Source: Rubripirellula lacrimiformis
GTDB lineage: Bacteria > Planctomycetota > Planctomycetia > Pirellulales > Pirellulaceae
Direction of reading: 5' to 3'
DNA: 64,000 bases
Assembly (NCBI RefSeq): GCF_007741535.1
Contig: NZ_CP036525.1
Coordinates: forward strand, 5,642,001 to 5,706,000
Positions 1-64,000 of the stretch are shown piece by piece. Below the pieces are notes generated by a model that saw only the letters and a program-made list of their open reading frames with translations, was not told the DNA's origin and did not search any database. Position 1 is the first letter of the stretch. Each line of letters opens with the position of its first letter. The position numbers and the translations under genes were made by a program.

Positions 1-459
1 CCAACGGCCCGAGTGGGTCAGTTGCAGACCAACGAACAAATCATCCGTCGTCCCAAATCGCTCGGCATGGGCCCGGACCAATTCTTCACGCAATCCAGCG
101 ATCGCGGACAGGTTCTCTTCGGTCATCAACAATTGGTTGGGATTGGCCCGCCCGTCGTGACGCACCGCGACCGCCTCGCCTCCCCACATCCATTTCGCAC
201 CGCTGATGCCAAAATTACGCCACCGGCGCCGTGTCAGGTCGGTCGGTGCCCCGTCGGTCGTGCCGTCCCAACCTTCCATCGGCAGGATGCAAAATCGATT
301 GCCGACTTTGACACCGTCGACGTCCATCGGTGCGGCCAAAGGCGAGTCGGGCCCCGACTGCATCTGAACATCAAACGGTAGCTCTGCCTGGATGCTGGCC
401 AAGTGGTCGGTAAAGTCGGTGTGCGACTTAAAGCTGGCCATGCGGGGGTAAACGGTCAT
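1..459 (-). CDS. NADH:flavin oxidoreductase / Old Yellow Enzyme family (3' part outside window)
   Basis: Reading the minus strand from an ATG at 457-459 gives 153 uninterrupted codons to the window edge, so the C-terminal part lies outside. The protein has the OYE N-terminal signature: VGNRFCILPMEGWDG around residues 50-65, followed by a G-A-K-W-M-W-G-G-E-A-V-AVRHDGRANP stretch and an LQLTHSGRW-type strand near residues 145-153. Family members are FMN-dependent TIM-barrel enzymes that reduce activated alkenes or 2,4-dienoyl-CoA with NAD(P)H. The precise substrate cannot be told from this fragment. It is on the same strand as the antiporter operon but is separated from it by a repeat-bearing gap, so it is probably an independent unit. 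An alternative start is Met6 at 442. Confidence 0.8.
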   Translation of the reverse strand, partial: MTVYPRMASFKSHTDFTDHLASIQAELPFDVQMQSGPDSPLAAPMDVDGVKVGNRFCILPMEGWDGTTDGAPTDLTRRRWRNFGISGAKWMWGGEAVAVRHDGRANPNQLLMTEENLSAIAGLREELVRAHAERFGTTDDLFVGLQLTHSGRW

Positions 460-882
460 CAATCGACTCGGGCTATTCGGGCTAGGAGATTCAGTATCCG
501 GGCAGAGGCGGTTTGGGCAAAGCCCGCGGAACATCCCACGGCCCCCCCATTGCCTACGGCGCTATAGATCAGCCCCCCATTAGACTCCAATCGACTGCAC
601 CCGTCATGGCGATTCGGGTACAGGGCAATGGCAAATTGGGCACCAGCGATCTGGCCGCAGCACCCGCCCCCCCGGTTTCCGGATCCGCATCCGCGATCGT
701 TTCACCGCGTGCCCAGCGGGCCGCGCGTTGCAGCACGTCAACAGTAAGCCCCGGACAAGCGATGCGTCGTATCGGATTATGTCCGTGACGCCTCCAATGC
801 GTGATTGCCGGATCCGCGTCGCTACGCTCCTTGATCCGGCCTACTTCACTGTCGTCCACTTGCCTGGGTCACCCAACGGGCG
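460..882. other. Intergenic region holding dispersed repeats
   Basis: This 423-bp stretch separates the end of the antiporter operon from the oxidoreductase. It holds a copy of the 42-bp near-palindromic element (803-844) and, at 696-729, a sequence (tcgtttcaccgcgtgcccag and following GCGGGCCGCGCG) closely related to the tandem repeats at 11942-12397. Short open frames across it are explained by the repeats and resemble no family I recognise. Confidence 0.6.
803..844 (-). repeat. 42-bp near-palindromic intergenic element, copy 1
   Basis: On the minus strand the element reads GTAGGCCGGATC, then a variable AGGAGCG-AGCGA-GCG core, then GATCCGGCAATC. GCCGGATC and GATCCGGC are perfect inverted arms around an 18-bp centre, so RNA or DNA could fold into a hairpin. 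Further copies lie at 11841-11882 and 12402-12443. It behaves like a REP-type intergenic element. Reading through it creates short peptides of the type GRIKERSDADPAIT that should not be annotated as genes. Confidence 0.8.
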
Positions 883-2592
883 CTACAGGTAGTAGATCAC
901 CAGACAGATCGCCAACAGGACGGTGGCCCAAAAAGTCATCGTGCTACTGGACCACGTCCGCCCCAGGATTCCGTTCTCGTTGAACGTCCGACAGGCGGTG
1001 TGGTAGACGCTGCGAAGCACGACGGTGGTGTCGCGTCGCACCGCACCATCGACGACATCGATCGTCCCTCGCAGACCACGCACCAGTTGAGGCAGCGCCC
1101 GGCGATAGACCCAATCGACATCCAATACGGTCGCACGCTTCTCTTCCGGATACAGCCCGGTTTTCATCAAAAACACGAACGCCAATGCTGCGAACATCAA
1201 CAACTGCAACTGCGTGACCACGTGCGTCACCGTGTAGGGATGGTAGTCCACGTCGAACGGCAGCATCCGATACAGCAGCGGATAGGCCACGCCCAAACCG
1301 ATGCACATGATGGACGCCAATCCCATCGCCACCAACATGTTTAGCGGCGCTTCTTTCACTCGTATGCCACTGTCGTGTGCAAAGAAAGCGAAAAATGGAA
1401 TTTTGATACCCGAGTGTTCCATCACGCCAGCCGACGCGATCAACAACACGATCCAAACCCACAGCTGATGTTCCTCCGCTGCCGCCGAGATGATCATGGA
1501 CTTGCTGATGAATCCGCTTAGCAGTGGAAAGCCCGAAATCGAAGCCGCTCCGATCACGCAGAACAACGTCGTCCAGGGCATCGATTTATGCAGCCCCCCC
1601 AACTCGGTCGCCTTGGTGGTCCCGACGCGGAACAGCACCGCGCCCATCGACATGAACAACAACGACTTGTAGACGATGTGACAAAACGCGTGCGCCACCG
1701 TACCGTTCAACGCCAATTCGCTACCGATGCCGATGCCGACCACCATGAACCCCAACTGGTTGTTCAGGCTGTACGCCAACACGCGACGCAGGTCATTTTC
1801 GATCACCGCAAAAACGATGGGGAACAACGTCATCACGCAGCCGACCGTAATCAATGGGTCATAGCCGGCAAAACCACGGATCAGCGAATACACCGCAAGC
1901 TTGGTCGTAAACGCACTCAGGAAAACCGTTCCCGTGGGCGTCGCCTTCGGATACGAATCTTGCAGCCAATTGTGCAATAGCGGAAACGCGCACTTGATCC
2001 CGAACGCCAACAACACCAACGTCCCGGCCGGCGAGAGCGATTCTCCTGGGACGACGAAATTTCCGAACATCACCGAACCGGTCTGCACGAACTGAAAGAT
2101 CGCACCGGAGAGCAGCAAGACGCCCGAGGCGACCTGAATGACCAGGTAACGCATTCCCGCTCGGTACGAAGTTTCGGTACCGGTCGCCCACACCAGCACG
2201 ACACTGGAAATCGCTGTCAATTCCCAATAGACGAACAGCGTCACCAAGTCGCCGGCGCATGCGGCGCCGATCGCCGCACCGGCATAGATCATGGCCGCGA
2301 CATGCTGCTTGGCGTCGCGAACATGCAATGCATAAATCGACGCCAAGATCGCAGCAAAGTGAAAGACGATGCCAAAGATGCGGCTGTACTTGTCGATGCG
2401 AACGACGTTCAACGAGACGCCAAACATTTCGAAGTTGCCAAAATCCTGTTCCGGCAACATCCAAAAGCTGATCAAGCTGAGGACCGAAATCACCAACGCA
2501 CCGACGCTCTGAAACCGCCGCGGTACGGCGATCAACAGCAACCCGCCGACGATCATCAACAGCCCGGGCGGAATACTAGCGACGACGTTCAT
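883..2592 (-). CDS. NuoL/M/N-type antiporter subunit (third MrpD/MbhH-like subunit)
   Basis: A 569-residue polytopic membrane protein of the proton-conducting membrane transporter family (NuoL/M/N, MrpA/D). Visible family traits are the ELTAISSVVLVWATG segment (key TM5 glutamate), the GTVFLSAFTTKLAVYSLIRG lysine-bearing helix, the NDLRRVLAYSLNNQLGFM segment and a following HAFCHIVYKSLLFM helix. It is the last gene of the Mrp-type operon and overlaps the preceding small membrane protein by 17 nt. The C-terminal ~120 residues form an extended amphipathic region ending in one more hydrophobic helix. Its likely role is one of three ion-translocating modules of a multisubunit cation/proton antiporter. 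Assignment to D, A or Mbh-type cannot be made by eye. Confidence 0.85.
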   Translation of the reverse strand: MNVVASIPPGLLMIVGGLLLIAVPRRFQSVGALVISVLSLISFWMLPEQDFGNFEMFGVSLNVVRIDKYSRIFGIVFHFAAILASIYALHVRDAKQHVAAMIYAGAAIGAACAGDLVTLFVYWELTAISSVVLVWATGTETSYRAGMRYLVIQVASGVLLLSGAIFQFVQTGSVMFGNFVVPGESLSPAGTLVLLAFGIKCAFPLLHNWLQDSYPKATPTGTVFLSAFTTKLAVYSLIRGFAGYDPLITVGCVMTLFPIVFAVIENDLRRVLAYSLNNQLGFMVVGIGIGSELALNGTVAHAFCHIVYKSLLFMSMGAVLFRVGTTKATELGGLHKSMPWTTLFCVIGAASISGFPLLSGFISKSMIISAAAEEHQLWVWIVLLIASAGVMEHSGIKIPFFAFFAHDSGIRVKEAPLNMLVAMGLASIMCIGLGVAYPLLYRMLPFDVDYHPYTVTHVVTQLQLLMFAALAFVFLMKTGLYPEEKRATVLDVDWVYRRALPQLVRGLRGTIDVVDGAVRRDTTVVLRSVYHTACRTFNENGILGRTWSSSTMTFWATVLLAICLVIYYL

Positions 2593-2839
2593 AGTAGTCC
2601 TCCGGCTTGCTGATCAACAAACGCAAGATGCGGCCAAGAAACACGACGACGACAAACGCCACGAACCCGAACCAAGCCTGAAAACCAAAGAACGTTTCCA
2701 ACTTGCCAAAATGCGGATGTGGATTTTCGTAAAACAAATCGGCCAGCACCAATGCGACACACACCAGCACCAACCCACGAATCATCCACCGGATGTTCGC
2801 TGGTCGTTCAAACCAAGACGGATCGTCGTGTTGTGTCAT
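2576..2839 (-). CDS. Small two-helix membrane protein in Mrp operon
   Basis: An 87-residue protein beginning MTQHDDPSWFERPANIRWM, with two predicted membrane helices (about residues 18-36 and 48-70) and a charged C-terminus rich in Arg. I chose the ATG at 2839 because it makes an ATGA overlap with the preceding small ORF and has GAGG just upstream. A longer frame reaching 2893 is less likely. No function is known to me. Its position between two NuoL/M/N-type subunits suggests an accessory subunit of the antiporter complex. Confidence 0.7.
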   Translation of the reverse strand: MTQHDDPSWFERPANIRWMIRGLVLVCVALVLADLFYENPHPHFGKLETFFGFQAWFGFVAFVVVVFLGRILRLLISKPEDYYERRR

Positions 2840-3045
2840 TTGCCTCGGAATCCTGTGCGTGCCACCGCGATTCCCATCGCGATCGTTCGACAACGTAACC
2901 GTCGCCGTTTCAAATTCATCGATACGTCACTCACTCGCGTCACAGGCCCCAACGTCACAGGCCCCAACATCACCGGCCCCAACATTGCCAGCCTCAACAT
3001 CGCAGGCTGGCCTGTTCGCACCGTCACCCAACTCCACTGGTTCAT
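2836..3045 (-). CDS. Candidate 69-residue coupled ORF in Mrp operon
   Basis: This short frame fills the only sizeable gap inside the operon. Its ATG (3045) overlaps the stop of the D2 subunit as ATGA, and its stop overlaps the ATG of the next small membrane protein as ATGA, exactly the junction type used through the rest of the operon. The N-terminal half carries a five-residue LGPV(T/M) repeat encoded by a 15-bp tandem repeat; the C-terminal half is basic. It matches no family I recognise. Chance is possible, so this is a tentative gene call. Confidence 0.4.
   Translation of the reverse strand: MNQWSWVTVRTGQPAMLRLAMLGPVMLGPVTLGPVTRVSDVSMNLKRRRLRCRTIAMGIAVARTGFRGK
2939..3013. repeat. 15-bp tandem repeat (about five units)
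   Basis: Two identical units (gtcacaggccccaac) are followed by three degenerate ones. The 15-bp period keeps a reading frame and on the minus strand encodes repeated L-G-P-V within the candidate small ORF. Confidence 0.75.
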
Positions 3046-4577
3046 TCCACAATCGGTAACAGGGCTTCGTAAATCCACGGCGCGGCAAAAAACAACAACA
3101 CGCTACCCACTGCAGTGATGCACAGCGGGACCACGCACATCATGGGTGCCTCTTGCCATTGAACGCTATTTTCGCTGCCCCGATCCAGTGACACGTCCTG
3201 CCCCAGTCGCGAATTCTGTTCGGATTCCAAGTCTTGGTCGATCGGCTTCATGAACCCCAAAATGGGAATCGGAACCAAGTAGGCGATGTTCAACAGCGAA
3301 CTGATCATCAACGCCGCCGTCAACGCATACTGATGCGCCTCGACCGTTCCAACCGCCAAGAACCACTTGCTCCACGCTCCGCCGCCCGGCGGCAGTCCGA
3401 TGATGCTGATTGACGCGATGGCGAATGCCCCAAACGTCAGCGGCATCTTTCGGCCCAATCCGCGCATGTCGCTAATGTTCTTTTTATGGGCCGCCACATA
3501 GATCGCCCCGGCACAGAAAAACAACGTGATCTTGCCGACCGCGTGCATCGCGATGTGCATCCCGCCACCGATCACGCCTGATGGATTGGCAAGCGCCGCC
3601 CCTAACGTGATGTACGCCAACTGACCGATCGTCGAGTAAGCCAAGCGAGCCTTCAAATTGTCTTTGGTCATCGCCACTAAGGAAGCGACCACCAACGTGT
3701 ATCCGGCAACGTAGGCAAGCCAAACATTGACACCAGTCGCCCCCAGCAGGTCGATCCCAAAGATGTAGACGACGACTTTCATCACCGAAAACACGCCCAC
3801 CTTGACCACCGCGACAGCATGCAACAGTGCGCTGACAGGCGTTGGCGCCACCATGGCCGCGGGCAACCAACGGTGGAACGGCATCAAGGCAGCTTTGCCA
3901 ATTCCAAATGCGAACAGTCCCAAGAGGATGCCCAAACCGGTGTCGGAAATCCGGTGGTCATCATAGGCGTCCTGCAAAATCCCACCGACGCGGAAATCCA
4001 ATGTCCCGGCCAAGAACCATGTCCAAGCGATCGCCAACATAAAAAAGGCGATCGATGTCGATAACAGGATGCCCAGGTAGATACGTCCACCGTTTCGAGC
4101 CTCTTCGTCGCCGTGGTGTGTCACCAACGGGTAGGTCGAGATCGTCATCAATTCATAGGCGACAAACAGCGTGAACAGGTTGGACGAAAACGCAGCGGCC
4201 AAGGCGGCAAAGATGGCAACGGCAAAGCAGCCAAAGAACCGCGTCTGATGTTTCTCGTGATGCCCCCGCATGTACCCGACGGCATACACCGTGGTCAGAA
4301 TCCACAATCCGGATGCGACCAGAGCGAACAACATCCCCAATGGTTCAACCTGGAACGAGATCGAAAACCCTGGCAACAGGTCGCCGATCACCCATTCGGG
4401 CCGGCCACCCGAAAAAACGTCCCGTGACAGCATCGCGATCACGCCAAACAGGACACAGCCAATGATCAGCGTGCTGGCTTCGCGCAGATTCGGAATCTTG
4501 CCAAACACAAAATTCAAAACGAACGCCAACAAGGGCAACGCAAGCGACCAAACGATCATCGATTCAGGGGTCATCAT
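3042..4577 (-). CDS. Na+/H+ antiporter subunit D-like (second NuoL/M/N-type subunit)
   Basis: A 511-residue polytopic protein starting MMTPESMIVW. The upstream frame extension to 4856 is an antisense-like artefact overlapping the previous gene; the ATG at 4577 gives an ATGA overlap with it. Family features include LFTLFVAYELMTISTYPLV (TM5 Glu), GKAALMPFHRWLPAAMVAPT with TPVSALLHAVAVVKVG (TM7-8 lysine and histidine), and DNLKARLAYSTIGQLAYI. It would form an ion channel module of the multisubunit Mrp/Mbh-like antiporter. The pattern is complete, with no sign of decay. Confidence 0.88.
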   Translation of the reverse strand: MMTPESMIVWSLALPLLAFVLNFVFGKIPNLREASTLIIGCVLFGVIAMLSRDVFSGGRPEWVIGDLLPGFSISFQVEPLGMLFALVASGLWILTTVYAVGYMRGHHEKHQTRFFGCFAVAIFAALAAAFSSNLFTLFVAYELMTISTYPLVTHHGDEEARNGGRIYLGILLSTSIAFFMLAIAWTWFLAGTLDFRVGGILQDAYDDHRISDTGLGILLGLFAFGIGKAALMPFHRWLPAAMVAPTPVSALLHAVAVVKVGVFSVMKVVVYIFGIDLLGATGVNVWLAYVAGYTLVVASLVAMTKDNLKARLAYSTIGQLAYITLGAALANPSGVIGGGMHIAMHAVGKITLFFCAGAIYVAAHKKNISDMRGLGRKMPLTFGAFAIASISIIGLPPGGGAWSKWFLAVGTVEAHQYALTAALMISSLLNIAYLVPIPILGFMKPIDQDLESEQNSRLGQDVSLDRGSENSVQWQEAPMMCVVPLCITAVGSVLLFFAAPWIYEALLPIVE

Positions 4578-6055
4578 GGCGTGCCTCCCAACAACATGGA
4601 CGCTGCGTTGGCGGCTAAGCCAGCCGAATAGGTTGTCCAAACCCCAAACAGGATCGTTGCTCCGGCCAACAGGTAGGTCGGAACCAGCATTCGCAGCGGC
4701 GCCTCGACAGCCTTCTTCGCCGCCCCGGTGGGCTCTTGGAAATACAATGTTTCCAACACTCGCCAAACGTAGATCACCGCCAGCAGCGAACTGAACAACA
4801 TCAGAACCGCCACCGGCCACAATTCGGATTCCATCGCTGCGGTCAACAATAACCATTTGCTAACGAACCCAGCCGTCAACGGCACGCCGATCAACCCCAG
4901 TCCGCCGACCGCCCATGCGAACGCTGTCCACGGCATGGTCCGACCGGCCCCCTTCCAATCACTCAACTGGACAGATCCGATTCGATAGGCGAAACAGCCC
5001 ACGACCATGAACAGCCCGCCTTTGATGATCGCGTGATTGAACATGTGAACAATTCCTGCGGTCAGTCCGGTCGAACTGTTCATGCTGATGCCAAGCAACA
5101 TGTAGCCAATCTGGGCCACGCTGCTGTAGGCCAGCAATCGCTTGACGTTGTCTTGAAAGATCGCGGCCAGCGAAGCGGCAAAAATGCCCACCAACGCCAA
5201 GATCCGCAGCGCCAAGTCAAGCGGCAGCATGTCGAACGCAAACTCGGGCGTGATGATCCCATAGATCAATCGCAAAAAGGCGTACACCGACACCTTCGTT
5301 GCTGTCGCTGCGACAAACACGGTGACCACCGACGGGGCGTAGGTGTACGCGTTGGGCAACCAGGTGTGCAGCGGGTAAACCGCCATCTTGATGTACAACC
5401 CGATCGTCAAAAACGCCAACGCCACGACCATCGTGCGAGGCCCGTGGACGGTGTCGATGCGGGCGGCGATGTCCGCCATATTCAACGTCCCGGTCATCTG
5501 ATACAGCAGCCCGATGCCGATCAGAATGAACGTCGCGCCGACGCTTCCCAGTATCAAATACTGTAGCGCCGCCAAGGGAGCACGACGTGTACGGCCCAGC
5601 GAAATCAACGCATAGGACGACAACGACGAAATCTCTAGAAACACAAACACGTTGAACAGGTCGCCGGTGACACACATCCCCAACAAGCCGGTCATGCACA
5701 ACATGAATGTCGCGTAGAACAGATAGTGTTTCGATTCGGGAATTTCTTTCTTCACGCTGGGCGGCGCGTAGATCAACGTCAATAATCCGATCGCCGACAC
5801 GAACAGGATCACGAAGGCGCTTAGCGAATCGACAACGTATTCGATGCCGTACGGTGGTTCCCAACCACCGATGTCGTACCGAATCGTCCCCGTTTGCATG
5901 ACTTTTTGCATCATCCAAACGGCGTTTGCGAAGGTCGCCCCGGTCGCCAACAGCGCCATCACGTAGGCCGCCCGACGACTGCCTAGCAACACGCAAATCG
6001 GCGCCGTCATCATCGGCACGACGATCAACCAGATGGGAAGGTGAGCTTCAATCAC
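4574..6055 (-). CDS. mrpD: Na+/H+ antiporter subunit D
   Basis: 493 residues, the usual length for MrpD/MnhD. About 14 hydrophobic helices are apparent. Diagnostic segments are GDLFNVFVFLEISSLSSYAL (TM5 Glu), IKMAVYPLHTWLPNAYTYAP, a following VAATATKVSVYAFLR helix, and DNVKRLLAYSSVAQIGYML. The start overlaps MrpC by 4 nt and the stop overlaps the D2 subunit by 4 nt, so it is firmly inside the operon. Function by family: proton-coupled export of Na+ (or another monovalent cation) for pH and salt homeostasis, which suits a marine planctomycete. Confidence 0.92.
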   Translation of the reverse strand: MIEAHLPIWLIVVPMMTAPICVLLGSRRAAYVMALLATGATFANAVWMMQKVMQTGTIRYDIGGWEPPYGIEYVVDSLSAFVILFVSAIGLLTLIYAPPSVKKEIPESKHYLFYATFMLCMTGLLGMCVTGDLFNVFVFLEISSLSSYALISLGRTRRAPLAALQYLILGSVGATFILIGIGLLYQMTGTLNMADIAARIDTVHGPRTMVVALAFLTIGLYIKMAVYPLHTWLPNAYTYAPSVVTVFVAATATKVSVYAFLRLIYGIITPEFAFDMLPLDLALRILALVGIFAASLAAIFQDNVKRLLAYSSVAQIGYMLLGISMNSSTGLTAGIVHMFNHAIIKGGLFMVVGCFAYRIGSVQLSDWKGAGRTMPWTAFAWAVGGLGLIGVPLTAGFVSKWLLLTAAMESELWPVAVLMLFSSLLAVIYVWRVLETLYFQEPTGAAKKAVEAPLRMLVPTYLLAGATILFGVWTTYSAGLAANAASMLLGGTP

Positions 6056-6579
6056 GAGGCACGGTCCAGTTCAAGAATCTCATCCTCTTCGATCGTCCCG
6101 TATTCCTCGCGAATCCGCACGATCAAGGCCAGCGCCGTCGCCGTGGTGGCAATGCCCACCACGATCGCCGTCAACATCAACACGCTTGGCAGCGGATTGG
6201 AATAAATGATTTCGGCAACCTGATCCGCACCGTGGCCCACATCGGCGCCCTGAACCAAATCAGCGCCGTGAACCAGATCGACGGCATCCGCAACCTGTTC
6301 GCTATGCCCCGATCCGCTGGCACCGTGCACGGCGTGACCACCATGTTCCGCATTTTGTGCAGCGATCGCGGGGGGCACGATCGGTGCGGTCGCGCCATCG
6401 ATTTTCCCCATCGTGATGTACAGCAGGAACACCGAGTTTTGAAAGATATTCAGCCCAATGATCGTTTTGATCAAATTGCCGCGTGCGATGACGATGTAAA
6501 ACCCGGTCATCATCAAAAACACGACAACCCAATAGTTGAACAGGCCAAAGAACTGTTCGGCGCTGATTCCAATATTCAT
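6052..6579 (-). CDS. mrpC: Na+/H+ antiporter subunit C (NuoK-like) with long His-rich insertion
   Basis: 175 residues from ATG 6579 (ATGA overlap with MrpB; the frame runs further upstream but those residues are unlike MrpC). Three NuoK-like helices are present: NYWVVVFLMMTGFYIVIARG, a second one ending LLYITMG, and PLPSVLMLTAIVVGIATTAT. MrpC proteins are usually about 110-120 residues. Here roughly 55 extra polar residues, rich in His, Gly, Ala and Asp (repeated HGAD/QGAD units), lie between helices 2 and 3, before the conserved NPLPSVLMLTAIV motif. The insertion falls in a loop and the core looks intact, so the subunit is probably functional. Confidence 0.9.
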   Translation of the reverse strand: MNIGISAEQFFGLFNYWVVVFLMMTGFYIVIARGNLIKTIIGLNIFQNSVFLLYITMGKIDGATAPIVPPAIAAQNAEHGGHAVHGASGSGHSEQVADAVDLVHGADLVQGADVGHGADQVAEIIYSNPLPSVLMLTAIVVGIATTATALALIVRIREEYGTIEEDEILELDRAS

Positions 6580-7016
6580 ATTGCACGCTGCCTTCCCGCG
6601 AATGCGTAGAAGATCATCGTCATCACTGCCGTTACCGTGATCCCGACACCGCACTCGACCATAAAAATGCCCAAGTGCTGGCCGCTAGGAACGTGATAGT
6701 CGGTCAGAAAATGATGTTCTAAAACGTCGTAGTCCAGAAAATTGCCACCCAAGTAGACCGTCAACACGCCGGTGCCCGCATAGACCAAAACTCCTGCTGC
6801 CATCAATCGCTCGATGACTGCCGGCGGCGCAACCTTCTGAACCGCTTCGAGCCCAAAGACCAAACCGTACAGGATCAAAGCAGAGGCGAAGATTACGCCG
6901 GCCTGGAACCCGCCACCGGGACCGTAGTCCCCGTGGAACTGCACGTAGAAAGCGAACAACAGGATGTAGGGGATCAGCAGTTTGCTGACGACGCGGATGA
7001 TCGGAAAATCTTTCAT
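6576..7016 (-). CDS. mrpB: Na+/H+ antiporter subunit B
   Basis: 146 residues with four hydrophobic helices and the MnhB hallmarks PIIRVVSKLLIPYILLFAFY, HGDYGPGGGFQAGVIFAS and FLTDYHVPSGQHLGI with VECGVGITVTAVMTMIFY. Length and motif order are typical of MrpB/MnhB, a membrane subunit of the antiporter complex. It overlaps both neighbours by 4 nt. Nothing unusual is seen. Confidence 0.93.
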   Translation of the reverse strand: MKDFPIIRVVSKLLIPYILLFAFYVQFHGDYGPGGGFQAGVIFASALILYGLVFGLEAVQKVAPPAVIERLMAAGVLVYAGTGVLTVYLGGNFLDYDVLEHHFLTDYHVPSGQHLGIFMVECGVGITVTAVMTMIFYAFAGRQRAI

Positions 7017-7621
7017 CGCTTTGCTCCACGCTTGCCGCTGGCCCGAGCATCGCCCAGTGAACCTTTGCGGCTATCGCCACCGCGATTTTGACTGCTTCCC
7101 CACTCGTCTCGACGCAGGATCAACAACACCGCCATGCCCGCGGTCAGCACCACCGTGGTTTCCCCCAGCGTGTCGTAGCCCCGATAGCTGGCCAAGACGG
7201 CCGTCACGACATTCGGCAATCCGTGCATGTCGATCTGCGATCGTTCGACAAATCCGGGGTTGGGATGCAAGTGAATGGGGTCATTGGGATCGCCCAGATA
7301 CGGCATATCCAAGGTTCCATAGATCAACGCACAACCGGTGATGGTGACTGTGATCAAGGGCACGATCGCGACCCGCTTGGTCGGTTTTTCGCCCTTTCCG
7401 GTCAGCGCCAACGTGCTCAACATCAGCACCGTCGATATCCCAGCCCCCACGGCCGCTTCGGTAAACGAAACGTCGGGCGCGTCCAGAACCACCATCCAAC
7501 TGGCCGACAGGAAACTAAAGATGCCGGTGAACATGACCGCGGCCCACAGATCGCGAATGCGAGCGATCGTGACGGCGGTGACAGCCAACAGCGCCAAAAT
7601 GGCAATGTCGATAAAATTCAT
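7013..7621 (-). CDS. DUF4040 / MbhD-MbhE-type subunit (MrpA C-terminal equivalent)
   Basis: 202 residues. The N-terminal half has an MbhD/DUF4040-like segment (SWMVVLDAPDVSFTEAAVGA, then GISTVLMLSTLALTG). The second half (VTAVLASYRGYDTLGETTVV) matches the MbhE-like part that forms the C-terminal end of MrpA in classical systems. So the MrpA C-terminal domain is a separate protein here, as in Mbh-type and some group-2/3 Mrp complexes. It is a membrane subunit, coupled by ATGA overlaps to MrpG upstream and MrpB downstream. Confidence 0.87.
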   Translation of the reverse strand: MNFIDIAILALLAVTAVTIARIRDLWAAVMFTGIFSFLSASWMVVLDAPDVSFTEAAVGAGISTVLMLSTLALTGKGEKPTKRVAIVPLITVTITGCALIYGTLDMPYLGDPNDPIHLHPNPGFVERSQIDMHGLPNVVTAVLASYRGYDTLGETTVVLTAGMAVLLILRRDEWGSSQNRGGDSRKGSLGDARASGKRGAKR

Positions 7622-7989
7622 GACTTGCCCAACGTATCATCGGATTCGGCGGCCTCTGGCTGCCGCGGCTGTCGGACATCCAACACAGGCTTCATTCCCT
7701 GGGCCAGGGCCGAGTGGGCCAACGCATGACAGGAACTGGGACTGGTGACGGTCAGAAAGAACAAGATGGCCAGCAGCTTGACCACCACCAAGGGCGTATC
7801 CGCTTGGAACATCAGCCCTACCAGAATCATGCCAGCGCCCATCGTGTCCGTGATCCCAGCACCGTGCATACGCGAGAAGAACTCGGGCAATCGCACAATC
7901 CCAATCCCGCCGATCACGGCAAAGACCGAGCCCACGACCAAAAAGAACCAACTGATAGCGTCCATCGCCAACGGAACCATGGTTTCCAT
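7618..7989 (-). CDS. mrpG: Na+/H+ antiporter subunit G
   Basis: 123 residues with three helices. The hallmark IGIVRLPEFFSRMHGAGITD followed by TMGAGMILVGLMF and a terminal TSPSSCHALAHSAL (family: TSPVAAHALARAA) identifies MnhG/MrpG. The stop overlaps the DUF4040 start as ATGA; the start lies 3 nt after the MrpF stop. The C-terminal ~25 polar residues are longer than the family core. Confidence 0.92.
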   Translation of the reverse strand: METMVPLAMDAISWFFLVVGSVFAVIGGIGIVRLPEFFSRMHGAGITDTMGAGMILVGLMFQADTPLVVVKLLAILFFLTVTSPSSCHALAHSALAQGMKPVLDVRQPRQPEAAESDDTLGKS

Positions 7990-7992
7990 TGC

Positions 7993-8271
7993 TTATACGC
8001 TCTCTTCGTTGAAATTGCCGGTGGTGGTGAACCGTAACAACGCCACCATGCCAATGAAGTTCATCAAGCTGTACAGCAGCGCCAGATCCAAGAAATCGGT
8101 TCGACCGCCCATGAAGCTGACCACACAGATCAGCAACACGGTCTTGGTGCCAAACATATTCAACGCCAACACGCGATCAAAGACCGTCGGTCCCAGCATC
8201 GCACGCGTCAACGCAAGCAGCATCGTGACCAAGACTGCCGCGCTGGCGACCATGAACATACTTGGGATCAT
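7993..8271 (-). CDS. mrpF: Na+/H+ antiporter subunit F
   Basis: 92 residues from ATG 8271, chosen because it gives an ATGA overlap with MrpE; a longer start at 8292 is possible. Three helices and the family segment GPTVFDRVLALNMFGTKTVL (MrpF: GPt..DRvlAld) with DFLDLALLYSLMNFIGMVAL identify MnhF/MrpF. Small membrane subunit of the complex. Confidence 0.92.
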   Translation of the reverse strand: MIPSMFMVASAAVLVTMLLALTRAMLGPTVFDRVLALNMFGTKTVLLICVVSFMGGRTDFLDLALLYSLMNFIGMVALLRFTTTGNFNEESV

Positions 8272-8750
8272 GATCGTCGCTCCAACCGGCAAACTCGTTG
8301 GTCCATGTCACCGGACATGTCCTCGGCGGCGTCTTCCAGCGAAAGTGCGTGGACATGAATTCGATCATCCAGCACGTCGACCGAGACGGTCCCCGGGGTC
8401 AACGTGATCGAGTTGGCCATGATGACGCGGCCTAGCGAACTCTTCTGATTTGCTTTGACGACGACCAGGTTGCGTCGCAACCGCATGACTGGCGAAATGA
8501 TGATCTTCGCGACGTCGATGTTCGCGACGACGATCTCTTTGATCAGCCAGGGTGCGTAATGGGTGAAGGGCCGAAACCCCAACTGGGCCGGTGCACCTTC
8601 CTCGTCCACGATGTTCATCCGTGCGGACAACCACAAACAGAAAGCGCACGACGCCACTCCCAATCCGATTAAAAACGGATTCTCGAAGTGCCCTGACCAC
8701 AACAGCCAGTTCACGAACAGGGCGACGCCAAGGGTAAGCGTATATTTCAC
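8268..8750 (-). CDS. mrpE: Na+/H+ antiporter subunit E, first gene of operon
   Basis: 160 residues. Two N-terminal helices (residues ~5-45) are followed by a cytoplasmic domain with the MnhE signature LIKEIVVANIDVAKIIISP, the MANSITLTPGTVSVDV segment and a basic C-terminus. It is the promoter-proximal gene; the operon promoter should lie in 8751-9050. Gene order E-F-G-4040-B-C-D-D2-D3 differs from the classical ABCDEFG order and resembles group-2/3 Mrp or Mbh-type arrangements. Confidence 0.92.
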   Translation of the reverse strand: MKYTLTLGVALFVNWLLWSGHFENPFLIGLGVASCAFCLWLSARMNIVDEEGAPAQLGFRPFTHYAPWLIKEIVVANIDVAKIIISPVMRLRRNLVVVKANQKSSLGRVIMANSITLTPGTVSVDVLDDRIHVHALSLEDAAEDMSGDMDQRVCRLERRS

Positions 8751-9050
8751 GTCGGATGGTTAACCGATTTGGGTCCAAACGTCCAATCACCAGCCGCGGG
8801 ATCATCCTGTCCAGCCACTCGCTTGTCGAAATATAGCCATCGTCGCACGATGTCCCAAGACCACGCACGAATCAGCAACGTGCGGGCGGCCCTTCCAGAT
8901 GACCAATCGGACACCAACCCGTGGAACGGTCAGGGCACGACTCGCGCCAGCGCTCGTGCGCAGCGAAGCGTCCCGAACGCTAGGTCTTGCGAACAGATGA
9001 TCGCCGCCGGCGGCAGCGGGCCGAGCAACCAATGGCTGCCGTGACGCCGT
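8751..9050. other. Gap upstream of antiporter operon
   Basis: This 300-bp stretch lies between the stop of the polysaccharide polymerase gene and the start of mrpE, both on the minus strand. It must carry the antiporter operon promoter, but I see no convincing -35/-10 or -24/-12 elements. Short frames in it show no recognisable protein. Confidence 0.4.
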
Positions 9051-11738
9051 TCACAACCGCGCACGGGCAGCTTCGGCGAGCCTATCGAAACGCGGATCGT
9101 CCGAAAACAAACGCTGCCCCAAGACGGCTTGGTCCACCGCTTCGCTGCAGCGATCCATCTTCAACAGCAGTTCGATGTACCCAATTCGGTAGGCCGGCTT
9201 CCCCAAATTCTGCAGCACCAAACGTTTCCACAGCAGCGAAGATTCGTCCAATTCACCGAGGTGCTCGTACAAACGAGCCGAAACAGCCAGTCGCCCCTCG
9301 GCGGAAAAACGATCGGTCGTGTCCAAAAACCGGATGATCTTTCGAATTTCCAACTGACTCCGCTGGGACGGCAATCCGGAATCCTGGAGGTCGAATTCTC
9401 CGTCCCGCTTGACCAGATCGAAGATTCGATCGGGCCGATTCTCCGGCACCAGACGCTCGGTAACCACTTGGATCGAGACGCGTGTCGCCGCCAAATCCAA
9501 GGCCGTTTGCAGATGATCATGGTTGATCGCGATCGATCTGGACCATTGATCAAGCATCCTTTCATCATCGCCCACATAGAACGCCATCAACCCAACGTTG
9601 AACAACAGATCGGTCGAATTGTTGCTCAGCCGAGCGGCGTTTTCCAACCAGGGACGGGGAGACTTGCCGAGCAACGGCGCCAGCATGGCCAGTTTCAAAT
9701 GAGACTTTGGCAGATAGGGATTCAACCTCAGCGACTTGGCCAAATCGTCCACCCCATCGGCAAGTGGGCTGCGAAGTTCTTCCGTCCCAACCAAACTTTC
9801 ACGCAATTGGTCACGACCATCCGCGGGTTGGGACAGCAACAGAATGCTGATCGCCGACACTGTGGTGCTGGAATAGTCGGCATCCACCCCATCTCGCGAC
9901 GCCGCCACCACCACTTCGCGACGATAGGAATCCAGTTCCCAATCGGCACGACGCCCGTACAACATCGCACTGGCCGGTGCGGCATCGATCGCAGCATCGA
10001 AACGTTGCAACGTTTGTCGATATTCATCCTTGGATACCGCAGCGGCCGATTCCGACGAAACCCAATCGCCCGACAAGGCGAGTTGCAAGCAGATCTGACT
10101 TTTCCACGCACGTTCGGACAAACCAAAGGCGAACAACGTCAGCCCCAGCGACATGATGGACACAGCCGCCCGTAGCCCTGGCCGGCGGACAATCCTGGGA
10201 TACCACGCCCGGGGCCTGCGGGTTCGCTGGATCCCGACCGTCCAAACCACGGCGACCAAACTGGCATAGGTCAGCATGTTCGCCGGAATTTCTAGGACGA
10301 AGTCAAACCCACTTTGCAGTGCCCCGGCACACAGGATCGCGACACCGATCATCCCCCAAGCGACGACTTCCGATGCATCGACCTGTGTTTCATCGGATTC
10401 GATCGGCGACCAACGGAGCATCCCAAAGGCAACTTTCCCGAACCACGCCACGCCAGCGATCACGATCACTAGGCCAATCAAACCCAATTCGGCAAAAGCT
10501 TCCAAGTACTGGTTATGGGCTTCGCGGAACCAGTACCCACGCGGTTCGCTCTGAAATGGCAGGCTGGCGTATCCATAGGTCCCCAGCCCACTGCCACTTG
10601 GAAAGTTTGCGATCGCCATCCGCAAACCGTCACGCCATTGATCCCACCGCTGATCATGGGAGAGGTTCCCGGGGCTGATTTGGTAGACGCGATCGCGGAT
10701 CTCAGCCGCCGTCCCGGTCGCCAAGGCGACTGCGATCATCAAAACAACCAACCCACCGGCGATGCCCCAAGCCCGCGTGGTTCGCAGGCGCCACCCCCGA
10801 CAAGCTGCGATCACGCCGACCGCTACCACCGTCGCCAACCAGGCTCCCCGTGAAAGCGACGCGGCCAGTCCGGCAAACACAATGGCTGCAACGAACAGGG
10901 TTGCGAAGTGCATCAGCGTTCGCGGCGGCCCCGAGTATCCATCTGGACGGCGTGGGTCTGTTCTTTGCACATGTTGCCACCGCAGAGCCAGCAAACAGGC
11001 TAAACCCGGCAACAGGGCAGCGGCACCTGCATTCTTGTAATAGAAACTGCCAAACGGCATGCCACCAACTTCATTGGCAATGCCGGGCAATATCATTCCC
11101 CCGCCACCGGCACGCTGAACGATGCCCCACGCAGATAAAGCCACTGCGTTGCCGATCAGAGTGAACATGAACGCGCGGCGAGCCGCTGGAGTGCGAAACC
11201 CGAGCGACGCCAGCACGGAAATCCCCAGTGCCAAAATGTACGGAACGGTCGCCTGCAAAGTATCTTCTTGGATCGCTGTTCCGCAGCCTGATTCAAGAGA
11301 ACTCTCGACCAGCCCATCCAAACTGTCCGCAGACGCCGCTGCATCGGGAAGTCGCTGAACAGCCTGACTGAGATCGCCAAGCGGCTGGGCCAGTTCGACC
11401 GCCGCTTGGTTGGACCGCTGGAACCAAAACTGCAGTGGACCGGCACTGGGCGACGCCTGCAACAATGCGTAAGCGATCCACGCGATCAACAACACGTTCA
11501 CCGCAATCGGCATGGGGCCCATTCGCCGCGACCAGATGGCGGGCGTCGCCAACGCGGCCAGCAACCCAACGCCGATCAGGATCGACAAATGCCATTGTGC
11601 GAGCGCGCCCACCGCTCCGAAATGCCATGTCGCGTAGACAATCCCCGCCAAAACACAGCCCCGCACAACCAGCAGACAAGCCGCATCGAAGCGACCCTGG
11701 GGCAGTTCTTCCGATGGGTTCTGGCTCTCTGAATTCAT
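9051..11738 (-). CDS. O-antigen ligase / Wzy-type polymerase with C-terminal TPR-like region
   Basis: 895 residues from the ATG at 11738. An upstream extension to 11894 is rejected because it reads through the 42-bp repeat element. The first ~480 residues are polytopic, with a Wzy_C/O-antigen ligase signature: SGLGTYGYASL, then WFREAHNQYLEAFAELGLIG followed by a hydrophobic helix. The last ~340 residues are soluble, helical and repetitive in character (about nine helix pairs resembling TPRs). The family joins or polymerises undecaprenyl-linked glycans on the periplasmic side. It heads a polysaccharide locus with the divergent flippase at 12717. No clear Shine-Dalgarno precedes the start. Confidence 0.85.
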   Translation of the reverse strand: MNSESQNPSEELPQGRFDAACLLVVRGCVLAGIVYATWHFGAVGALAQWHLSILIGVGLLAALATPAIWSRRMGPMPIAVNVLLIAWIAYALLQASPSAGPLQFWFQRSNQAAVELAQPLGDLSQAVQRLPDAAASADSLDGLVESSLESGCGTAIQEDTLQATVPYILALGISVLASLGFRTPAARRAFMFTLIGNAVALSAWGIVQRAGGGGMILPGIANEVGGMPFGSFYYKNAGAAALLPGLACLLALRWQHVQRTDPRRPDGYSGPPRTLMHFATLFVAAIVFAGLAASLSRGAWLATVVAVGVIAACRGWRLRTTRAWGIAGGLVVLMIAVALATGTAAEIRDRVYQISPGNLSHDQRWDQWRDGLRMAIANFPSGSGLGTYGYASLPFQSEPRGYWFREAHNQYLEAFAELGLIGLVIVIAGVAWFGKVAFGMLRWSPIESDETQVDASEVVAWGMIGVAILCAGALQSGFDFVLEIPANMLTYASLVAVVWTVGIQRTRRPRAWYPRIVRRPGLRAAVSIMSLGLTLFAFGLSERAWKSQICLQLALSGDWVSSESAAAVSKDEYRQTLQRFDAAIDAAPASAMLYGRRADWELDSYRREVVVAASRDGVDADYSSTTVSAISILLLSQPADGRDQLRESLVGTEELRSPLADGVDDLAKSLRLNPYLPKSHLKLAMLAPLLGKSPRPWLENAARLSNNSTDLLFNVGLMAFYVGDDERMLDQWSRSIAINHDHLQTALDLAATRVSIQVVTERLVPENRPDRIFDLVKRDGEFDLQDSGLPSQRSQLEIRKIIRFLDTTDRFSAEGRLAVSARLYEHLGELDESSLLWKRLVLQNLGKPAYRIGYIELLLKMDRCSEAVDQAVLGQRLFSDDPRFDRLAEAARARL

Positions 11739-11840
11739 CCGGACACTGTACAGCACCCACGCGATCGCGAACCACGCCAGTTCTGCAAGTAGCACCTCCC
11801 AACCCACCCACAATGAAAAACGCGGCCAAACGACAAAGAT

Positions 11841-11882
11841 GTAGGCCGGATCAAGGAGCGCAGCGAAGCGGATCCGGCAATC
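11841..11882 (+). repeat. 42-bp near-palindromic intergenic element, copy 2
   Basis: Same element as at 803-844 (arms GCCGGATC/GATCCGGC). Homology with copy 3 continues downstream through a shared TGGCACGTGC-GCG-CGCGGC segment, so the mobile or amplified unit may be about 70 bp. It borders the left side of the ~101-bp tandem array. Confidence 0.8.
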
Positions 11883-11941
11883 AAGCATTGGCACGTGCCG
11901 CGCCGCGGCCGACGCGAATGAAACACGCGACCCAAGCCCAA

Positions 11942-12397
11942 AATCGTTTCACCGCGTGGGCAACGCCCCGTGCGTCCACGTCCCCAAACGCGCGGCCCGC
12001 TGGGCACGCGGTTAAACGACAGCGGAGGTCATGCACCACGCATCCGATCCGAGCCCAAGATCGTTTAACCGCGTGGGCAACGCCCCGTGCGTCCACGCAC
12101 CCAAAACGCGCGGCCCAACGACAGGGCGGTCATGCACCACGCATACGATCCGTGCGCGAAATCGTTTAACCGCGTGGGCATCGCCCCGTGCGTCCACGCA
12201 CCCAAAACGCGCGGCCCGACGACAGGGTAGGTCATGCACCGCGCATACGATCCGTCCCCAAAATCGTTTAACCGCGTGGGCATCGCCCCGTGCGTCCACG
12301 TCCCCAAACGCGCAGCCCGACGACAGGGAGGTCATGCACCACGCATACGATCCGTCCCCAAAACGCGCGGCCCGGTGGGCACGCGGTTAAACGATCG
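11942..12397. repeat. ~101-bp tandem repeat array (four units, one partial)
   Basis: Units start with atcgttt(a/c)accgcgtggg at about 11943, 12060, 12161 and 12263, spaced 117, 101 and 102 bp; a truncated unit follows at about 12358. Each holds CGCCCCGTGCGTCCACG, then CCCCAAACGCGCGGCCC, then GTCATGCACCACGCAT. The wider first interval contains an inverted fragment (GGGCACGCGGTTAAACGA) complementary to the unit start. Open frames through the array rotate or repeat and do not look like protein genes. The array lies between divergent wzy-like and flippase genes, so it may affect their transcription. Confidence 0.85.
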
Positions 12398-12401
12398 TGG
12401 A

Positions 12402-12443
12402 GTAGGCCGGATCGAGGAGCGGAGCGACGCGGATCCGGCAATC
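12402..12443 (+). repeat. 42-bp near-palindromic intergenic element, copy 3
   Basis: Third copy, same orientation as copy 2, bordering the right side of the ~101-bp array. Only a few central positions differ from the other copies, while the GCCGGATC/GATCCGGC arms are invariant. Confidence 0.8.
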
Positions 12444-12716
12444 CGCACTGGCACGTGCTGCGTCGCGGCTGGATCGGCGGTTCGCTTGGTCGGTGCCTAT
12501 AAATCTGTAGCTGCGTTCGGGGCTGGCTTGCCGCTTCAACTGACATTGCCTTCCCTTCGCAGTCCCCCTACGATCACGCGATTCGACTAGTAAACGTCCC
12601 GCCCCGGAACAGCGAAGTCGCTTCTGCGGCCCGTCGCCTCGATTTCGGAGCCAAGATCGTCCGCAGAGTAAGGAAACGTTGCATCGGTCGCAGGGCTGTG
12701 CCGAGTGCCAAGGCTG

Positions 12717-14213
12717 ATGATGGATTATTTCTCCGACGATGCCGTGCGTTCCCAATTGCGAACCAAGACGGTTCGCGGCGCGGCGATCACGGGGATCACC
12801 CAGATCATTCGAATTGGCATCGGATTGGCTACGATCCCCTTGCTAGCCAGGCTTCTTCAACCGGAAGATTTCGGTTTGTTCGCCATCGTGGCGGTGATCA
12901 CCAACTTTGCGTTGATCTTCGTTGACGCTGGTTTGTCGATGGCGACGATCCAGCGTGAAAGCATCAACCGGACTCAGGTCAGCAATCTGTTTTGGACCAC
13001 GGCCGCGATCGGCTTAGCCTTGACCGCCATCGTTTCGGCGACCGGTCCGGTCTTGGGCTGGCTATACGCCGAACCACGTCTTGCATGGCTGGTCGCTGTC
13101 ACGGCACTTACTTACATATTTGCCGGATTGACCATCCAGCACCAGGCGCTGCTTCGCCGCTGCATGCTATTCAATCGCATCGCAGTGATCGAGGTCCTTT
13201 CCCTGCTGGCCGGTCAAGTAGCGGCGATCGTGTGGGCCTTTAACCACACTGGCCAAGCCAACGATTACTGGGCATTGGCGTTGATTCCGTTGGTATCATC
13301 CGGCACACGCATGTTGGGCGTTTGGTCGGCATGCCGCTGGATCCCGCAATGGCCCGCTCGCGATCCACAGAGTCGTCAAATGCTTCACTTCGGCGGTAAC
13401 TTGACCGTCGGCCAGGCCTGCAACTACCTATCATCGAATGTCGACCAGCTTGCCGTGGGGTACGTTTTTGGCGATGCGTCGCTGGGCAATTACGAACGTT
13501 CCACCACATTGGCTCTGCAACCGATTCGGCAGATCAACGGCCCATTGACCTCGGTTTGCGTTCCGGCACTTAGCAGATTGATCGATCAACCCGAGAAGTA
13601 TTTCCATGCCTTCCGCACGGCAGTCGTGCTGGTGGGGTTGTTGATCGTACCGTTCGCATCTCTGTGCATCGTAGAAGCGGACAAACTTGTCCCGTTGATC
13701 ATGGGGCCAGGTTGGAATGACGCGATTAACATCTTCCGGTTGCTCGCCGTATCGCTGTTAACTTTGCCGATCTGCAACGCTTCAGCTTGGCTTTTGATTT
13801 CGCAAGGCCGTGGGGCGGAAACGCTGAAAGTGCAAGCTGTCGATGCCGTTCTGAAGATTGGCCTTGTCGGGTGTGGCATTCCCTTCGGGGTACTCGGTGT
13901 CGCTGCGGCGACCCCGATTCGCTCGCTCGTCATGCCGGCCTATCTGTTTGGGGTGATCGGACGCTCTGGCCCGGTTCGCAGCCGAGCGATATGGAAACTT
14001 TGCCTCGTCCAAATGTTGGCGGTGGCAACGACAACGACCATGCTGCTGGCGATTCGATGGTGCAGCGTGAATTCGGAACCCAGCGCGATTGTGGTTTCGG
14101 CCCTCGCCGCGGGGCTAACCAGTACTGCGATTTTCTTGGCGTTTCGGTTTGTTCGCACCGGGATTGCCGACATCGTTCGTTCGCTACCACTTGCCCACGC
14201 CACTGCGAGCTAA
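12717..14213 (+). CDS. Polysaccharide flippase (Wzx / MATE-like lipopolysaccharide transporter)
   Basis: 498 residues from ATG 12717 (AAGG three bases upstream; a GTG at 12705 is the alternative). It has about 12-14 helices and the PST/Wzx family N-terminus GAAITGITQIIRIGIGLATI, then PLLARLLQPEDFGLFAIVAV. Other typical segments are FGGNLTVGQACNYLSSNVDQ and QPIRQINGPLTSVCVPALSR. It would move lipid-linked oligosaccharide across the inner membrane. The stop lies 3 nt before the asparagine-synthase-like gene, so the two are in one operon. Confidence 0.88.
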   Translation: MMDYFSDDAVRSQLRTKTVRGAAITGITQIIRIGIGLATIPLLARLLQPEDFGLFAIVAVITNFALIFVDAGLSMATIQRESINRTQVSNLFWTTAAIGLALTAIVSATGPVLGWLYAEPRLAWLVAVTALTYIFAGLTIQHQALLRRCMLFNRIAVIEVLSLLAGQVAAIVWAFNHTGQANDYWALALIPLVSSGTRMLGVWSACRWIPQWPARDPQSRQMLHFGGNLTVGQACNYLSSNVDQLAVGYVFGDASLGNYERSTTLALQPIRQINGPLTSVCVPALSRLIDQPEKYFHAFRTAVVLVGLLIVPFASLCIVEADKLVPLIMGPGWNDAINIFRLLAVSLLTLPICNASAWLLISQGRGAETLKVQAVDAVLKIGLVGCGIPFGVLGVAAATPIRSLVMPAYLFGVIGRSGPVRSRAIWKLCLVQMLAVATTTTMLLAIRWCSVNSEPSAIVVSALAAGLTSTAIFLAFRFVRTGIADIVRSLPLAHATAS

Positions 14214-14216
14214 ACC

Positions 14217-15962
14217 ATGCCTGGCATCGTTGGATTCACAACGCCTAGTGAAAGAATCGAGGATGGAGCGTCGACCGAGCGACTGCGGCGGATGCAATCG
14301 CTGCTTCGGCATGATACCGGCTACCGCTGCGATGATCTGTTCTGTGACGAATCGATCGCAGCGTCCAGAACCAGCCATGGGATCATCGGTACGGCTCCGC
14401 AGCCAGCGGTGGGCGAACATCTTTTGGTGTGGTTCGAAGGCGAACTGCTACAACGCAGCCTCATCACCTCGGAGTCGTCCACAGCGAATGCGTCCAGCGA
14501 CGATCGCCCCTCCGATGCGATGACCTTTGCCCGACTGCTGGGCGACGACCCTAGTGGCGCGTTCCTGGCTTCTGCCAACGGCGTATTTGCGGCAGTGGCG
14601 TACGCCCCAGCCCAGCAACGGATTCACTTCATTACCGACCGACATGGCCTGGAATTCTTGTACTATACGATCCAGGATGGATCGATCACGTGGTCATCGG
14701 AAACCAAAGGCTTCCTAGCCAATCAGCAATTTTCGACCGAGATCGACCGAGCATCGGCCGACCACTTCTTTCAACGCGGACATCTCCCCAGCGACCGAAC
14801 ATGGTTCCGCGATGCCAAACTGTTTCCACAGGCCTGCCACTGGGTTTGGGACATTCGAAAGAAACAGTTCATCACGCAAAACCAATACTGGTCATCCAGC
14901 ACCTGGGCATCGGCAGCAGGGGACGCGGACCGAATCGATATCCGCGACACGGTCCGCGAATCGGCAAGCTTGTTTCGGCGAGCCGTCAAACTCTGTGACG
15001 ACCGCCCCATCAATCGAGTCGGCCTGCTGCTTAGCGGCGGACTTGATTCACGAGCCATCCTGGCAGCATTGCAGCCTTCCGATTCGTCGGTCCACGCTGT
15101 CACCTTTGGGCTGCCCACATCCACCGATCTTCGGATCGCGAAACAGGCCGCAGCGGCCACCGGCGTTACGCATATCTACCACTCGATTGATTCGTCATCG
15201 TGGACAGACAATCGATCCGATTTTGTGTGGTGGCTCGATGGGCATCTGGATTTGCAACATATGCACTACGCAACCTGTGCTCGGTCCACCCGCGACTGCT
15301 TTGATGTCAATCTAAACGGATACCTCGGCGACGCGACCATCGGCGGATCGTACTTGGATTCCGAGGATCCGGACGAAGCTTTCCGAATCGCCAACCGCGG
15401 TCGACGATTCATCGCCTATGGAATTCAACAAGGACGAATTTTCACGCACGAAAGACTTCCGTTCTTAGAGAACGATTTCTTGGATCATGCGATGAGTATC
15501 CCGGCGTCCATTCGACGCGACAGCAGGTTTTATTTCCAGATGTTAAGGGAACTGATGTCGCCGAAACTGACCCGCATTGCGTGGCAGGCCAGCGGGCTAA
15601 GCATGAAATGGCCACCTGTGATTCACCGCATCAAACAGACTCAACAACGTGCCGTTGGAAAGCTTACTCGCATGTGCGGGCTGGCTAGTGGCAACCACGA
15701 ATTCCACGACTACTGCGGATGGTTTGCCGCACCGTCGGGACGCAGCATGCTAACGAACTACCTAGCCGACAAAGAATCGCGATGTCGCGATCAGAATTGG
15801 TTCGATCAAGCTCCCAACATCGATACCGTGTTACAAAAGTCGACTTTCACACAACCTGAAACTAATCTGCTGGGCCGCATGTTGACCCTAGAGATTTGGC
15901 TTCGCCAGATTGACACTCCGCAAATTCGCCCAGATGGATCGAGGTGCCGCAATGAAGAATGA
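14217..15962 (+). CDS. Asparagine-synthase-like enzyme with degenerate glutaminase domain
   Basis: 581 residues. The N-terminal ~200 residues follow the class II glutamine amidotransferase (Ntn) fold of AsnB, but the protein starts MPGIVGF where active enzymes have MCGI: the nucleophilic Cys2 is Pro. The C-terminal part has an intact ATP-pyrophosphatase P-loop, LLLSGGLDSRAILAAL, with S273-G-G-L-D-S278. It therefore probably activates a carboxylate with ATP but cannot take ammonia from glutamine itself. AsnB-like proteins are common in exopolysaccharide loci, where they amidate uronic acids; that role here is inference. It overlaps the following methyltransferase by 11 nt. Confidence 0.83.
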   Translation: MPGIVGFTTPSERIEDGASTERLRRMQSLLRHDTGYRCDDLFCDESIAASRTSHGIIGTAPQPAVGEHLLVWFEGELLQRSLITSESSTANASSDDRPSDAMTFARLLGDDPSGAFLASANGVFAAVAYAPAQQRIHFITDRHGLEFLYYTIQDGSITWSSETKGFLANQQFSTEIDRASADHFFQRGHLPSDRTWFRDAKLFPQACHWVWDIRKKQFITQNQYWSSSTWASAAGDADRIDIRDTVRESASLFRRAVKLCDDRPINRVGLLLSGGLDSRAILAALQPSDSSVHAVTFGLPTSTDLRIAKQAAAATGVTHIYHSIDSSSWTDNRSDFVWWLDGHLDLQHMHYATCARSTRDCFDVNLNGYLGDATIGGSYLDSEDPDEAFRIANRGRRFIAYGIQQGRIFTHERLPFLENDFLDHAMSIPASIRRDSRFYFQMLRELMSPKLTRIAWQASGLSMKWPPVIHRIKQTQQRAVGKLTRMCGLASGNHEFHDYCGWFAAPSGRSMLTNYLADKESRCRDQNWFDQAPNIDTVLQKSTFTQPETNLLGRMLTLEIWLRQIDTPQIRPDGSRCRNEE

Positions 15963-16731
15963 AGACAAGTGGATTCCGACCAAATTCCGATATCGAAAAG
16001 GCCGTTTGATTGGTTCCCGTGATACCGAGTTCGTCAACTTGGCCTCGCGCACCATTTCGGACCGAGTGGCCGCGTGCTACGACCGAGCCATCCCGATGCA
16101 CTGCCGCGGTGACCTGCTGGACATTGGATGTGGTCGCGTACCGCTTTTGCTCGCGTACCGGGACCACGCTTCCTCCGTCACCTGTGTGGACTGGCCCGGG
16201 TCGCCACACGACATCCAGCACGCGGATGTGCTGTGCGACGTCAATCAGCCAATCCCCATTCCAGACAATTCCTTCGACACCGTCATTTGTTCCGACGTCC
16301 TCGAACATTTGCATACCCCGCATATCACGATACAAGAGATCACTCGCGTGCTGCGTCCCGGCGGCAAGCTGTTCTTGAATGTGCCGTTCCTGTACGGACT
16401 TCATGAACAACCGCATGACTACCATCGCTATACCAGGTTTGCACTGGAACACCAGGCCGCCGTCAATGGACTCGAGATGGTCGAACTGTCCAAGATCGGT
16501 GGGGCCGGAGATGCAATTTGTAATATCCTTGCCAAATTGATCATTCACATTCCAATCGCGGGAACCCTGCTCAGTTGGCTGTTGCAAACAACTTGGAACG
16601 GACTTCGGAAGCTAAGTTTGGTTCGCACTGCGGAAATGAAAACAGCCGCCATATTCCCGCTCGGCTACTTCGCAATTTTTTCCAAACCGGTTTCGAACAC
16701 GGACGATTCAATCGCCGAAAATTCCATTTGA
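15952..16731 (+). CDS. Class I SAM-dependent methyltransferase (Methyltransf_11 type)
   Basis: 259 residues from ATG 15952, preceded by GAGGTG at 8-nt spacing. Motif I is DLLDIGCGRVPLLL near residue 55, motif II/III region SFDTVICSDVLEHLHTP, and RVLRPGGKLFLNVPFLYG. The HDYHRYTRFALE segment is typical of methyltransferases in polysaccharide clusters. A C-terminal hydrophobic stretch may associate with the membrane. Substrate is probably a sugar or lipid-linked glycan, by context only. Confidence 0.85.
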   Translation: MKNEDKWIPTKFRYRKGRLIGSRDTEFVNLASRTISDRVAACYDRAIPMHCRGDLLDIGCGRVPLLLAYRDHASSVTCVDWPGSPHDIQHADVLCDVNQPIPIPDNSFDTVICSDVLEHLHTPHITIQEITRVLRPGGKLFLNVPFLYGLHEQPHDYHRYTRFALEHQAAVNGLEMVELSKIGGAGDAICNILAKLIIHIPIAGTLLSWLLQTTWNGLRKLSLVRTAEMKTAAIFPLGYFAIFSKPVSNTDDSIAENSI

Positions 16732-16878
16732 CGATTTGTACAGATTTGACTTTCGGTTTCGCAGAAGCCGAAGTCGCACGACATCGGAACCGAATCGTCG
16801 ATCCGATCCACCGTCTAGCGACTTCCGCTACAGCGGTCTCGAACAAGTTGACCATTCGATTATTGCAGAGGGCACACC

Positions 16879-18084
16879 ATGACCAACACCTTCCCAAAAG
16901 CATGGATGACCTGCGTCGCCTTTGGCGTTAGCAGTGAAGTCTGGATGTACCGCCAAGCGACTCTGCTTCGCAAACTAGATCTAACGGTGATCGCAAAACG
17001 CTTTTACAACGAGGAACGATTTCCGGCAGTCGGCTTCGAATCGAAATGCGTTCAACATCGATGGCGACTGCCGCGGCAAGAATTTTTGCGTCAGTCGGCG
17101 CAGCAGATTTTGGGACGCTTGAATCGACGCGTCCCCGGGTTTGCCGCATCGCCGGGCGAAACCAGATGGTGGTTCGACCAGATTGAAAGGCAACGTCCCC
17201 AGGTCGTTTTGGCACAGTTTGGCAACCATGCCATGGAAATGTTGCCGCTGTTTCAGTCACAACAGATTCCCGTGGTCGCCCATTTCCATGGATTCGACTT
17301 GTCCCGCCTGCTGCGGAATCGACGGTACAGGCAACAGCTTCGGTCGACGGCGGGACAATTGGCTGGCTACGTCGTCGTCGCCCAATACATGCGATCAGAA
17401 CTCTTGCAGCTAGGCGTCCCCGACAACCGAATCCATGTCATTCCATGTGGGGTTCCACTGTCGCCCATGCCTTCGAGCGAACAAAGATCGGGAGCGTGCC
17501 GATTCTTATCCGTAGGACGCTTCGTCGACAAAAAACGTCCCGAATTGACCGTCCGCGCCTTCGCGTCCGTTGCCGATCGCGAGTCACAATCGACGCTAAC
17601 GATGATCGGCGATGGTCCCATGCTGACGCAGTGCCAAGAACTAGCCCGAACGCTGGGCGTCGCCGAGCGGATTCACTTTGTTGGTGTGAAAACGGCACCC
17701 GAGGTGAAGCAGGCAATGATGGAATCCAGCATCTTCGTTCAACACTCGGCCATTGCTGCCGATGGCGACAAAGAAGGCTGGCCTGTCGCGATCGCCGAAG
17801 CGGCCGCGCTGGCATTGCCCGTGATCGCAACCAACCATGCAAGTATTCCGGAGCAGATTGAGCACGGAAAAAGCGGATTGCTGTGCGACGAAGGCGACTG
17901 GGAAGCCATGTCCAAGAACATGCTGACCCTGGCGACATCGCCCGAACTGCGGCAAAGCATGGGTCGTTCCGCCTACGACCAGATGCAACCGTTCTCGGTT
18001 GACAATCAGGTCTCGCAATTGCAGAACGTTCTATTGAATGCCTCAGCGATGCCTGCGGCGAATCCAGTCCACGAACCTAGGTAG
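16879..18084 (+). CDS. Glycosyltransferase family 4 (GT-B)
   Basis: 401 residues, with AGAGGG about 7 nt before the ATG. The C-terminal Rossmann domain has the GT4 features FLSVGRFVDKKRPE, TMIGDGPMLTQCQELAR, IHFVGVK and the E-x7-E region (EGWPVAIAEAAALALPVIAT). The N-terminal domain includes VVAHFHGFDLSR. It transfers a sugar from a nucleotide donor to a growing glycan in the cytoplasm. Its stop codon is directly adjacent to the stop of the convergent methyltransferase (TAG then CTA) with no spacer and no terminator between them. Confidence 0.9.
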   Translation: MTNTFPKAWMTCVAFGVSSEVWMYRQATLLRKLDLTVIAKRFYNEERFPAVGFESKCVQHRWRLPRQEFLRQSAQQILGRLNRRVPGFAASPGETRWWFDQIERQRPQVVLAQFGNHAMEMLPLFQSQQIPVVAHFHGFDLSRLLRNRRYRQQLRSTAGQLAGYVVVAQYMRSELLQLGVPDNRIHVIPCGVPLSPMPSSEQRSGACRFLSVGRFVDKKRPELTVRAFASVADRESQSTLTMIGDGPMLTQCQELARTLGVAERIHFVGVKTAPEVKQAMMESSIFVQHSAIAADGDKEGWPVAIAEAAALALPVIATNHASIPEQIEHGKSGLLCDEGDWEAMSKNMLTLATSPELRQSMGRSAYDQMQPFSVDNQVSQLQNVLLNASAMPAANPVHEPR

Positions 18085-18924
18085 CTAGCCCGCGATGGCT
18101 GTTTCATTCCCACGAGTGGTCAACCACCGATGCGATTTTCGATCAATATCGACGCCAAAGACTTCTCGCACCTGGGCCCTACGTTGCTTAGCGTCTGCTG
18201 ACTCTTTGAGTCGTGACAACCTCGATTCAATCCGCCGCTGCAACCCCAGTGGAAACCGACGAGACCATTCCGAGCTCGGGATCGTGACTCCGACCGATTG
18301 TCCTCGCGAAAGCACGGTATAGCAGTACTGCCCCGGAGTCCACACATTCACCGATTGATGGGCGACCACGGATGCCCCGATCTCTTTCGCGAAAACTTCA
18401 AAGTGGCTCCGATCAACGATCTCGTCAACGATCTGCAGCCCTTCGGGTTCGAACTCCGCCAGCCATTCCTGGTGTTTACGACTGGGCGTTGTCAGAACAA
18501 CGATGCCGTTCTCGGCCAATGAACGTCCAACAGTCGCGTGGAACACCGAACGCGCCTCACAGGGGATGTGTTCATACACGTCGACCATTGTGATCACTTC
18601 AAACGAATTCACTCTGGGGGGCGTGGTCATATCCGAAACCGAAAATTCAATTCGCTCATTCGCCGACAACCGAGACGCTGCTTGAATATTCTGTGCACTG
18701 ATATCGACACCTAAGACCTTTAGTTCAGGAAAACTTTTGGCCAGCGCCAACGAAGTTGTCCCGATTCCGCATCCGACGTCCAGCACATTTTTCACATCAC
18801 TGGTAACTGCCGACTTCACGAACTGCAAAGCCATGTTCAGGCGCAAATTGCCATAGATGAAGTCGCGTAGCAATCGAATATTGAACTGGTCATAGAACTG
18901 GCTGATTTCGGCATTGGTCGTCAT
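18085..18924 (-). CDS. Class I SAM-dependent methyltransferase
   Basis: 279 residues. AGGA lies 9 nt upstream of the ATG. Motif I is NVLDVGCGIGTTSLALAK near residue 48, followed by VLGVDISAQNIQAA, VITMVDVYEHIP and ENGIVVLTTPSRKHQEWL. The C-terminal ~80 residues are basic and helical and not part of the core fold. It lies 10 nt downstream of a glycosyltransferase gene and presumably methylates a glycan intermediate. Substrate unknown. Confidence 0.85.
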   Translation of the reverse strand: MTTNAEISQFYDQFNIRLLRDFIYGNLRLNMALQFVKSAVTSDVKNVLDVGCGIGTTSLALAKSFPELKVLGVDISAQNIQAASRLSANERIEFSVSDMTTPPRVNSFEVITMVDVYEHIPCEARSVFHATVGRSLAENGIVVLTTPSRKHQEWLAEFEPEGLQIVDEIVDRSHFEVFAKEIGASVVAHQSVNVWTPGQYCYTVLSRGQSVGVTIPSSEWSRRFPLGLQRRIESRLSRLKESADAKQRRAQVREVFGVDIDRKSHRWLTTRGNETAIAG

Positions 18925-18934
18925 ATCGTTTTTC

Positions 18935-20092
18935 CTAAAGATGGAGAGATTCGATTCGGGTCAGCATACGACTGGCAATCTGCTGCCAACTCATATCGTC
19001 ATCAAGGTTGGTGGTCGAGAATCCTTGGGGATCTCTTCGAAAAGCAAGCGCCGCATCGACGGCTTCACCAAGTCCACTGGCCCCAGCCTGCTGGTAAAGG
19101 AACAATGAATCGCTCGAACTTAGGGGAGCAAGTGATTCCGCAGCAAAGGCGGCGATGGGTATGTTGGACGACCGATATTCGAAGTATTTCATGGGACTGC
19201 GGCCATGATTTTCTTCGTTATCGACTAGCGGCAACATTGCTACATCGCAATGTTGCAGCACAGCAGGCAACCGATCGTAGGTAATCGGCCCCATCCAGCG
19301 CAGATTGCTTGGCGAGTCTGCTGGCAAACTGATCGTGGTGGGCCCGTACATCAACACGTTCAAATCGGGTCGCCGCAGGGCCATGCCTACGACTCCGTCC
19401 AAATCAAGCCGATGATCAATAGCTCCCACGTAGACCGCTCTTGGGCCATCGATTCCTGCCAAAGATGGATCCTCGTCTCGCCGCTCGCGAAAGTGGTCTG
19501 CATCAAAACCGTTTCGGAAGACGTCGACTTCTCGTCCGCCACTTAGATCGCGCAGATGTCGCGCCACCGGATCACTGGTAGCGAAGATCCCATCTGCCGA
19601 GGCTAATATCTTGCGTTCGGCATCAAGGATGGATGGGTCACCTCGGTACTGGGCGTACAAATCCGTCGCTCGATAGACCGTCTTGCGTGCCTGCAAAACT
19701 GGCTCGACGCCAACCATCCGGGGTTCATCGATCAGCGCGACATCGATCGACGAAAAACCAAACCGTGACAACACGGCCCGAATACGCTTCGCCAGCGGAA
19801 CGGAGAAATTGTGACCGAGCGGCGCGCTCAGGTATTTTGCAACATCCCATGGAACAGCAGCCAGCGGCACCCATTCGATCAAATTTGGCTCGCGTTCGGT
19901 CGCACCACCCCAGGCGGAATCGAAACGCTGCTTCATATGCGGACGCCCGATGCGCGACAAATGGAATGGCGTCAACGGCAGCGACACATGGATCACGCGA
20001 TGACCAAGCTTCGCCCAAACTCGTGCGAGTTGATGCGAGCCGACCACCATTGCGGGATGAAAAGCCGAATGAGAGACAAAGGCGATATTCAC
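18935..20092 (-). CDS. Glycosyltransferase, GT-B fold, group 1-like
   Basis: 385 residues using the GTG at 20092, one base after the TAA of the upstream O-methyltransferase remnant; the frame stays open to 20221, but the conserved start is KVNIAFVSHSAFHPA. Visible features: TVYRATDLYAQYRGDP, a DGIFATSDPVARHLRDLSGG segment, VFRNGFDADHF, AVYVGAIDHRLD, LRWMGPITYDRLPAVLQHCD and SPMKYFEYRSSNIPI. These fit the TuaH-like glycosyltransferases that act in polysaccharide synthesis. It is in an operon with the downstream methyltransferase. Confidence 0.82.
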   Translation of the reverse strand: MNIAFVSHSAFHPAMVVGSHQLARVWAKLGHRVIHVSLPLTPFHLSRIGRPHMKQRFDSAWGGATEREPNLIEWVPLAAVPWDVAKYLSAPLGHNFSVPLAKRIRAVLSRFGFSSIDVALIDEPRMVGVEPVLQARKTVYRATDLYAQYRGDPSILDAERKILASADGIFATSDPVARHLRDLSGGREVDVFRNGFDADHFRERRDEDPSLAGIDGPRAVYVGAIDHRLDLDGVVGMALRRPDLNVLMYGPTTISLPADSPSNLRWMGPITYDRLPAVLQHCDVAMLPLVDNEENHGRSPMKYFEYRSSNIPIAAFAAESLAPLSSSDSLFLYQQAGASGLGEAVDAALAFRRDPQGFSTTNLDDDMSWQQIASRMLTRIESLHL

Positions 20093-20093
20093 T

Positions 20094-20639
20094 TTAGGCC
20101 GCTGCCTTTTGGAACACGAAACGTCCCAAATCATCGATTCGGTTCCACCCCAGCAGGATCCGATTGCTGGTTCGGCAACCATCGATCCATTTCCTCGCGT
20201 CCCCCCGATGCGCATCGTCATTGATGGCCAGCACGCTATTGTTTCCTGGCGAATGATACAGACAGGTCATTTCGCGATTGATCGATTCATACCAACCGGC
20301 AACCAAGCGCGGTCGTGCAATTTGACTTGGCAAAGCTGTTGGGATGGTGTCTTCGACCTTGCCTTGAATGATCGACAATAACGACCGTGGGTAACCGGTG
20401 GAAAGGGAATTCCGGGTGACACTTTCGAATCCCGTACGCACGACAGAACGAACCGCTTCGACCAACCCGTTCACTCGTTCAGAGGCTGTCATAGGAAACG
20501 CCTTGACCCGTTCGATGACCTTGCGATTCTCGGCGGTATTGTCGTCTCGGACGCACACCGCGTCGTGCGAATGGCGAAACATGTTGCCCCCTAGCGTATT
20601 TATGCCTGGACGCACCAACTGTTCGTGCAGTTTGATCAT
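20094..20639 (-). pseudogene. TylF-type O-methyltransferase remnant with internal deletion
   Basis: The frame codes 181 residues, against about 250 or more for TylF/MycF-like macrocin O-methyltransferases. Residues ~40-74 match the family N-terminus (VIERVKAFPMTASERVNGLV, then EAVRSVVR). Residues ~78-105 match a much later segment (SLSTGYPRSLLSIIQGKVED, TIPTALP), and the end matches the family C-terminus (WYESINRE, INDDAHRGDARKWID, NRIDDLGRFV). The missing ~75 residues would include the SAM-binding ECGVWRGGS motif. The usual LDTDWYES is VAGWYES and the IIDDYG is INDDAH, so metal ligands are also lost. It is almost certainly inactive. It abuts the downstream glycosyltransferase and once formed its operon. 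Confidence 0.75.
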
Positions 20640-21090
20640 GGGAAAACCGGGAACTTCTATTTGGAAGAACTCTCAACGGCGGGCGGCAAGCTGGGGCGAA
20701 CAAATGGCGTTGCTACCACCGCGGTCCCTATCGGTATCGACCAACCAAGATTCAATCGACCATACGATCTACTGGGCGCCGACCTGTGCTGAATTTGCAC
20801 GAAACGCCGCCTTCAAATGCCGCGTCTTCTTCACACCTGATTCAATCCATACGACTGACCTGTGCGATCAGCAACAAGAACCGGGGCGAGCGTCCAAACG
20901 CAGACGCTGTGACACATTCGTTCCCCACGTTTGGAGCGTCTTCTTTGTAGCGGAAGGCGCCAACGGTTTGTCGATCGAGTGAGCCGTGATCGCGTGAGCG
21001 GCCGGGAATCTTTCCAATCGCCCGTGGCCTCATGGCCAGCGGAATTCGCCAATGCCGGTGAATGTTCGATCCAATCGACAAACCGTTGAC

Positions 21091-21527
21091 GACTTGCGTT
21101 ACGAGTTTCGGTCGAGGGACGTGGGATCGCCGAAAGTCTTGGCGACTTGCGCTACGAGTTTCGGCCGAGGGACGTGGGATCGCCGAAAGTCTTGACGACT
21201 TGCGCTACGAGTTTCGGCCGAGGGACGTGGGATCGCCGAAAGTCTTGACGACTTGCGGTACGAGTTTCGGCCGAGGGACGTAGGATCGCCGAAAGTCTTG
21301 GCGACTTGCGCTACGAGTTTCGGCCGAGGGACGTAGGATCGCCGAAAGTCTTGGCGACTTGCGCTACGAGTTTGGGCCGATGGACGTGGGATCGCCGAAA
21401 GTCTTGGCGACTTCCGCTACGAGTTTCGGCCGAGGGGCGTGGGATCACCGAAAGTCTTGGCGACTTGCGCTACGAGTTTGGCCGAGGGACGTGGGATCGC
21501 CGAAAGTCTTGGCGACTTGCGCTACGA
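21091..21527. repeat. 53-bp tandem repeat array (eight units plus a partial ninth)
   Basis: Successive acgagttt(c/g)gg anchors lie at 21101, 21154, 21207, 21260, 21313, 21366, 21419 and 21472, exactly 53 bp apart, with a last partial unit at 21524 (52 bp). Each unit contains AAGTCTTGGCGACTT or AAGTCTTGACGACTT, a small stem (AAGTC/GACTT). The reverse complement of a unit matches the single element at 28161-28226 at about 24 of 25 positions. There are no variable spacers, so it is not a CRISPR array. A 53-bp period rotates the frame, so it is not a protein repeat. The rest of the 20640-21576 gap shows nothing recognisable. Confidence 0.88.
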
Positions 21528-21576
21528 AATGCTTCGCTGCGTTGGGGCAAGCGGCGAACAGTGGATGACGTTCGCA

Positions 21577-21858
21577 CTAATAGCGGATGACGAGCCCACC
21601 GCTGTATTGCTTTGGCGGACGCACGTCGGTGCTGATGTTGTCCAGCTTCTGCGACATCTCTTGCCGGATTCGATGGACCAGTTCTTTTAGGTCAGCCGCA
21701 CTTCCTTCGACGTCCAACATGACGCTGCCGTCGATCTCGTTTCGAACAAACCCGTGGACGTCCAACCCGGCGGCCGACTGGACTGCTGTCATCCGAAACC
21801 CGACACCTTGAACGTGACCGGTGAAACAAACGACATGACGAATCGGCGTGGTCGACAT
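21577..21858 (-). CDS. acyP: Acylphosphatase
   Basis: 93 residues, the normal size. The catalytic signature is CFTGHVQGVGFRMTAV (substrate-binding Arg in GVGFR) and the second motif is VHGFVRNEIDGSVMLDVEG, carrying the catalytic Asn. It hydrolyses acyl phosphates such as acetyl phosphate or 1,3-bisphosphoglycerate in the cytoplasm. The ATG shares its A with the stop of the upstream PP2C phosphatase (TAATG), so the two are translated together. Confidence 0.93.
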   Translation of the reverse strand: MSTTPIRHVVCFTGHVQGVGFRMTAVQSAAGLDVHGFVRNEIDGSVMLDVEGSAADLKELVHRIRQEMSQKLDNISTDVRPPKQYSGGLVIRY

Positions 21859-23678
21859 TAGAGGTGTGAATCCGTTTGGCCTAGAACATTGCCCAGGTCT
21901 TCGCTATCCAGCGTATCGGTGCCGGTGGTATCGGCGACAGGATCCGCGGATGTCGCACTCTTCATCCGTTCGATGACCACCATGCACATGTCATCAAATG
22001 GCGGTCGGTTGCCAATGTGTTCCAGCACTTCCTTGACGATCCGATCCTTCACTTCGTCGGCATCGCCCGGCATCGCCGCAAGTTCGCGAAGGCGTTTGAT
22101 CCCGAATTCGTTGTCGTCGGTATCCATCGCTTCGTTGATCCCGTCGGTATACAGGACGGCAAGATCACCCACGTCAAACTTGAAGTTCACGACTTCGTAT
22201 TCCATGCCATCGTCGATCGCGATCGGCAGTCCCGATTCCTCTTCGCTCGGTTCGCATAGCGATCCATCGCTGTGCATCCGCACCAGGGGAGCCATGTGAC
22301 CAGCGTTGACAATCGAAACATATTCGTTGGACGGGTCGATCACGATCACCAAAAACGTGATGAACCGCTCAACATGCAAACGGCTCATTCGATCATTCAG
22401 ACGCTCGATCGCTCGCGACAGATTTGAATCGCTTGCCAAGCAGAACCTAGTCTCGGCGGACAATTTGGCCATGAACATTGCTGCGGCCACGCCGTGTCCC
22501 ACCACGTCCGCGACGACAATCGCAACGCGTCCATCCGCCAAGTGGATGTAATCGAAGTAGTCGCCACCGATATGGTGCGCCGCTTGATAGAAACTGCGAA
22601 CACGAAAACCGGTCGCGTCGGGTGGCGTTTGGGGCAAGAAGGCTTGCTGAACCTCGGTTGCCAATTTCAGGTCCTGTTCGACCTCTTTTTGCTGTAGGGC
22701 TTGTTCGTGCATGCGAGCGTTGTTGATCACGATGCCCGCCTGTGCGGCGACACCGGCCAGCAAGTCGGCATCCTCTTCGCGAAATTGTCCGCGGCCCTGG
22801 ATCGAGTCAATCTGCAAAGCTCCGAACGACTTGCCTTCGGCATCCACCAGCGGTGCGCAGATCATGGACCGAATCGAAAAATCGGCAATCGATTGGCTGC
22901 TATCGAACCGGCTATCCTCCGACGCGTCCAAAGACAAAATCGCTTTGCCCGAATTCATGACTTCGCGAATGATCGTCCGGCTGACGCGGATCGTTTCAGT
23001 TTCGTCGTGCGCAGCGCGTGTCTTGACCCAACGTGGCACCAGGTTCCCATCGGGGTCCTGCATGACGATGAACCCACGGTCGGCGGCCGGAAAAATCCCA
23101 AACAGGCTGCTAAGCACCTTGGGCAACACTTCTTCGACCGACATGGCGCCGTTGAGGTTGCGATTGATCTGGATCAGTGCCTCCAGTTTCGCCTCCGCCG
23201 TCGCGATCATCTTCAGCCCCTCAGAGGAGCTGCGGAATTCAACTTTGGCACCGGGGCTGTTCAGTCCGGATGACGATCCACTGCCAGAACCTGAAAGATT
23301 TTCGGTCTCTTGCTCGTCGACCATCATGATGCCGAAATTCGATCCATCGAATGTCATCTCGGCCCCGGCGCGAGCAAACTCGGGGACTGAATCGCCTTGG
23401 AAAACAAATTCGACGTCGCTGACCCGGATGCGATCACCCTGCTTCAGCATCTCCGGCGCGGTCAGCAGTTGGCCGTTTAGGAAGGTGCCATTTCGGCTGC
23501 CCGAGTCTTCGACCAGGAAGTCGGCGTCACGCTTGAAGACCTTGGCGTGATAGCGGCTGACGGCGCCAGCGTCGACGACGATGCTACATTCTGGGTGCCG
23601 GCCCAAAGTGGTTTCACGATCCACCAACTCGAATCGTTCCGAGCTGCCTGTGCCGTTTTGGGTAACCAGAAATGCCAT
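21858..23678 (-). CDS. FHA-GAF-PP2C (SpoIIE/RsbU-type) serine phosphatase
   Basis: 606 residues in three domains. FHA at ~1-95 (TTLGRHPECSIVVD, VSRYHAKVF, DSGSRNGTFLNGQLL) binds phosphothreonine. GAF at ~160-320 (RSMICAPLVDAEGKSFGALQ) is a sensory domain. A coiled segment leads to a PPM/SpoIIE phosphatase at ~360-580 with GGDYFDYIHL, VAIVVADVVGHGVAAAMFMA, AVLYTDGINEAMD and DDMCMVVIE, which retain the metal-binding Asp residues. The architecture suggests a signalling phosphatase that could regulate an anti-sigma antagonist or other phosphoprotein. No partner kinase or STAS protein is nearby. It overlaps acyP by one base. Confidence 0.92.
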   Translation of the reverse strand: MAFLVTQNGTGSSERFELVDRETTLGRHPECSIVVDAGAVSRYHAKVFKRDADFLVEDSGSRNGTFLNGQLLTAPEMLKQGDRIRVSDVEFVFQGDSVPEFARAGAEMTFDGSNFGIMMVDEQETENLSGSGSGSSSGLNSPGAKVEFRSSSEGLKMIATAEAKLEALIQINRNLNGAMSVEEVLPKVLSSLFGIFPAADRGFIVMQDPDGNLVPRWVKTRAAHDETETIRVSRTIIREVMNSGKAILSLDASEDSRFDSSQSIADFSIRSMICAPLVDAEGKSFGALQIDSIQGRGQFREEDADLLAGVAAQAGIVINNARMHEQALQQKEVEQDLKLATEVQQAFLPQTPPDATGFRVRSFYQAAHHIGGDYFDYIHLADGRVAIVVADVVGHGVAAAMFMAKLSAETRFCLASDSNLSRAIERLNDRMSRLHVERFITFLVIVIDPSNEYVSIVNAGHMAPLVRMHSDGSLCEPSEEESGLPIAIDDGMEYEVVNFKFDVGDLAVLYTDGINEAMDTDDNEFGIKRLRELAAMPGDADEVKDRIVKEVLEHIGNRPPFDDMCMVVIERMKSATSADPVADTTGTDTLDSEDLGNVLGQTDSHL

Positions 23679-24100
23679 TAAAAATACCTGCGACCATACC
23701 GATTCGTAAGTTCAGCATTGTAAGTTGGCAGGTTGCGTTCCACAACGAAGGCGCGGCGGAAAGCAGGCACGCTTCGGCAGGAAACGCCCGGACTGGCTGA
23801 GCGGAAGATGGGCGATCCAGTGAAGACGGGACGCTGCCGAGCGATCCAGGTCCCGATCCCTCACTACCCCCGACCCAACGATCCTATTCATGGGGACCAC
23901 CGATCCCCTTGCCGGTCCGTTGGGATGCCCTGCCAACCCCTGGCTTCCAGCGACACTCTCGGGAAAGACTTAGCCTCCGACAGACGCCGACGCGAAAGGT
24001 CAATCGCCAGAGATTGGACGGCGTCGGCAATTCCGGCGGCGACTTCCCAGCTGACGTTTGGCTTCTAACCGCGAGACTGCCCATTGCGATCAAGAATCGA
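23679..24100. other. Gap between phosphatase and EboE genes
   Basis: About 420 bp between two minus-strand genes. It presumably contains the promoter of the phosphatase-acylphosphatase pair. I see no coding potential, repeat or clear regulatory site; short frames on either strand have no family resemblance. Confidence 0.4.
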
Positions 24101-25336
24101 TCAGGTGCTTTCAACAATCGATCGTCGCAACCAGGTCAATTCGCCTGCAATGTCCTCGGCCAATCCCCGCTTTCGCATCGGCTCGGGCAATACCGTCCAG
24201 GCGTAGGTCTCGATCTCGAGGTGTCCGGTGAATTCGATACTGGAATCGCTGGCCGCCAATGCTTGCAGACAATCCAGGACCTCGCCATGCGTCGTGGTGA
24301 GGTGCCCGAATCGCTCCAAGAAGATAGGCACGTGGAAATGGACCACCCACCGATCGTCGCCCCAAACCGGGTCTCCGTCTTGGGCCACTCGGCCGATCAA
24401 TTCGGGCAGGTCTTCGACCAATTTCGATTCGCCCGTCGCGGTCCGCCGCATGGTTTGGTGCAGATAACGGTCTTCGGCAAAGAAACGCAACTGATCGATC
24501 GCTTCGCGGCGGCGGCCAATCGCCATCGACTTCCAATCCGCCACGACGGCGCTACTGACCTGGACCTTTCCGATCATGATTCCGGCTTCACCCAATCGGT
24601 TCAGGGTGTCGGCTTGGCCTTCCATCATGACCGCACTGTGACAGATATCGTGGCAAACGCCGATGTATTGACGGTGATCGGCGTCGGGCAACTGGTCCTG
24701 AAAAAACTCGATGACGTCGCTGGTGGTATCCAGCAAACACCCCGGTTCGGGTTCGATGGCCACCACGATTCGGCGACCGGTGCGAGACTCTAGGTCTTTC
24801 AGCGACGTCGCCAACTGCCGCAGATTCTCTCCCGCGGCCGCAATCATCTGAGCGGTCTGCGATTCCACATTCCCCGAACCATCGGCCCCGGACCCTGGCG
24901 GCCAACCGATGGGCAGGGTGCTGATGGATCCGAGCGAGCTTTTTTCGCCGGACGGGTCGGTTTCAGGCAGGATGGCTGCCAAAATTTCCGCTAACTGCTG
25001 GGTGTACGTCAGCCGTGACGTGTCGGCCCAGGTGGGCTGATACACCGCATGCTTGACGACGGGTTGGTGGAAATTGTCGTAGGGAAAGCCATTGATCGTG
25101 TAGGGACGTAGGCGCCGCTGGGCCAAAAAGCCAGCGAAATCCGCCGTATTGCCCACCAATTGCCCGGCTGCCGATGCCGGCAACCACAGCCCCACCCCCA
25201 AGTCATCCAGTCCGGCCTCAATGCGGGCGGGCACAGCGTACTGTTCCAAGTTCGATTGGATCGACTTCATGTCGGTCCCTGCGTGCACGTTGGTGCAGTA
25301 ACCAATGGTCCAGTCGATGGGGGCTATATTCGTCAC
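24101..25336 (-). CDS. eboE: EboE-type metabolite traffic protein (xylose-isomerase-like TIM barrel)
   Basis: 411 residues. The N-terminus IGYCTNVHAGTDM and the later RRLRPYTINGFPYDNFHQ, VKHAVYQPTWADTSRLTYTQ and GSISTLPIGW are hallmarks of the EboE group within the sugar-phosphate isomerase/AP-endonuclease-2 superfamily. Metal-binding candidates are seen in IEPEPGCLLDTTSD, GVCHDICHSAVM and the later VHFHVPIF. EboE is normally encoded in the ebo cluster (eboA-F), linked to export of a prenylated metabolite precursor to the periplasm in other bacteria. No other ebo gene is visible within this window, so its role here is uncertain. Confidence 0.8.
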   Translation of the reverse strand: MTNIAPIDWTIGYCTNVHAGTDMKSIQSNLEQYAVPARIEAGLDDLGVGLWLPASAAGQLVGNTADFAGFLAQRRLRPYTINGFPYDNFHQPVVKHAVYQPTWADTSRLTYTQQLAEILAAILPETDPSGEKSSLGSISTLPIGWPPGSGADGSGNVESQTAQMIAAAGENLRQLATSLKDLESRTGRRIVVAIEPEPGCLLDTTSDVIEFFQDQLPDADHRQYIGVCHDICHSAVMMEGQADTLNRLGEAGIMIGKVQVSSAVVADWKSMAIGRRREAIDQLRFFAEDRYLHQTMRRTATGESKLVEDLPELIGRVAQDGDPVWGDDRWVVHFHVPIFLERFGHLTTTHGEVLDCLQALAASDSSIEFTGHLEIETYAWTVLPEPMRKRGLAEDIAGELTWLRRSIVEST

Positions 25337-25469
25337 AATTCCTCGCGTTGAGCATGGGTACGGGCAAAACCGGCCTCCATATCTTACGCCCTGTGCGGTC
25401 TCCGACGCGACCCGATTAAACTAAGCTTGACCTACACCCAGATCTCCCTCCTTTGCTTGTAGCCCTGAT

Positions 25470-27923
25470 ATGTTTCGAACTCGCCTCGCTCTGGCCGCTT
25501 TTGTCACGTTCCTGTCATGGGGGGCCTCGCTAGGCGTCTCGACCGGGTCCGCCCAGCCGCTCAGCAACCGTAAACATTCCGACTCCACCGATCGCTTTTA
25601 TCAGATCGATCAATGGCTGCCGACACCGGGTTCGTTCCGAACCGCTTCCGGGGCACCAGGACCGCTGTATTGGCAACAGCGGGCAGACTATGACATCGAT
25701 GTCACGCTGGACGATGCCGAACAAAAGATCAGCGGCATCAGCAAAATCACCTATCACAATCAATCGCCCCACTCGCTTTCCTACGTGTGGGTTCAACTGG
25801 ACCAAAATCGGTTCCATCCCGATTCCGACGGCAACCATTCGTCGCCCGCACCTTCGCTGGCCCCCAAGATCACATTCGATGCAATGACGTCGATCTTGGC
25901 CCAAATGAACTTTGACGGTGGTTTCAAAATCGACGCGGTCACATCGCTGGATCCCAAGACGGGCAAGACCGGCGACGCCATGAACCACACGATCGTCAAA
26001 ACGATGATGCGGATCGACCTGGACCGCCCGCTGGCCCCCAACCAAAAACTTCATTTTGCGATCCAGTACCACTACAACATCGTCGACGCCAAGGTGATCC
26101 GCGCCCGTGGCGGATACGAACACTTCGACAGCGATGACAACTACATCTACGAGATCGCTCAGTGGTACCCACGCGTGGTCGCGTACACCGACTACACCGG
26201 ATGGCAGCACAAACAGTTCCTGGGCCGTGGTGAGTTCACCTTGGAACTGGGCAACTACGACGTGTCCATCACGGTCCCAGCTGAAATGGTCGTTGCCGCC
26301 ACAGGCACGCTGAAGAACGCCAAAGAAGTGATGAAGGCCGAGTGGTCCGAACGCTTGGCCGAGGCCCGATCGTCGGCCAAACCAATGTTTGTGATCACAC
26401 CCGAGGAAGCGAAGGCCAACGAGTCGCAGCGAACCGGAAAAACGAAGACTTGGCAGTTCCATGCCGAGAACGTTCGTGACTTTGCCTTCGCCGCCAGCCG
26501 CAAATTCATCTGGGATGCCTTGGGCGTCGATATCGATGGCAAAAAGGTGATGGCCATGTCTTACTACCCCAACGAAGCCGAACCGTTGTGGAGCCAGTAT
26601 TCGACCGAAGCGATCGCCCACACCCTGGAAGTCTATGGTCGGTATTCGTTCGCCTATCCCTACCCCGTTGCCATCAGCGTCAACGGTCCGGTCTACGGCA
26701 TGGAGTACCCCATGATCTGTTTCAACGGGCCGCGTCCCGAGGACGACAAGACGTACACCAAGGCGACCAAGTACGGACTGATTTCAGTGATCATTCACGA
26801 AGTCGGCCACAACTTCTATCCCATGATCGTCAACAGTGACGAACGCCAATGGACATGGATGGACGAAGGCCTGAACACATTCCTGCAGTATCTGACCGAA
26901 CAGGAATGGGAAGAAGATTATCCATCGCGACGCGGCATCCCCGAGAAAATCGTGCCTTACATGCGTGGCGGAAACCAGCGTCCGATCATGTCGGGTAGCG
27001 AGGAAATCCTGCAATTCGGAAACAACGCCTACGGCAAACCGGCCACCGCGCTGAACATTCTGCGCGAAACCATTTTGGGGCGTGAACTGTTCGATTTTGC
27101 GTTCCGCGAATACGCTCGCCGTTGGAAATTCAAACGCCCCACCCCATCGGATTTCTTCCGCACCATGGAAGACGCCTCGGGAACCGACCTGGATTGGTTT
27201 TGGCGTGGATGGTTCTACAGCACCGACCACGTTGACATCGCCATCGACAAGCTGGAACTGTTCCAAATCGACAACGGTGACCCCGACACGGATGCCGAAC
27301 GAAAACGCAAAGAACGCGACGAACAAGAACCCACCGTTTCGAAAACACGCGACCAGAAACTGCGCAAACGAATCGAATGGCAGGCTGGGCTGAAAGATTT
27401 CTACAACAGCCCCGACTACGACGAATTGGCCGTGGACGACGACGCTCGCAAATCGTTCCAAAAGTTCGTCGACGGACTGGACGCCAAAGAACGTGCGATG
27501 CTGCGTCGAACGACCAATTTCTACGTCGCTAGCTTCCGTAATGTCGGTGGTTTGGTGATGCCGATCATCGTACGACTGCACTACTCGGATAACACCAGCG
27601 AACTGGTTCGTATTCCCGTCGATATCTGGCGGCACGACGGCAACAAGGTTCGAAAGATGTTCGTCACCGACAAAGAGATCACGCGAATGGAACTGGATCC
27701 GATGCGTGAATTAGCGGACACGGAAACATCTAACAATTTCTGGCCACCACGAATCGTCCCCAGCCGTTTCAAGCTGTACAAGGACGACAAGAAAAAGAAC
27801 CCCATGCAAAAGGCTGGGCTGGCAGAGAAATCGGAAAAGGATGAACCGTCCGAAGATGATGCGGATGCCGGTTCGGACAAGTCGAAAGACGCCAAAGCCA
27901 AGACCAAAGCCGACGCGGCATAA
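25470..27923 (+). CDS. M1-family (gluzincin) metallopeptidase, secreted
   Basis: 817 residues with a signal peptide (hydrophobic residues ~5-24, then GSAQ). An aminopeptidase N-like beta domain is followed by the zinc site HEVGH at 443-447 and the third ligand E466 in WMDEG, with 18 residues between, as in M1 enzymes. The substrate-binding GxMEN motif appears as VYGMEYPM. C-terminal to the catalytic domain is a helical region and a highly charged Lys/Asp/Glu tail. It probably digests peptides in the periplasm or outside. It is flanked by unrelated genes and appears monocistronic. No Shine-Dalgarno is evident. Confidence 0.9.
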   Translation: MFRTRLALAAFVTFLSWGASLGVSTGSAQPLSNRKHSDSTDRFYQIDQWLPTPGSFRTASGAPGPLYWQQRADYDIDVTLDDAEQKISGISKITYHNQSPHSLSYVWVQLDQNRFHPDSDGNHSSPAPSLAPKITFDAMTSILAQMNFDGGFKIDAVTSLDPKTGKTGDAMNHTIVKTMMRIDLDRPLAPNQKLHFAIQYHYNIVDAKVIRARGGYEHFDSDDNYIYEIAQWYPRVVAYTDYTGWQHKQFLGRGEFTLELGNYDVSITVPAEMVVAATGTLKNAKEVMKAEWSERLAEARSSAKPMFVITPEEAKANESQRTGKTKTWQFHAENVRDFAFAASRKFIWDALGVDIDGKKVMAMSYYPNEAEPLWSQYSTEAIAHTLEVYGRYSFAYPYPVAISVNGPVYGMEYPMICFNGPRPEDDKTYTKATKYGLISVIIHEVGHNFYPMIVNSDERQWTWMDEGLNTFLQYLTEQEWEEDYPSRRGIPEKIVPYMRGGNQRPIMSGSEEILQFGNNAYGKPATALNILRETILGRELFDFAFREYARRWKFKRPTPSDFFRTMEDASGTDLDWFWRGWFYSTDHVDIAIDKLELFQIDNGDPDTDAERKRKERDEQEPTVSKTRDQKLRKRIEWQAGLKDFYNSPDYDELAVDDDARKSFQKFVDGLDAKERAMLRRTTNFYVASFRNVGGLVMPIIVRLHYSDNTSELVRIPVDIWRHDGNKVRKMFVTDKEITRMELDPMRELADTETSNNFWPPRIVPSRFKLYKDDKKKNPMQKAGLAEKSEKDEPSEDDADAGSDKSKDAKAKTKADAA

Positions 27924-28160
27924 CGAACCAGGTCGTCAGGAGTCTTTCGGTTAATCAACCGTTCTGGCGAAAACGCGCTCGTCCCAATCAATCTTCGAAC
28001 CCACGAATTTCCCAACCCCATTATCGCGAACAAATCGCTTGCCAAGCGTGGAGCCGCGATCGAACCATGGACTGGAACTTCAGGCCAATGGGGTTGGAAG
28101 ATTTGCAGGACGTGAACGGTAACGTTTGAGCGAATGGCGATCCGAATTCCGCCGAAATCC

Positions 28161-28226
28161 GTAGCGGAAGTCGTCAAGACTTTCGTGAATCACAGCGAGT
28201 CCGAAACTCTTGACGAGTTCCGCTAC
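28161..28226. repeat. Long imperfect hairpin element between convergent genes
   Basis: Arms GTAGCGGAAGTCGTCAAGAC and GTTCCGCTAC with CTCTTGACGA form a ~25-bp imperfect stem around a ~16-bp loop. It sits in the gap between the convergent M1 peptidase and amidohydrolase genes, a position suited to a bidirectional terminator. It is a single copy of the element that is tandemly amplified at 21091-21527. The rest of the 27924-28251 gap holds nothing recognisable. Confidence 0.75.
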
Positions 28227-28251
28227 CCCAAAACCAAGGCATAGCGAAACC

Positions 28252-29034
28252 CTAGGCGGCGTTGGATTGCACTTGATCGGTGATCGCTCGCAGCGCTCCC
28301 ATCAACACATCGGTGGCATCATCTCGCAGGCCGACCGGTCGATCCGCCCAAGCTCGGTTGGCTAAGACTTCGATGCCCAGATAGGGAGTTCCGGCGAATT
28401 CGGCGCGCATCGACTTGGTGATGCTGTCGTGGGTCCCCCGTCTCGGGTAGTTGCGTCGCACACGAAGCAATTCCGTTTCGTCGTATATCTCGTCGATCCA
28501 ATCCAGGCAAAGATCCAATTCGTCCTGGTTCGACGGATCGTACAACAGCCCGACGTCGGCGCGTCGGACCTTGGTGCCACTACGCGACGCGAAGGTGCGA
28601 ACCGAAAGATGGATCACAAACGAATGTCGCAGCATGACGCCTGCGATCGCTCGGCGTAATCGTTCGCGGTGCGGAAAATAGACTTCGTCCAACAGGATCT
28701 GGCGTTGATCGGCGGACCATCGGCGCGTTAGCGGACCAAACAGCTCGCGGTGATGAAGCGAACGACCCACATCGATCAATTGGGCGGAAAACGGGTTCTT
28801 CACCAGCGGTGCGTTTAGCCCGCTAGCTAAGCGATCGGCAATGTACAACGCACTGCGATCCGACTTCGATCGGGACAAACGAGAACCAGCAAACGGCGAC
28901 GATTCAACGGGTGCGATCAGCAGCGACTGATTCAAAATCGGCAGAATCCCGCACGATGGTGGGACCGCTGGATCCATCAACAGCGCAGCGGGAACTTGAT
29001 CGCCCCCAACCTCGCAACTGATCACCAAGCACAT
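28252..29034 (-). CDS. N-formylglutamate amidohydrolase family protein
   Basis: 260 residues. The start CLVISCEVGGDQVP resembles the SCEHGG zinc-binding strand of the FGase (PF05013) family, followed by SALYIADRLASGLNAPLVKN with SAQLIDVGRSLHHRELFG, HSFVIHLSVRTFASR, and ADVGLLYDP. The C-terminal segment TPYLGIEVLANRAW corresponds to the family's I-E-x-N motif. The histidine usually present in S-C-E-H-G-G is replaced by Val here, so catalysis may be altered. Family members hydrolyse N-formylglutamate or related amides, but many homologues are of unknown specificity. Confidence 0.75.
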   Translation of the reverse strand: MCLVISCEVGGDQVPAALLMDPAVPPSCGILPILNQSLLIAPVESSPFAGSRLSRSKSDRSALYIADRLASGLNAPLVKNPFSAQLIDVGRSLHHRELFGPLTRRWSADQRQILLDEVYFPHRERLRRAIAGVMLRHSFVIHLSVRTFASRSGTKVRRADVGLLYDPSNQDELDLCLDWIDEIYDETELLRVRRNYPRRGTHDSITKSMRAEFAGTPYLGIEVLANRAWADRPVGLRDDATDVLMGALRAITDQVQSNAA

Positions 29035-29389
29035 AGTTTGTCTCGCTGCGGCTAAACCTCGGCCAAAAATGAATCCGCGTCCCGCAGTCTAGGGTTGGAT
29101 CGCCCCCCCTGTAAATGTTGATTCCATTGCTCTGGAAGTGATCGGCCGCCGATCGTGGGCCAGCGCTGGGACATTCGCCCGAGCGTTTGGCAGGAAACCT
29201 CCGTGGCGCGATCCGGGGCAGCACACAGAGGCATTTTGAGTTGCCCAGGCAAATTGAGTTGCATGGACGCAAAAAAACCGAGTCGTCCGCATTGCAGACC
29301 ACTCGGCTCTGATGACACGCTCATGTTGCGATCTGCACCGTCCAACGCCCAACCGATTGGGATTGATCGGATCAGATCACTCAATTGGA
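29035..29389. other. Gap with no recognised gene
   Basis: 355 bp between two minus-strand genes. Frames on both strands are short and of atypical composition (Cys-, Arg- and Trp-rich). I see no repeat or obvious promoter. Confidence 0.4.
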
Positions 29390-30013
29390 TTAACGCGATG
29401 GCGATGCAGGAACGCCAGGCTCGTCGTCGTCATTGGTGGTCGCAGCGACTGCTCCGACGGCTCCCAGTGCAGCCAGTCCGCCTAGGCCGCCCATTCCACC
29501 AGCCGCTCCGCCGCCGCCACCGCCGGAAACACCGCTCGAAGCGGGCATCGAAGTGCCAGAGTTTCCGCCCATGCTGCCATCCAAGCTGGGTGTGGACGAA
29601 GCTGTACCGGCAGGGAACTCTTGCACGATTTGGTTGACCAGCTGAGTCCCGTTTTCGATCTCTCCGGCAAGCGTTTTGCTAACGATCGATCGCAGCTTCA
29701 ATGCTTTCTGACGAAGGCCGGACAGTTCTTCCGTGTTGGCGGATTTTGACTGGATTGCAAAGTCGATATCGGAAACCAGCGAGTCGATGCGAGCCAGCAT
29801 GGCTGGGTTCGCCGTCGGTGCGGCTTTGACATCGGCAATGATCTGGTTCAGCCTGTCGGTCAATTGGGCAGGTGTTTGCTGCACGTGGACGTCTGCGACC
29901 GCCGTTAGATTGGCGACGCTTGTATCGGCTGCATGCCCGGTGCCGGACGCGAAAGCGATCGACAGTGCCAAAGCAGCACTTAGGATACGAAGGGTTTTCA
30001 TCTTTATTCTCAT
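29390..30013 (-). CDS. Secreted Gly-rich protein of unknown function
   Basis: 207 residues. A signal peptide is clear (MKTLRILSAALALSIAFASG, cleavage after GHA); the true start may be the fifth codon at 30001. The mature part has a helical region (residues ~45-135) with regularly spaced hydrophobic residues, then a Ser/Gly-rich tail with a GGGGGGAAGGMGGLGGLAAL run containing a hydrophobic segment, and an acidic end. The tail is similar in design to short glycine-zipper membrane anchors. It lies 90 nt upstream of the sugar-transferase stop on the same strand order; no family is recognised. Confidence 0.65.
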   Translation of the reverse strand: MRIKMKTLRILSAALALSIAFASGTGHAADTSVANLTAVADVHVQQTPAQLTDRLNQIIADVKAAPTANPAMLARIDSLVSDIDFAIQSKSANTEELSGLRQKALKLRSIVSKTLAGEIENGTQLVNQIVQEFPAGTASSTPSLDGSMGGNSGTSMPASSGVSGGGGGGAAGGMGGLGGLAALGAVGAVAATTNDDDEPGVPASPSR

Positions 30014-30102
30014 TTGGTTTTTGTTAAGCGGTCTCGTAAGTGTTGAGCGTCTTTTCGACCAGCTCTATCTTTTTGCACTGAATGTCGGCGGAAAGGCCGG
30101 AC

Positions 30103-31806
30103 TCAGTAAGCGCCGCGACGGGTCAGGACGGTTAGTGGGGTTTTGACCAAGATCCAGGCATCCAGCCAAAGTGACCAGTTCGATGCGTAGTGGTGAACCA
30201 AGAAGACGCGAGTTTCGAACGTCGTCTCGTTGCGGCCCGAAACCTGCCACAGCCCTGTCAGCCCAGGCCACATATGCGTGTATTCGTAGTACCGGTTTTG
30301 ATACCGTACGATCTCGTGCGGCAGCACCGGCCGCGGCCCCACCAAACTCATTTCGCCCACCAACACGTTCCATAGTTGCGGCAATTCATCCAAGCTCCAT
30401 CGGCGCAGAAAGTGCCCCACACCGGGAATGATTCGCGGGTCGTTTTTCAATTTGGAATCTTGCGCCCATTCGGATCTGGCGATCGGATCGGACGCCAATT
30501 TTTGTTTCAGCACCTCGTCGGCGTTCACCACCATCGATCGGAACTTCCACATTTTGAAGCGACGACCATGCTGCCCCACGCGGCCGCTGCCATAGATCAC
30601 CGGTCCGGGTGACTGCCATTTGATGGCGATCGCGACGGCGGCGATGAAGGGGGTCAGTGCCAGTAGACCCGGCACCACAATCATCAAATCCAAACCTCGC
30701 TTGCACAGCCTTGGCACAAACCGCAGGAATGGCATGTTCAATCGTTTGGTGAACGCACCCAACACGTCCGATGAATCTTGCGCTGCCGCCGAATGCCCCA
30801 TCCATACCAGCGAAGGGAACTGAAATTTCATCCGATGTGCGGACTCTTCGACTTCACAGGATGCGATCGCTGCGACCGGCACGCTGCGTCGGCATGCAAT
30901 GGCGAACGCGTCATCCAGCGTGCCCAAACAATTTACATCCTCGAGGTCCTGCTGACCGCGATGTCTAGCGACATAGCCCACCATCACAAACCCAGAGGAT
31001 CGTCGATGAAGCATTCGTTCACAGATGCGGCCGCATTCGCCTTGTTTGCCCACCAACAGGGTTCGAATGCCCCACCATTTGGTTTTCGACAATACTTCGC
31101 GTGCTAGGTGACGGGCCAGTGGCAAGGACAACGAAATCGCGATCGCGGCAATCGCAAACACAGCAAATTCCGACCGCGGCAATTGCCCAAAGGTCAGGTT
31201 CATCCCTGACAAGAACAACAGCGCCATCACGGTCGAACGCACCAAGCCACGCAGTTCATAGACCGGGCTGACACCCGCACCCGGATACAACTGGTGCAGC
31301 GCGATCAGGGCCAATTGCAACGATAGCAGGACGGGTAACTGGATCCACATTCCCGAATTCACCGACATCCCCAATGCCGAACTGACGGCAAAGGACGCCG
31401 CGACAAAGGTGAATGCGGTCACCAGCGTATCGACGATCGCGAGCGGCAAACCGGTCAAAACCGACTGGACCGTGTAGGCACGCGACAGCCCAGCATGAAT
31501 TTTTGATGCAGTGTGGTTGGCGACGACCGCGTCGGCTGCATCGACTTGCACCGACGGTTCGGCAAGCGCATTGGGACCGGTCGCATTGGGACCGGTCGAT
31601 GAACCGGGCCCATACGTACCGGTTCTCGCCCCCTTTTCACGTCGGCGATATTTGCCGGCGGCCCGATCGAGTTCACCTGGACCATCGGCAGGAATGGTTT
31701 CCGGAAGATGCGGCGCCGGAACGGGTTGCACAACGACGGCACCTAGAGTCGGCAAAGATGTCGTGTCTAAATTTCCGGTCGGAATCGAAGTCGGTGAAAA
31801 TACCAA
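30103..31806 (-). CDS. Polyprenyl glycosylphosphotransferase (WbaP/UndPP-sugar transferase)
   Basis: 567 residues. A disordered N-terminal ~95 residues (with a TGPNATGPNA duplication) precedes four to five helices, a Rossmann-like CoA-binding domain and a C-terminal bacterial sugar transferase domain. The last domain shows KRGLDLMIVVPGLLALTP, SPGPVIYGSGRVGQHGRRF, MWKFRSM, RRWSLDELPQLWNVLVGEMS, LVGPRPVLPHE and WPGLTGLWQVSGRNE. It transfers a sugar-1-phosphate to undecaprenyl phosphate and so starts exopolysaccharide synthesis. It stands apart from the main cluster at 9-20 kb but may prime it. Confidence 0.93.
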   Translation of the reverse strand: MVFSPTSIPTGNLDTTSLPTLGAVVVQPVPAPHLPETIPADGPGELDRAAGKYRRREKGARTGTYGPGSSTGPNATGPNALAEPSVQVDAADAVVANHTASKIHAGLSRAYTVQSVLTGLPLAIVDTLVTAFTFVAASFAVSSALGMSVNSGMWIQLPVLLSLQLALIALHQLYPGAGVSPVYELRGLVRSTVMALLFLSGMNLTFGQLPRSEFAVFAIAAIAISLSLPLARHLAREVLSKTKWWGIRTLLVGKQGECGRICERMLHRRSSGFVMVGYVARHRGQQDLEDVNCLGTLDDAFAIACRRSVPVAAIASCEVEESAHRMKFQFPSLVWMGHSAAAQDSSDVLGAFTKRLNMPFLRFVPRLCKRGLDLMIVVPGLLALTPFIAAVAIAIKWQSPGPVIYGSGRVGQHGRRFKMWKFRSMVVNADEVLKQKLASDPIARSEWAQDSKLKNDPRIIPGVGHFLRRWSLDELPQLWNVLVGEMSLVGPRPVLPHEIVRYQNRYYEYTHMWPGLTGLWQVSGRNETTFETRVFLVHHYASNWSLWLDAWILVKTPLTVLTRRGAY

Positions 31807-32260
31807 TGGAATGCTCAGGACTTTCGTATCGAGAGAGAATCAATCGAAACTCTCACCTGCTTTCCAAACGGACTGTTCGGCAAACGGCGACGCTGTTTCG
31901 GTGGCCGCCCCCCTGAATGATCTAGCCAAAATCAAGCGGTGTGCGTTGATCTTGCTGGATCCAAATGTCACAAACGGTTGACGAAGATAGCGGGACGTCG
32001 ACGTTCAACCGTCCAACAATTTTTGGGTCGAAGCGTTCAAAAAACGAAAATAAATTGACCTCGTTCGCCCTTCCTTGCTAGCGGCGGCAGTGGTGATCGG
32101 CAGAGAAGGCACAGACGAAAATTTAAAAACAGATTGAAGGTCCGGGCCGCCCCGCTCTGGGACCTGCAACCCGCTTGTTCATCGCGACCCCGAAACTTTG
32201 CAATCTCGCTACAATGCCGCAGTACACCACCCCTTCTCTCACAAGGACGAACAAGACCGG
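31807..32260. other. Divergent promoter region, nothing else recognised
   Basis: The sugar transferase (minus) and oligopeptidase (plus) are divergent, so both promoters should be here. I see an AT-rich section around 32030-32060 and AAGGA at 32243-32247, 13 nt before the peptidase ATG, but no clear -10/-35 pair, operator or coding frame. Confidence 0.4.
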
Positions 32261-34069
32261 ATGAGTACCGCAGCCCCTGCAAAACTGCCCAACCGAAGTG
32301 AAGTTGCCCCCGAAGACTGCTGGGACCTGTCCAGCCTGTTTGCCGATGATGCGGCATGGGAGAGCGATTTTGCGGTCTTGGAGTCCAAAATTGCGAACTT
32401 TGAAACCTTTCGCGGTCGCTTAGGCGAATCCGCCAAAACGTTGGCCGAAGCGTTGAATTTCGACAACGAGTTCGACTTGATCGCCGAGCGTCTGGGGACC
32501 TACGCGTTTCTGAAGACGACCGAAGACCAGGGCGACAGCAAATACCAAGGCATGAAATCGCGGTTCCAGAACCTGGCCGTTCGCGCCGGTCAAGCCGCCA
32601 GCTACATGCGACCTGAACTGCTGTCGATCGATGCCGAAACCATGGCCGGCCTGATCGAAGACCCCGCGGTTGCACCTTTCCGGCTGCAACTGGAACGGCT
32701 GGTTCGATTTCGGCCGCACACGTTGACCGACAACGAAGAACGGTTGCTGGCGATGCAGGGCGAGATGGCTTCGGCGGCCGGCAACGCATTCCGTCAGCTG
32801 AATGATGCCGATTTGCGTTTTGGCGAAATCGAAGACCACAAAGGCCGCACGGTCGAACTTTCGCATGCCACCTTTGGCCAGCTGTTGATCAGCCCGCAGC
32901 GCAAAGTTCGACGGTCAGCGTTCCACCAGTATTACAAACAGTTCGCGGAACACGAAAACACGTTTTCTGCGACCCTGTGTGGCAGTGTCCAACGCGATGT
33001 CTATTATGCCAAGGCACGCAACTATTCCAGCAGTTTGGAAGCGGCGCTATTCCCCGACAACGTTCCCGTCAGCGTCTACGACAATCTGATCACGGCGGTT
33101 CGAGATTCGTTGCCAGCGGTTCACCATTACCTGGACGTTCGTCGTCGCAAGATGGAACTGAAAGAACTGCACCACTACGACACCTACGTCCCCATTCTTT
33201 CGGGCATCGAAAAACACCACACTTGGGACCAGGCGGTCGATGTCGTTCTGCAGTCGCTTGCGCCGCTGGGGACGGACTATGTCAACACTCTCGAATCCGG
33301 TCTACGCGGGCGTTGGTCCGATCGCTATCCCAACCGGGGCAAGCAGTCAGGGGCATTCAGTTGTGGTTCGTTCGCAGGTGATCCCTACATCCTGATGAAC
33401 TTCAAACCCGAAGTTCTCAACGACGTGTTCACACTGACACACGAAGCTGGCCACTCGATGCATAGCTGGTATTCGTCACGCAACCAGCCGTTCCAGTATT
33501 ACAACTACACGATCTTCGTTGCCGAAGTCGCCAGCACGTTCAACGAACAATTGTTGACCGATTACTTGATCAAGAACGCCGCTGATGACCAGGAACGCGC
33601 CTACCTGATCAACAACGAACTGGACTGCATCCGAGCCACCGTGGTTCGACAAACGATGTTCGCCGAATTCGAAAAGAAGACGCACGAGATGGCCGAAGCG
33701 GGCGAACCTTTGACGGTCGCCACCTTCCGTGCTGCCTATCGTGAACTCCTGGACGCCTACTTTGGTCCCGACTTTGTCATCGACAAAGAATTGGAACTGG
33801 AATGTTTCCGCATTCCTCACTTCTATCGCGCTTTCTATGTCTACAAGTACGCCACCGGCCTGAGCGCCGCGGTGGCCTTGTCGCGACGCGTGCTCGAAGG
33901 CGGACAAGCTGAACTGGATGATTACCTGTCGTTCCTAAAGGGTGGCTGCAGCAAAGATCCACTCGACTTGCTGCGCGATGCTGGCGTCGACATGACCAAG
34001 CCGGAACCGGTCGCCAAAACGCTGGAACACTTCCGCAACTTGACTCAGGAACTGGACCAACTGCTGTAG
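32261..34069 (+). CDS. pepF: Oligoendopeptidase F (M3 family)
   Basis: 602 residues from ATG 32261; the frame is open to 32198, but homology starts with the KLPNRSEVAPEDCWDLSSLF segment. The zinc site HEAGH is at residues 394-398 (TLTHEAGHSMHSWYSSRNQP), with the downstream Glu in FVAEVASTFNEQLL. The usual M3B end (RIPHFYRAFYVYKYATGLSA, then a SLKGGCS-type segment here read FLKGGCSKDPLDLL) is present. It cleaves short peptides in the cytoplasm. No defects are seen, and it is followed after 12 nt by a DNA glycosylase gene. Confidence 0.94.
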   Translation: MSTAAPAKLPNRSEVAPEDCWDLSSLFADDAAWESDFAVLESKIANFETFRGRLGESAKTLAEALNFDNEFDLIAERLGTYAFLKTTEDQGDSKYQGMKSRFQNLAVRAGQAASYMRPELLSIDAETMAGLIEDPAVAPFRLQLERLVRFRPHTLTDNEERLLAMQGEMASAAGNAFRQLNDADLRFGEIEDHKGRTVELSHATFGQLLISPQRKVRRSAFHQYYKQFAEHENTFSATLCGSVQRDVYYAKARNYSSSLEAALFPDNVPVSVYDNLITAVRDSLPAVHHYLDVRRRKMELKELHHYDTYVPILSGIEKHHTWDQAVDVVLQSLAPLGTDYVNTLESGLRGRWSDRYPNRGKQSGAFSCGSFAGDPYILMNFKPEVLNDVFTLTHEAGHSMHSWYSSRNQPFQYYNYTIFVAEVASTFNEQLLTDYLIKNAADDQERAYLINNELDCIRATVVRQTMFAEFEKKTHEMAEAGEPLTVATFRAAYRELLDAYFGPDFVIDKELELECFRIPHFYRAFYVYKYATGLSAAVALSRRVLEGGQAELDDYLSFLKGGCSKDPLDLLRDAGVDMTKPEPVAKTLEHFRNLTQELDQLL

Positions 34070-34081
34070 GCATTCCCGCCG

Positions 34082-34717
34082 ATGCCTTCCGGACTGGACC
34101 GAGACGCGATCGCGACTGCCGCTAAAACACTAGCGGCATCCGATCTCGTTTTGGCGGATGTCTATCAACGATTGGGGCCGCCTCCGATATGGAGTCGCCC
34201 CGCCACTTTCGCAACCCTGATCCGGATCATCTTGGAACAGCAGGTTTCGTTGGCTTCGGCCAAAAGCACTTTCGACCGCACGCTTACCCTCTGTGGCGGA
34301 CGTGTGACGGCCCCGACGATCATCGGCATCGGTCCAACCGGCCTTCGCGAGATCGGATTCAGTCGACAAAAGGCTCGCTACGCGCTCGCGCTGGCGGACG
34401 ATGTTGCTGGCAAGCGGTTTCGTATCGGTTCGCTTCGACATCTTTCCGACGATGACGTCCGCTCGCAAATCACGGCCCGCTTGGGGCTTGGCAATTGGTC
34501 GGCAGACGTCTTTCTGATGATGGGGTTGGGTCGCCCCGACATTTTGCCCATCGGCGACTTAGCGTTGGTCAAAGGGATCGCGGAACTGGATGGATGCGTT
34601 TACGACAACCTGGATGAAATCATCCAGCGTGCCGAACCGTGGCGACCGTTTCGCAGTGTAGCCACACGGATGGTTTGGATGTCGTACCTGGACCGCCGAA
34701 AGTCTAGCCCCCAGTGA
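34082..34717 (+). CDS. DNA-3-methyladenine glycosylase (AlkA-type, HhH-GPD)
   Basis: 211 residues, the size of the compact AlkA-like proteins. Seen are FATLIRIILEQQVSLASAKS (family: IisQQvS..aA), the HhH region with IGFSRQKARYALALA, LGLGNWSADVFLMMGLGRPD (family: GIGpWTA..) and the catalytic Asp in LPIGDLALVKG. It removes alkylated bases in base-excision repair. It is 12 nt downstream of pepF on the same strand and may be cotranscribed. Confidence 0.88.
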   Translation: MPSGLDRDAIATAAKTLAASDLVLADVYQRLGPPPIWSRPATFATLIRIILEQQVSLASAKSTFDRTLTLCGGRVTAPTIIGIGPTGLREIGFSRQKARYALALADDVAGKRFRIGSLRHLSDDDVRSQITARLGLGNWSADVFLMMGLGRPDILPIGDLALVKGIAELDGCVYDNLDEIIQRAEPWRPFRSVATRMVWMSYLDRRKSSPQ

Positions 34718-34828
34718 TGTTTCGCTGCCCTATGCGGCGTCGGTGCAAACCGGTTGCCGAGCGTCTAGAATGGCCGCTCGTTGCCCCGCTTGGGCCCCAC
34801 ACTTCCATCCATCCGTTGGTACATTGCC

Positions 34829-36196
34829 ATGCGTTTTGCACCGGTCTGTTTTGTGATTTTTAGTCTGCTGTACGGGACCGCTGCCACAGGCCAAACGGTC
34901 GCGTCCGAAAAACCGGTCCAGCAGCGACGCTTCGAAATTCCAGCGACAAACGATGAAATGCCCGGTACCGGCCCGGTCCGGCGATACGATTGGATGAAGA
35001 ATCTATGGGATCAACGTCGATCCACGTTCGCCGATCGGGTCGAGCAAGACAAAGGTTCCATCGTCTTCTTCGGCGACTCGATCACCCAAGGATGGACGGA
35101 TGATTTCCGGGGCCGATTTGATGCGTTGAACACACCGGTGGCCAATCGCGGCATCAGCGGCGATACCACCCGCGGAATGCTGTACCGGATCCAGGGGGAT
35201 GTGCTAGATCTGGATCCCGCCGCTGTGGTGATGTTGATGGGCACCAACGATCTGGAAGAAAAGGCGGATGCGGACTCCGTCGCCGGAAACGTCGAGCGAA
35301 TCATTGGCCGACTGAACCAGCACAACTCCGAAATGCCAATCGTTCTGTGTTTGGTGATGCCAAGCAGCGAAACGAAATCCCGCTCGGCAAAGGACATCCA
35401 AGCGATCAACGCAAAGCTGTTAGATACCGTCCGCGGCAATCCCCAAGTGACCGTCGTTGACACATGGACTCTGTTCGCCGGTGCCAATGGGGACGCTAAG
35501 AAAGAAGAGTTCCCCGACCTGCTGCATCCGAACGCGATCGGATACGAAAAATGGACCGCAGCCTTGATGCCTCTATTTGCGACCCTGGGTTTCGTCGACG
35601 CATCGACCGAAGCCTTTCAGGTCGAAGACGGATTCACCAACCTGTTCAATGGCAAGGATCTAACCGGTTGGGGCTTTCGAACCACCCCCGCCAAGGCTCG
35701 CAAGGGCCGATCCAATTGGATCGCTCGCGATCCTTCGGTGACCTGGCCATTGGTCGAAAAAGACATTGCGCTGGATGGCATGACCGCCAGCCCCGACAAC
35801 CGGTTCCGAGCGATCGACGGACGATTGGTCGTGACGACTCCGCCCGAAGGACGCAAGATCCAGCAACTGTACACGACCCAAGATTTTGCGGGCGACTTTA
35901 CATTGAAGCTGGAATTTCGCGCCGGGGCCAATGCCGATAGTGGCGTTTTCCTATGCGGACATCAACTTCAGGTTCGCGACTTCCCGCTGGCCGGTCCCTA
36001 CAAGAAACTAAAAGACTTCCGCCCCTTCCAATGGAACGAATTGGTGGTCGTCGCACGCGATGGAAAAGCACGCTGCACCTGCAACGGCGAAGTGCTTGAA
36101 GATGAGTTTGATGTTCCGGCAAAGGGCCCCATTGGGCTGGAAGGTGACCGCGGACAGATCGAATATCGACGGATCCGGCTGCGAAACGATTCGTGA
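34829..36196 (+). CDS. Secreted SGNH/GDSL hydrolase fused to 3-keto-disaccharide hydrolase (DUF1080)
   Basis: 455 residues from ATG 34829, where a signal peptide begins (MRFAPVCFVIFSLLYGTAAT). Domain 1 (~60-260) is an SGNH esterase with IVFFGDSITQGWTDD (block I Ser), VANRGISGDTTRG, VVMLMGTNDLEE and LLHPNAIGYEKW (Asp-x-x-His in DLLH). Domain 2 (~275-455) is DUF1080/3-keto-disaccharide hydrolase: FTNLFNGKDLTGWGF, GDFTLKLEFRAGANADSGVF and WNELVVVARDGKARCTCNGE. Such fusions are frequent in planctomycetes and are thought to act on acetylated or keto-sugar polysaccharides. Its stop overlaps the next gene's GTG as GTGA. Confidence 0.9.
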   Translation: MRFAPVCFVIFSLLYGTAATGQTVASEKPVQQRRFEIPATNDEMPGTGPVRRYDWMKNLWDQRRSTFADRVEQDKGSIVFFGDSITQGWTDDFRGRFDALNTPVANRGISGDTTRGMLYRIQGDVLDLDPAAVVMLMGTNDLEEKADADSVAGNVERIIGRLNQHNSEMPIVLCLVMPSSETKSRSAKDIQAINAKLLDTVRGNPQVTVVDTWTLFAGANGDAKKEEFPDLLHPNAIGYEKWTAALMPLFATLGFVDASTEAFQVEDGFTNLFNGKDLTGWGFRTTPAKARKGRSNWIARDPSVTWPLVEKDIALDGMTASPDNRFRAIDGRLVVTTPPEGRKIQQLYTTQDFAGDFTLKLEFRAGANADSGVFLCGHQLQVRDFPLAGPYKKLKDFRPFQWNELVVVARDGKARCTCNGEVLEDEFDVPAKGPIGLEGDRGQIEYRRIRLRNDS

Positions 36197-37638
36197 ACCG
36201 CAGTCTTTTTAAAACCTGCCAAGGGGTTGCTCCGCTGCGACCTCGGTTGGCCGATTGGATGCAAGAATCGTTAGCACGTCCCGCTGTGCTTGTAGATCTG
36301 GTGCAGCGGCATGGATCCCCATTGCATCTGCATCAACCATCCCGAATGCGCGCCAACATCACGTCGTTGGCGGATGCGGCAAACAGCCGTGACGTTGATC
36401 TGCAAATCTATTTTGCCCACAAAGCCAACAAATGGTTGCCCTACGCTCAACAGGCTCGCCAGGCAGGCATTGGCATCGACGTTGCCAGTGCTGCAGAACT
36501 GCTAGCGGCGATCGAATCGGGATTCGCCGGATCGGACATTGCGGTCACCGCAGCCGTGAAGTCGACTGAACTGATCCGGCAAGCCATCGATGCTGGCGCG
36601 ACCATCGTCGTCGACAACGCCGATCAGTGGCAACGGATCACTGAATCCCTGATCGAGGATCCCCAAGCGACAGCCACGCTGGTACCGCGACTGCGTGGGT
36701 TCGCGCTGGATCACGGTCGGCACCGATCTCGGTTCGGATTCGCGGCCGATTCGGTGGTCAGCCAAATCGATCAAATGATGGCCGCATCTTCCGAATGCAC
36801 CGACCGGATCGTCATCAACGGATTGCACTTCCATTTCGACGGACACACCGCGATGGATCGCGTCGCGGCGATTCTGCAATCGATCGTCATTGCAAAGCAG
36901 CTTCGCCAGTCCGGTCACCGGATCGAATCGATTGATATCGGGGGCGGATTTCCCGTCCAGTACCTTCAGCGAGAGGAAGACTGGATCGAATTCCATCGCC
37001 GAATGGATCAGTCTCTGGGTTGTGTCGCCGCAGATGCCTGCACCGAACCGGTTCTGATGGATGGCCAGTCGTACGGCCGAACGCGAGTGAGTGATTCGAA
37101 TTCAATGGTTCAGACCCAGCGAAACTACCCGACATGGCAACCCCAAGGTGCGGCGGAGTACCTAGGCCGGATCCTGGACACGCCTGGCCTGTGTGCGAGA
37201 TTGCGACAGGCTGGACTGACACTTCGATGCCAGCCCGGACGCGCGCTGTTGGCTGACTGTGGAATGACGATCGCGCGAGTGGACAGTGTCGTTGATGACC
37301 ACAGCTCTGACCCGGCCGGCCGTAACGAACGCAGGCGCAACGTGATCGTCAATCTGGAAATGAATCGCACCAACTGTTCGACAACGTCCGTGGATTTCGC
37401 AGTCGATCCCATCTTGTTGACCGTCGGACGGGGCGAGCGGTCCGAACGGTCACAGGGTGTGTTGGCGGGCTGCTACTGCGCCGAGGACGATTACATCACA
37501 CCGCGGCGATTCTGCTTTACGCCCTCGCCCGTGCCGGGTGACTTATTCGTCTTCCCCAACACCGCCGCCTACCAAATGCATTTCCAAGAATCCGGTGCCC
37601 ACCAAATGCCATTGCCCCGAAACATTGCATCGGATTGA
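36193..37638 (+). CDS. Y4yA-family PLP-dependent decarboxylase-like enzyme
   Basis: 481 residues with a GTG start that overlaps the preceding stop by 4 nt. It has the fold-type III (ornithine/diaminopimelate decarboxylase) pattern: YFAHKANKWLPYAQQARQAG (PLP lysine in AHKAN), GIGIDVASAAELLAAI, LHFHFDGHTAMDR, SIDIGGGFPVQY, LRCQPGRALLADCG and GCYCAEDDYITPR, with a VFPNTAAYQMHF end. These features match the Y4yA group, whose substrate is unknown. Coupling with the secreted hydrolase is unusual and gives no clear pathway. Confidence 0.83.
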   Translation: MNRSLFKTCQGVAPLRPRLADWMQESLARPAVLVDLVQRHGSPLHLHQPSRMRANITSLADAANSRDVDLQIYFAHKANKWLPYAQQARQAGIGIDVASAAELLAAIESGFAGSDIAVTAAVKSTELIRQAIDAGATIVVDNADQWQRITESLIEDPQATATLVPRLRGFALDHGRHRSRFGFAADSVVSQIDQMMAASSECTDRIVINGLHFHFDGHTAMDRVAAILQSIVIAKQLRQSGHRIESIDIGGGFPVQYLQREEDWIEFHRRMDQSLGCVAADACTEPVLMDGQSYGRTRVSDSNSMVQTQRNYPTWQPQGAAEYLGRILDTPGLCARLRQAGLTLRCQPGRALLADCGMTIARVDSVVDDHSSDPAGRNERRRNVIVNLEMNRTNCSTTSVDFAVDPILLTVGRGERSERSQGVLAGCYCAEDDYITPRRFCFTPSPVPGDLFVFPNTAAYQMHFQESGAHQMPLPRNIASD

Positions 37639-37760
37639 AAAACGTGCTGGGAATGAACACCGTGCTGGCACCATGGATGCGATCGCATCGGCAACGCACA
37701 GGAAATATCTGTCGTAGTGGGATTCGCCAGAATTCCTGACACTGATCGATCGTACATTGC

Positions 37761-39131
37761 TTATTCGGCATCACGTTTTAATTTGCGATAGATCGTTTTG
37801 CGGTCCAGTCCCAAGATACGAGCCGCCTGTGATTGGTTTCCACCGGTCGCTTCGATGACGTGGTTGATGTATCGCTGTTCCAGTTCCTCCATCGACACCA
37901 ATTCGGTGGGGTCCAGCCCACCGATCACGATCGTGCCGCCACGAAAGTTCTGGATTTTTTCTGGCAGGTCCTCGATCGTAATCTTGTCGTACCGAGTCAG
38001 GGCGACCGCACGTTCCATCACATTTCGCAATTCACGGACGTTGCCGGGCCACGAGTAGCCAAGCAGCTTTTCGGCGACGCCGTCGGCGAGCCCAGTCACC
38101 GGCTTGTTCTCGTTGGTGGCAAACTGCTTCAGAAAATGCTCGGCCAGACGCAGGATGTCGGTACCGCGTGACCTTAGCGGGGGCAGTTCCAAACCAATGA
38201 CATTGATCCGATAATACAGGTCTTCGCGAAACCGCCCTTCGGCAACGGCCGTTTCCAGGTCGCGATTGGTGGCCGCCAGCACGCGAACATCAAACCGCGA
38301 TTCCTTGTCGCTGCCGACCGGGCGAACCTTTCGTTCTTCCAGAGCGCGCAGCAGTTTGGCCTGCATCGAAATCGGCATCTCGCCCATCTCGTCCAACAGC
38401 AGCGTGCCACCGTCGGCTTCGACGAACAACCCACGTCGTTCGCCCCTGGCATCGGTGAACGCGCCTTTCACGTGACCAAACAGTTCGCTTTCAAGCAAAG
38501 TTTCCGTCAACGCCGCGCAGTTCACCGCCACGAACGGTTGGTTGGATCGGCGGCTGCCCGCATGAATCGACCTAGCAACCACCTCTTTGCCGGTCCCGCT
38601 TTCGCCGGTGATCAACACCGAAGCGTCCGAAGCAGCCACCTGGGACAATTGACCATACAAGGTGCGCATCGCAGGGCTCTGGCCTAGTACTTCGCCGAAC
38701 GACGATGTCGATTCCTGGTTCAATTCCAACAACCGAACCTGTTGTGTCAGTTGGCGGTGCTGGATCGCGCGTCCCAGTGTGATCGACAACAAATCCATTT
38801 CGATCGGTTTGGTGATAAAGTCGTAGGCGCCTGCGCGCATGGCCGCGACGGCCGTTTCTAGAGTCCCGAACGCGGTCATCACGATCACCGGGATGTCGGG
38901 GCGTAACGCATTGATCTGAGCACAGAATTCCAGACCGGTCGTGCCCGGCATTCGAACATCGGTCAAGATCACGTCAAAGTTCTCTTGATGCAACGCTTCG
39001 ATCGCATCGGCCGCCGACGTAAACCACCGGCTCGCGATCCCACGCAGCCGCAAATCGGTTTCAATCAGCTCGCACATGTTGCGTTCGTCATCGACGATAA
39101 GAACTTGTGGCTTCGAATCTTTCGAACTCAT
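37761..39131 (-). CDS. Sigma-54-dependent response regulator (NtrC/ZraR family)
   Basis: 456 residues: receiver domain 1-125 with phospho-acceptor D58 ([13 protein letters not shown]), AAA+ domain ~145-380 with Walker A GESGTGKE, the sigma-54 loop, Walker [13 protein letters not shown] and R-finger region, and a Fis-type helix-turn-helix at the end ([20 protein letters not shown]). The canonical GAFTGA loop reads GAFTDA, a natural variant in this family. It activates sigma-54 promoters when phosphorylated by the kinase whose gene overlaps it by 4 nt. A -24/-12 promoter lies upstream of the neighbouring protease gene. Confidence 0.94.
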
Positions 39132-40510
39132 GACGCCTCCGAGACGTTGACGTGTGCTGGTAAGGTGACGCGGAACGTGGTCCCACGCTCGGGATGACTT
39201 TCAACGTGAATGTCGCCCCCATGTTCTCGCACGATTCCATAGGCGATGGAAAGCCCCAGACCGGTCCCCTGCCCAACGTCCTTGGTGGTGAAGAACGGTT
39301 CAAAAATATGCGGCAGCGATTCTTGGGCGATCCCTTCGCCAGTATCGGCAACCGTCAGTGTGATGGGGCCATCATCCGACGATTGATCCAGAACGACCGT
39401 CAGCGTCCCGCCATCGGGCATCGCCGCAATCGCATTGGTGATCAGGTTGGTCATCACTTGCTGCATCTGAGCGGCGTCGGCGCGAGTCGACACGGTGGGT
39501 TTGCAAGCTTGAAAATCAAGCTCGACGCCAGCATGTTCGGCCAACGATCGAGTCAGGTCGCAGGTGGTTTTTACCACTTGCACCAAATCCACGACTTCAT
39601 GGGGGGAAGGTTTCTGGCGGGCAAAGTCCATCAATTGGCGGATGATCCCCGTCATCCGCTCGGCCTCGCTGTGAATCGTTTGGGCGCTGGAACGAATTTC
39701 TTCGTCCGACAGTTTTCCGCTGGCAATCAAACCTGCCCGCCCCGACACCACGTTCAGCGGCGTCCCCAGTTCGTGAGCCATGCCGGCCGCCAACGTCCCG
39801 ATCGTCCCCAATCGGTCGGCGTGCCGAATCGTATCACGCTGTTGGCTAATCCGATGGCTCATCTGACTGATGGCAAGCGCCAAACGTCCCAATTCATCAT
39901 GGCTGTTCAATACCGGCTGTTGGTCCAACTTGCCATCACCGATTTGATTGACTTGTCCGATCAGCTTCGCCAAAGGCTTTCCAACCAATTGCACACCCCC
40001 ACAGTAAATCACGATCGCAGAAAACGCGGCCACACCGATCAGAGACAGGACCGAAGTCAACATCGACTGACGTACAAATTCGTCCGGCCCATTCATGGGT
40101 TCGGCAATTTCAACTGCCCCGGACGCATCCTCGCCAAGCGTGATCGGTACGTAGGAATAGGCTGTTCGAGTGCCGTCGGCATCCGTGATCGACACGCTGG
40201 ACATCTGACGCGATGTGACTTTGGTCTTGGCGTCGGGCGATGCAACTTCCTGGCCATCGATCCATCGCACTTCAGGACCGTTGATCTTTTGAGTCGATAT
40301 TTCCAGCGCCTGCCGAATCGTCACCCGACCACCCTCCTGATACGCCGTCTGGATTGCTGGTGCCAGGGCCTGGGCCAAGTCCAAGGCATGAGATTGTCGA
40401 CGTTGTTCTTCCCAGTCGTGCTGGCGGCGAATCGTTTGCCAGGCGAACAGGGACACGATCGCCAGCACTCCGACCAGGAACACGAGAATCAATTTGGCGG
40501 CTAACTTCAT
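39128..40510 (-). CDS. Membrane sensor histidine kinase (NtrB/ZraS-like)
   Basis: 460 residues from ATG 40510 (the extension to 40552 lacks a signal). Two helices (residues ~5-24 and ~155-180) enclose a periplasmic sensor domain of ~130 residues; HAMP follows, then the DHp helix with [20 protein letters not shown] (phosphorylated His) and an HATPase domain with [37 protein letters not shown]. It would sense an envelope signal and phosphorylate the response regulator. It overlaps that gene (ATGA) and lies 147 nt downstream of htrA. Confidence 0.92.
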
Positions 40511-40657
40511 GCGAACGAGTTCGATCGAGAAACGGAAAAGAGAAACGGCCAATATCCATTCTAAACGGACATCGGCCGCCCTACGTCCCCAGCGGCCAAC
40601 CGGTTGCCCGATTGCCGCTGGAAATCAGTTGTCAGTCGCCTCGTTGGCGACATGGCT

Positions 40658-42214
40658 TTACTTCGCAACCACGACAAAACGCGATCCAGCGTCGCTGCGT
40701 ACCAGCAACAGCACCGATCCATCGGTATCAGCCGCAAGCGCCTTTTCAAAATCCTCGGCTGTGGCCACGTTCTCTCGGTTGACCTGGGCAATCACCATGC
40801 CTGGTTCCAGCCCCGCTTCTGCGGCCGGGCTTTCATCCTGGACGCTGGTGATCACGACACCCACCTGATCTTCCATATCAAGTTGCTTGGCAACGTCTGC
40901 GGTCAGAGATCGGATTTCGACCCCCAATGACTTCATCTTCACGCCCTCGACGGGTTTCGACGAAGTTTTGGCCGCAAAGGTATCGGGAGCCGATTCACCA
41001 ACGTAGGACAACTGGATCGATTTGCCATCTCGGATGACATCGACCGTCAGTTCGGTCCCCGATTTGGACCGTTCGACAGCAAGCTGTAATTGTTGCGGAG
41101 TGGTGACGCTTTGACCGCCAAAGCGGACAATCACGTCGCCAGTTTTGAACCCAGCTTTGGCCGCAGGTGTTTCAGGAAACACTTGGTTGATTGCCACACC
41201 GCTTTTCGGTGCCACCCCCAACTGGGATGCCAGTTCGTAGTTGACCGGTTGGATACTGACCCCCAAATACGATCGGTTGACGTGACCGGACGATACCAAT
41301 TGACCGCTGACCCAACTTGCTAGATTCGAAGGGACAGCAAATCCGACACCGTTATTGCCACCGCCGCGTGATGAGATCGCAGTGTTGATACCGATGATCT
41401 CGCCCTTCAGGTTCACCAAAGGCCCGCCGCTGTTGCCTGGGTTGATCGCGGCATCGGTTTGGATAAAGTTTTCGCGGTCGGTGATCCCGATGCCACGATT
41501 CTTTGCACTGACGATGCCGGTGGTCACCGTGCCTTCGAGCCCGAATGGCTGCCCCAGCGCGACGACCCAATCGCCGACTTCCATCGAATCACTGTCGCCG
41601 ATCTTGGCCGCCACCAAACTGGAATCGCCCTGAAAGCGAACCACGGCGATGTCGGTCTGAGGATCGGTAAGCACTTCGGTGGCTTCGAATTCACGGCCAT
41701 CATGCGTTTTGATGATGACCTTGCCACCACCGGCGACCACGTGGTTGTTGGTCAACACGATGCCAGCGGAATCGATGATCACACCGGATCCGATCCCACC
41801 CTGCGAACGTGGACTCTGTTGCGGCACTCCGTTTGGAAACATCTGGTCCAACGGCATGCCTTCAAAAGGGGTGCCCTTGAACGGGTTGGCACCGGGGGCT
41901 TGGCCCCGTCTGGGCTTGTTTGCCGTGGCTTGCCAAGAATCATCCGGACGATTCTCGATTGCAACGACCGCTGGAAGCACATGGCTTGCCACATTTCGGA
42001 ATGCATCGGAGAGTGCATTTGCTACATCCAGTGATTCCGGTGCAAGCACCTGAGGGCTACTGGAGTGCATCGTCTTGGCCGGTGCGTTGGTGGCCACCGT
42101 CGTCTTGACAGGCGTCGTAGTCGATGGTGTCGCTGCGGTCAGCAACCCGACGCTGCCGACGGTCAAAGGAGCGGCAACTAACGCGGCGAATAATTTGGAT
42201 CTTGATCGTTTCAT
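40658..42214 (-). CDS. DegP/HtrA-type periplasmic serine protease
   Basis: 518 residues from the ATG at 42214, which has AGGA at 8-nt spacing; the longer frame to 42373 lacks one. A signal peptide or anchor is followed by a trypsin-like domain with triad H158 (VLTNNHVVAG), D188 (TDIAVVRF) and S262 (NPGNSGGPLV). Two PDZ domains follow: GVSIQPVNYELASQLGVAPK and, near the C-terminus, LGVEIRSLTADVAKQLDMED. It degrades or refolds damaged proteins in the periplasm. The upstream sigma-54 promoter and downstream two-component genes suggest stress-regulated expression. Confidence 0.94.
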   Translation of the reverse strand: MKRSRSKLFAALVAAPLTVGSVGLLTAATPSTTTPVKTTVATNAPAKTMHSSSPQVLAPESLDVANALSDAFRNVASHVLPAVVAIENRPDDSWQATANKPRRGQAPGANPFKGTPFEGMPLDQMFPNGVPQQSPRSQGGIGSGVIIDSAGIVLTNNHVVAGGGKVIIKTHDGREFEATEVLTDPQTDIAVVRFQGDSSLVAAKIGDSDSMEVGDWVVALGQPFGLEGTVTTGIVSAKNRGIGITDRENFIQTDAAINPGNSGGPLVNLKGEIIGINTAISSRGGGNNGVGFAVPSNLASWVSGQLVSSGHVNRSYLGVSIQPVNYELASQLGVAPKSGVAINQVFPETPAAKAGFKTGDVIVRFGGQSVTTPQQLQLAVERSKSGTELTVDVIRDGKSIQLSYVGESAPDTFAAKTSSKPVEGVKMKSLGVEIRSLTADVAKQLDMEDQVGVVITSVQDESPAAEAGLEPGMVIAQVNRENVATAEDFEKALAADTDGSVLLLVRSDAGSRFVVVAK

Positions 42215-42283
42215 GTTTAACATCCTGAACATTGAATTGTTTGATAAGCAATGTGCCGTAACCTTCGGCGACGGACCGACTAA

Positions 42284-42300
42284 ATGCACACTGCGTGCCA
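42284..42300 (-). promoter_or_regulatory. Sigma-54 (-24/-12) promoter of htrA
   Basis: Minus-strand sequence TGGCACGCAGTGTGCAT matches the sigma-54 consensus TGGCACG-N4-TTGCA in nearly all informative positions, with exactly ten bases between the GG and GC pairs. Transcription would start near 42274, about 60 nt before the htrA ATG. The neighbouring regulator has a sigma-54 interaction domain. Confidence 0.75.
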
Positions 42301-42318
42301 TCACCCAAAACAACGCCA

Positions 42319-42331
42319 AAACACTGTGTTT
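42319..42331. promoter_or_regulatory. Candidate operator palindrome upstream of htrA
   Basis: AAACAC-T-GTGTTT is a perfect 6-bp inverted repeat 19 bp upstream of the -24 element. It could be a Fis-type binding site for the adjacent response regulator, though activator sites are usually further upstream. Only one copy is seen. Confidence 0.35.
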
Positions 42332-42455
42332 CGCGAGGCGAATGCGATTGACAGGAAACAATCCACGTGGCAAGACGCCCTACCGAGGCAAGATGCCCCA
42401 ACCGTATCAGCATTGAAGGGTGATGAGTTGATGGCTGGGGCTAGAGGCTGTTCTT

Positions 42456-42525
42456 GGGGAAGGGGAAGTGGGGAAGAAGGCAGGTGGGGGAGAAGAGATG
42501 TGGGGAAGAAGAGATGTGGGGGAGA
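42456..42525 (+). other. Purine-rich, G-run tract
   Basis: Repeated GGGGAAG and GGGGGAGAAG units (several runs of four to five G) on the plus strand, which could form a G-quadruplex or be a slipped A/G repeat. It lies about 240 bp upstream of htrA. No coding frame is credible. Confidence 0.5.
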
Positions 42526-42528
42526 AGG

Positions 42529-42670
42529 CAAGTTCGAGTTCGAGTTTAAGTTCGAGTTTAAGTTTTCAAGCCGCTTTTTGGTCCGCAACTTGAACTTGAA
42601 CTTGAACTTGAACTTGAACTTGAACTTGAACTTGAACTTGAACTTGAACTTGAACTTGAACTCGAACTCG
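42529..42670. repeat. Inverted hexamer microsatellite arms forming a long hairpin
   Basis: Left arm (42529-42567) repeats (A/G)AGTT(C/T); after a ~20-bp loop the right arm (42587-42670) is CTTGAA about twelve times then CTCGAA. The arms are reverse complements, so ~35 bp can pair. The frames made of LNLNLN are simple-repeat artefacts. Confidence 0.85.
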
Positions 42671-42780
42671 GGTTCTCCAGCCGACTCGACCGTGACGGAC
42701 GACTGCCGCCGCCTGCGAAGAGGCGATCCGCGTGATCCCAGATGGAATCACTTGGGGGCGGTTCGGTCCCATAGTAAGAA

Positions 42781-42815
42781 AAGTTCGAGTTTAAGTTCGA
42801 GTTCGAGTTTAAGTT
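42781..42815. repeat. GAGTTC/AAGTTC hexamer repeat
   Basis: About six hexamers (AAGTTC, GAGTTT, AAGTTC, GAGTTC, GAGTTT, AAGTT) near the end of the nhaD-like gene, same family as 42529-42670 and 55021-55056. The rest of 42671-42868 shows no gene. Confidence 0.75.
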
Positions 42816-42868
42816 ATCGAACTGTGCGCCCGCCTTGAACTCGTCCTCGAATCAGCCCCGTCACGCGA

Positions 42869-43921
42869 TCAGATCGAAAGAGTCGCGACTACCACAGCGG
42901 CACCCGCGAAGTAGCCGACCACGGCCCAGCCGGTGATGTGCTTCACGTACCACACGAAATCGACCGTCTCGATCCCCATCGCTGCGACTCCGGCGGCAGA
43001 TCCGATGATCAGACAGCTGCCCCCGGTGCCAGCGCAGTAGGCCAATAGCATCCAAAATGGATCGTTCGTCGGCATCTGATACATCTCTAGACCGGCGGCC
43101 ACTAGCGGGACGTTGTCGACCACCGAAGACACCAGTCCGATGACGATGGCGACGACATCTCGGTTCTGAACGCTGTGGTCCAACCACAGTGCGGTCGATG
43201 TCAACCACCCGGTTGCGCTGAGCGCACCGACGGCAAGCAGTGCAACCACCCCCAGAATCAAGAACAACCAACGGTGCCAGGGCTGGATATCGCTAGCGAC
43301 TTTCTGAACCGGTGGTTTCAGCGAAAGCTGTCCCGGCATTCGGATCGAAAACCCAACCAGAGGAACCAGAAAACACACCAAGCTCCCCCAAAACAGTTCT
43401 TGCATCACCGGGACCGTTTCGATCTTGTGCTTGATCCACAGCATGGTGGTGGTCACGTCGCCAATCACGGTCCAGGCACCGCCCGCGTTTGCGGCGATCA
43501 CAATCAACCCGATGAACCGCAACCTATCCTCGCGATCGTGGATCAGTTTGCGTAGCAACGACACCATCACGATCGTGGTTGTCAGGTTGTCTAGGATTGC
43601 AGACATAAAGAACGTCAAAAAGCCAACCGTCCACAACAGACTTCGTTTGTTCGTCGTCTGAATACGATCAGTGATCAGCGAGAACGATTCATGCGAATCG
43701 ACCCGTTCAACGATGGTCATCGCCCCCATCAAGAAAAACAACTTCTCGAACGAGCGTCTCTGCATTTGCCGGCAAAACGCTGCGTCATCTTCAATCCAGC
43801 ATTTCACAATTGCGTTGCGCCATCGATGCGCCGGCAATTGGTCCTTGTGCCCAGGGTGCAAATTGCTGCACCTGACCATGCAAAGATCTGCGTTGATGTT
43901 TCTCGCATGCCCTGGACACAA
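42869..43921 (-). CDS. nhaD: NhaD-type Na+/H+ antiporter, N-terminally truncated
   Basis: 350 residues as an open frame, against roughly 410-480 for NhaD. From residue ~57 it matches well: EKLFFLMGAMTIVERVDSHE, RSLLWTVGFLTFFMSAILDN then LTTTIVMVSLLRKL, ANAGGAWTVIGDVTTTMLW and VIGLVSSVVDNVPLVAAGLE. The first ~55 residues (Cys-, His- and Arg-rich) do not resemble the hydrophobic N-terminal helices of NhaD, and no frame upstream restores them. So the N-terminal two to three helices appear lost; start is uncertain, anywhere up to about 43753. It may be a decaying gene or an assembly-independent true truncation. Confidence 0.75.
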   Translation of the reverse strand: MCPGHARNINADLCMVRCSNLHPGHKDQLPAHRWRNAIVKCWIEDDAAFCRQMQRRSFEKLFFLMGAMTIVERVDSHESFSLITDRIQTTNKRSLLWTVGFLTFFMSAILDNLTTTIVMVSLLRKLIHDREDRLRFIGLIVIAANAGGAWTVIGDVTTTMLWIKHKIETVPVMQELFWGSLVCFLVPLVGFSIRMPGQLSLKPPVQKVASDIQPWHRWLFLILGVVALLAVGALSATGWLTSTALWLDHSVQNRDVVAIVIGLVSSVVDNVPLVAAGLEMYQMPTNDPFWMLLAYCAGTGGSCLIIGSAAGVAAMGIETVDFVWYVKHITGWAVVGYFAGAAVVVATLSI

Positions 43922-44180
43922 GCACGATTTCCCCCGAACGCAGTGACCGAATGAGCGTTAGTCGTCCGTGATCGGATCGACCGTTATCGTGCGAATTGCG
44001 GTCTCAATCGCGTCTTGCCCTCGATCCCTGATCGATCCGTCCCACGCCAAGGCCAAGATCGCGGCATCCCGTTGGCACGACGGATGCAATGGGGATGGTC
44101 CTGCAAACTGAAACGTCAGGCACCACTACATCCAACGGTGTCTGGACCGACGGATTTCAAATCATGAAAGGAACATCACC

Positions 44181-44378
44181 ATGTCACGCTTCTCTACCGC
44201 CTTGTCGCTGATCAGCGCATTGGTATCCGGCAGCGTTTACGATTCTGCGAACGCGGCCCCGGTTCGCACCTCCCCATCGAACGTTCCGCTGGTGCAATCG
44301 ATCGACACCGAAGACGAAGCCCACCGGATCAAGATGGATGCGCGGATTCAACTGGGCACCGAACTGGGCAGAAAGTAG
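44181..44378 (+). CDS. Small secreted protein of unknown function
   Basis: 65 residues with AAAGGAA at 7-nt spacing before the ATG, one of the clearest ribosome-binding sites in the window. A signal peptide (SRFSTALSLISALVSGSVYD, then ANAAP cleavage region) leaves a mature peptide of ~38 residues with alternating acidic and basic character (SIDTEDEAHRIKMDARIQLG). It is short but the start signal and secretion signal support a real gene. Function unknown; divergent from the nhaD-like gene and convergent with the RND permease. Confidence 0.7.
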   Translation: MSRFSTALSLISALVSGSVYDSANAAPVRTSPSNVPLVQSIDTEDEAHRIKMDARIQLGTELGRK

Positions 44379-44482
44379 CGAGCGTTTGCATGGGAATTCG
44401 CACAACCGCCACTGCATCCCGGGCGCCGCCGACCATCGCTGGATCGACGTCTGGTGTGGGGCTAGACGATAGAACGAGTATC

Positions 44483-44541
44483 CATCACTTGCATCACTTG
44501 CATCACTTGCATCACTTGCATCACTTGCATCACTTGCATCA
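44483..44541. repeat. 9-bp tandem repeat at the 3' end of RND permease gene
   Basis: Six exact copies of catcacttg plus a partial. On the minus strand each unit reads TGATGCAAG, so the permease frame meets TGA every nine bases: the natural stop (44539-44541) is followed by six more in-frame stops. Confidence 0.85.
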
Positions 44542-47500
44542 ATGGCACTCCACGTCGTCGGCACTTGTAGAGGAAAACTTATCGAACACCAGATAAAGCA
44601 CGGGAGCGAGTACCAGCACGACCAAGGTGCTGAACGATAGCCCGAACGCCAAACTGGTGGCCATTGGCGAGACCACCTGGGCCTCCTTGGATCGTTCCAG
44701 CAAAATCGGCAGCATCCCGGCCACGGTCGTGACCGATGTCAACAGCACCGCCCGGAATCGACGACGCCCACCGTCAATGATGGCGTCATGGATTGGCAAC
44801 CCATCGGCCACACGTCGGTTGATAAAATCCACCAACACGATCGAATCGTTCACGACGACACCGGCCAACGCCACGATGCCAAAAATACTGAACAGCGTTA
44901 AGTCGATGTTCATCACGATGTGTCCGATGATCGCACCGATGAAACCAAACGGGATGATGGCCAGGATCAGGACGGCTTGCCAGGACGAATTGAACTGAAT
45001 CGTCAGCAGCAAGAACATCGCTCCTAAGACGACGAAAAAACCAAGCGTCAAACTGTTGACCGTTTCGTCGGTTTGTTCTTGTTGACCGGCCCATTCGAGT
45101 TGAACGCCGGGAAATTCCTCGGCCAACATCGGTACAAAACTGGCACGCATGTCAGCCACCACGTTGAACGCGTTCCCCCGTTCTTCGTCGACGTCGGCAA
45201 CGACACCGATGCTGCGCATTTGGTTGACGCGTCTGATTTCCGAGTAGCCGCGAGAGACGCTGACGTCGGCCACTTCCCCCAATGGTCGTTCCATGCCATC
45301 GCCATTGCGGATGCGAATGTCATCGAAACTGATCAAAGTGTTGCGATCTTCGCGTGGATATCGCACTCGCAGTGGCACCTCGTGCCGACCACGCTGCAGT
45401 CGCATCACTTCTTCGCCATAGTACGATGCCCGGACTGTGCCGGCGACGTCGGCCAACGATACACCCATCGCTTTGGCATCATCGCGAACCTTGATTCGAT
45501 ATTCCCATTTGCCTTGCCGAGTATCGGTTGCGATATCGGACACGTAGGGGTATTCGCTGAGCTTGGTTTTAACGCGATCGATAGCGGCATCCAGTTGACC
45601 AAGATTGTCAGCCGTCGCCATCAATCGAATCTCGATTGGCAACGAAGCGGGACCGCGCGGGGTCGCCCCATAGGCGACGGCTTCGGCGCCGGGAAAACGC
45701 CCAGCTTCCTCGCGCCACATCCGCACGATTTCGTCGCTCGATACCGTCCGCAATCCAATATCGTTCAATTGCACAAACAGACCGCCCAGATGGCTGGCCG
45801 GGCTGACCCCAATTTCGTCCCCCGACGACCCCACAGTCCGCTGAACCGCCTTCACAAATCCGCCCGGATCTTGGGTTAGATTCTCGTCGATCGATCGTTG
45901 ATTGACCCGCCAAATCGCCGCCTCGATCTGCTGCGTGGCCCGATCGGTTACCGAGACCGGCGTCCCATCCGGGTAGACCACTTGGCAGGTGATGAACCCA
46001 AAGTCGATTTTGGGCAGCAGCAGGAACGGCACCATCCCGGATCGGACGACGCCCACCGACAAGATCAACATGCCCGCCAATGTCGACAAAACGATCGCTG
46101 GATTCAGCAACGACCAACGCAGCACCGGCGTGTAGACCGCGTCCACGGTCCAGGTCAGCAATCGGCTCATGCCGTGATTCGCTTTCTGCATCAGCCAGCC
46201 CAGCGGACGCAGCGGCAACAGCAACCACGTCAACGCGTCCAAAAACCGACTTCGTCGGTGCGATAGGTGGGCAGGCAGAATCGTCAAACTTTCGAACATC
46301 GAAATCACTAGCATCGCACCCACACACAACGGCAGCACCACGGTCAGCCGTTTGATCCGGCCTTCCATGTACATGATCGGCGCGAACGCGATCACCGTCG
46401 TCATGATCGCGGTGATCACCGACGGCATCACCTCGTAGGCACCATCGATTGCCGCCTGACGATAGCTTTTCCCCATCTCCCGGTGCGCGTACACGTTCTC
46501 GCCAACGACGATGGCATCATCAACGACGATCCCCAGCGCGATCAAGAATGCGAACATCGACGTCATGTTCAGCGTCTGACCGCCGAAGTACATGTAGATG
46601 CAGGCGCCAAGAAGCGAAACAGGAATGCCCAGCATCACCCACCACGCCAACCGCATTTCCAAAAACAAGGCCAAGACGATGAAAACCAGGGCCAGCCCCA
46701 TCCAGGCATTTTTGGCCAACAGGTCCAAGCGATTCTTGACGCTCGTCGATCGATCCCGCATATCGATCATGGTGTAACCGTCGGGAAGATTGTCCTTGTT
46801 GTCCAGCACGTATTGGCGGACTTCGTCGGACACTTGGATCAGGTCGTCTGCGCTGGTCGTTTCCACCGACACGGACACCGCCGGACGCCCGTTGACTTGA
46901 TTGATCGTTCCATCGACCGAAAACTCGTCGCGGACTTGACCCAGATCACCAACGGTAAGCACCGTGCCTCCGGGTTGGCTGACCAAGGGGATCTCGGCAA
47001 TCCCTTTGCCCAGCGTGCTCTTATCGCTGCCACGCAGCAGCACTTCCTGAGACCGTCCACGCAGGGTTCCGCCGGGCAGTTCGACATTGTTGGCCCGAAC
47101 GATGTCGGCCACCGCTTTCAGCGAAAGGTTGTATTCGCGCAGCCGGTGTTCCGGAATTTCGATGTCGATCTGATAGTCCGGTGTCCCAACCAGGTCACAG
47201 ACCGAAACCGACGGCAACGCCAAGATCTCGCTCCGCACACGCTCGGCCACTCGCCGCAGTGCCATCGCTGCTTCGGCGACCGCTTCGTCGCTTCGGCCTT
47301 CGCCCGGTCCGGAACCTTCGGGGCCCATCACGGCGACACGAATCGCGGTCACGAAATTGGTTTGCAGTCGAATGTCTGCTTTCTCGGCCAGCTCGGGAAA
47401 GCTAGGTATCTGGCCGATCAGGGTGGTCACCTCGGTCAACACACGCTGGGCGTCGGCCTGCTTAGCATCGGGATCGAGTTCCAAGGACACCGAACCAACA

Positions 47501-47763
47501 CCCTCTCGAGCCGACGACGTCATTTCCTCGATGCCGTCCACCGTCCGGATCGCTTCCTCGATCTTCTCCAGAATTCCCGCTTCGATCTCGTCTGGACTGG
47601 CGCCTGGATAGACAACCGAAACATTCAGAACGTACAGTTCGAAATCCGGCCAAAAATCGCGACGCAACTGCGAAAGGCTGTATGCCCCTAGCAGCAACAC
47701 CCCCAGCATGATGACGTTCATCGCTTGCCAGTTTTTGACGGACCAAGAAATGATCGATTTCAT
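44539..47763 (-). CDS. RND efflux permease (HAE1/AcrB-like)
   Basis: 1074 residues, the usual length of RND permeases. It has 12 expected helices and two large periplasmic loops; key signatures are RDFWPDFELYVLNVSVVYPG, SPDEIEAGILEKIEEAIRTV, ALGIVVDDAIVVGENVYAHR (TM4 proton-relay Asp pair), FGFIGAIIGHIVMNIDLTLF and GVVVNDSIVLVDFINRR. It would export hydrophobic compounds with its fusion protein, whose gene overlaps upstream by 4 nt. No outer-membrane channel gene is adjacent. Confidence 0.93.
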   Translation of the reverse strand: MKSIISWSVKNWQAMNVIMLGVLLLGAYSLSQLRRDFWPDFELYVLNVSVVYPGASPDEIEAGILEKIEEAIRTVDGIEEMTSSAREGVGSVSLELDPDAKQADAQRVLTEVTTLIGQIPSFPELAEKADIRLQTNFVTAIRVAVMGPEGSGPGEGRSDEAVAEAAMALRRVAERVRSEILALPSVSVCDLVGTPDYQIDIEIPEHRLREYNLSLKAVADIVRANNVELPGGTLRGRSQEVLLRGSDKSTLGKGIAEIPLVSQPGGTVLTVGDLGQVRDEFSVDGTINQVNGRPAVSVSVETTSADDLIQVSDEVRQYVLDNKDNLPDGYTMIDMRDRSTSVKNRLDLLAKNAWMGLALVFIVLALFLEMRLAWWVMLGIPVSLLGACIYMYFGGQTLNMTSMFAFLIALGIVVDDAIVVGENVYAHREMGKSYRQAAIDGAYEVMPSVITAIMTTVIAFAPIMYMEGRIKRLTVVLPLCVGAMLVISMFESLTILPAHLSHRRSRFLDALTWLLLPLRPLGWLMQKANHGMSRLLTWTVDAVYTPVLRWSLLNPAIVLSTLAGMLILSVGVVRSGMVPFLLLPKIDFGFITCQVVYPDGTPVSVTDRATQQIEAAIWRVNQRSIDENLTQDPGGFVKAVQRTVGSSGDEIGVSPASHLGGLFVQLNDIGLRTVSSDEIVRMWREEAGRFPGAEAVAYGATPRGPASLPIEIRLMATADNLGQLDAAIDRVKTKLSEYPYVSDIATDTRQGKWEYRIKVRDDAKAMGVSLADVAGTVRASYYGEEVMRLQRGRHEVPLRVRYPREDRNTLISFDDIRIRNGDGMERPLGEVADVSVSRGYSEIRRVNQMRSIGVVADVDEERGNAFNVVADMRASFVPMLAEEFPGVQLEWAGQQEQTDETVNSLTLGFFVVLGAMFLLLTIQFNSSWQAVLILAIIPFGFIGAIIGHIVMNIDLTLFSIFGIVALAGVVVNDSIVLVDFINRRVADGLPIHDAIIDGGRRRFRAVLLTSVTTVAGMLPILLERSKEAQVVSPMATSLAFGLSFSTLVVLVLAPVLYLVFDKFSSTSADDVECH

Positions 47764-49325
47764 CCGTCCACCTTTCCGGCCGATGCATCGCGGCGCACAG
47801 AATCACCTGCGTTGACAGCCGAATTGATTTTGGCCGGAGCATCGTCGACGATGCCCGCCGACGCAGGTTGTCGTATTGGTTCCGACATCAGCGCCATCCC
47901 CGGTGACGGATCGCTGATCGGCGAGATCACAACGCTGGATGATGCGTCGGCAACTCCGTTTCCAGGCGGTGATTCGATCATATCGACAATCACGCCATCA
48001 TCGGAACGGGCGACGACGTGCACGTTTTGAATCCGAAGCCGGTGATTGTCATCCAACCACAATCGGTTGCCGGGCCGAATCGCCGTCTCAGGAACTTGAA
48101 ACAAAGGTCGGTCCGGTGTCGCCATCAGAGTCACCGAGACAAACATGCCCCGCATCAAACGATTGCTCGACCCTCGCGCATCGGCAGCCCGCGGATCGTT
48201 GACGCGAAACAAACAAGGATACGTTCGCGTGTCCAGATCGATACCGGCTCCGTCAATTCGTTCTAACGAAGCGGTCCACTGCTGTGAAACGCCACCGAAG
48301 GAATGCTCTACGATTGCTGGTATCGGCGGAACTCGATCATCCATCGTTGATGACGCATCCGGCAGCTCGGACATTCCCGCCGCCGAACGCCATACCCAGA
48401 TCATTTGGCTTGCCGTTAGGCTGCATCGGACTTCGACCGCCGACGTGTCTTCGATGGTGACAAAGGAGGTTCCCGACAACAAATACGAGTCCGTTTCCAC
48501 CGTCGATGACACAACGCGTCCGCGGATCGGCGATTTGACGGTGGTCCGAGACTGGTCCAACTGCGCACGCTGCAAAGCGATCTGCGTCAGCGATTGTTTT
48601 TCGACGATCAGCTGTCGTTGGGCAATTAGTTCACGACGACGGTTCTGCAGTTCGACCAAGGCCGCTTTCGAAGTCAGTTCAGAACGACGAGCGATGTCGG
48701 CCTCTGATCCCGACGCGGCTTGACGCTTGATCAGCGAATCAATCCGATCGCGTTCCCCCTTGGTGATGTCCACTTGCTGTTCGGCCAAGGCCAATAACAA
48801 GGTCGCGTTTTCAATGCTGACGTCGACCGAGACCAGTTCAGCGGCCTCCTGTGATTGCTGCGCTTTCAGACGCTTGACCTCCAGGTCATATTCGATGCTG
48901 TCCAATCGAATCAACACCTCGCCGGCATCAACCATCCGGCCGTTGCGAAGGTTCGGTGATATTTGGACCACGCGCCCAGTCACTTCGGTAGCCAAGCGAA
49001 TCTCTCGCAGTGGCACGACCACTCCGCTAGCGCCGATCTTGACGGGCCCCTCGTGCGACGCAAGTGGAACCGATGTGACCACCGTCGCGGCAGGCTTTTG
49101 GGGTTTGGACCGTTGCGGTCGCTTTCGTTCGCCCAACAACGTGTAGGCATAGAAACAACTGCCCAAGACGGCGACCGATACGACCACGTTGACGATCAAC
49201 CGAACGGTACTGTGTCTTGGCACAGCATCGTGGGACGGCACCGTTTGTCGCAGAGACTCCGGCGATCGTTCAGGCTGTTCTTGGCGGTCAGGTGTGTTGC
49301 TGTTCAAAACAAAAGGTACGCCCAA
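47760..49325 (-). CDS. RND periplasmic adaptor (HlyD/MFP)
   Basis: 521 residues. One N-terminal helix (~45-62), then the lipoyl/hairpin/beta-barrel layout of membrane fusion proteins: VVPLREIRLATEVTGRVVQI, long coiled-coil hairpin with KAQQSQEAAELVSVDVSIEN, then TVKSPIRGRVVSSTVETDSY and a C-terminal membrane-proximal domain. It partners the permease at 44539-47763 with an ATGA overlap. The extended, disordered N-terminus (~40 residues) is unusual but not strange for planctomycetes. Confidence 0.9.
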   Translation of the reverse strand: MGVPFVLNSNTPDRQEQPERSPESLRQTVPSHDAVPRHSTVRLIVNVVVSVAVLGSCFYAYTLLGERKRPQRSKPQKPAATVVTSVPLASHEGPVKIGASGVVVPLREIRLATEVTGRVVQISPNLRNGRMVDAGEVLIRLDSIEYDLEVKRLKAQQSQEAAELVSVDVSIENATLLLALAEQQVDITKGERDRIDSLIKRQAASGSEADIARRSELTSKAALVELQNRRRELIAQRQLIVEKQSLTQIALQRAQLDQSRTTVKSPIRGRVVSSTVETDSYLLSGTSFVTIEDTSAVEVRCSLTASQMIWVWRSAAGMSELPDASSTMDDRVPPIPAIVEHSFGGVSQQWTASLERIDGAGIDLDTRTYPCLFRVNDPRAADARGSSNRLMRGMFVSVTLMATPDRPLFQVPETAIRPGNRLWLDDNHRLRIQNVHVVARSDDGVIVDMIESPPGNGVADASSSVVISPISDPSPGMALMSEPIRQPASAGIVDDAPAKINSAVNAGDSVRRDASAGKVDG

Positions 49326-49671
49326 ATTTTTGCACGGTCATCCGCTCACAATTCGGAGCGCAGTATAGATACGGCCGAGCTGAAAGAATCCAAGTTTCAG
49401 CCACCAAAATCCCAGAAAGCGATCCTGACCGTGCCGATCGAACCCCGACGGGCCACAAAGGTTTCGGTCGCTGGGGGACTGGTTTGTGGAGTCCTGGACC
49501 ATTTCCAAGCAGCCCGGCATGGGGTGCGGCCAAAGCCCGTCGATCAGGCCAGAAACCGCCCATCCGATCCGCGGCAAACAATTTTCGTTCCAGCCCGACC
49601 GGTTTTCGGATTCCGAGTCGCTGAGTTTCAGATAGAATGGATCGACCGCCCATTTTCCGATCTCTGTATAC
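49326..49671. other. Divergent promoter region between two RND operons
   Basis: 346 bp separate the HlyD-type adaptor gene (minus) from the small protein that begins the CzcA-type operon (plus). Both promoters must lie here. I see no repeat, operator or conserved coding frame. Confidence 0.4.
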
Positions 49672-50277
49672 ATGCAATTCAATCCAGCCCAACTCCGCCG
49701 TTCCTCCACCCTCGCCACGCGGCGAATGGGGCGATCGGTTTTTACATGGGTTTGCTGTGTTTTGCTGCTACCGATCCCGATGCCGGTGCTGCACAGCCAC
49801 GATTCGATTGACGGGTCGGACGTGTTGGTCCGGCACCTGGAAGCGAGGCACCTGGAAACCGCCGTGGACCTACAATCCGCCGTGGACCTACAATCCGCAG
49901 TGGACCTACAATCCGCAGTGGACCTGAAATCCGCAGTGGACCTGGGCAGCGTTGGCGTGGCGGACGATTCCGGATGGGTTTGCCCATGCAATGACGCTCC
50001 ACACTGGCATCTGGGATGGCCCAATCAGCGGTGCCGTTCCGAACCATCGGGCGATCCGACCGCAGCATCGATTAGTGATTTGGTAGCGGCCCCGGCATGC
50101 CAATCGGCTGCTGCGGTGGCGATGCATCAAATTACGCTGGACATCCAGGCTGTGGTGGTCGGAACAGTCGTTGATGCCGTCCTTTGCCGCCCCTTGGTTT
50201 CGCTCGAACAGATTGATTTGGCTTTCGAAGCCGTTCATGCCAATCGCGTGGCCCTTTCTTGTGTGATGCGCTGCTAG
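49672..50277 (+). CDS. Probable secreted protein with hexapeptide repeats at head of metal efflux operon
   Basis: About 201 residues. After a basic start and a hydrophobic segment (MGRSVFTWVCCVLLLPIPMP) come HSHDS, a run of five AVDL(Q/K/G)S hexapeptides, and a Cys/His/Trp-containing part (CPCNDAPHWHLGWPNQRC). The second half resembles a metal-binding or periplasmic domain, but I cannot name a family. It sits 76 nt before the CusB-like adaptor, on the same strand, so it probably belongs to the efflux operon. The repeat expansion is encoded by an 18-bp tandem repeat. Confidence 0.5.
   Translation: MQFNPAQLRRSSTLATRRMGRSVFTWVCCVLLLPIPMPVLHSHDSIDGSDVLVRHLEARHLETAVDLQSAVDLQSAVDLQSAVDLKSAVDLGSVGVADDSGWVCPCNDAPHWHLGWPNQRCRSEPSGDPTAASISDLVAAPACQSAAAVAMHQITLDIQAVVVGTVVDAVLCRPLVSLEQIDLAFEAVHANRVALSCVMRC
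49864..49947. repeat. 18-bp tandem repeat inside coding region
   Basis: Five units based on gtggacctacaatccgc(c/a), starting at 49864, 49882, 49900, 49918 and 49936, encode AVDLQS-type hexapeptides in the plus frame. The period of 18 keeps the frame. Confidence 0.8.
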
Positions 50278-50353
50278 CGCGGTTCTTGTCGCTTGATTTG
50301 CCTTGGACATTCTGGTCCGTGGCGTGACAAGATTCCTTCCCATCCTGAAGATC

Positions 50354-51826
50354 ATGAACCTGACCAAAATTTTGAGCGCCACCGTTGCGCTCGCCGTGAT
50401 AGGCACCGCTGCCGTACTTCTGATTCCATCGCCCACCGATCATGCAACCGAAGGTTCGGCACTTGATGTCGAGGCGATGCCGGTTGCCGATGTATCGGAA
50501 AGCATTTTTGATCGATTGATCGTGCTGGACGAAACCCAACGTCAGGCGGCAAAGATCGAAACCGCGATCGTCCAGCGAACGACGATGCATTTGACTCGCA
50601 CTCTGCCGGGCCGGTTTGCGTATGACAACACGCGTCACATCGCCGTTCGTGCACCGGCGGATGCTGTCGTTGAAAGCGTGCAGGTCCAGACTGCCGATGA
50701 AGTCAGTCCTGGGCAGGCGATTGCGGTGTTGCGAAGCCCCACGATCGGCGCAGCAAGGAACCAGATTCTGTCGGAACGATCCACACTGGCACTGGCCCGC
50801 GAACGGCTGCAATGGGAATCCGATATCCGCGACGGGATCGTTCGGTTAGCGGACTTGATTCAACAGCGTGAAGCCGTCGAAACGATCAAGGATCAGCTTG
50901 CCAAATCAAAACTAGGGGTTCCCGGCGGCGACATTCTGGCGCGATACAGCCAGATGTTGTTGGCGGAAAAGACGTCGCGGTCTGTCGATCGCATCAGCGA
51001 ATCGGGCGCAATCAGTGGCCGAGTCGTTCGCGAACGCAGCAGCGAACTTCAGCAGGCCGAATCGGGTTTGGCCACCGCCATCGACCAATCCATTTTCCAA
51101 ACTCATCAATCGGTCGCAACGGCGAAATCCGAAGTCGAATCGGCCCAGCGCCAGTTGCTGGTCGCACAGCAAACCCTGCACACATTGTTGGGCAGCTTTG
51201 CGGAATTGGAAAGCGATTCCGATGCGTCGCCCACCCCATCGGATCCGTCTCGTCTAACCCTCCGATCACCGTTGAAGGGAACGATCGAACGCAAGGTGTA
51301 TTCCGCTTCGGAACGGGTTGCGGCGGGCGACGAGATGTTCATCATCGCCGACACCAATCAATTGTGGGTCGAAGCCGACATTCGTGGTCGCGACTGGCAC
51401 TCGATTGACCTTTCCCAGCGCGATCATGTGACCGTATCCACGCCTTCGGTCGACCTGCCGCCACAGGATGCGACGGTCATCTTTGTGGGCCGCGAAGTCG
51501 ATCCCGCCTCGGGCGCCATCCCCCTTGTCGTTCAAATCGACAATACCGCCGGCCAGTACCGCCCCGGGCTGTTTGCTCGCGTTGCAGTGCCCACCGGAAC
51601 GTTGGAATCCGTGATCGCGGTCCCTGAAACCGCCGTCGTCGACCTGGACGGAAACGACGCCGTCTTTGTGACCGCCGACCAGGGATTCAAGCCAGTCATC
51701 ATCCGCAAAGGCAAATCGGCCGATTCGATGGTGGAAGTGTCCGCCGGAATTCAAGACGGTCAAACGGTCGTTGTCTCCGGTGCATTTGTGTTGAAAAGCG
51801 AACTCCTGCTCGAAGGGGAGGAGTGA
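50354..51826 (+). CDS. CusB/CzcB-like heavy-metal RND adaptor
   Basis: 490 residues from ATG 50354 (a TTG at 50303 is less likely). A signal or anchor helix is followed by the CusB-like order: TLPGRFAYDNTRHIAVRAPA (family: G.v..de......sprv.G), a hairpin with RSPTIGAARNQILSERSTLA, and SRLTLRSPLKGTIERKVYSA. The last part FVGREVDPASGAIPLVVQID and VIAVPETAVVDLDGNDAVFV is the membrane-proximal domain. It is the fusion protein for the CzcA-type permease that starts 4 nt after its stop. Confidence 0.9.
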   Translation: MNLTKILSATVALAVIGTAAVLLIPSPTDHATEGSALDVEAMPVADVSESIFDRLIVLDETQRQAAKIETAIVQRTTMHLTRTLPGRFAYDNTRHIAVRAPADAVVESVQVQTADEVSPGQAIAVLRSPTIGAARNQILSERSTLALARERLQWESDIRDGIVRLADLIQQREAVETIKDQLAKSKLGVPGGDILARYSQMLLAEKTSRSVDRISESGAISGRVVRERSSELQQAESGLATAIDQSIFQTHQSVATAKSEVESAQRQLLVAQQTLHTLLGSFAELESDSDASPTPSDPSRLTLRSPLKGTIERKVYSASERVAAGDEMFIIADTNQLWVEADIRGRDWHSIDLSQRDHVTVSTPSVDLPPQDATVIFVGREVDPASGAIPLVVQIDNTAGQYRPGLFARVAVPTGTLESVIAVPETAVVDLDGNDAVFVTADQGFKPVIIRKGKSADSMVEVSAGIQDGQTVVVSGAFVLKSELLLEGEE

Positions 51827-51830
51827 TTCA

Positions 51831-54800
51831 ATGCTTAAACGTCTGATTGAATTTTCGCTGAACAATCGATTCCTCGTCATCGTCGCCGTGCTGTTGATTG
51901 CCGGCGTGGGGATCAGCAGCGCGTTGAAGTTGCCGATCGACGCGGTGCCTGATTTGACGAACACCCAAGTCACGGTGATCACGCAAGCGGGTTCGCTGCC
52001 ACCGGTCGAAGTGGAACGCCAAGTCACCTACCCCGTCGAATGGGCGATGGGTGGGCTTCCGAATGTAGAGGAGGTTCGCAGCATCTCGAAATTTGGTCTG
52101 TCGGTGATCACGATTGTGTTCAACGAAGGGACCGATGTCTATTTTGCCAACCAACAGGTCGGTCAACGATTGCCATCGGCAACCGCCAGCCTGCCCGACG
52201 GCTACGGCCCGCCCGAACTGGGCCCGATGACCACCGCGCTTGGTGAAATTCTGCAGTTCGAAGTCCGCAGCCCTTCGCGGTCGCCGATGGAATTGCGAAC
52301 GATGCTGGACTGGGACGTGTCCCCCAAACTGCGTCAGGTCGACGGGGTGACCGAGATCAATGTGATGGGGGGATTCTTCAAAACATTCGAAGTTCGTCCC
52401 GATCCCGATCTATTGATGTCGCAGGGGCTGACCCTGCAGGATCTGTACACGCGGATCGAGGCGGCCAATGCCAACGCCGGCGGTGGCTACGTCATCCACC
52501 ATGACGAACAACGGTTCATTCGCGGACAGGCGTTGCTGGCCAATGTGGACGACCTGCGAAATATCGTCATCCGCCGAACCGACGCCGGGTCACCGCTGCT
52601 GCTAGCCGACGTTGCGGATGTCGTGATCGCACCGATGTCACGCCAGGGTGCGGTCAGCCGAGACGGACGTGGCGAAGCGGTCACGGGCATGGTGATGATG
52701 CGGATCGGCGAAAATTCGCGTGATGTCGTCAGCCGCGTCAAAACTCGGATCGCGGAAATCCAGGCAACCCTACCCGATGATGTCGTGCTAGACATTCTTT
52801 ACGATCGCGAAAGCCTGATCGATCGGACGCTGCATACGGTGCTGAAAAACCTGCTCGAAGGCGGCGTCTTGGTTGCGATCGTCTTGCTGGTCACCCTTGG
52901 CAGTCTGCGAGCCGGGTTGATCGTCGCGTTGGCGATCCCGTTATCGATGCTGTTCGCGTCGAACATGATGTTGATCTTCGGGATCTCCGCCAGCCTGATG
53001 AGTCTGGGTGCGATTGACTTTGGCTTGATCGTTGATTCGTCAGTGATCATGGTCGAAAACTGTGTTCGCCGGCTCTCACAAACCAAGGACGGACAGAATC
53101 GATTGCAAGTCATCCGTGATGCAGCCATCGAAGTCCGTGGACCGACGATGTTCGGGGAACTGATCATCGCGGTGGTGTATGTTCCGGTGTTGCTGCTGGA
53201 AGGGACCGAGGGAAAAATGTTTCGCCCGATGGCGTTGACGGTACTGTTCGCATTGTTCGGTTCGTTGATCCTATCGATGACTCTGATGCCCGCCCTGGCA
53301 TCGCTGTCGCTCCCCAAGTCCCCCAAAGACCACGACGTACTGCCGATTCGAATCCTAAAACGGTTCTATCTTCCGTTGGTCCGCTGGGCGGTCGATACGC
53401 CCAAAGTCACCGCGCTCGTCGCGGCAAGCATCTTTGCGATCAGCATTCCCGTCGCCATGAACTTGGGTGCCGAATTCATGCCCCGGTTGAACGAAGGGGA
53501 CCTGTTGGTCGAAGCCGTTCGATTGCCAAGTGCATCGTTGGAAGGTGCACAGCAAATGGCCGAAACGGTGGAATCGGAACTGCTTGTGTTTCCAGAGATC
53601 AAAACGGTGTTCACCAAAACCGGTCGTCCCGAGATCGCGAACGACGTGATGGGGGTTCACCAAAGCGATGTCTGGGTGATGCTGAACCCACCGGTCGAAT
53701 GGCCGCATCCGAAAACTCGAGACGAATTGATCGCCGAGATCGAAACCGTGCTCACCGAAAAAGTGCCCGGCGTCGCGTTCGGGTTCACACAACCGATCGA
53801 AATGCGAGTCGATGAACTGGTTGCCGGGGTCAAGGCCGATGTCGCCGTTCTGGTGTATGGCGATGACTTGGATACATTGGCGTCGAAGGCAAAAGAGATC
53901 GAACGGACCTTGCGTCAGGTGCCGGGATCCGCCGATGTGAAGGCTGATATTCAGTCCAAATTGGCAACCCTGACCATCGCTCCCGATCGCGAAGCGTTGG
54001 CCCGCTATGGCATCGACGCCGCTCAGGTGATGGACGTCGTCGCTGCGATGGGCGGTCGCCAAGTCGGTGAGGTGTTGGACGAAAGAGCGAGATTTCCAAT
54101 CCGTGTACGTCTGCCAGAATCGTGGCGAGACGATATCGAGAAACTGGAACAGTTGCCCGTCGCCATGGCGGGTGGCAAACCCGTGCCGCTGTACGAGTTG
54201 GCGACAATTCAGTTGGAACAGACGCCACCTACGGTTGAACACGAAGACGGTCGACGCCGCACATTTGTGTCCGCCAATGTGCGTGGACGTGACGTGGCAA
54301 CCTTCGTTCGCGAAGCTCAGGCGGCGGTATCCAAGCAAGTTCATCTGCCACCCGGGTACGAACTTCGGTGGGGTGGTGATTTTGAAAACCTGCAATCGGC
54401 TAGCCGCCGGCTGTTGATCATCACGCCGATCGTTTTGCTGGTGATCTTCCTGCTGCTTCACACATCGTTCCATTCGGTGCGATTGGCCATGCTGATTTTT
54501 CTATGCGTCCCAATCGCGGCTAGTGGCGGTGTGTTTGCGTTGATGATTCGCGAGATGCCGTTCAGTATCGCGGCGGGTGTCGGATTCATTGCCCTGTTCG
54601 GCGTCGCGGTGCTTAATGGCCTGGTTTGGGTCAGTGATGCAGAGCATCATCGATTGGACGGGACCACGCCAAGGAAATCCGCATTGAAGGCGGCAGACGA
54701 TCGACTGCGACCTGTGCTGATGACGGCGTTGGTGGCCAGTCTGGGGTTCCTGCCGATGGCGATCTCGCACAGCGACGGTGCCGAGATCCAGCGTCCGCTG

Positions 54801-54917
54801 GCGACCGTCGTGATCGGTGGCTTGATCACCAGCACGCTGCTGACCTGCATTGTCATCCCCGCGATCTACCCCTGGTTTGCAGACCAGGTCCGAGAGAAGC
54901 CAGAACCAGCGGCTTGA
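51831..54917 (+). CDS. CzcA/CusA-type heavy-metal RND efflux permease
   Basis: 1028 residues. The N-terminus ALKLPIDAVPDLTNTQVTVI is diagnostic of the heavy-metal (HME) RND group; others are PLSMLFASNMMLIFG, AIDFGLIVDSSVIMVENCVR (TM4 carboxylates), LGAEFMPRLNEGDLLVEAVR, TKTGRPEIANDVMGVHQSDV and AAGVGFIALFGVAVLNGLVW. It exports metal ions (divalent Zn, Co, Cd or monovalent Cu/Ag; not resolvable here) across both membranes using proton flow. No CzcC/CusC outer-membrane gene is next to it. Confidence 0.93.
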   Translation: MLKRLIEFSLNNRFLVIVAVLLIAGVGISSALKLPIDAVPDLTNTQVTVITQAGSLPPVEVERQVTYPVEWAMGGLPNVEEVRSISKFGLSVITIVFNEGTDVYFANQQVGQRLPSATASLPDGYGPPELGPMTTALGEILQFEVRSPSRSPMELRTMLDWDVSPKLRQVDGVTEINVMGGFFKTFEVRPDPDLLMSQGLTLQDLYTRIEAANANAGGGYVIHHDEQRFIRGQALLANVDDLRNIVIRRTDAGSPLLLADVADVVIAPMSRQGAVSRDGRGEAVTGMVMMRIGENSRDVVSRVKTRIAEIQATLPDDVVLDILYDRESLIDRTLHTVLKNLLEGGVLVAIVLLVTLGSLRAGLIVALAIPLSMLFASNMMLIFGISASLMSLGAIDFGLIVDSSVIMVENCVRRLSQTKDGQNRLQVIRDAAIEVRGPTMFGELIIAVVYVPVLLLEGTEGKMFRPMALTVLFALFGSLILSMTLMPALASLSLPKSPKDHDVLPIRILKRFYLPLVRWAVDTPKVTALVAASIFAISIPVAMNLGAEFMPRLNEGDLLVEAVRLPSASLEGAQQMAETVESELLVFPEIKTVFTKTGRPEIANDVMGVHQSDVWVMLNPPVEWPHPKTRDELIAEIETVLTEKVPGVAFGFTQPIEMRVDELVAGVKADVAVLVYGDDLDTLASKAKEIERTLRQVPGSADVKADIQSKLATLTIAPDREALARYGIDAAQVMDVVAAMGGRQVGEVLDERARFPIRVRLPESWRDDIEKLEQLPVAMAGGKPVPLYELATIQLEQTPPTVEHEDGRRRTFVSANVRGRDVATFVREAQAAVSKQVHLPPGYELRWGGDFENLQSASRRLLIITPIVLLVIFLLLHTSFHSVRLAMLIFLCVPIAASGGVFALMIREMPFSIAAGVGFIALFGVAVLNGLVWVSDAEHHRLDGTTPRKSALKAADDRLRPVLMTALVASLGFLPMAISHSDGAEIQRPLATVVIGGLITSTLLTCIVIPAIYPWFADQVREKPEPAA

Positions 54918-55269
54918 TCCCGCGGTGGTTTCGAAGACGCGATCTGAATCGGAATGGTTCGGATCGCGTCGGCGACGGGGGGATATCGATTGAAAGAGTG
55001 GCGTAGTGCCGGGGGGAATGGAGTTCGAGTTTAAGTTCGAGTTCGAGTTCGAGTTTTAGCTTCCGTACTCGTACTCGTGCTACCCCGCTTCCTCATCGAT
55101 CCACCGCGTCAGGCTAGTTCAACAATCGCTAAACGACGCATTAGCAACGAGCGATCAATCAGTGTCGCGATTCAAGTCATCTTGCCCCTGCCGCGTAGCG
55201 GTTTGCGGGGGGAGAGAATTAGAGAGAGAGGGTGAAGAAAGAAACGACACTGATTGATCGCTCGCCAGC
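54918..55269. other. Gap between convergent efflux and DUF1207 genes
   Basis: 352 bp between the convergent permease (plus) and DUF1207 gene (minus). It contains a hexamer repeat at 55021-55056 (GAGTTC/AAGTTC type) followed by TCCGTACTCGTACTCG, and a purine stretch at 55215-55245. No terminator hairpin or gene is clear. Confidence 0.5.
55021..55056. repeat. GAGTTC/AAGTTC hexamer repeat
   Basis: Six hexamers (GAGTTC, GAGTTT, AAGTTC, GAGTTC, GAGTTC, GAGTTT) in the 3' gap. Same family as the array at 42529-42815, 12 kb away, also in a gap beside transporter genes. Confidence 0.75.
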
Positions 55270-56385
55270 TTAATAGTCAAACCAGATGCCTAAGCCCAGA
55301 TACTCATCATCGCGGCTGAAGAACTGATACTGATTGCTGGGGCCGGCACCGTATTCCAATCCGTATCTCATCCGCCGTCCCGATCGCGACCCCTGAAAGG
55401 ACCAACCGACTTGGATCGTGGTGGTTGGACTGAAATCAACCGCTTCTCGCAGATTCACATTGATCGCGGCGAATGGGGCACCGCGAAAATCGGACTTCGA
55501 CTTTGGCGTGTACTCCGCACCGGTCTGCAATTGCCATCGTTTCGCACCACCGGAATCATGAAAGGAGTTCACGACTTCGCCGTACAGTCGCCAATCTGCC
55601 GGTTGGTAGCTGCCGCCAAGAATCATCGACTCCGTCACATAATTGATTCGTTGGTAGGTAGGGTTCCGGCCCATGAACTCGTCTCCCACATGCGAACTGA
55701 TGTGGAAGTACCCAAACTTCATCGCCCAGGGACCTTCGGCAGCGGTAATTTCGGTGCCGAAACGGTAGTCCATCGATTCGACGTCCTCGGACTCCAACAA
55801 ATTCAGTCGGGTCATGACCGCGCCTTCGATGTCCCATTGCCAACCATTGGGGCGTCGTGCATCAGTGGTTCCATAGCGGATTAGCCCAACCCGACCGCCT
55901 AGCGTCGCATCCCAGAAATAGCCTGCGTCCGAGTCACGGAACAGCAGCATCGACATGCGCGGTTCATGGGGCGCGGCAAGATAGGATCGCCACATCAACC
56001 CATCGGGCAGTGCTTGCCATTGTCGCGCATTGGAATGGCCTGATGTCGTCGCGTGGTGGTGCCCGATCGTCATCGCCGCGATGGTGTCTGAATCGATCGC
56101 CCCCGCCATCCGATCGGAATCGGTAAGAACCGTAATCACGTCATCCGTGGTGGTTGCTTGCGATATCGTTTGGCTACCCGACATCTGATCGATCAACCGA
56201 TGCGCGGTATCAAACACCGTCAACGATTCAGTCTGATCGTAGGGAACCACCGCAACGCCGTAAGCATCTTGGCGCGTGTCATCCCCCAGCGACTGATCGG
56301 CGCGTGCCACCGACATCATCGCGATCACTGCGACGACGCCAACGACGACATTCACGGCCCATGGATACCGAAGGTGCATCATCAA
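55270..56385 (-). CDS. DUF1207 family outer-membrane-like protein
   Basis: 371 residues with a signal helix (AVNVVVGVVAVIAMMSVARA). The DUF1207 core is recognisable: LPDGLMWRSYLAAPHEPRMS, WDATLGGRVGLIRYGT, GWQWDIEGAVMTRLNLLESE, MKFGYFHISSHVGDEFMGRN and INYVTESMILGGSYQPADWR. Alternating polar/aromatic strands suggest a beta-barrel or a lipid-bound protein in the outer membrane. Function unknown. It overlaps the ArnT-like gene by 4 nt, linking it to the envelope glycolipid cluster. Confidence 0.88.
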   Translation of the reverse strand: MMMHLRYPWAVNVVVGVVAVIAMMSVARADQSLGDDTRQDAYGVAVVPYDQTESLTVFDTAHRLIDQMSGSQTISQATTTDDVITVLTDSDRMAGAIDSDTIAAMTIGHHHATTSGHSNARQWQALPDGLMWRSYLAAPHEPRMSMLLFRDSDAGYFWDATLGGRVGLIRYGTTDARRPNGWQWDIEGAVMTRLNLLESEDVESMDYRFGTEITAAEGPWAMKFGYFHISSHVGDEFMGRNPTYQRINYVTESMILGGSYQPADWRLYGEVVNSFHDSGGAKRWQLQTGAEYTPKSKSDFRGAPFAAINVNLREAVDFSPTTTIQVGWSFQGSRSGRRMRYGLEYGAGPSNQYQFFSRDDEYLGLGIWFDY

Positions 56386-58148
56386 CGAAGCTCACTACCG
56401 ATTGGATGTTCGGTGTTCGCGATGACGGCTGCCACCGAGGTCGATGCACGCGGGGACGCAAGATACAAGCGTTTGTGCGCTCCGGTTGCCTGGATAACGT
56501 GGGTCGCCGCGATTGCTTCCCGTGTCGAAGGCAAACTGCGTTCGTTGGCCACCACGATGGTGTCGGCATGATTGACCAGAAAAGTCGCAAACTCTTCTTT
56601 TTGCTGCTCGGAAAAATAGACCACTCGATCGGCACGGATCTGCAGTTTCACGGCATGCCGTTTCTCACCAAAGAAAACGATCCATCGATCGGGGTGGTCG
56701 TGGGCCAGTGCCGCAGTCTTGCTATAGACCGATCGTTCGCTTGCGATCGCCGGCAACAATCCTGTTCCCGCCGTCGAAAGCACAGCGATCGCCAAAAGAG
56801 CAGTCGTCACCCACCCCAACCGCCCATTGGCAGCGGGTTGATTCCAGCAGCGAACCGTGACGGCAAGAATGACAGCACCAAGCAACATCGTAGTAATGAC
56901 GCTCCAGCTTGCCGATTGTTCGAGCCAGATTTGTGTTCCCAAGACCGTAGCCCCGGCGATCAACAGAATCAGGTTGGCTCGCAGGGGAAAAGGACGTAAA
57001 TAACGAGTGATCCGACTGGTCGATTCCGATGCGAACACGGTCGTGCTAAGAATCACGCCAAGGATCAAACTGATAATCGGAATAACCGGTATAATGTAAG
57101 TCGGCAATTTGCAGCTCGCGGCTGAAAAAAAAGCCAGGATCCAGGCCGCGGTAACGCATAAAAACCTCAACTGAGTGGGTTTCCCACGTCGACACCGCTC
57201 TTCTGGGCTGAACAAGAACACCCCCAATGATGGCAACAGCAACGAAGTGGGAAACATGGCTGCCATCAGAATTGGAATGTAGAACCAGAATGGTTGCCGG
57301 TGGTTGGATCCTTCGGTGAACCGCTTCACGTTGTGTTCTAAGAAAAAGTAGTCGCCGAAGTCAGGATTGAATTTCCAGACCGCCAGATACCAGGGCACAC
57401 ACAGCAACGTCATCAGGATCGCCATTGGGCCCCAGTCCCAGATCCTGGGTTGGATGCGTTCTTTGTGCATCCACACACCGATTGCTAACGGGGGACCACA
57501 CAGCACCAAAGCGATGGGTCCTTTGGTCAGTATCCCCATCCCACAGGCTAGCCCTGCCAACAACCACCACCAACAGCGACGGTTGCGCCGGCCCGCCGCG
57601 ATGCAGCCAACCAGCAGGCAGCACGTCGTCCAAAACGACAGCAACGAATCCAAGATCAAGAATCGACCGGCCAACAGAAAGCCGCCACAAAGCAGCAGCG
57701 ATGCGGATCCCAGAAACGCTGCTTGACTGCCGACGATCTGGCGTCCGAGCAACAGCACCACCATCACGGTCGACAGCGCCGACAACATCGACGGCAACCG
57801 TGCTGCCCATTCGCTCTGGCCACAAATTTGAAAACTGATCGCCGTCAACCAATACATCAAAGGCGGTTTGTCCAGGTACGGCTGTCCATCCAGAGTCGGC
57901 GTGATCCAATCTCGCGATTCGATCATCTCCATCGCGATCTGCGCGTATCGTGTTTCGTCCGGGGCAATCAACGGATACGACAAACTGGGGGCCAGCACCA
58001 CCAAGGATGCAACGGCAATCACGATCGCTGCGACTCGCTCTTGGATCGGACTCCAACGATCCACCGCGGACTGCCGATCATCCGATTCGATGGTTGGGTA
58101 ACCGTTGTTCCAACAGCAAACCAAACCATCTTTAAAATTTTTCATCAT
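56382..58148 (-). CDS. ArnT-like GT39 membrane glycosyltransferase
   Basis: 588 residues with about 12 helices and the GT39/PMT_2 N-terminal motif SYPLIAPDETRYAQIAMEMI, then DWITPTLDGQPYLDKPPLMY and FGDYFFLEHNVKRFTEGSNH. The family transfers a sugar from a polyprenyl-phosphate donor to a lipid (for example lipid A) or protein on the periplasmic face. The start follows the LptF/G stop immediately (TAGATG), and the end overlaps the DUF1207 gene, so expression is tightly coupled. Confidence 0.9.
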   Translation of the reverse strand: MMKNFKDGLVCCWNNGYPTIESDDRQSAVDRWSPIQERVAAIVIAVASLVVLAPSLSYPLIAPDETRYAQIAMEMIESRDWITPTLDGQPYLDKPPLMYWLTAISFQICGQSEWAARLPSMLSALSTVMVVLLLGRQIVGSQAAFLGSASLLLCGGFLLAGRFLILDSLLSFWTTCCLLVGCIAAGRRNRRCWWWLLAGLACGMGILTKGPIALVLCGPPLAIGVWMHKERIQPRIWDWGPMAILMTLLCVPWYLAVWKFNPDFGDYFFLEHNVKRFTEGSNHRQPFWFYIPILMAAMFPTSLLLPSLGVFLFSPEERCRRGKPTQLRFLCVTAAWILAFFSAASCKLPTYIIPVIPIISLILGVILSTTVFASESTSRITRYLRPFPLRANLILLIAGATVLGTQIWLEQSASWSVITTMLLGAVILAVTVRCWNQPAANGRLGWVTTALLAIAVLSTAGTGLLPAIASERSVYSKTAALAHDHPDRWIVFFGEKRHAVKLQIRADRVVYFSEQQKEEFATFLVNHADTIVVANERSLPSTREAIAATHVIQATGAHKRLYLASPRASTSVAAVIANTEHPIGSELR

Positions 58149-59339
58149 CTAGATCACTCGGTAAACAGCGCGCTTCATCATCACGAAACCGATCGCGATG
58201 GTCACTCCATTCGCGATCCAAACCCCACAGGCAGGAATATCGCCCGACTTGGCCATGTCCAATGACAATGCAAAGACGGGGTAATAGATCAGCAGTGTCG
58301 GCAGAAAGCAGACACCAAAGGTTGTCATCGTGTCGGAGGTGCGCAGTCGAATGGAAAGCGGCACACCGATGATCGCAAACGCCAAACAGGTAAATCCGCT
58401 GGCCCAACGGCGATGCATTTCAGCGTCCAATCGATGCAAGCGTTTACGACTTTGTTGCAGCTGAGCTTTTCGCTTCATGGCGTCTGCCCCGGCGATCTGG
58501 TCGCTATGGGAACTGAGCAGACTGAACCCGGTGTGGACAGCAATCTCACCCGATCGACGATGGATGTCACCAAATTGACCGACCGTTGCCGAAGGCAGAT
58601 CTCGCATCCGCATGTGCGATGGATTTGCCGTCAGAATCGAATCGTTCTGCTGAGCCCCCAGCGGGATACGCTGGATATACTGACCGGGGAAGTGAAATGC
58701 GACATTTCCGCCGACCGTCGCCGTTCCGTTGTAGATGGCAAACGACAACACCTGTTCCTTGTCGATGTAGCTCATCGTCGCCTCGCGTGCGCTGATGACA
58801 ATCGGATCCTGGCCGTCTCGGCGAACGCTGATCAGCGGTTCGATCAGCCGATCATCAACAACATCGCGAACCGTCAACGAGAAGTTCCCGTGCTGGAAAT
58901 TCCGTTCACGCCGCAGGACTCCGTAGGCAATGTTTTCAACCGACGACACAACGACGTTCTGAACGCCATGGAACCCCCACGTGAACGCGGTGTTGATCAA
59001 AATGACCGTCGCGATGCTCAGACCAACGGTCAGGATGATCGTGGGCCACATCACGGCAAACGTCGAAATGCCAACCGATTGCATTGCCGTCAGTTCATTG
59101 TCGGCCGACATCCGCCCGTAGATGCAACACGTACTGAACAGTGTCGTTCCGGGAATCGAAAGTGCCAACGCGTTGGGCGCCGCAAACGGAAGCAACCGCA
59201 GAACACTGGCCAAGTTCAACCCTTGGTCCAACGATTCTCTGGCCACACCGATCACGAGTACCAAAGTGGTCAATGCGAACAACGAAACCACAAACATTCC
59301 CAGCACATCCAGAACGACCTTTCGCTGTAACTTTCCCAT
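58149..59339 (-). CDS. LptF/LptG-family LPS export permease
   Basis: 396 residues with six helices (three N-terminal, three C-terminal) around a periplasmic beta domain, the YjgP/YjgQ layout: MSADNELTAMQSVGISTFAV (family: Gr.se.gEl.Al.a.G), and the C-terminal HRRWASGFTCLAFAIIGVPL segment. LptF/G move lipopolysaccharide from the inner membrane using LptB. The start overlaps the small upstream ORF by one base (TGATG). Its presence with glycosyltransferases supports an outer-membrane glycolipid in this organism. Confidence 0.92.
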   Translation of the reverse strand: MGKLQRKVVLDVLGMFVVSLFALTTLVLVIGVARESLDQGLNLASVLRLLPFAAPNALALSIPGTTLFSTCCIYGRMSADNELTAMQSVGISTFAVMWPTIILTVGLSIATVILINTAFTWGFHGVQNVVVSSVENIAYGVLRRERNFQHGNFSLTVRDVVDDRLIEPLISVRRDGQDPIVISAREATMSYIDKEQVLSFAIYNGTATVGGNVAFHFPGQYIQRIPLGAQQNDSILTANPSHMRMRDLPSATVGQFGDIHRRSGEIAVHTGFSLLSSHSDQIAGADAMKRKAQLQQSRKRLHRLDAEMHRRWASGFTCLAFAIIGVPLSIRLRTSDTMTTFGVCFLPTLLIYYPVFALSLDMAKSGDIPACGVWIANGVTIAIGFVMMKRAVYRVI

Positions 59340-59578
59340 CAGGAATCTCCTGAACCATTTGAAGTCGGCCGAAAACAGGAATCGTGTCGCAGACCTAGGA
59401 TGCCCCCGTCGCTGCTACCACTGGATTCCAAACGCTGAATCATTTGTCGAATCAACCGGATATCAGCTTGCTGTTGACGATGCTGATCCAGCGAACTCGG
59501 CGACGAACCGCCCAACGCCAAGCAAGCCTTGGACAACACCCATTCCAACCACCTGGACGCAATGCGTCGACACATCAC
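59339..59578 (-). CDS. Coupled small ORF between GT2-GT39 fusion and LptF/G genes
   Basis: 79 residues filling the 235-bp gap precisely: its GTG/ATG start overlaps the stop of the GT2-GT39 gene (GTGATG) and its TGA overlaps the LptF/G ATG (TGATG). The N-terminal ~25 residues are basic/hydrophobic (RRIASRWLEWVLSKACLALG), the middle is an amphipathic helix (DQHRQQQADIRLIRQMIQRL), the end is polar. No family is recognised. Two-sided coupling argues for a real gene, perhaps an accessory or inhibitor protein. Confidence 0.6.
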   Translation of the reverse strand: MMCRRIASRWLEWVLSKACLALGGSSPSSLDQHRQQQADIRLIRQMIQRLESSGSSDGGILGLRHDSCFRPTSNGSGDS

Positions 59579-62085
59579 CGTGCCCCCGAAGGCAAAGTAT
59601 CTAGCGAAGGTGAACTGGGTTTCGAGGGCAGTCGCGAAACATGCGATTGGGCATCCGGACGGGACGCGACCCGTAGGGCAACATCCACCGAACCGGTTTC
59701 GATCAAGACAGCGCAGCCATGGCCGACAATCGATTTCATCACTGTTCCGGGTGGCAACTGATGCTGTAGCGATTTGATCGGCACGTCGTCCGCAACCAAG
59801 ATCCAGGACTGCGGATGTTCCAAGAAGAAGTCAGTCAATCCGCCGTCCTGAACGTCCAAGTAGTTTGCGACGTCAGACCGATTCAAATAGAACGGGATTT
59901 CGGAGAACTCGTGCCCCACCGTTGCAATCGCTTGCTTGGGCGCGGCAGCCATGGTCGCGATGAACGGTGACGATCCGCGTAACAGAGTTTGGCTGTGACT
60001 GTAGGTTGGCAACATCTGATGCATCAGCATCACAGCAAACAGGAAAGCGACGGTGGCCGACGATCCCCAAGCGATCTTGGACTGATGCGAATCTGCGATC
60101 ATGACCAACGATGCCACCAACAATACCGTCCACAGGATCGCCCATCCATAGACAGCCAACGGTGGATTACCAGTCGACATGATCACAAATCCGACCAACC
60201 CAACCCCTGCCATGCAGGTTGCTGCAGTTGCTGATCGAGCGGACCAAAACCGAGCAAACCAGTGTTGGCGAGAATCCGTGGCCGTTCCCAAAATGACATC
60301 CAAGTAATGCGCCAACATCAATGCTAGCGCCGGGGCAGCAGGCAAAAGGTAGGTTGGCAGCTTGCACTTGGCCAAAGAGAAAAACACAAACGCCCAACCC
60401 GCCCAAAGGAACAAAAATCCGACCGCGGGTGATCGCCGACGTCGCACCGATTCGCTGCGGCCAAACAGAAAGTTGACATAGGGGATCGTCAGAAACGACC
60501 AGGGATGACCTGCCAACAAAAGGATCGGAATAAAGAACCAAATCGGCCGATCATGAAATTGCCCGGCAAACCGCTGGACATTGTGGGTGTAGAAAAACTC
60601 GACCAGAAAGGTTGGGTCTTCCAACGTGACCGCTACCAGCCAAGGCGTCACCATGCCAGCCACCACTGCTCCCGCGACGGCGTAGTGTTTCCAGTCGGGC
60701 CGAGCGTGCGAATCGGACAACCACGCAAATGCGAACACAGGTGGCAACCACAACACGATGGCCAACGGCCCCTTGGTTAAAAATGCCAACCCGACGAAAC
60801 ACGCCGATGCGATCCACCATGTCCATCGAACACGCGATGCGCGTATCGCTTCGAATGCCGTGAACAAGGACATCGACACAAAGAATGCCAACACACCATC
60901 GAGCAACAGATATCGACTGGTGAAGGCAAAACCGACCGACAGCATCAGCACACCGCCGGCCAGTAACCCGACACGACGCTGAAAAAGACGATTGCCAAAG
61001 AACACCGTAGCCCCAATCGTCGCCAGCGCCGAAAGCGCCGGTACCAATCGTGCGGATGCCTCACTGATTCCGAACAAGCGGTAGCAAATGGCACATAGCC
61101 AATACACCAGCGGTGGCTTGTCGTAGTAGGTTTGGAAATTCAGTTGTGGCAACACCCAATTGCCGGTTGCCAACATCTCACGCGGAATCTCGGCGTAGCG
61201 AGTTTCGTCACGATCGATCAGCGGATAGCTCAGGTTCGTCAACAGAAAGAACGCGGCGATCAACAGCAACCCATAGGTCGTCCGCGTGACGTTGCGATCC
61301 GAGATCCAAGCCGGAACACTCCGATCGGAATCCGGACTGCAAGGACGATCCGGTGATCGAGCGGGCGATGGAAACTGGGCCACATTCCACCAGTATCTAG
61401 CCAAACTGGCCAATACTTTGGGAATATGGGCGATCGATACGGTGCTGGTCCCTGCGGTCCTAGGCCGATGCGAAACACCAACCTCGACAATGCTAAATTT
61501 GCACTGACGTGCCGACGTGAGCATCTCGGAATTGACCAAGAACCCGTTTCCCGACAACTGCAACTGATCGGCCACATCACGATGGAACATCTTCAGTGCA
61601 CAGTCGACATCGCGAACGCCAGTTCCCAGCAGACAGCGCACCATCAGGTTGTAGACATTCGAATACAAACATCGCAGCGCTGTATCTTTTCGATCCATGC
61701 GGTAACCGCAAACGATGTCGTATCGCTGCGACAACAACACGAACCGATCCAGTTCCGTTAGATCGAACTGACAGTCCGCATCGGTAAACACGACCAAGTC
61801 TTTCTGGGCCGCGCCGAAACCGCTGCGAATGGCGGCACCGTAACCTTGGTTAGGACAGTGCTGCACCAATCGAACGTTGGCGTGACTGTCGGCGATGCGA
61901 GACACAATGGCAGCGGTATCGTCGGTGCTTCCATCGTCCACCACGATGATCTCGTAATCCGATGCAATGCGACGTAGAGCATCGTCTGCTTCGGCAACCG
62001 CGCGAGCGATCACCTCGGATTCATTCCAAGCGGGCAAGATCAGTGAAATCGAAGCGTTGGGCAATGGCGACATTGGCAGGGGCAT
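59575..62085 (-). CDS. GT2-GT39 fusion glycosyltransferase (ArnC-like + ArnT-like)
   Basis: 836 residues. Residues 1-~240 are a GT-A, family 2 transferase resembling dolichol-phosphate mannose synthase/ArnC: SLILPAWNESEVIARAVAEA, VVDDGSTDDTAAIV, FTDADCQFDLTELDRFVLL (DxD) and NGFLVNSEML. After a linker (~240-275), residues ~280-800 are a polytopic GT39 enzyme: NLSYPLIDRDETRYAEIPRE, NWVLPQLNFQTYYDKPPLVY and THNVQRFAGQFHDRPIWFFI. The first half would load a sugar on polyprenyl phosphate and the second would pass it to lipid or protein: two steps in one chain. Start at 62085 or Met5 (62073). Confidence 0.9.
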   Translation of the reverse strand: MPLPMSPLPNASISLILPAWNESEVIARAVAEADDALRRIASDYEIIVVDDGSTDDTAAIVSRIADSHANVRLVQHCPNQGYGAAIRSGFGAAQKDLVVFTDADCQFDLTELDRFVLLSQRYDIVCGYRMDRKDTALRCLYSNVYNLMVRCLLGTGVRDVDCALKMFHRDVADQLQLSGNGFLVNSEMLTSARQCKFSIVEVGVSHRPRTAGTSTVSIAHIPKVLASLARYWWNVAQFPSPARSPDRPCSPDSDRSVPAWISDRNVTRTTYGLLLIAAFFLLTNLSYPLIDRDETRYAEIPREMLATGNWVLPQLNFQTYYDKPPLVYWLCAICYRLFGISEASARLVPALSALATIGATVFFGNRLFQRRVGLLAGGVLMLSVGFAFTSRYLLLDGVLAFFVSMSLFTAFEAIRASRVRWTWWIASACFVGLAFLTKGPLAIVLWLPPVFAFAWLSDSHARPDWKHYAVAGAVVAGMVTPWLVAVTLEDPTFLVEFFYTHNVQRFAGQFHDRPIWFFIPILLLAGHPWSFLTIPYVNFLFGRSESVRRRRSPAVGFLFLWAGWAFVFFSLAKCKLPTYLLPAAPALALMLAHYLDVILGTATDSRQHWFARFWSARSATAATCMAGVGLVGFVIMSTGNPPLAVYGWAILWTVLLVASLVMIADSHQSKIAWGSSATVAFLFAVMLMHQMLPTYSHSQTLLRGSSPFIATMAAAPKQAIATVGHEFSEIPFYLNRSDVANYLDVQDGGLTDFFLEHPQSWILVADDVPIKSLQHQLPPGTVMKSIVGHGCAVLIETGSVDVALRVASRPDAQSHVSRLPSKPSSPSLDTLPSGAR

Positions 62086-62243
62086 CCTTGCACTCCCGAG
62101 TTACGTAGACCTTAGTAGTTAAGGACGATAGCGAGCCGTTCACGACCAATGCAATGCCAACTCCTATCCTTTTAGTAGTTCTAAAAAGAAGGACCGAACG
62201 GCGGCGATCGCGAGTGCTGCCCAAGCAACCATCCGCTCCGTTG

Positions 62244-62319
62244 GTAGTACCGGCTTCAGCCGGCCTGACCCGACATGCGGTGGATCCGAACAGCACCCGC
62301 CGCCTAAAGGCGGTACTAC
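62244..62319. repeat. 76-bp inverted-ended intergenic element
   Basis: Outer ends GTAGTACCG and CGGTACTAC are inverted; inside each end is a small hairpin (CCGGCTTCAGCCGG and CCGCCTAAAGGCGG). This double stem-loop shape is typical of a small intergenic repeat or MITE-like element. Only one copy in this window. The gap (62086-62376) has no other recognised feature apart from the small palindrome CCTTTTAGTAGTTCTAAAAAG around 62167. Confidence 0.75.
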
Positions 62320-62376
62320 AAACGGTGCGTCGCCAGAACACGACGAACTACGCGAACAGTGGGATGCACCGGCGTG

Positions 62377-63474
62377 CTAGTGATGGTGCGACGTCTTGAA
62401 CACTTCGTCCCACTGTGACCGCTGATCGAAGGACTCGAAATCACGGACGTGAATTCCGCAGTCATGCAACACGCTAGCGGTCCACGTCGGCCACGGCGAC
62501 CAACCGCTCCGGTTCGAAGCCATCGCATTGACGGGCAAGCAAACCTGACTCGCCAGCAGAGCAATCATCCACAGTGCGGCGCATCCGACCCAAGCTCGAT
62601 AGCGTGGGCGGCGGAATCCTGCCGCCAGCGAAACGATCCGATTGCTGCGCAAGATCAGAGCGCTGGGTTGATTCCCGAACGCCAGCGTTCCAATCGGGGT
62701 GGCACTGCAACAACGGGCCGAGCAACGTTCAGCGATTTTGACCAGCGTTCTTAGATAGGCCGCGTATCGACCGTCTTTGCCGGCCGCCATCTCGTCGCAC
62801 AGATATTCTCGAGTCAGTTCCGCCTTGCCAGCTGCCCACCACACGGCGGGATGAAACCAAAACAGCACCGAACAAGTGCCTTGCAAGAAATGCTGCATCG
62901 GGTGCTTCGTTTGAAGGTGAGCCAGTTCGTGGACCAGCACGTGTTCCAACATGGTGGCATCGTCGTCCAAAATGTAGCTTGGCAACACGATCACCGGACG
63001 ATGCAATTGCCAACAAAACGGCCCTTCGACATGATCCGACACCAGCACACTGACATCGCTGGGGACCAGCGTCGTGGACAACAAAGTTTGCTGTGACGCA
63101 GTCAATGGTGTGCATTGATCGCGCAAGAACCGAGACAGCGTGCCCCAACGAACGACGCGTTGAATCAACATCACCACCACTCCGGTTCCCCAGAGAACGG
63201 CACAGGCAAAGAACACTGGTTGCTGCCAACCGATCCAAGTCCGTGTCCAAGCCGGAGACACAAATTCGGGAAACCCCAGCAGGCGCCGGTGTGGCAACGT
63301 CAACGAGGCGGTAACCAGCGCCAACAGAAGGATAAAACAGGTCGTCCAAAGACGGCAGCCACTGCGTGCGTCACCGACCCAGCTTTGCAATGCGACAGTC
63401 GCCGAAACGACCAATGCCACTTGCAGCAAGATCGCGGTCACCGTTTCGAAGCCAAGCAATGCGTCCATGATCAA
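62377..63474 (-). CDS. M56-family membrane metallopeptidase (BlaR1/MecR1-like)
   Basis: 365 residues. N-terminal helices at about 10-30, 43-60 and 85-105; zinc site HELAH at 182-186 (VLVHELAHLQTKHPMQHF), with HPAVWWAAGKAELTREYLCD giving the third ligand region. A final helix (ALWMIALLASQVCLPVNAMA) follows. There is no C-terminal penicillin-binding sensor domain, so it is a shorter member of the BlaR1 group. It overlaps the BlaI-type repressor by 4 nt. By analogy it may inactivate that repressor on a signal. Confidence 0.9.
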   Translation of the reverse strand: MIMDALLGFETVTAILLQVALVVSATVALQSWVGDARSGCRLWTTCFILLLALVTASLTLPHRRLLGFPEFVSPAWTRTWIGWQQPVFFACAVLWGTGVVVMLIQRVVRWGTLSRFLRDQCTPLTASQQTLLSTTLVPSDVSVLVSDHVEGPFCWQLHRPVIVLPSYILDDDATMLEHVLVHELAHLQTKHPMQHFLQGTCSVLFWFHPAVWWAAGKAELTREYLCDEMAAGKDGRYAAYLRTLVKIAERCSARCCSATPIGTLAFGNQPSALILRSNRIVSLAAGFRRPRYRAWVGCAALWMIALLASQVCLPVNAMASNRSGWSPWPTWTASVLHDCGIHVRDFESFDQRSQWDEVFKTSHHH

Positions 63475-63869
63475 AGCCCTCGTTGTCCGTCGTCTAGTTG
63501 TGCCGCAGCGTGCTTGACCGCTTCGATGTCATCGATCGAAACAGCCTCGGATTGGATCAGGCTAAGGACCAACGACCGAGCCGAACCACCGAACAACTGG
63601 TCCGTCAACGCTCGCAACATTCCCGCTCGGACCTGGTCGCGTGAAACCTTGGCGGTGTAGGTCAACGCCCGGCCAATCTTTTCTCCGCGTGCAACGATTC
63701 CCTTGTCTTCCAAGATCCGCATCGTGGTCAGAACCGTGGTGTAGGCCAAGTTGCGGTCAATCGAATCGACCACGTCATTGACGGTCACACATTGCCGGTC
63801 CCAGACGACCTCCATCACTTCGGCTTCGCACTTCGTCAGCTCGACGCGATTGTTCGTTTTGCGTGTCAT
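63471..63869 (-). CDS. BlaI/MecI/CopY-family transcriptional repressor
   Basis: 132 residues from ATG 63869 (an extension to 63896 is possible). Winged-helix BlaI pattern: LTKCEAEVMEVVWDRQCVTV, NDVVDSIDRNLAYTTVLTTM, RILEDKGIVAR, GRALTYTAKVSRDQVRAGML, and LFGGSARSLVLSLI. It represses its own operon with the M56 protease downstream (ATGA overlap). The promoter and operator should be at 63870-64000; no TACA/TGTA-type palindrome is clear by eye. Confidence 0.92.
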   Translation of the reverse strand: MTRKTNNRVELTKCEAEVMEVVWDRQCVTVNDVVDSIDRNLAYTTVLTTMRILEDKGIVARGEKIGRALTYTAKVSRDQVRAGMLRALTDQLFGGSARSLVLSLIQSEAVSIDDIEAVKHAAAQLDDGQRGL

Positions 63870-64000
63870 CAGTTTCGCCGGGGGTCGGGAGTGCAAAGAA
63901 GGAAGGCAGGTGCAGAGGGGGTTGATCGGGTGCTAGTGATCACGAAGCTTTGCCCAACGATGGTATTCACGAAGATCCACCTGTTGGCTGACAAAGCTGA

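Follow-up and report, generated by a model that had tools for sequence, protein, structure and literature searches.

The htrA gene of Rubripirellula lacrimiformis very likely belongs to an envelope-maintenance regulon under sigma-54 and an NtrC-type two-component system, which would drive an autoregulated htrA-kinase-regulator operon via a tandem UAS. Comparison with related genomes revealed that the promoter and the UAS are conserved, that the UAS co-occurs with the regulator, and that the combination of UAS and promoter is shared with other genes. The window analyzed here is a stretch of 64,000 nucleotides (G000:C1:5642001-5706000) in the 8.54-Mb genome of this organism, whose named close relatives are Pirellulaceae such as Stieleria and Rhodopirellula. 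It contains the following features:

37761-39131, minus strand: gene for an NtrC-type response regulator with receiver, sigma-54 AAA+ domain, Fis-type HTH and GAFTDA motif (Pfam)
39128-40510, minus strand: gene for a membrane sensor histidine kinase with HAMP, HisKA and HATPase_c domains (Pfam); likely start ATG at 40510
40658-42214, minus strand: htrA, encoding a Do/DegP-type serine protease of 518 aa with two PDZ domains (Pfam Trypsin_2 and PDZ); ATG at 42214
42285-42300, minus strand: sigma-54 -24/-12 promoter TGGCACGCAGTGTGCA, assigned by motif match and conservation in relatives
42319-42331, minus strand: palindrome AAACACAGTGTTT between UAS and -24, with AAACAC/GTGTTT half-sites that recur in relatives
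42367-42381, minus strand: putative UAS dyad 2 AGGGCGTCTTGCCAC, 18 bp from dyad 1, an offset (+18) that recurs in many relatives
42385-42399, minus strand: putative UAS dyad 1 GGGGCATCTTGCCTC, found by motif search, with its centre at about -118 from the predicted start

The kinase and regulator genes follow downstream of htrA on the same strand, with an overlap of 4 bp between kinase stop and regulator start. The htrA product scored 441.8 bits against the NCBIfam model TIGR02037 (Do/DegP-HtrA; cut-off 416.2) and is thereby placed in the DegP/HtrA family. The kinase start was set at the ATG because the sequence MKLAAK is common to the aligned orthologues; a structure model of the kinase (mean pLDDT 74.7, sensor region about 41-72) was too poor for naming the signal. 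The first-pass annotation had described the neighboring genes as a kinase and an NtrC-type regulator with a sigma-54 AAA+ domain, and Pfam confirmed this, as receiver, Sigma54_activat AAA+ and Fis-type HTH, the architecture of NtrC-type enhancer-binding proteins, are all present in the linked regulator. The whole genome contains a single match for rpoN (6.5e-63). Between htrA and the kinase gene, a terminator-like hairpin at 40581-40543 might attenuate the operon; such matches in the region stay below the number expected by chance. Long runs of hexanucleotide repeats (AACTTG/AAGTTC) lie at 42527-42790, directly upstream of the htrA control region. The window's htrA is 76% identical to that of a genome from another genus (G013) versus 61% and 57% for two genomes of the same genus (G046 and G092); transfer or old paralogy is possible for the operon (37761-42214).

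The sigma-54 promoter in front of htrA had already been proposed in the first-pass annotation. The minus-strand sequence from 42300 to 42284 is TGGCACGCAGTGTGCAT, as written there: GG (42299-42298) and GC (42287-42286) are separated by ten bases, and the site has one mismatch to TGGCACN5TTGCW. From the position of the -12 element, the transcription start of htrA is predicted at about 42274, resulting in a leader of 60 nt. A single site of this kind proves little on its own, since matches with at most one mismatch are found 410 times genome-wide versus 531 times for a reversed-pattern control and thus occur at background frequency. The chance of a sense-strand match in a given leader of about 117 bp is roughly 0.3% at the genome-wide rate; single-site significance was dropped as evidence because one-mismatch sites are not enriched genome-wide. 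This background frequency would fit a chance match in front of a gene that in fact depends on a sigma-70 or ECF promoter. A second one-mismatch site at 44073-44088 on the plus strand, with no plausible plus-strand gene close behind, is probably due to chance.

The significance of the htrA site derives from its conservation in relatives. Homologues of htrA were gathered from 119 genomes of the family and their leaders were read, which resulted in 39 distinct loci with linked kinase-regulator genes and 29 unlinked loci. The pattern GGCAC-N6-TGC is found within 500 bp upstream of htrA at 28 of the 39 linked loci, a count that comes from related genomes and not from independent samples. With gaps of 2-5 or 7-12 bases the pattern appears at 0-4 of these 39 loci, and with a gap of 6 on the opposite strand at none. 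Two loci of the same genus that were counted as lacking the promoter at 500 bp (L041 and L043) have GGCAC-N6-TGC slightly farther out, at positions -506 and -521 relative to the matched start. In the alignments GG, CAC and TGC are kept while the spacer bases vary, and such fixation of bases, spacing and strand across relatives is what characterizes a sigma-54 promoter. The refuting outcome named in the first-pass annotation, a lack of -24/-12 conservation in relatives, was thus not observed. The chance-match explanation is largely refuted, because the site keeps its position, its strand and the 10-bp spacing throughout the family, and a scan of 37600-42600 for promoters of the sigma-70-like type found none before htrA; we consider it scarcely credible. 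At seven loci where htrA and the kinase genes point away from each other (L047, L049-L054), a conserved NGGCACNNNATTCGCA-like sequence is oriented towards the kinase and is perhaps a second sigma-54 promoter.

The main regulatory element besides the sigma-54 promoter, judged from comparison of the leaders, is the tandem dyad at 42399-42367, a putative activator site that the first-pass annotation had missed. A search for palindromic motifs upstream of the promoters yielded GGGGCANNNTGCCCC, which at many loci forms a tandem pair with a center-to-center distance of 18 bp; at loci of the divergent type, the same search within 110 bp revealed no consistent UAS, which sits 200-310 bp away. When 800 bp upstream were scanned with a UAS weight matrix at a score of at least 15, sites were detected at 34 of the 39 linked and 3 of the 29 unlinked loci, versus 0.15 loci with permuted columns. 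The linked count is partly circular, as 11 of the tested loci had served to build the matrix, whereas unlinked loci, permuted columns and other genes are free of this circularity. A pair of UAS and promoter is present at 33 of the 39 linked loci; at four of the others no clear pair is seen, and the remaining two have no more than a degenerate promoter. Depending on the locus, UAS and -24 are 75 to 314 bp apart, as expected for an enhancer that acts by looping.

In the window's own genome, an exact match to GGGGCANNNTGCCYC occurs only once, as dyad 1 of htrA, and on account of this single copy, a chance or repeat origin of the sequence was rejected for this genome. Of 15 looser GNGGCA-N3-TGCCNC sites inspected in this genome, only that of htrA adjoins a convincing promoter. 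In another genome (G037), GGGGCATCTTGCCCC/GGGGCAAGATGCCCC occurs about 40 times, on many contigs and partly in arrays, and the copies appear to constitute a repeat family similar to the UAS dyad.

The palindrome AAACAC-T-GTGTTT, for which the plus strand at 42319-42331 reads AAACACTGTGTTT, had been suggested as the binding site of the regulator. The palindrome exists, and its half-sites were observed 14 times in the 65 bp before -24 of 25 leaders, versus about 0.65 expected. The complete form is absent from the tested relatives' leaders and present in the window only; as the best activator site it was therefore rejected in favor of the UAS tandem at 42399-42367. The palindrome is probably a second conserved element, perhaps the site of another factor or a bend. 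A related stretch such as AAAACACCCTGTTTT precedes moxR at one locus (L172).

The linked kinase and NtrC-type regulator are the probable activator of the htrA promoter, as the first-pass annotation had assumed, because the UAS in front of the promoter tends to occur where the regulator is present. A search of 18 genomes for regulator orthologues gave no match at the chosen threshold in 13 of them. The htrA homologues of these 13 genomes belong to the unlinked loci, few of which have the UAS (3/29). In one genome (G087), the regulator is encoded about 150 kb from htrA, and UAS and promoter are retained at htrA (L042). An exception is G019, in which the regulator is present and the htrA homologue has neither UAS nor promoter. 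Neighboring htrA and kinase-regulator genes are found on the same strand, in divergent orientation or with the pair upstream, and this variety of arrangements suggests selection for linkage. Outside the phylum, none of the relatives of the regulator, at up to 46% identity, has an htrA neighbor.

Alternatively, the promoter could depend on sigma-54 and respond to a different NtrC-type protein, the linked pair being merely co-transcribed. Further NtrC-type matches exist in the same genome, and at five loci (L060, L061, L072, L079 and L082) good sigma-54 sites precede htrA homologues that are not linked to the kinase-regulator pair. These homologues may be controlled by another activator: the UAS is absent at L060, L061 and L072 despite the good sigma-54 sites, and no regulator orthologue was found in the genomes of L060 and L061, which are two of the 13 mentioned above. 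Sigma-54 control of htrA is thus not exclusive to the linked activator. For the htrA promoter of the window, a different activator is very unlikely, because the UAS follows the linked regulator and, in other lineages, the two have shifted jointly to MoxR operons (see below).

Activation by the linked regulator also has to be reconciled with its loop motif, which is GAFTDA and not GAFTGA in the window and in most orthologues. GAFTDA is listed among the variants expected to keep sigma-54 activation in D. vulgaris (PMC4641369), while its effect in VfmH has been called unknown (PMC10714721). In dozens of genomes, regulators with GAFTDA coexist with conserved -24/-12 promoters, which argues for a functional motif.

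In relatives, the combination of UAS and sigma-54 promoter is also found before genes other than htrA. It precedes a Peptidase_M50 (site-2-protease-like) gene in five genomes (L197, L198, L199, L200 and L202), with the promoter only at L201, and MoxR-DUF58(-Bat) operons in four genomes (L233, L235, L236 and L237), with the UAS only before the MoxR-DUF58 operon at L227. In G166, G298, G043 and G018, the orthologous kinase-regulator genes adjoin a MoxR-DUF58 operon instead of htrA. G166 and G298 belong to another family of the class, with a regulator that is 75% identical; their kinase-regulator genes lie downstream of the MoxR operon, at the start of which lie a tandem UAS at +18 bp and TGGCATGCAAGATGCT. 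In G166, this operon encodes MoxR, DUF58, BatA-like, VWA/TPR and BatD-like proteins. In G043 and G018, from the same family as the window, UAS, promoter and MoxR-DUF58 genes are located directly behind the regulator gene. These loci show that the system is located next to htrA in some genomes and next to MoxR in others, under one and the same switch, and those of G166 and G298 provide the strongest support, at the level of sequence, for additional targets. No further convincing target was found in the window's own genome, where htrA alone shows the pair of UAS and promoter: the MoxR orthologue there has neither element, and the best match to the M50 protein is a distant homologue. A possible further member of the regulon is encoded in G028, where the gene for a predicted 83-aa protein of unknown function is preceded by a tandem UAS and a sigma-54 site (L186:2756-3134).

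From these comparisons and the known behavior of NtrC-type proteins, we infer a mechanism comprising the signal, phosphorylation, binding, transcription start, operon transcription and stress function. htrA and the kinase and regulator genes would form one operon transcribed from the sigma-54 promoter. The membrane kinase would sense a periplasmic or envelope signal and phosphorylate the regulator, which would then bind the tandem dyad at 42399-42367 as an enhancer. The bound regulator would loop to the RNA polymerase-sigma-54 complex at 42300-42285, where its AAA+ ATPase would open the promoter. The output would be HtrA together with more kinase and regulator, that is, positive autoregulation. 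In relatives, the same regulator would also drive the M50 site-2-protease-like gene and the MoxR-DUF58/Bat operon, and these extra targets would make the circuit an envelope-maintenance regulon. The first-pass annotation had envisaged a distinct envelope-stress circuit of htrA; sigma-54 control of htrA is supported, but the circuit reaches beyond htrA in relatives, and its role in envelope stress is presumed.

The operon could also be a metal- or metabolite-response system of the ZraSR/AtoSC kind, with the same promoter mechanism, a different signal and HtrA as one tool. The closest NCBIfam models include AtoC/AtoS and ZraR/ZraS, all of them below cut-off, and ZraR responds to zinc (PMC7657598). 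The target set of the relatives (HtrA, M50 protease and MoxR-DUF58/Bat), however, resembles protein and envelope maintenance, and no metal gene is among the targets examined, so that this reading appears rather unlikely, while retaining more weight than the other two alternatives. For the envelope-maintenance regulon, a wider proposal is evenly poised between true and false: in Pirellulaceae and some other planctomycetes, the pair may be a main regulator of envelope stress that corresponds, on the sigma-54 side, to sigma-E/Cpx and directly controls HtrA, the M50 site-2 protease and the MoxR-DUF58-Bat complex through one tandem enhancer motif. The proposed regulon, if real, would be well defined and open to testing, as its activator is named, its tandem enhancer motif spans 33 bp and its targets are predicted. 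It would also bring HtrA, the protease itself, under the control of sigma-54 and connect MoxR-DUF58/Bat operons, about whose role little is understood, with a stress circuit. The tandem motif can be used for scanning other planctomycete genomes.

A literature search limited to open-access papers found no description of a sigma-54/HtrA/NtrC envelope-stress regulon or of the regulation of envelope protein quality control in planctomycetes. In Escherichia coli, the sigma factor of degP is sigma-E, and CpxR is an OmpR-type regulator. The circuit proposed here resembles the control of E. coli degP by sigma-E and Cpx in the stress induction of a DegP/HtrA protease (PMC2731931), a stress role that is presumed in the present case, and differs from it in the sigma factor and the class of regulator. 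An htrA gene of R. baltica (RB12752), which is not necessarily the kinase-regulator-linked orthologue, is induced by cold shock (PMC2754498). The PspF-psp system likewise exerts sigma-54 control of extracytoplasmic stress through an enhancer-binding protein (PMC2731931). PspF is held off by PspA, whereas the regulator in the window contains a receiver domain and is partnered by a kinase; with 275.1 bits versus a cut-off of 443.55 for the PspF equivalog model, it is not assigned to PspF. In D. vulgaris, the sigma-54 response regulators DVU1419 and DVU3381 have been assigned to envelope stress and their sites are conserved in relatives (PMC4641369, PMC3333781), but their targets are described as hypothetical genes, with no mention of DegP or HtrA (PMC3333781). 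ZraP-ZraSR of E. coli and Salmonella is similar as an autoregulated two-component system with a sigma-54 NtrC-type regulator, a link to envelope stress and a periplasmic quality-control target (PMC7657598). Scores for the ZraR and ZraS equivalog models (433.6 versus a cut-off of 760 and 179.5 versus 479 bits) place the pair outside ZraSR. The window's regulator further differs in carrying GAFTDA, and the target of ZraSR is the chaperone ZraP, whereas here it would be the protease HtrA, joined in relatives by M50 and MoxR/Bat.
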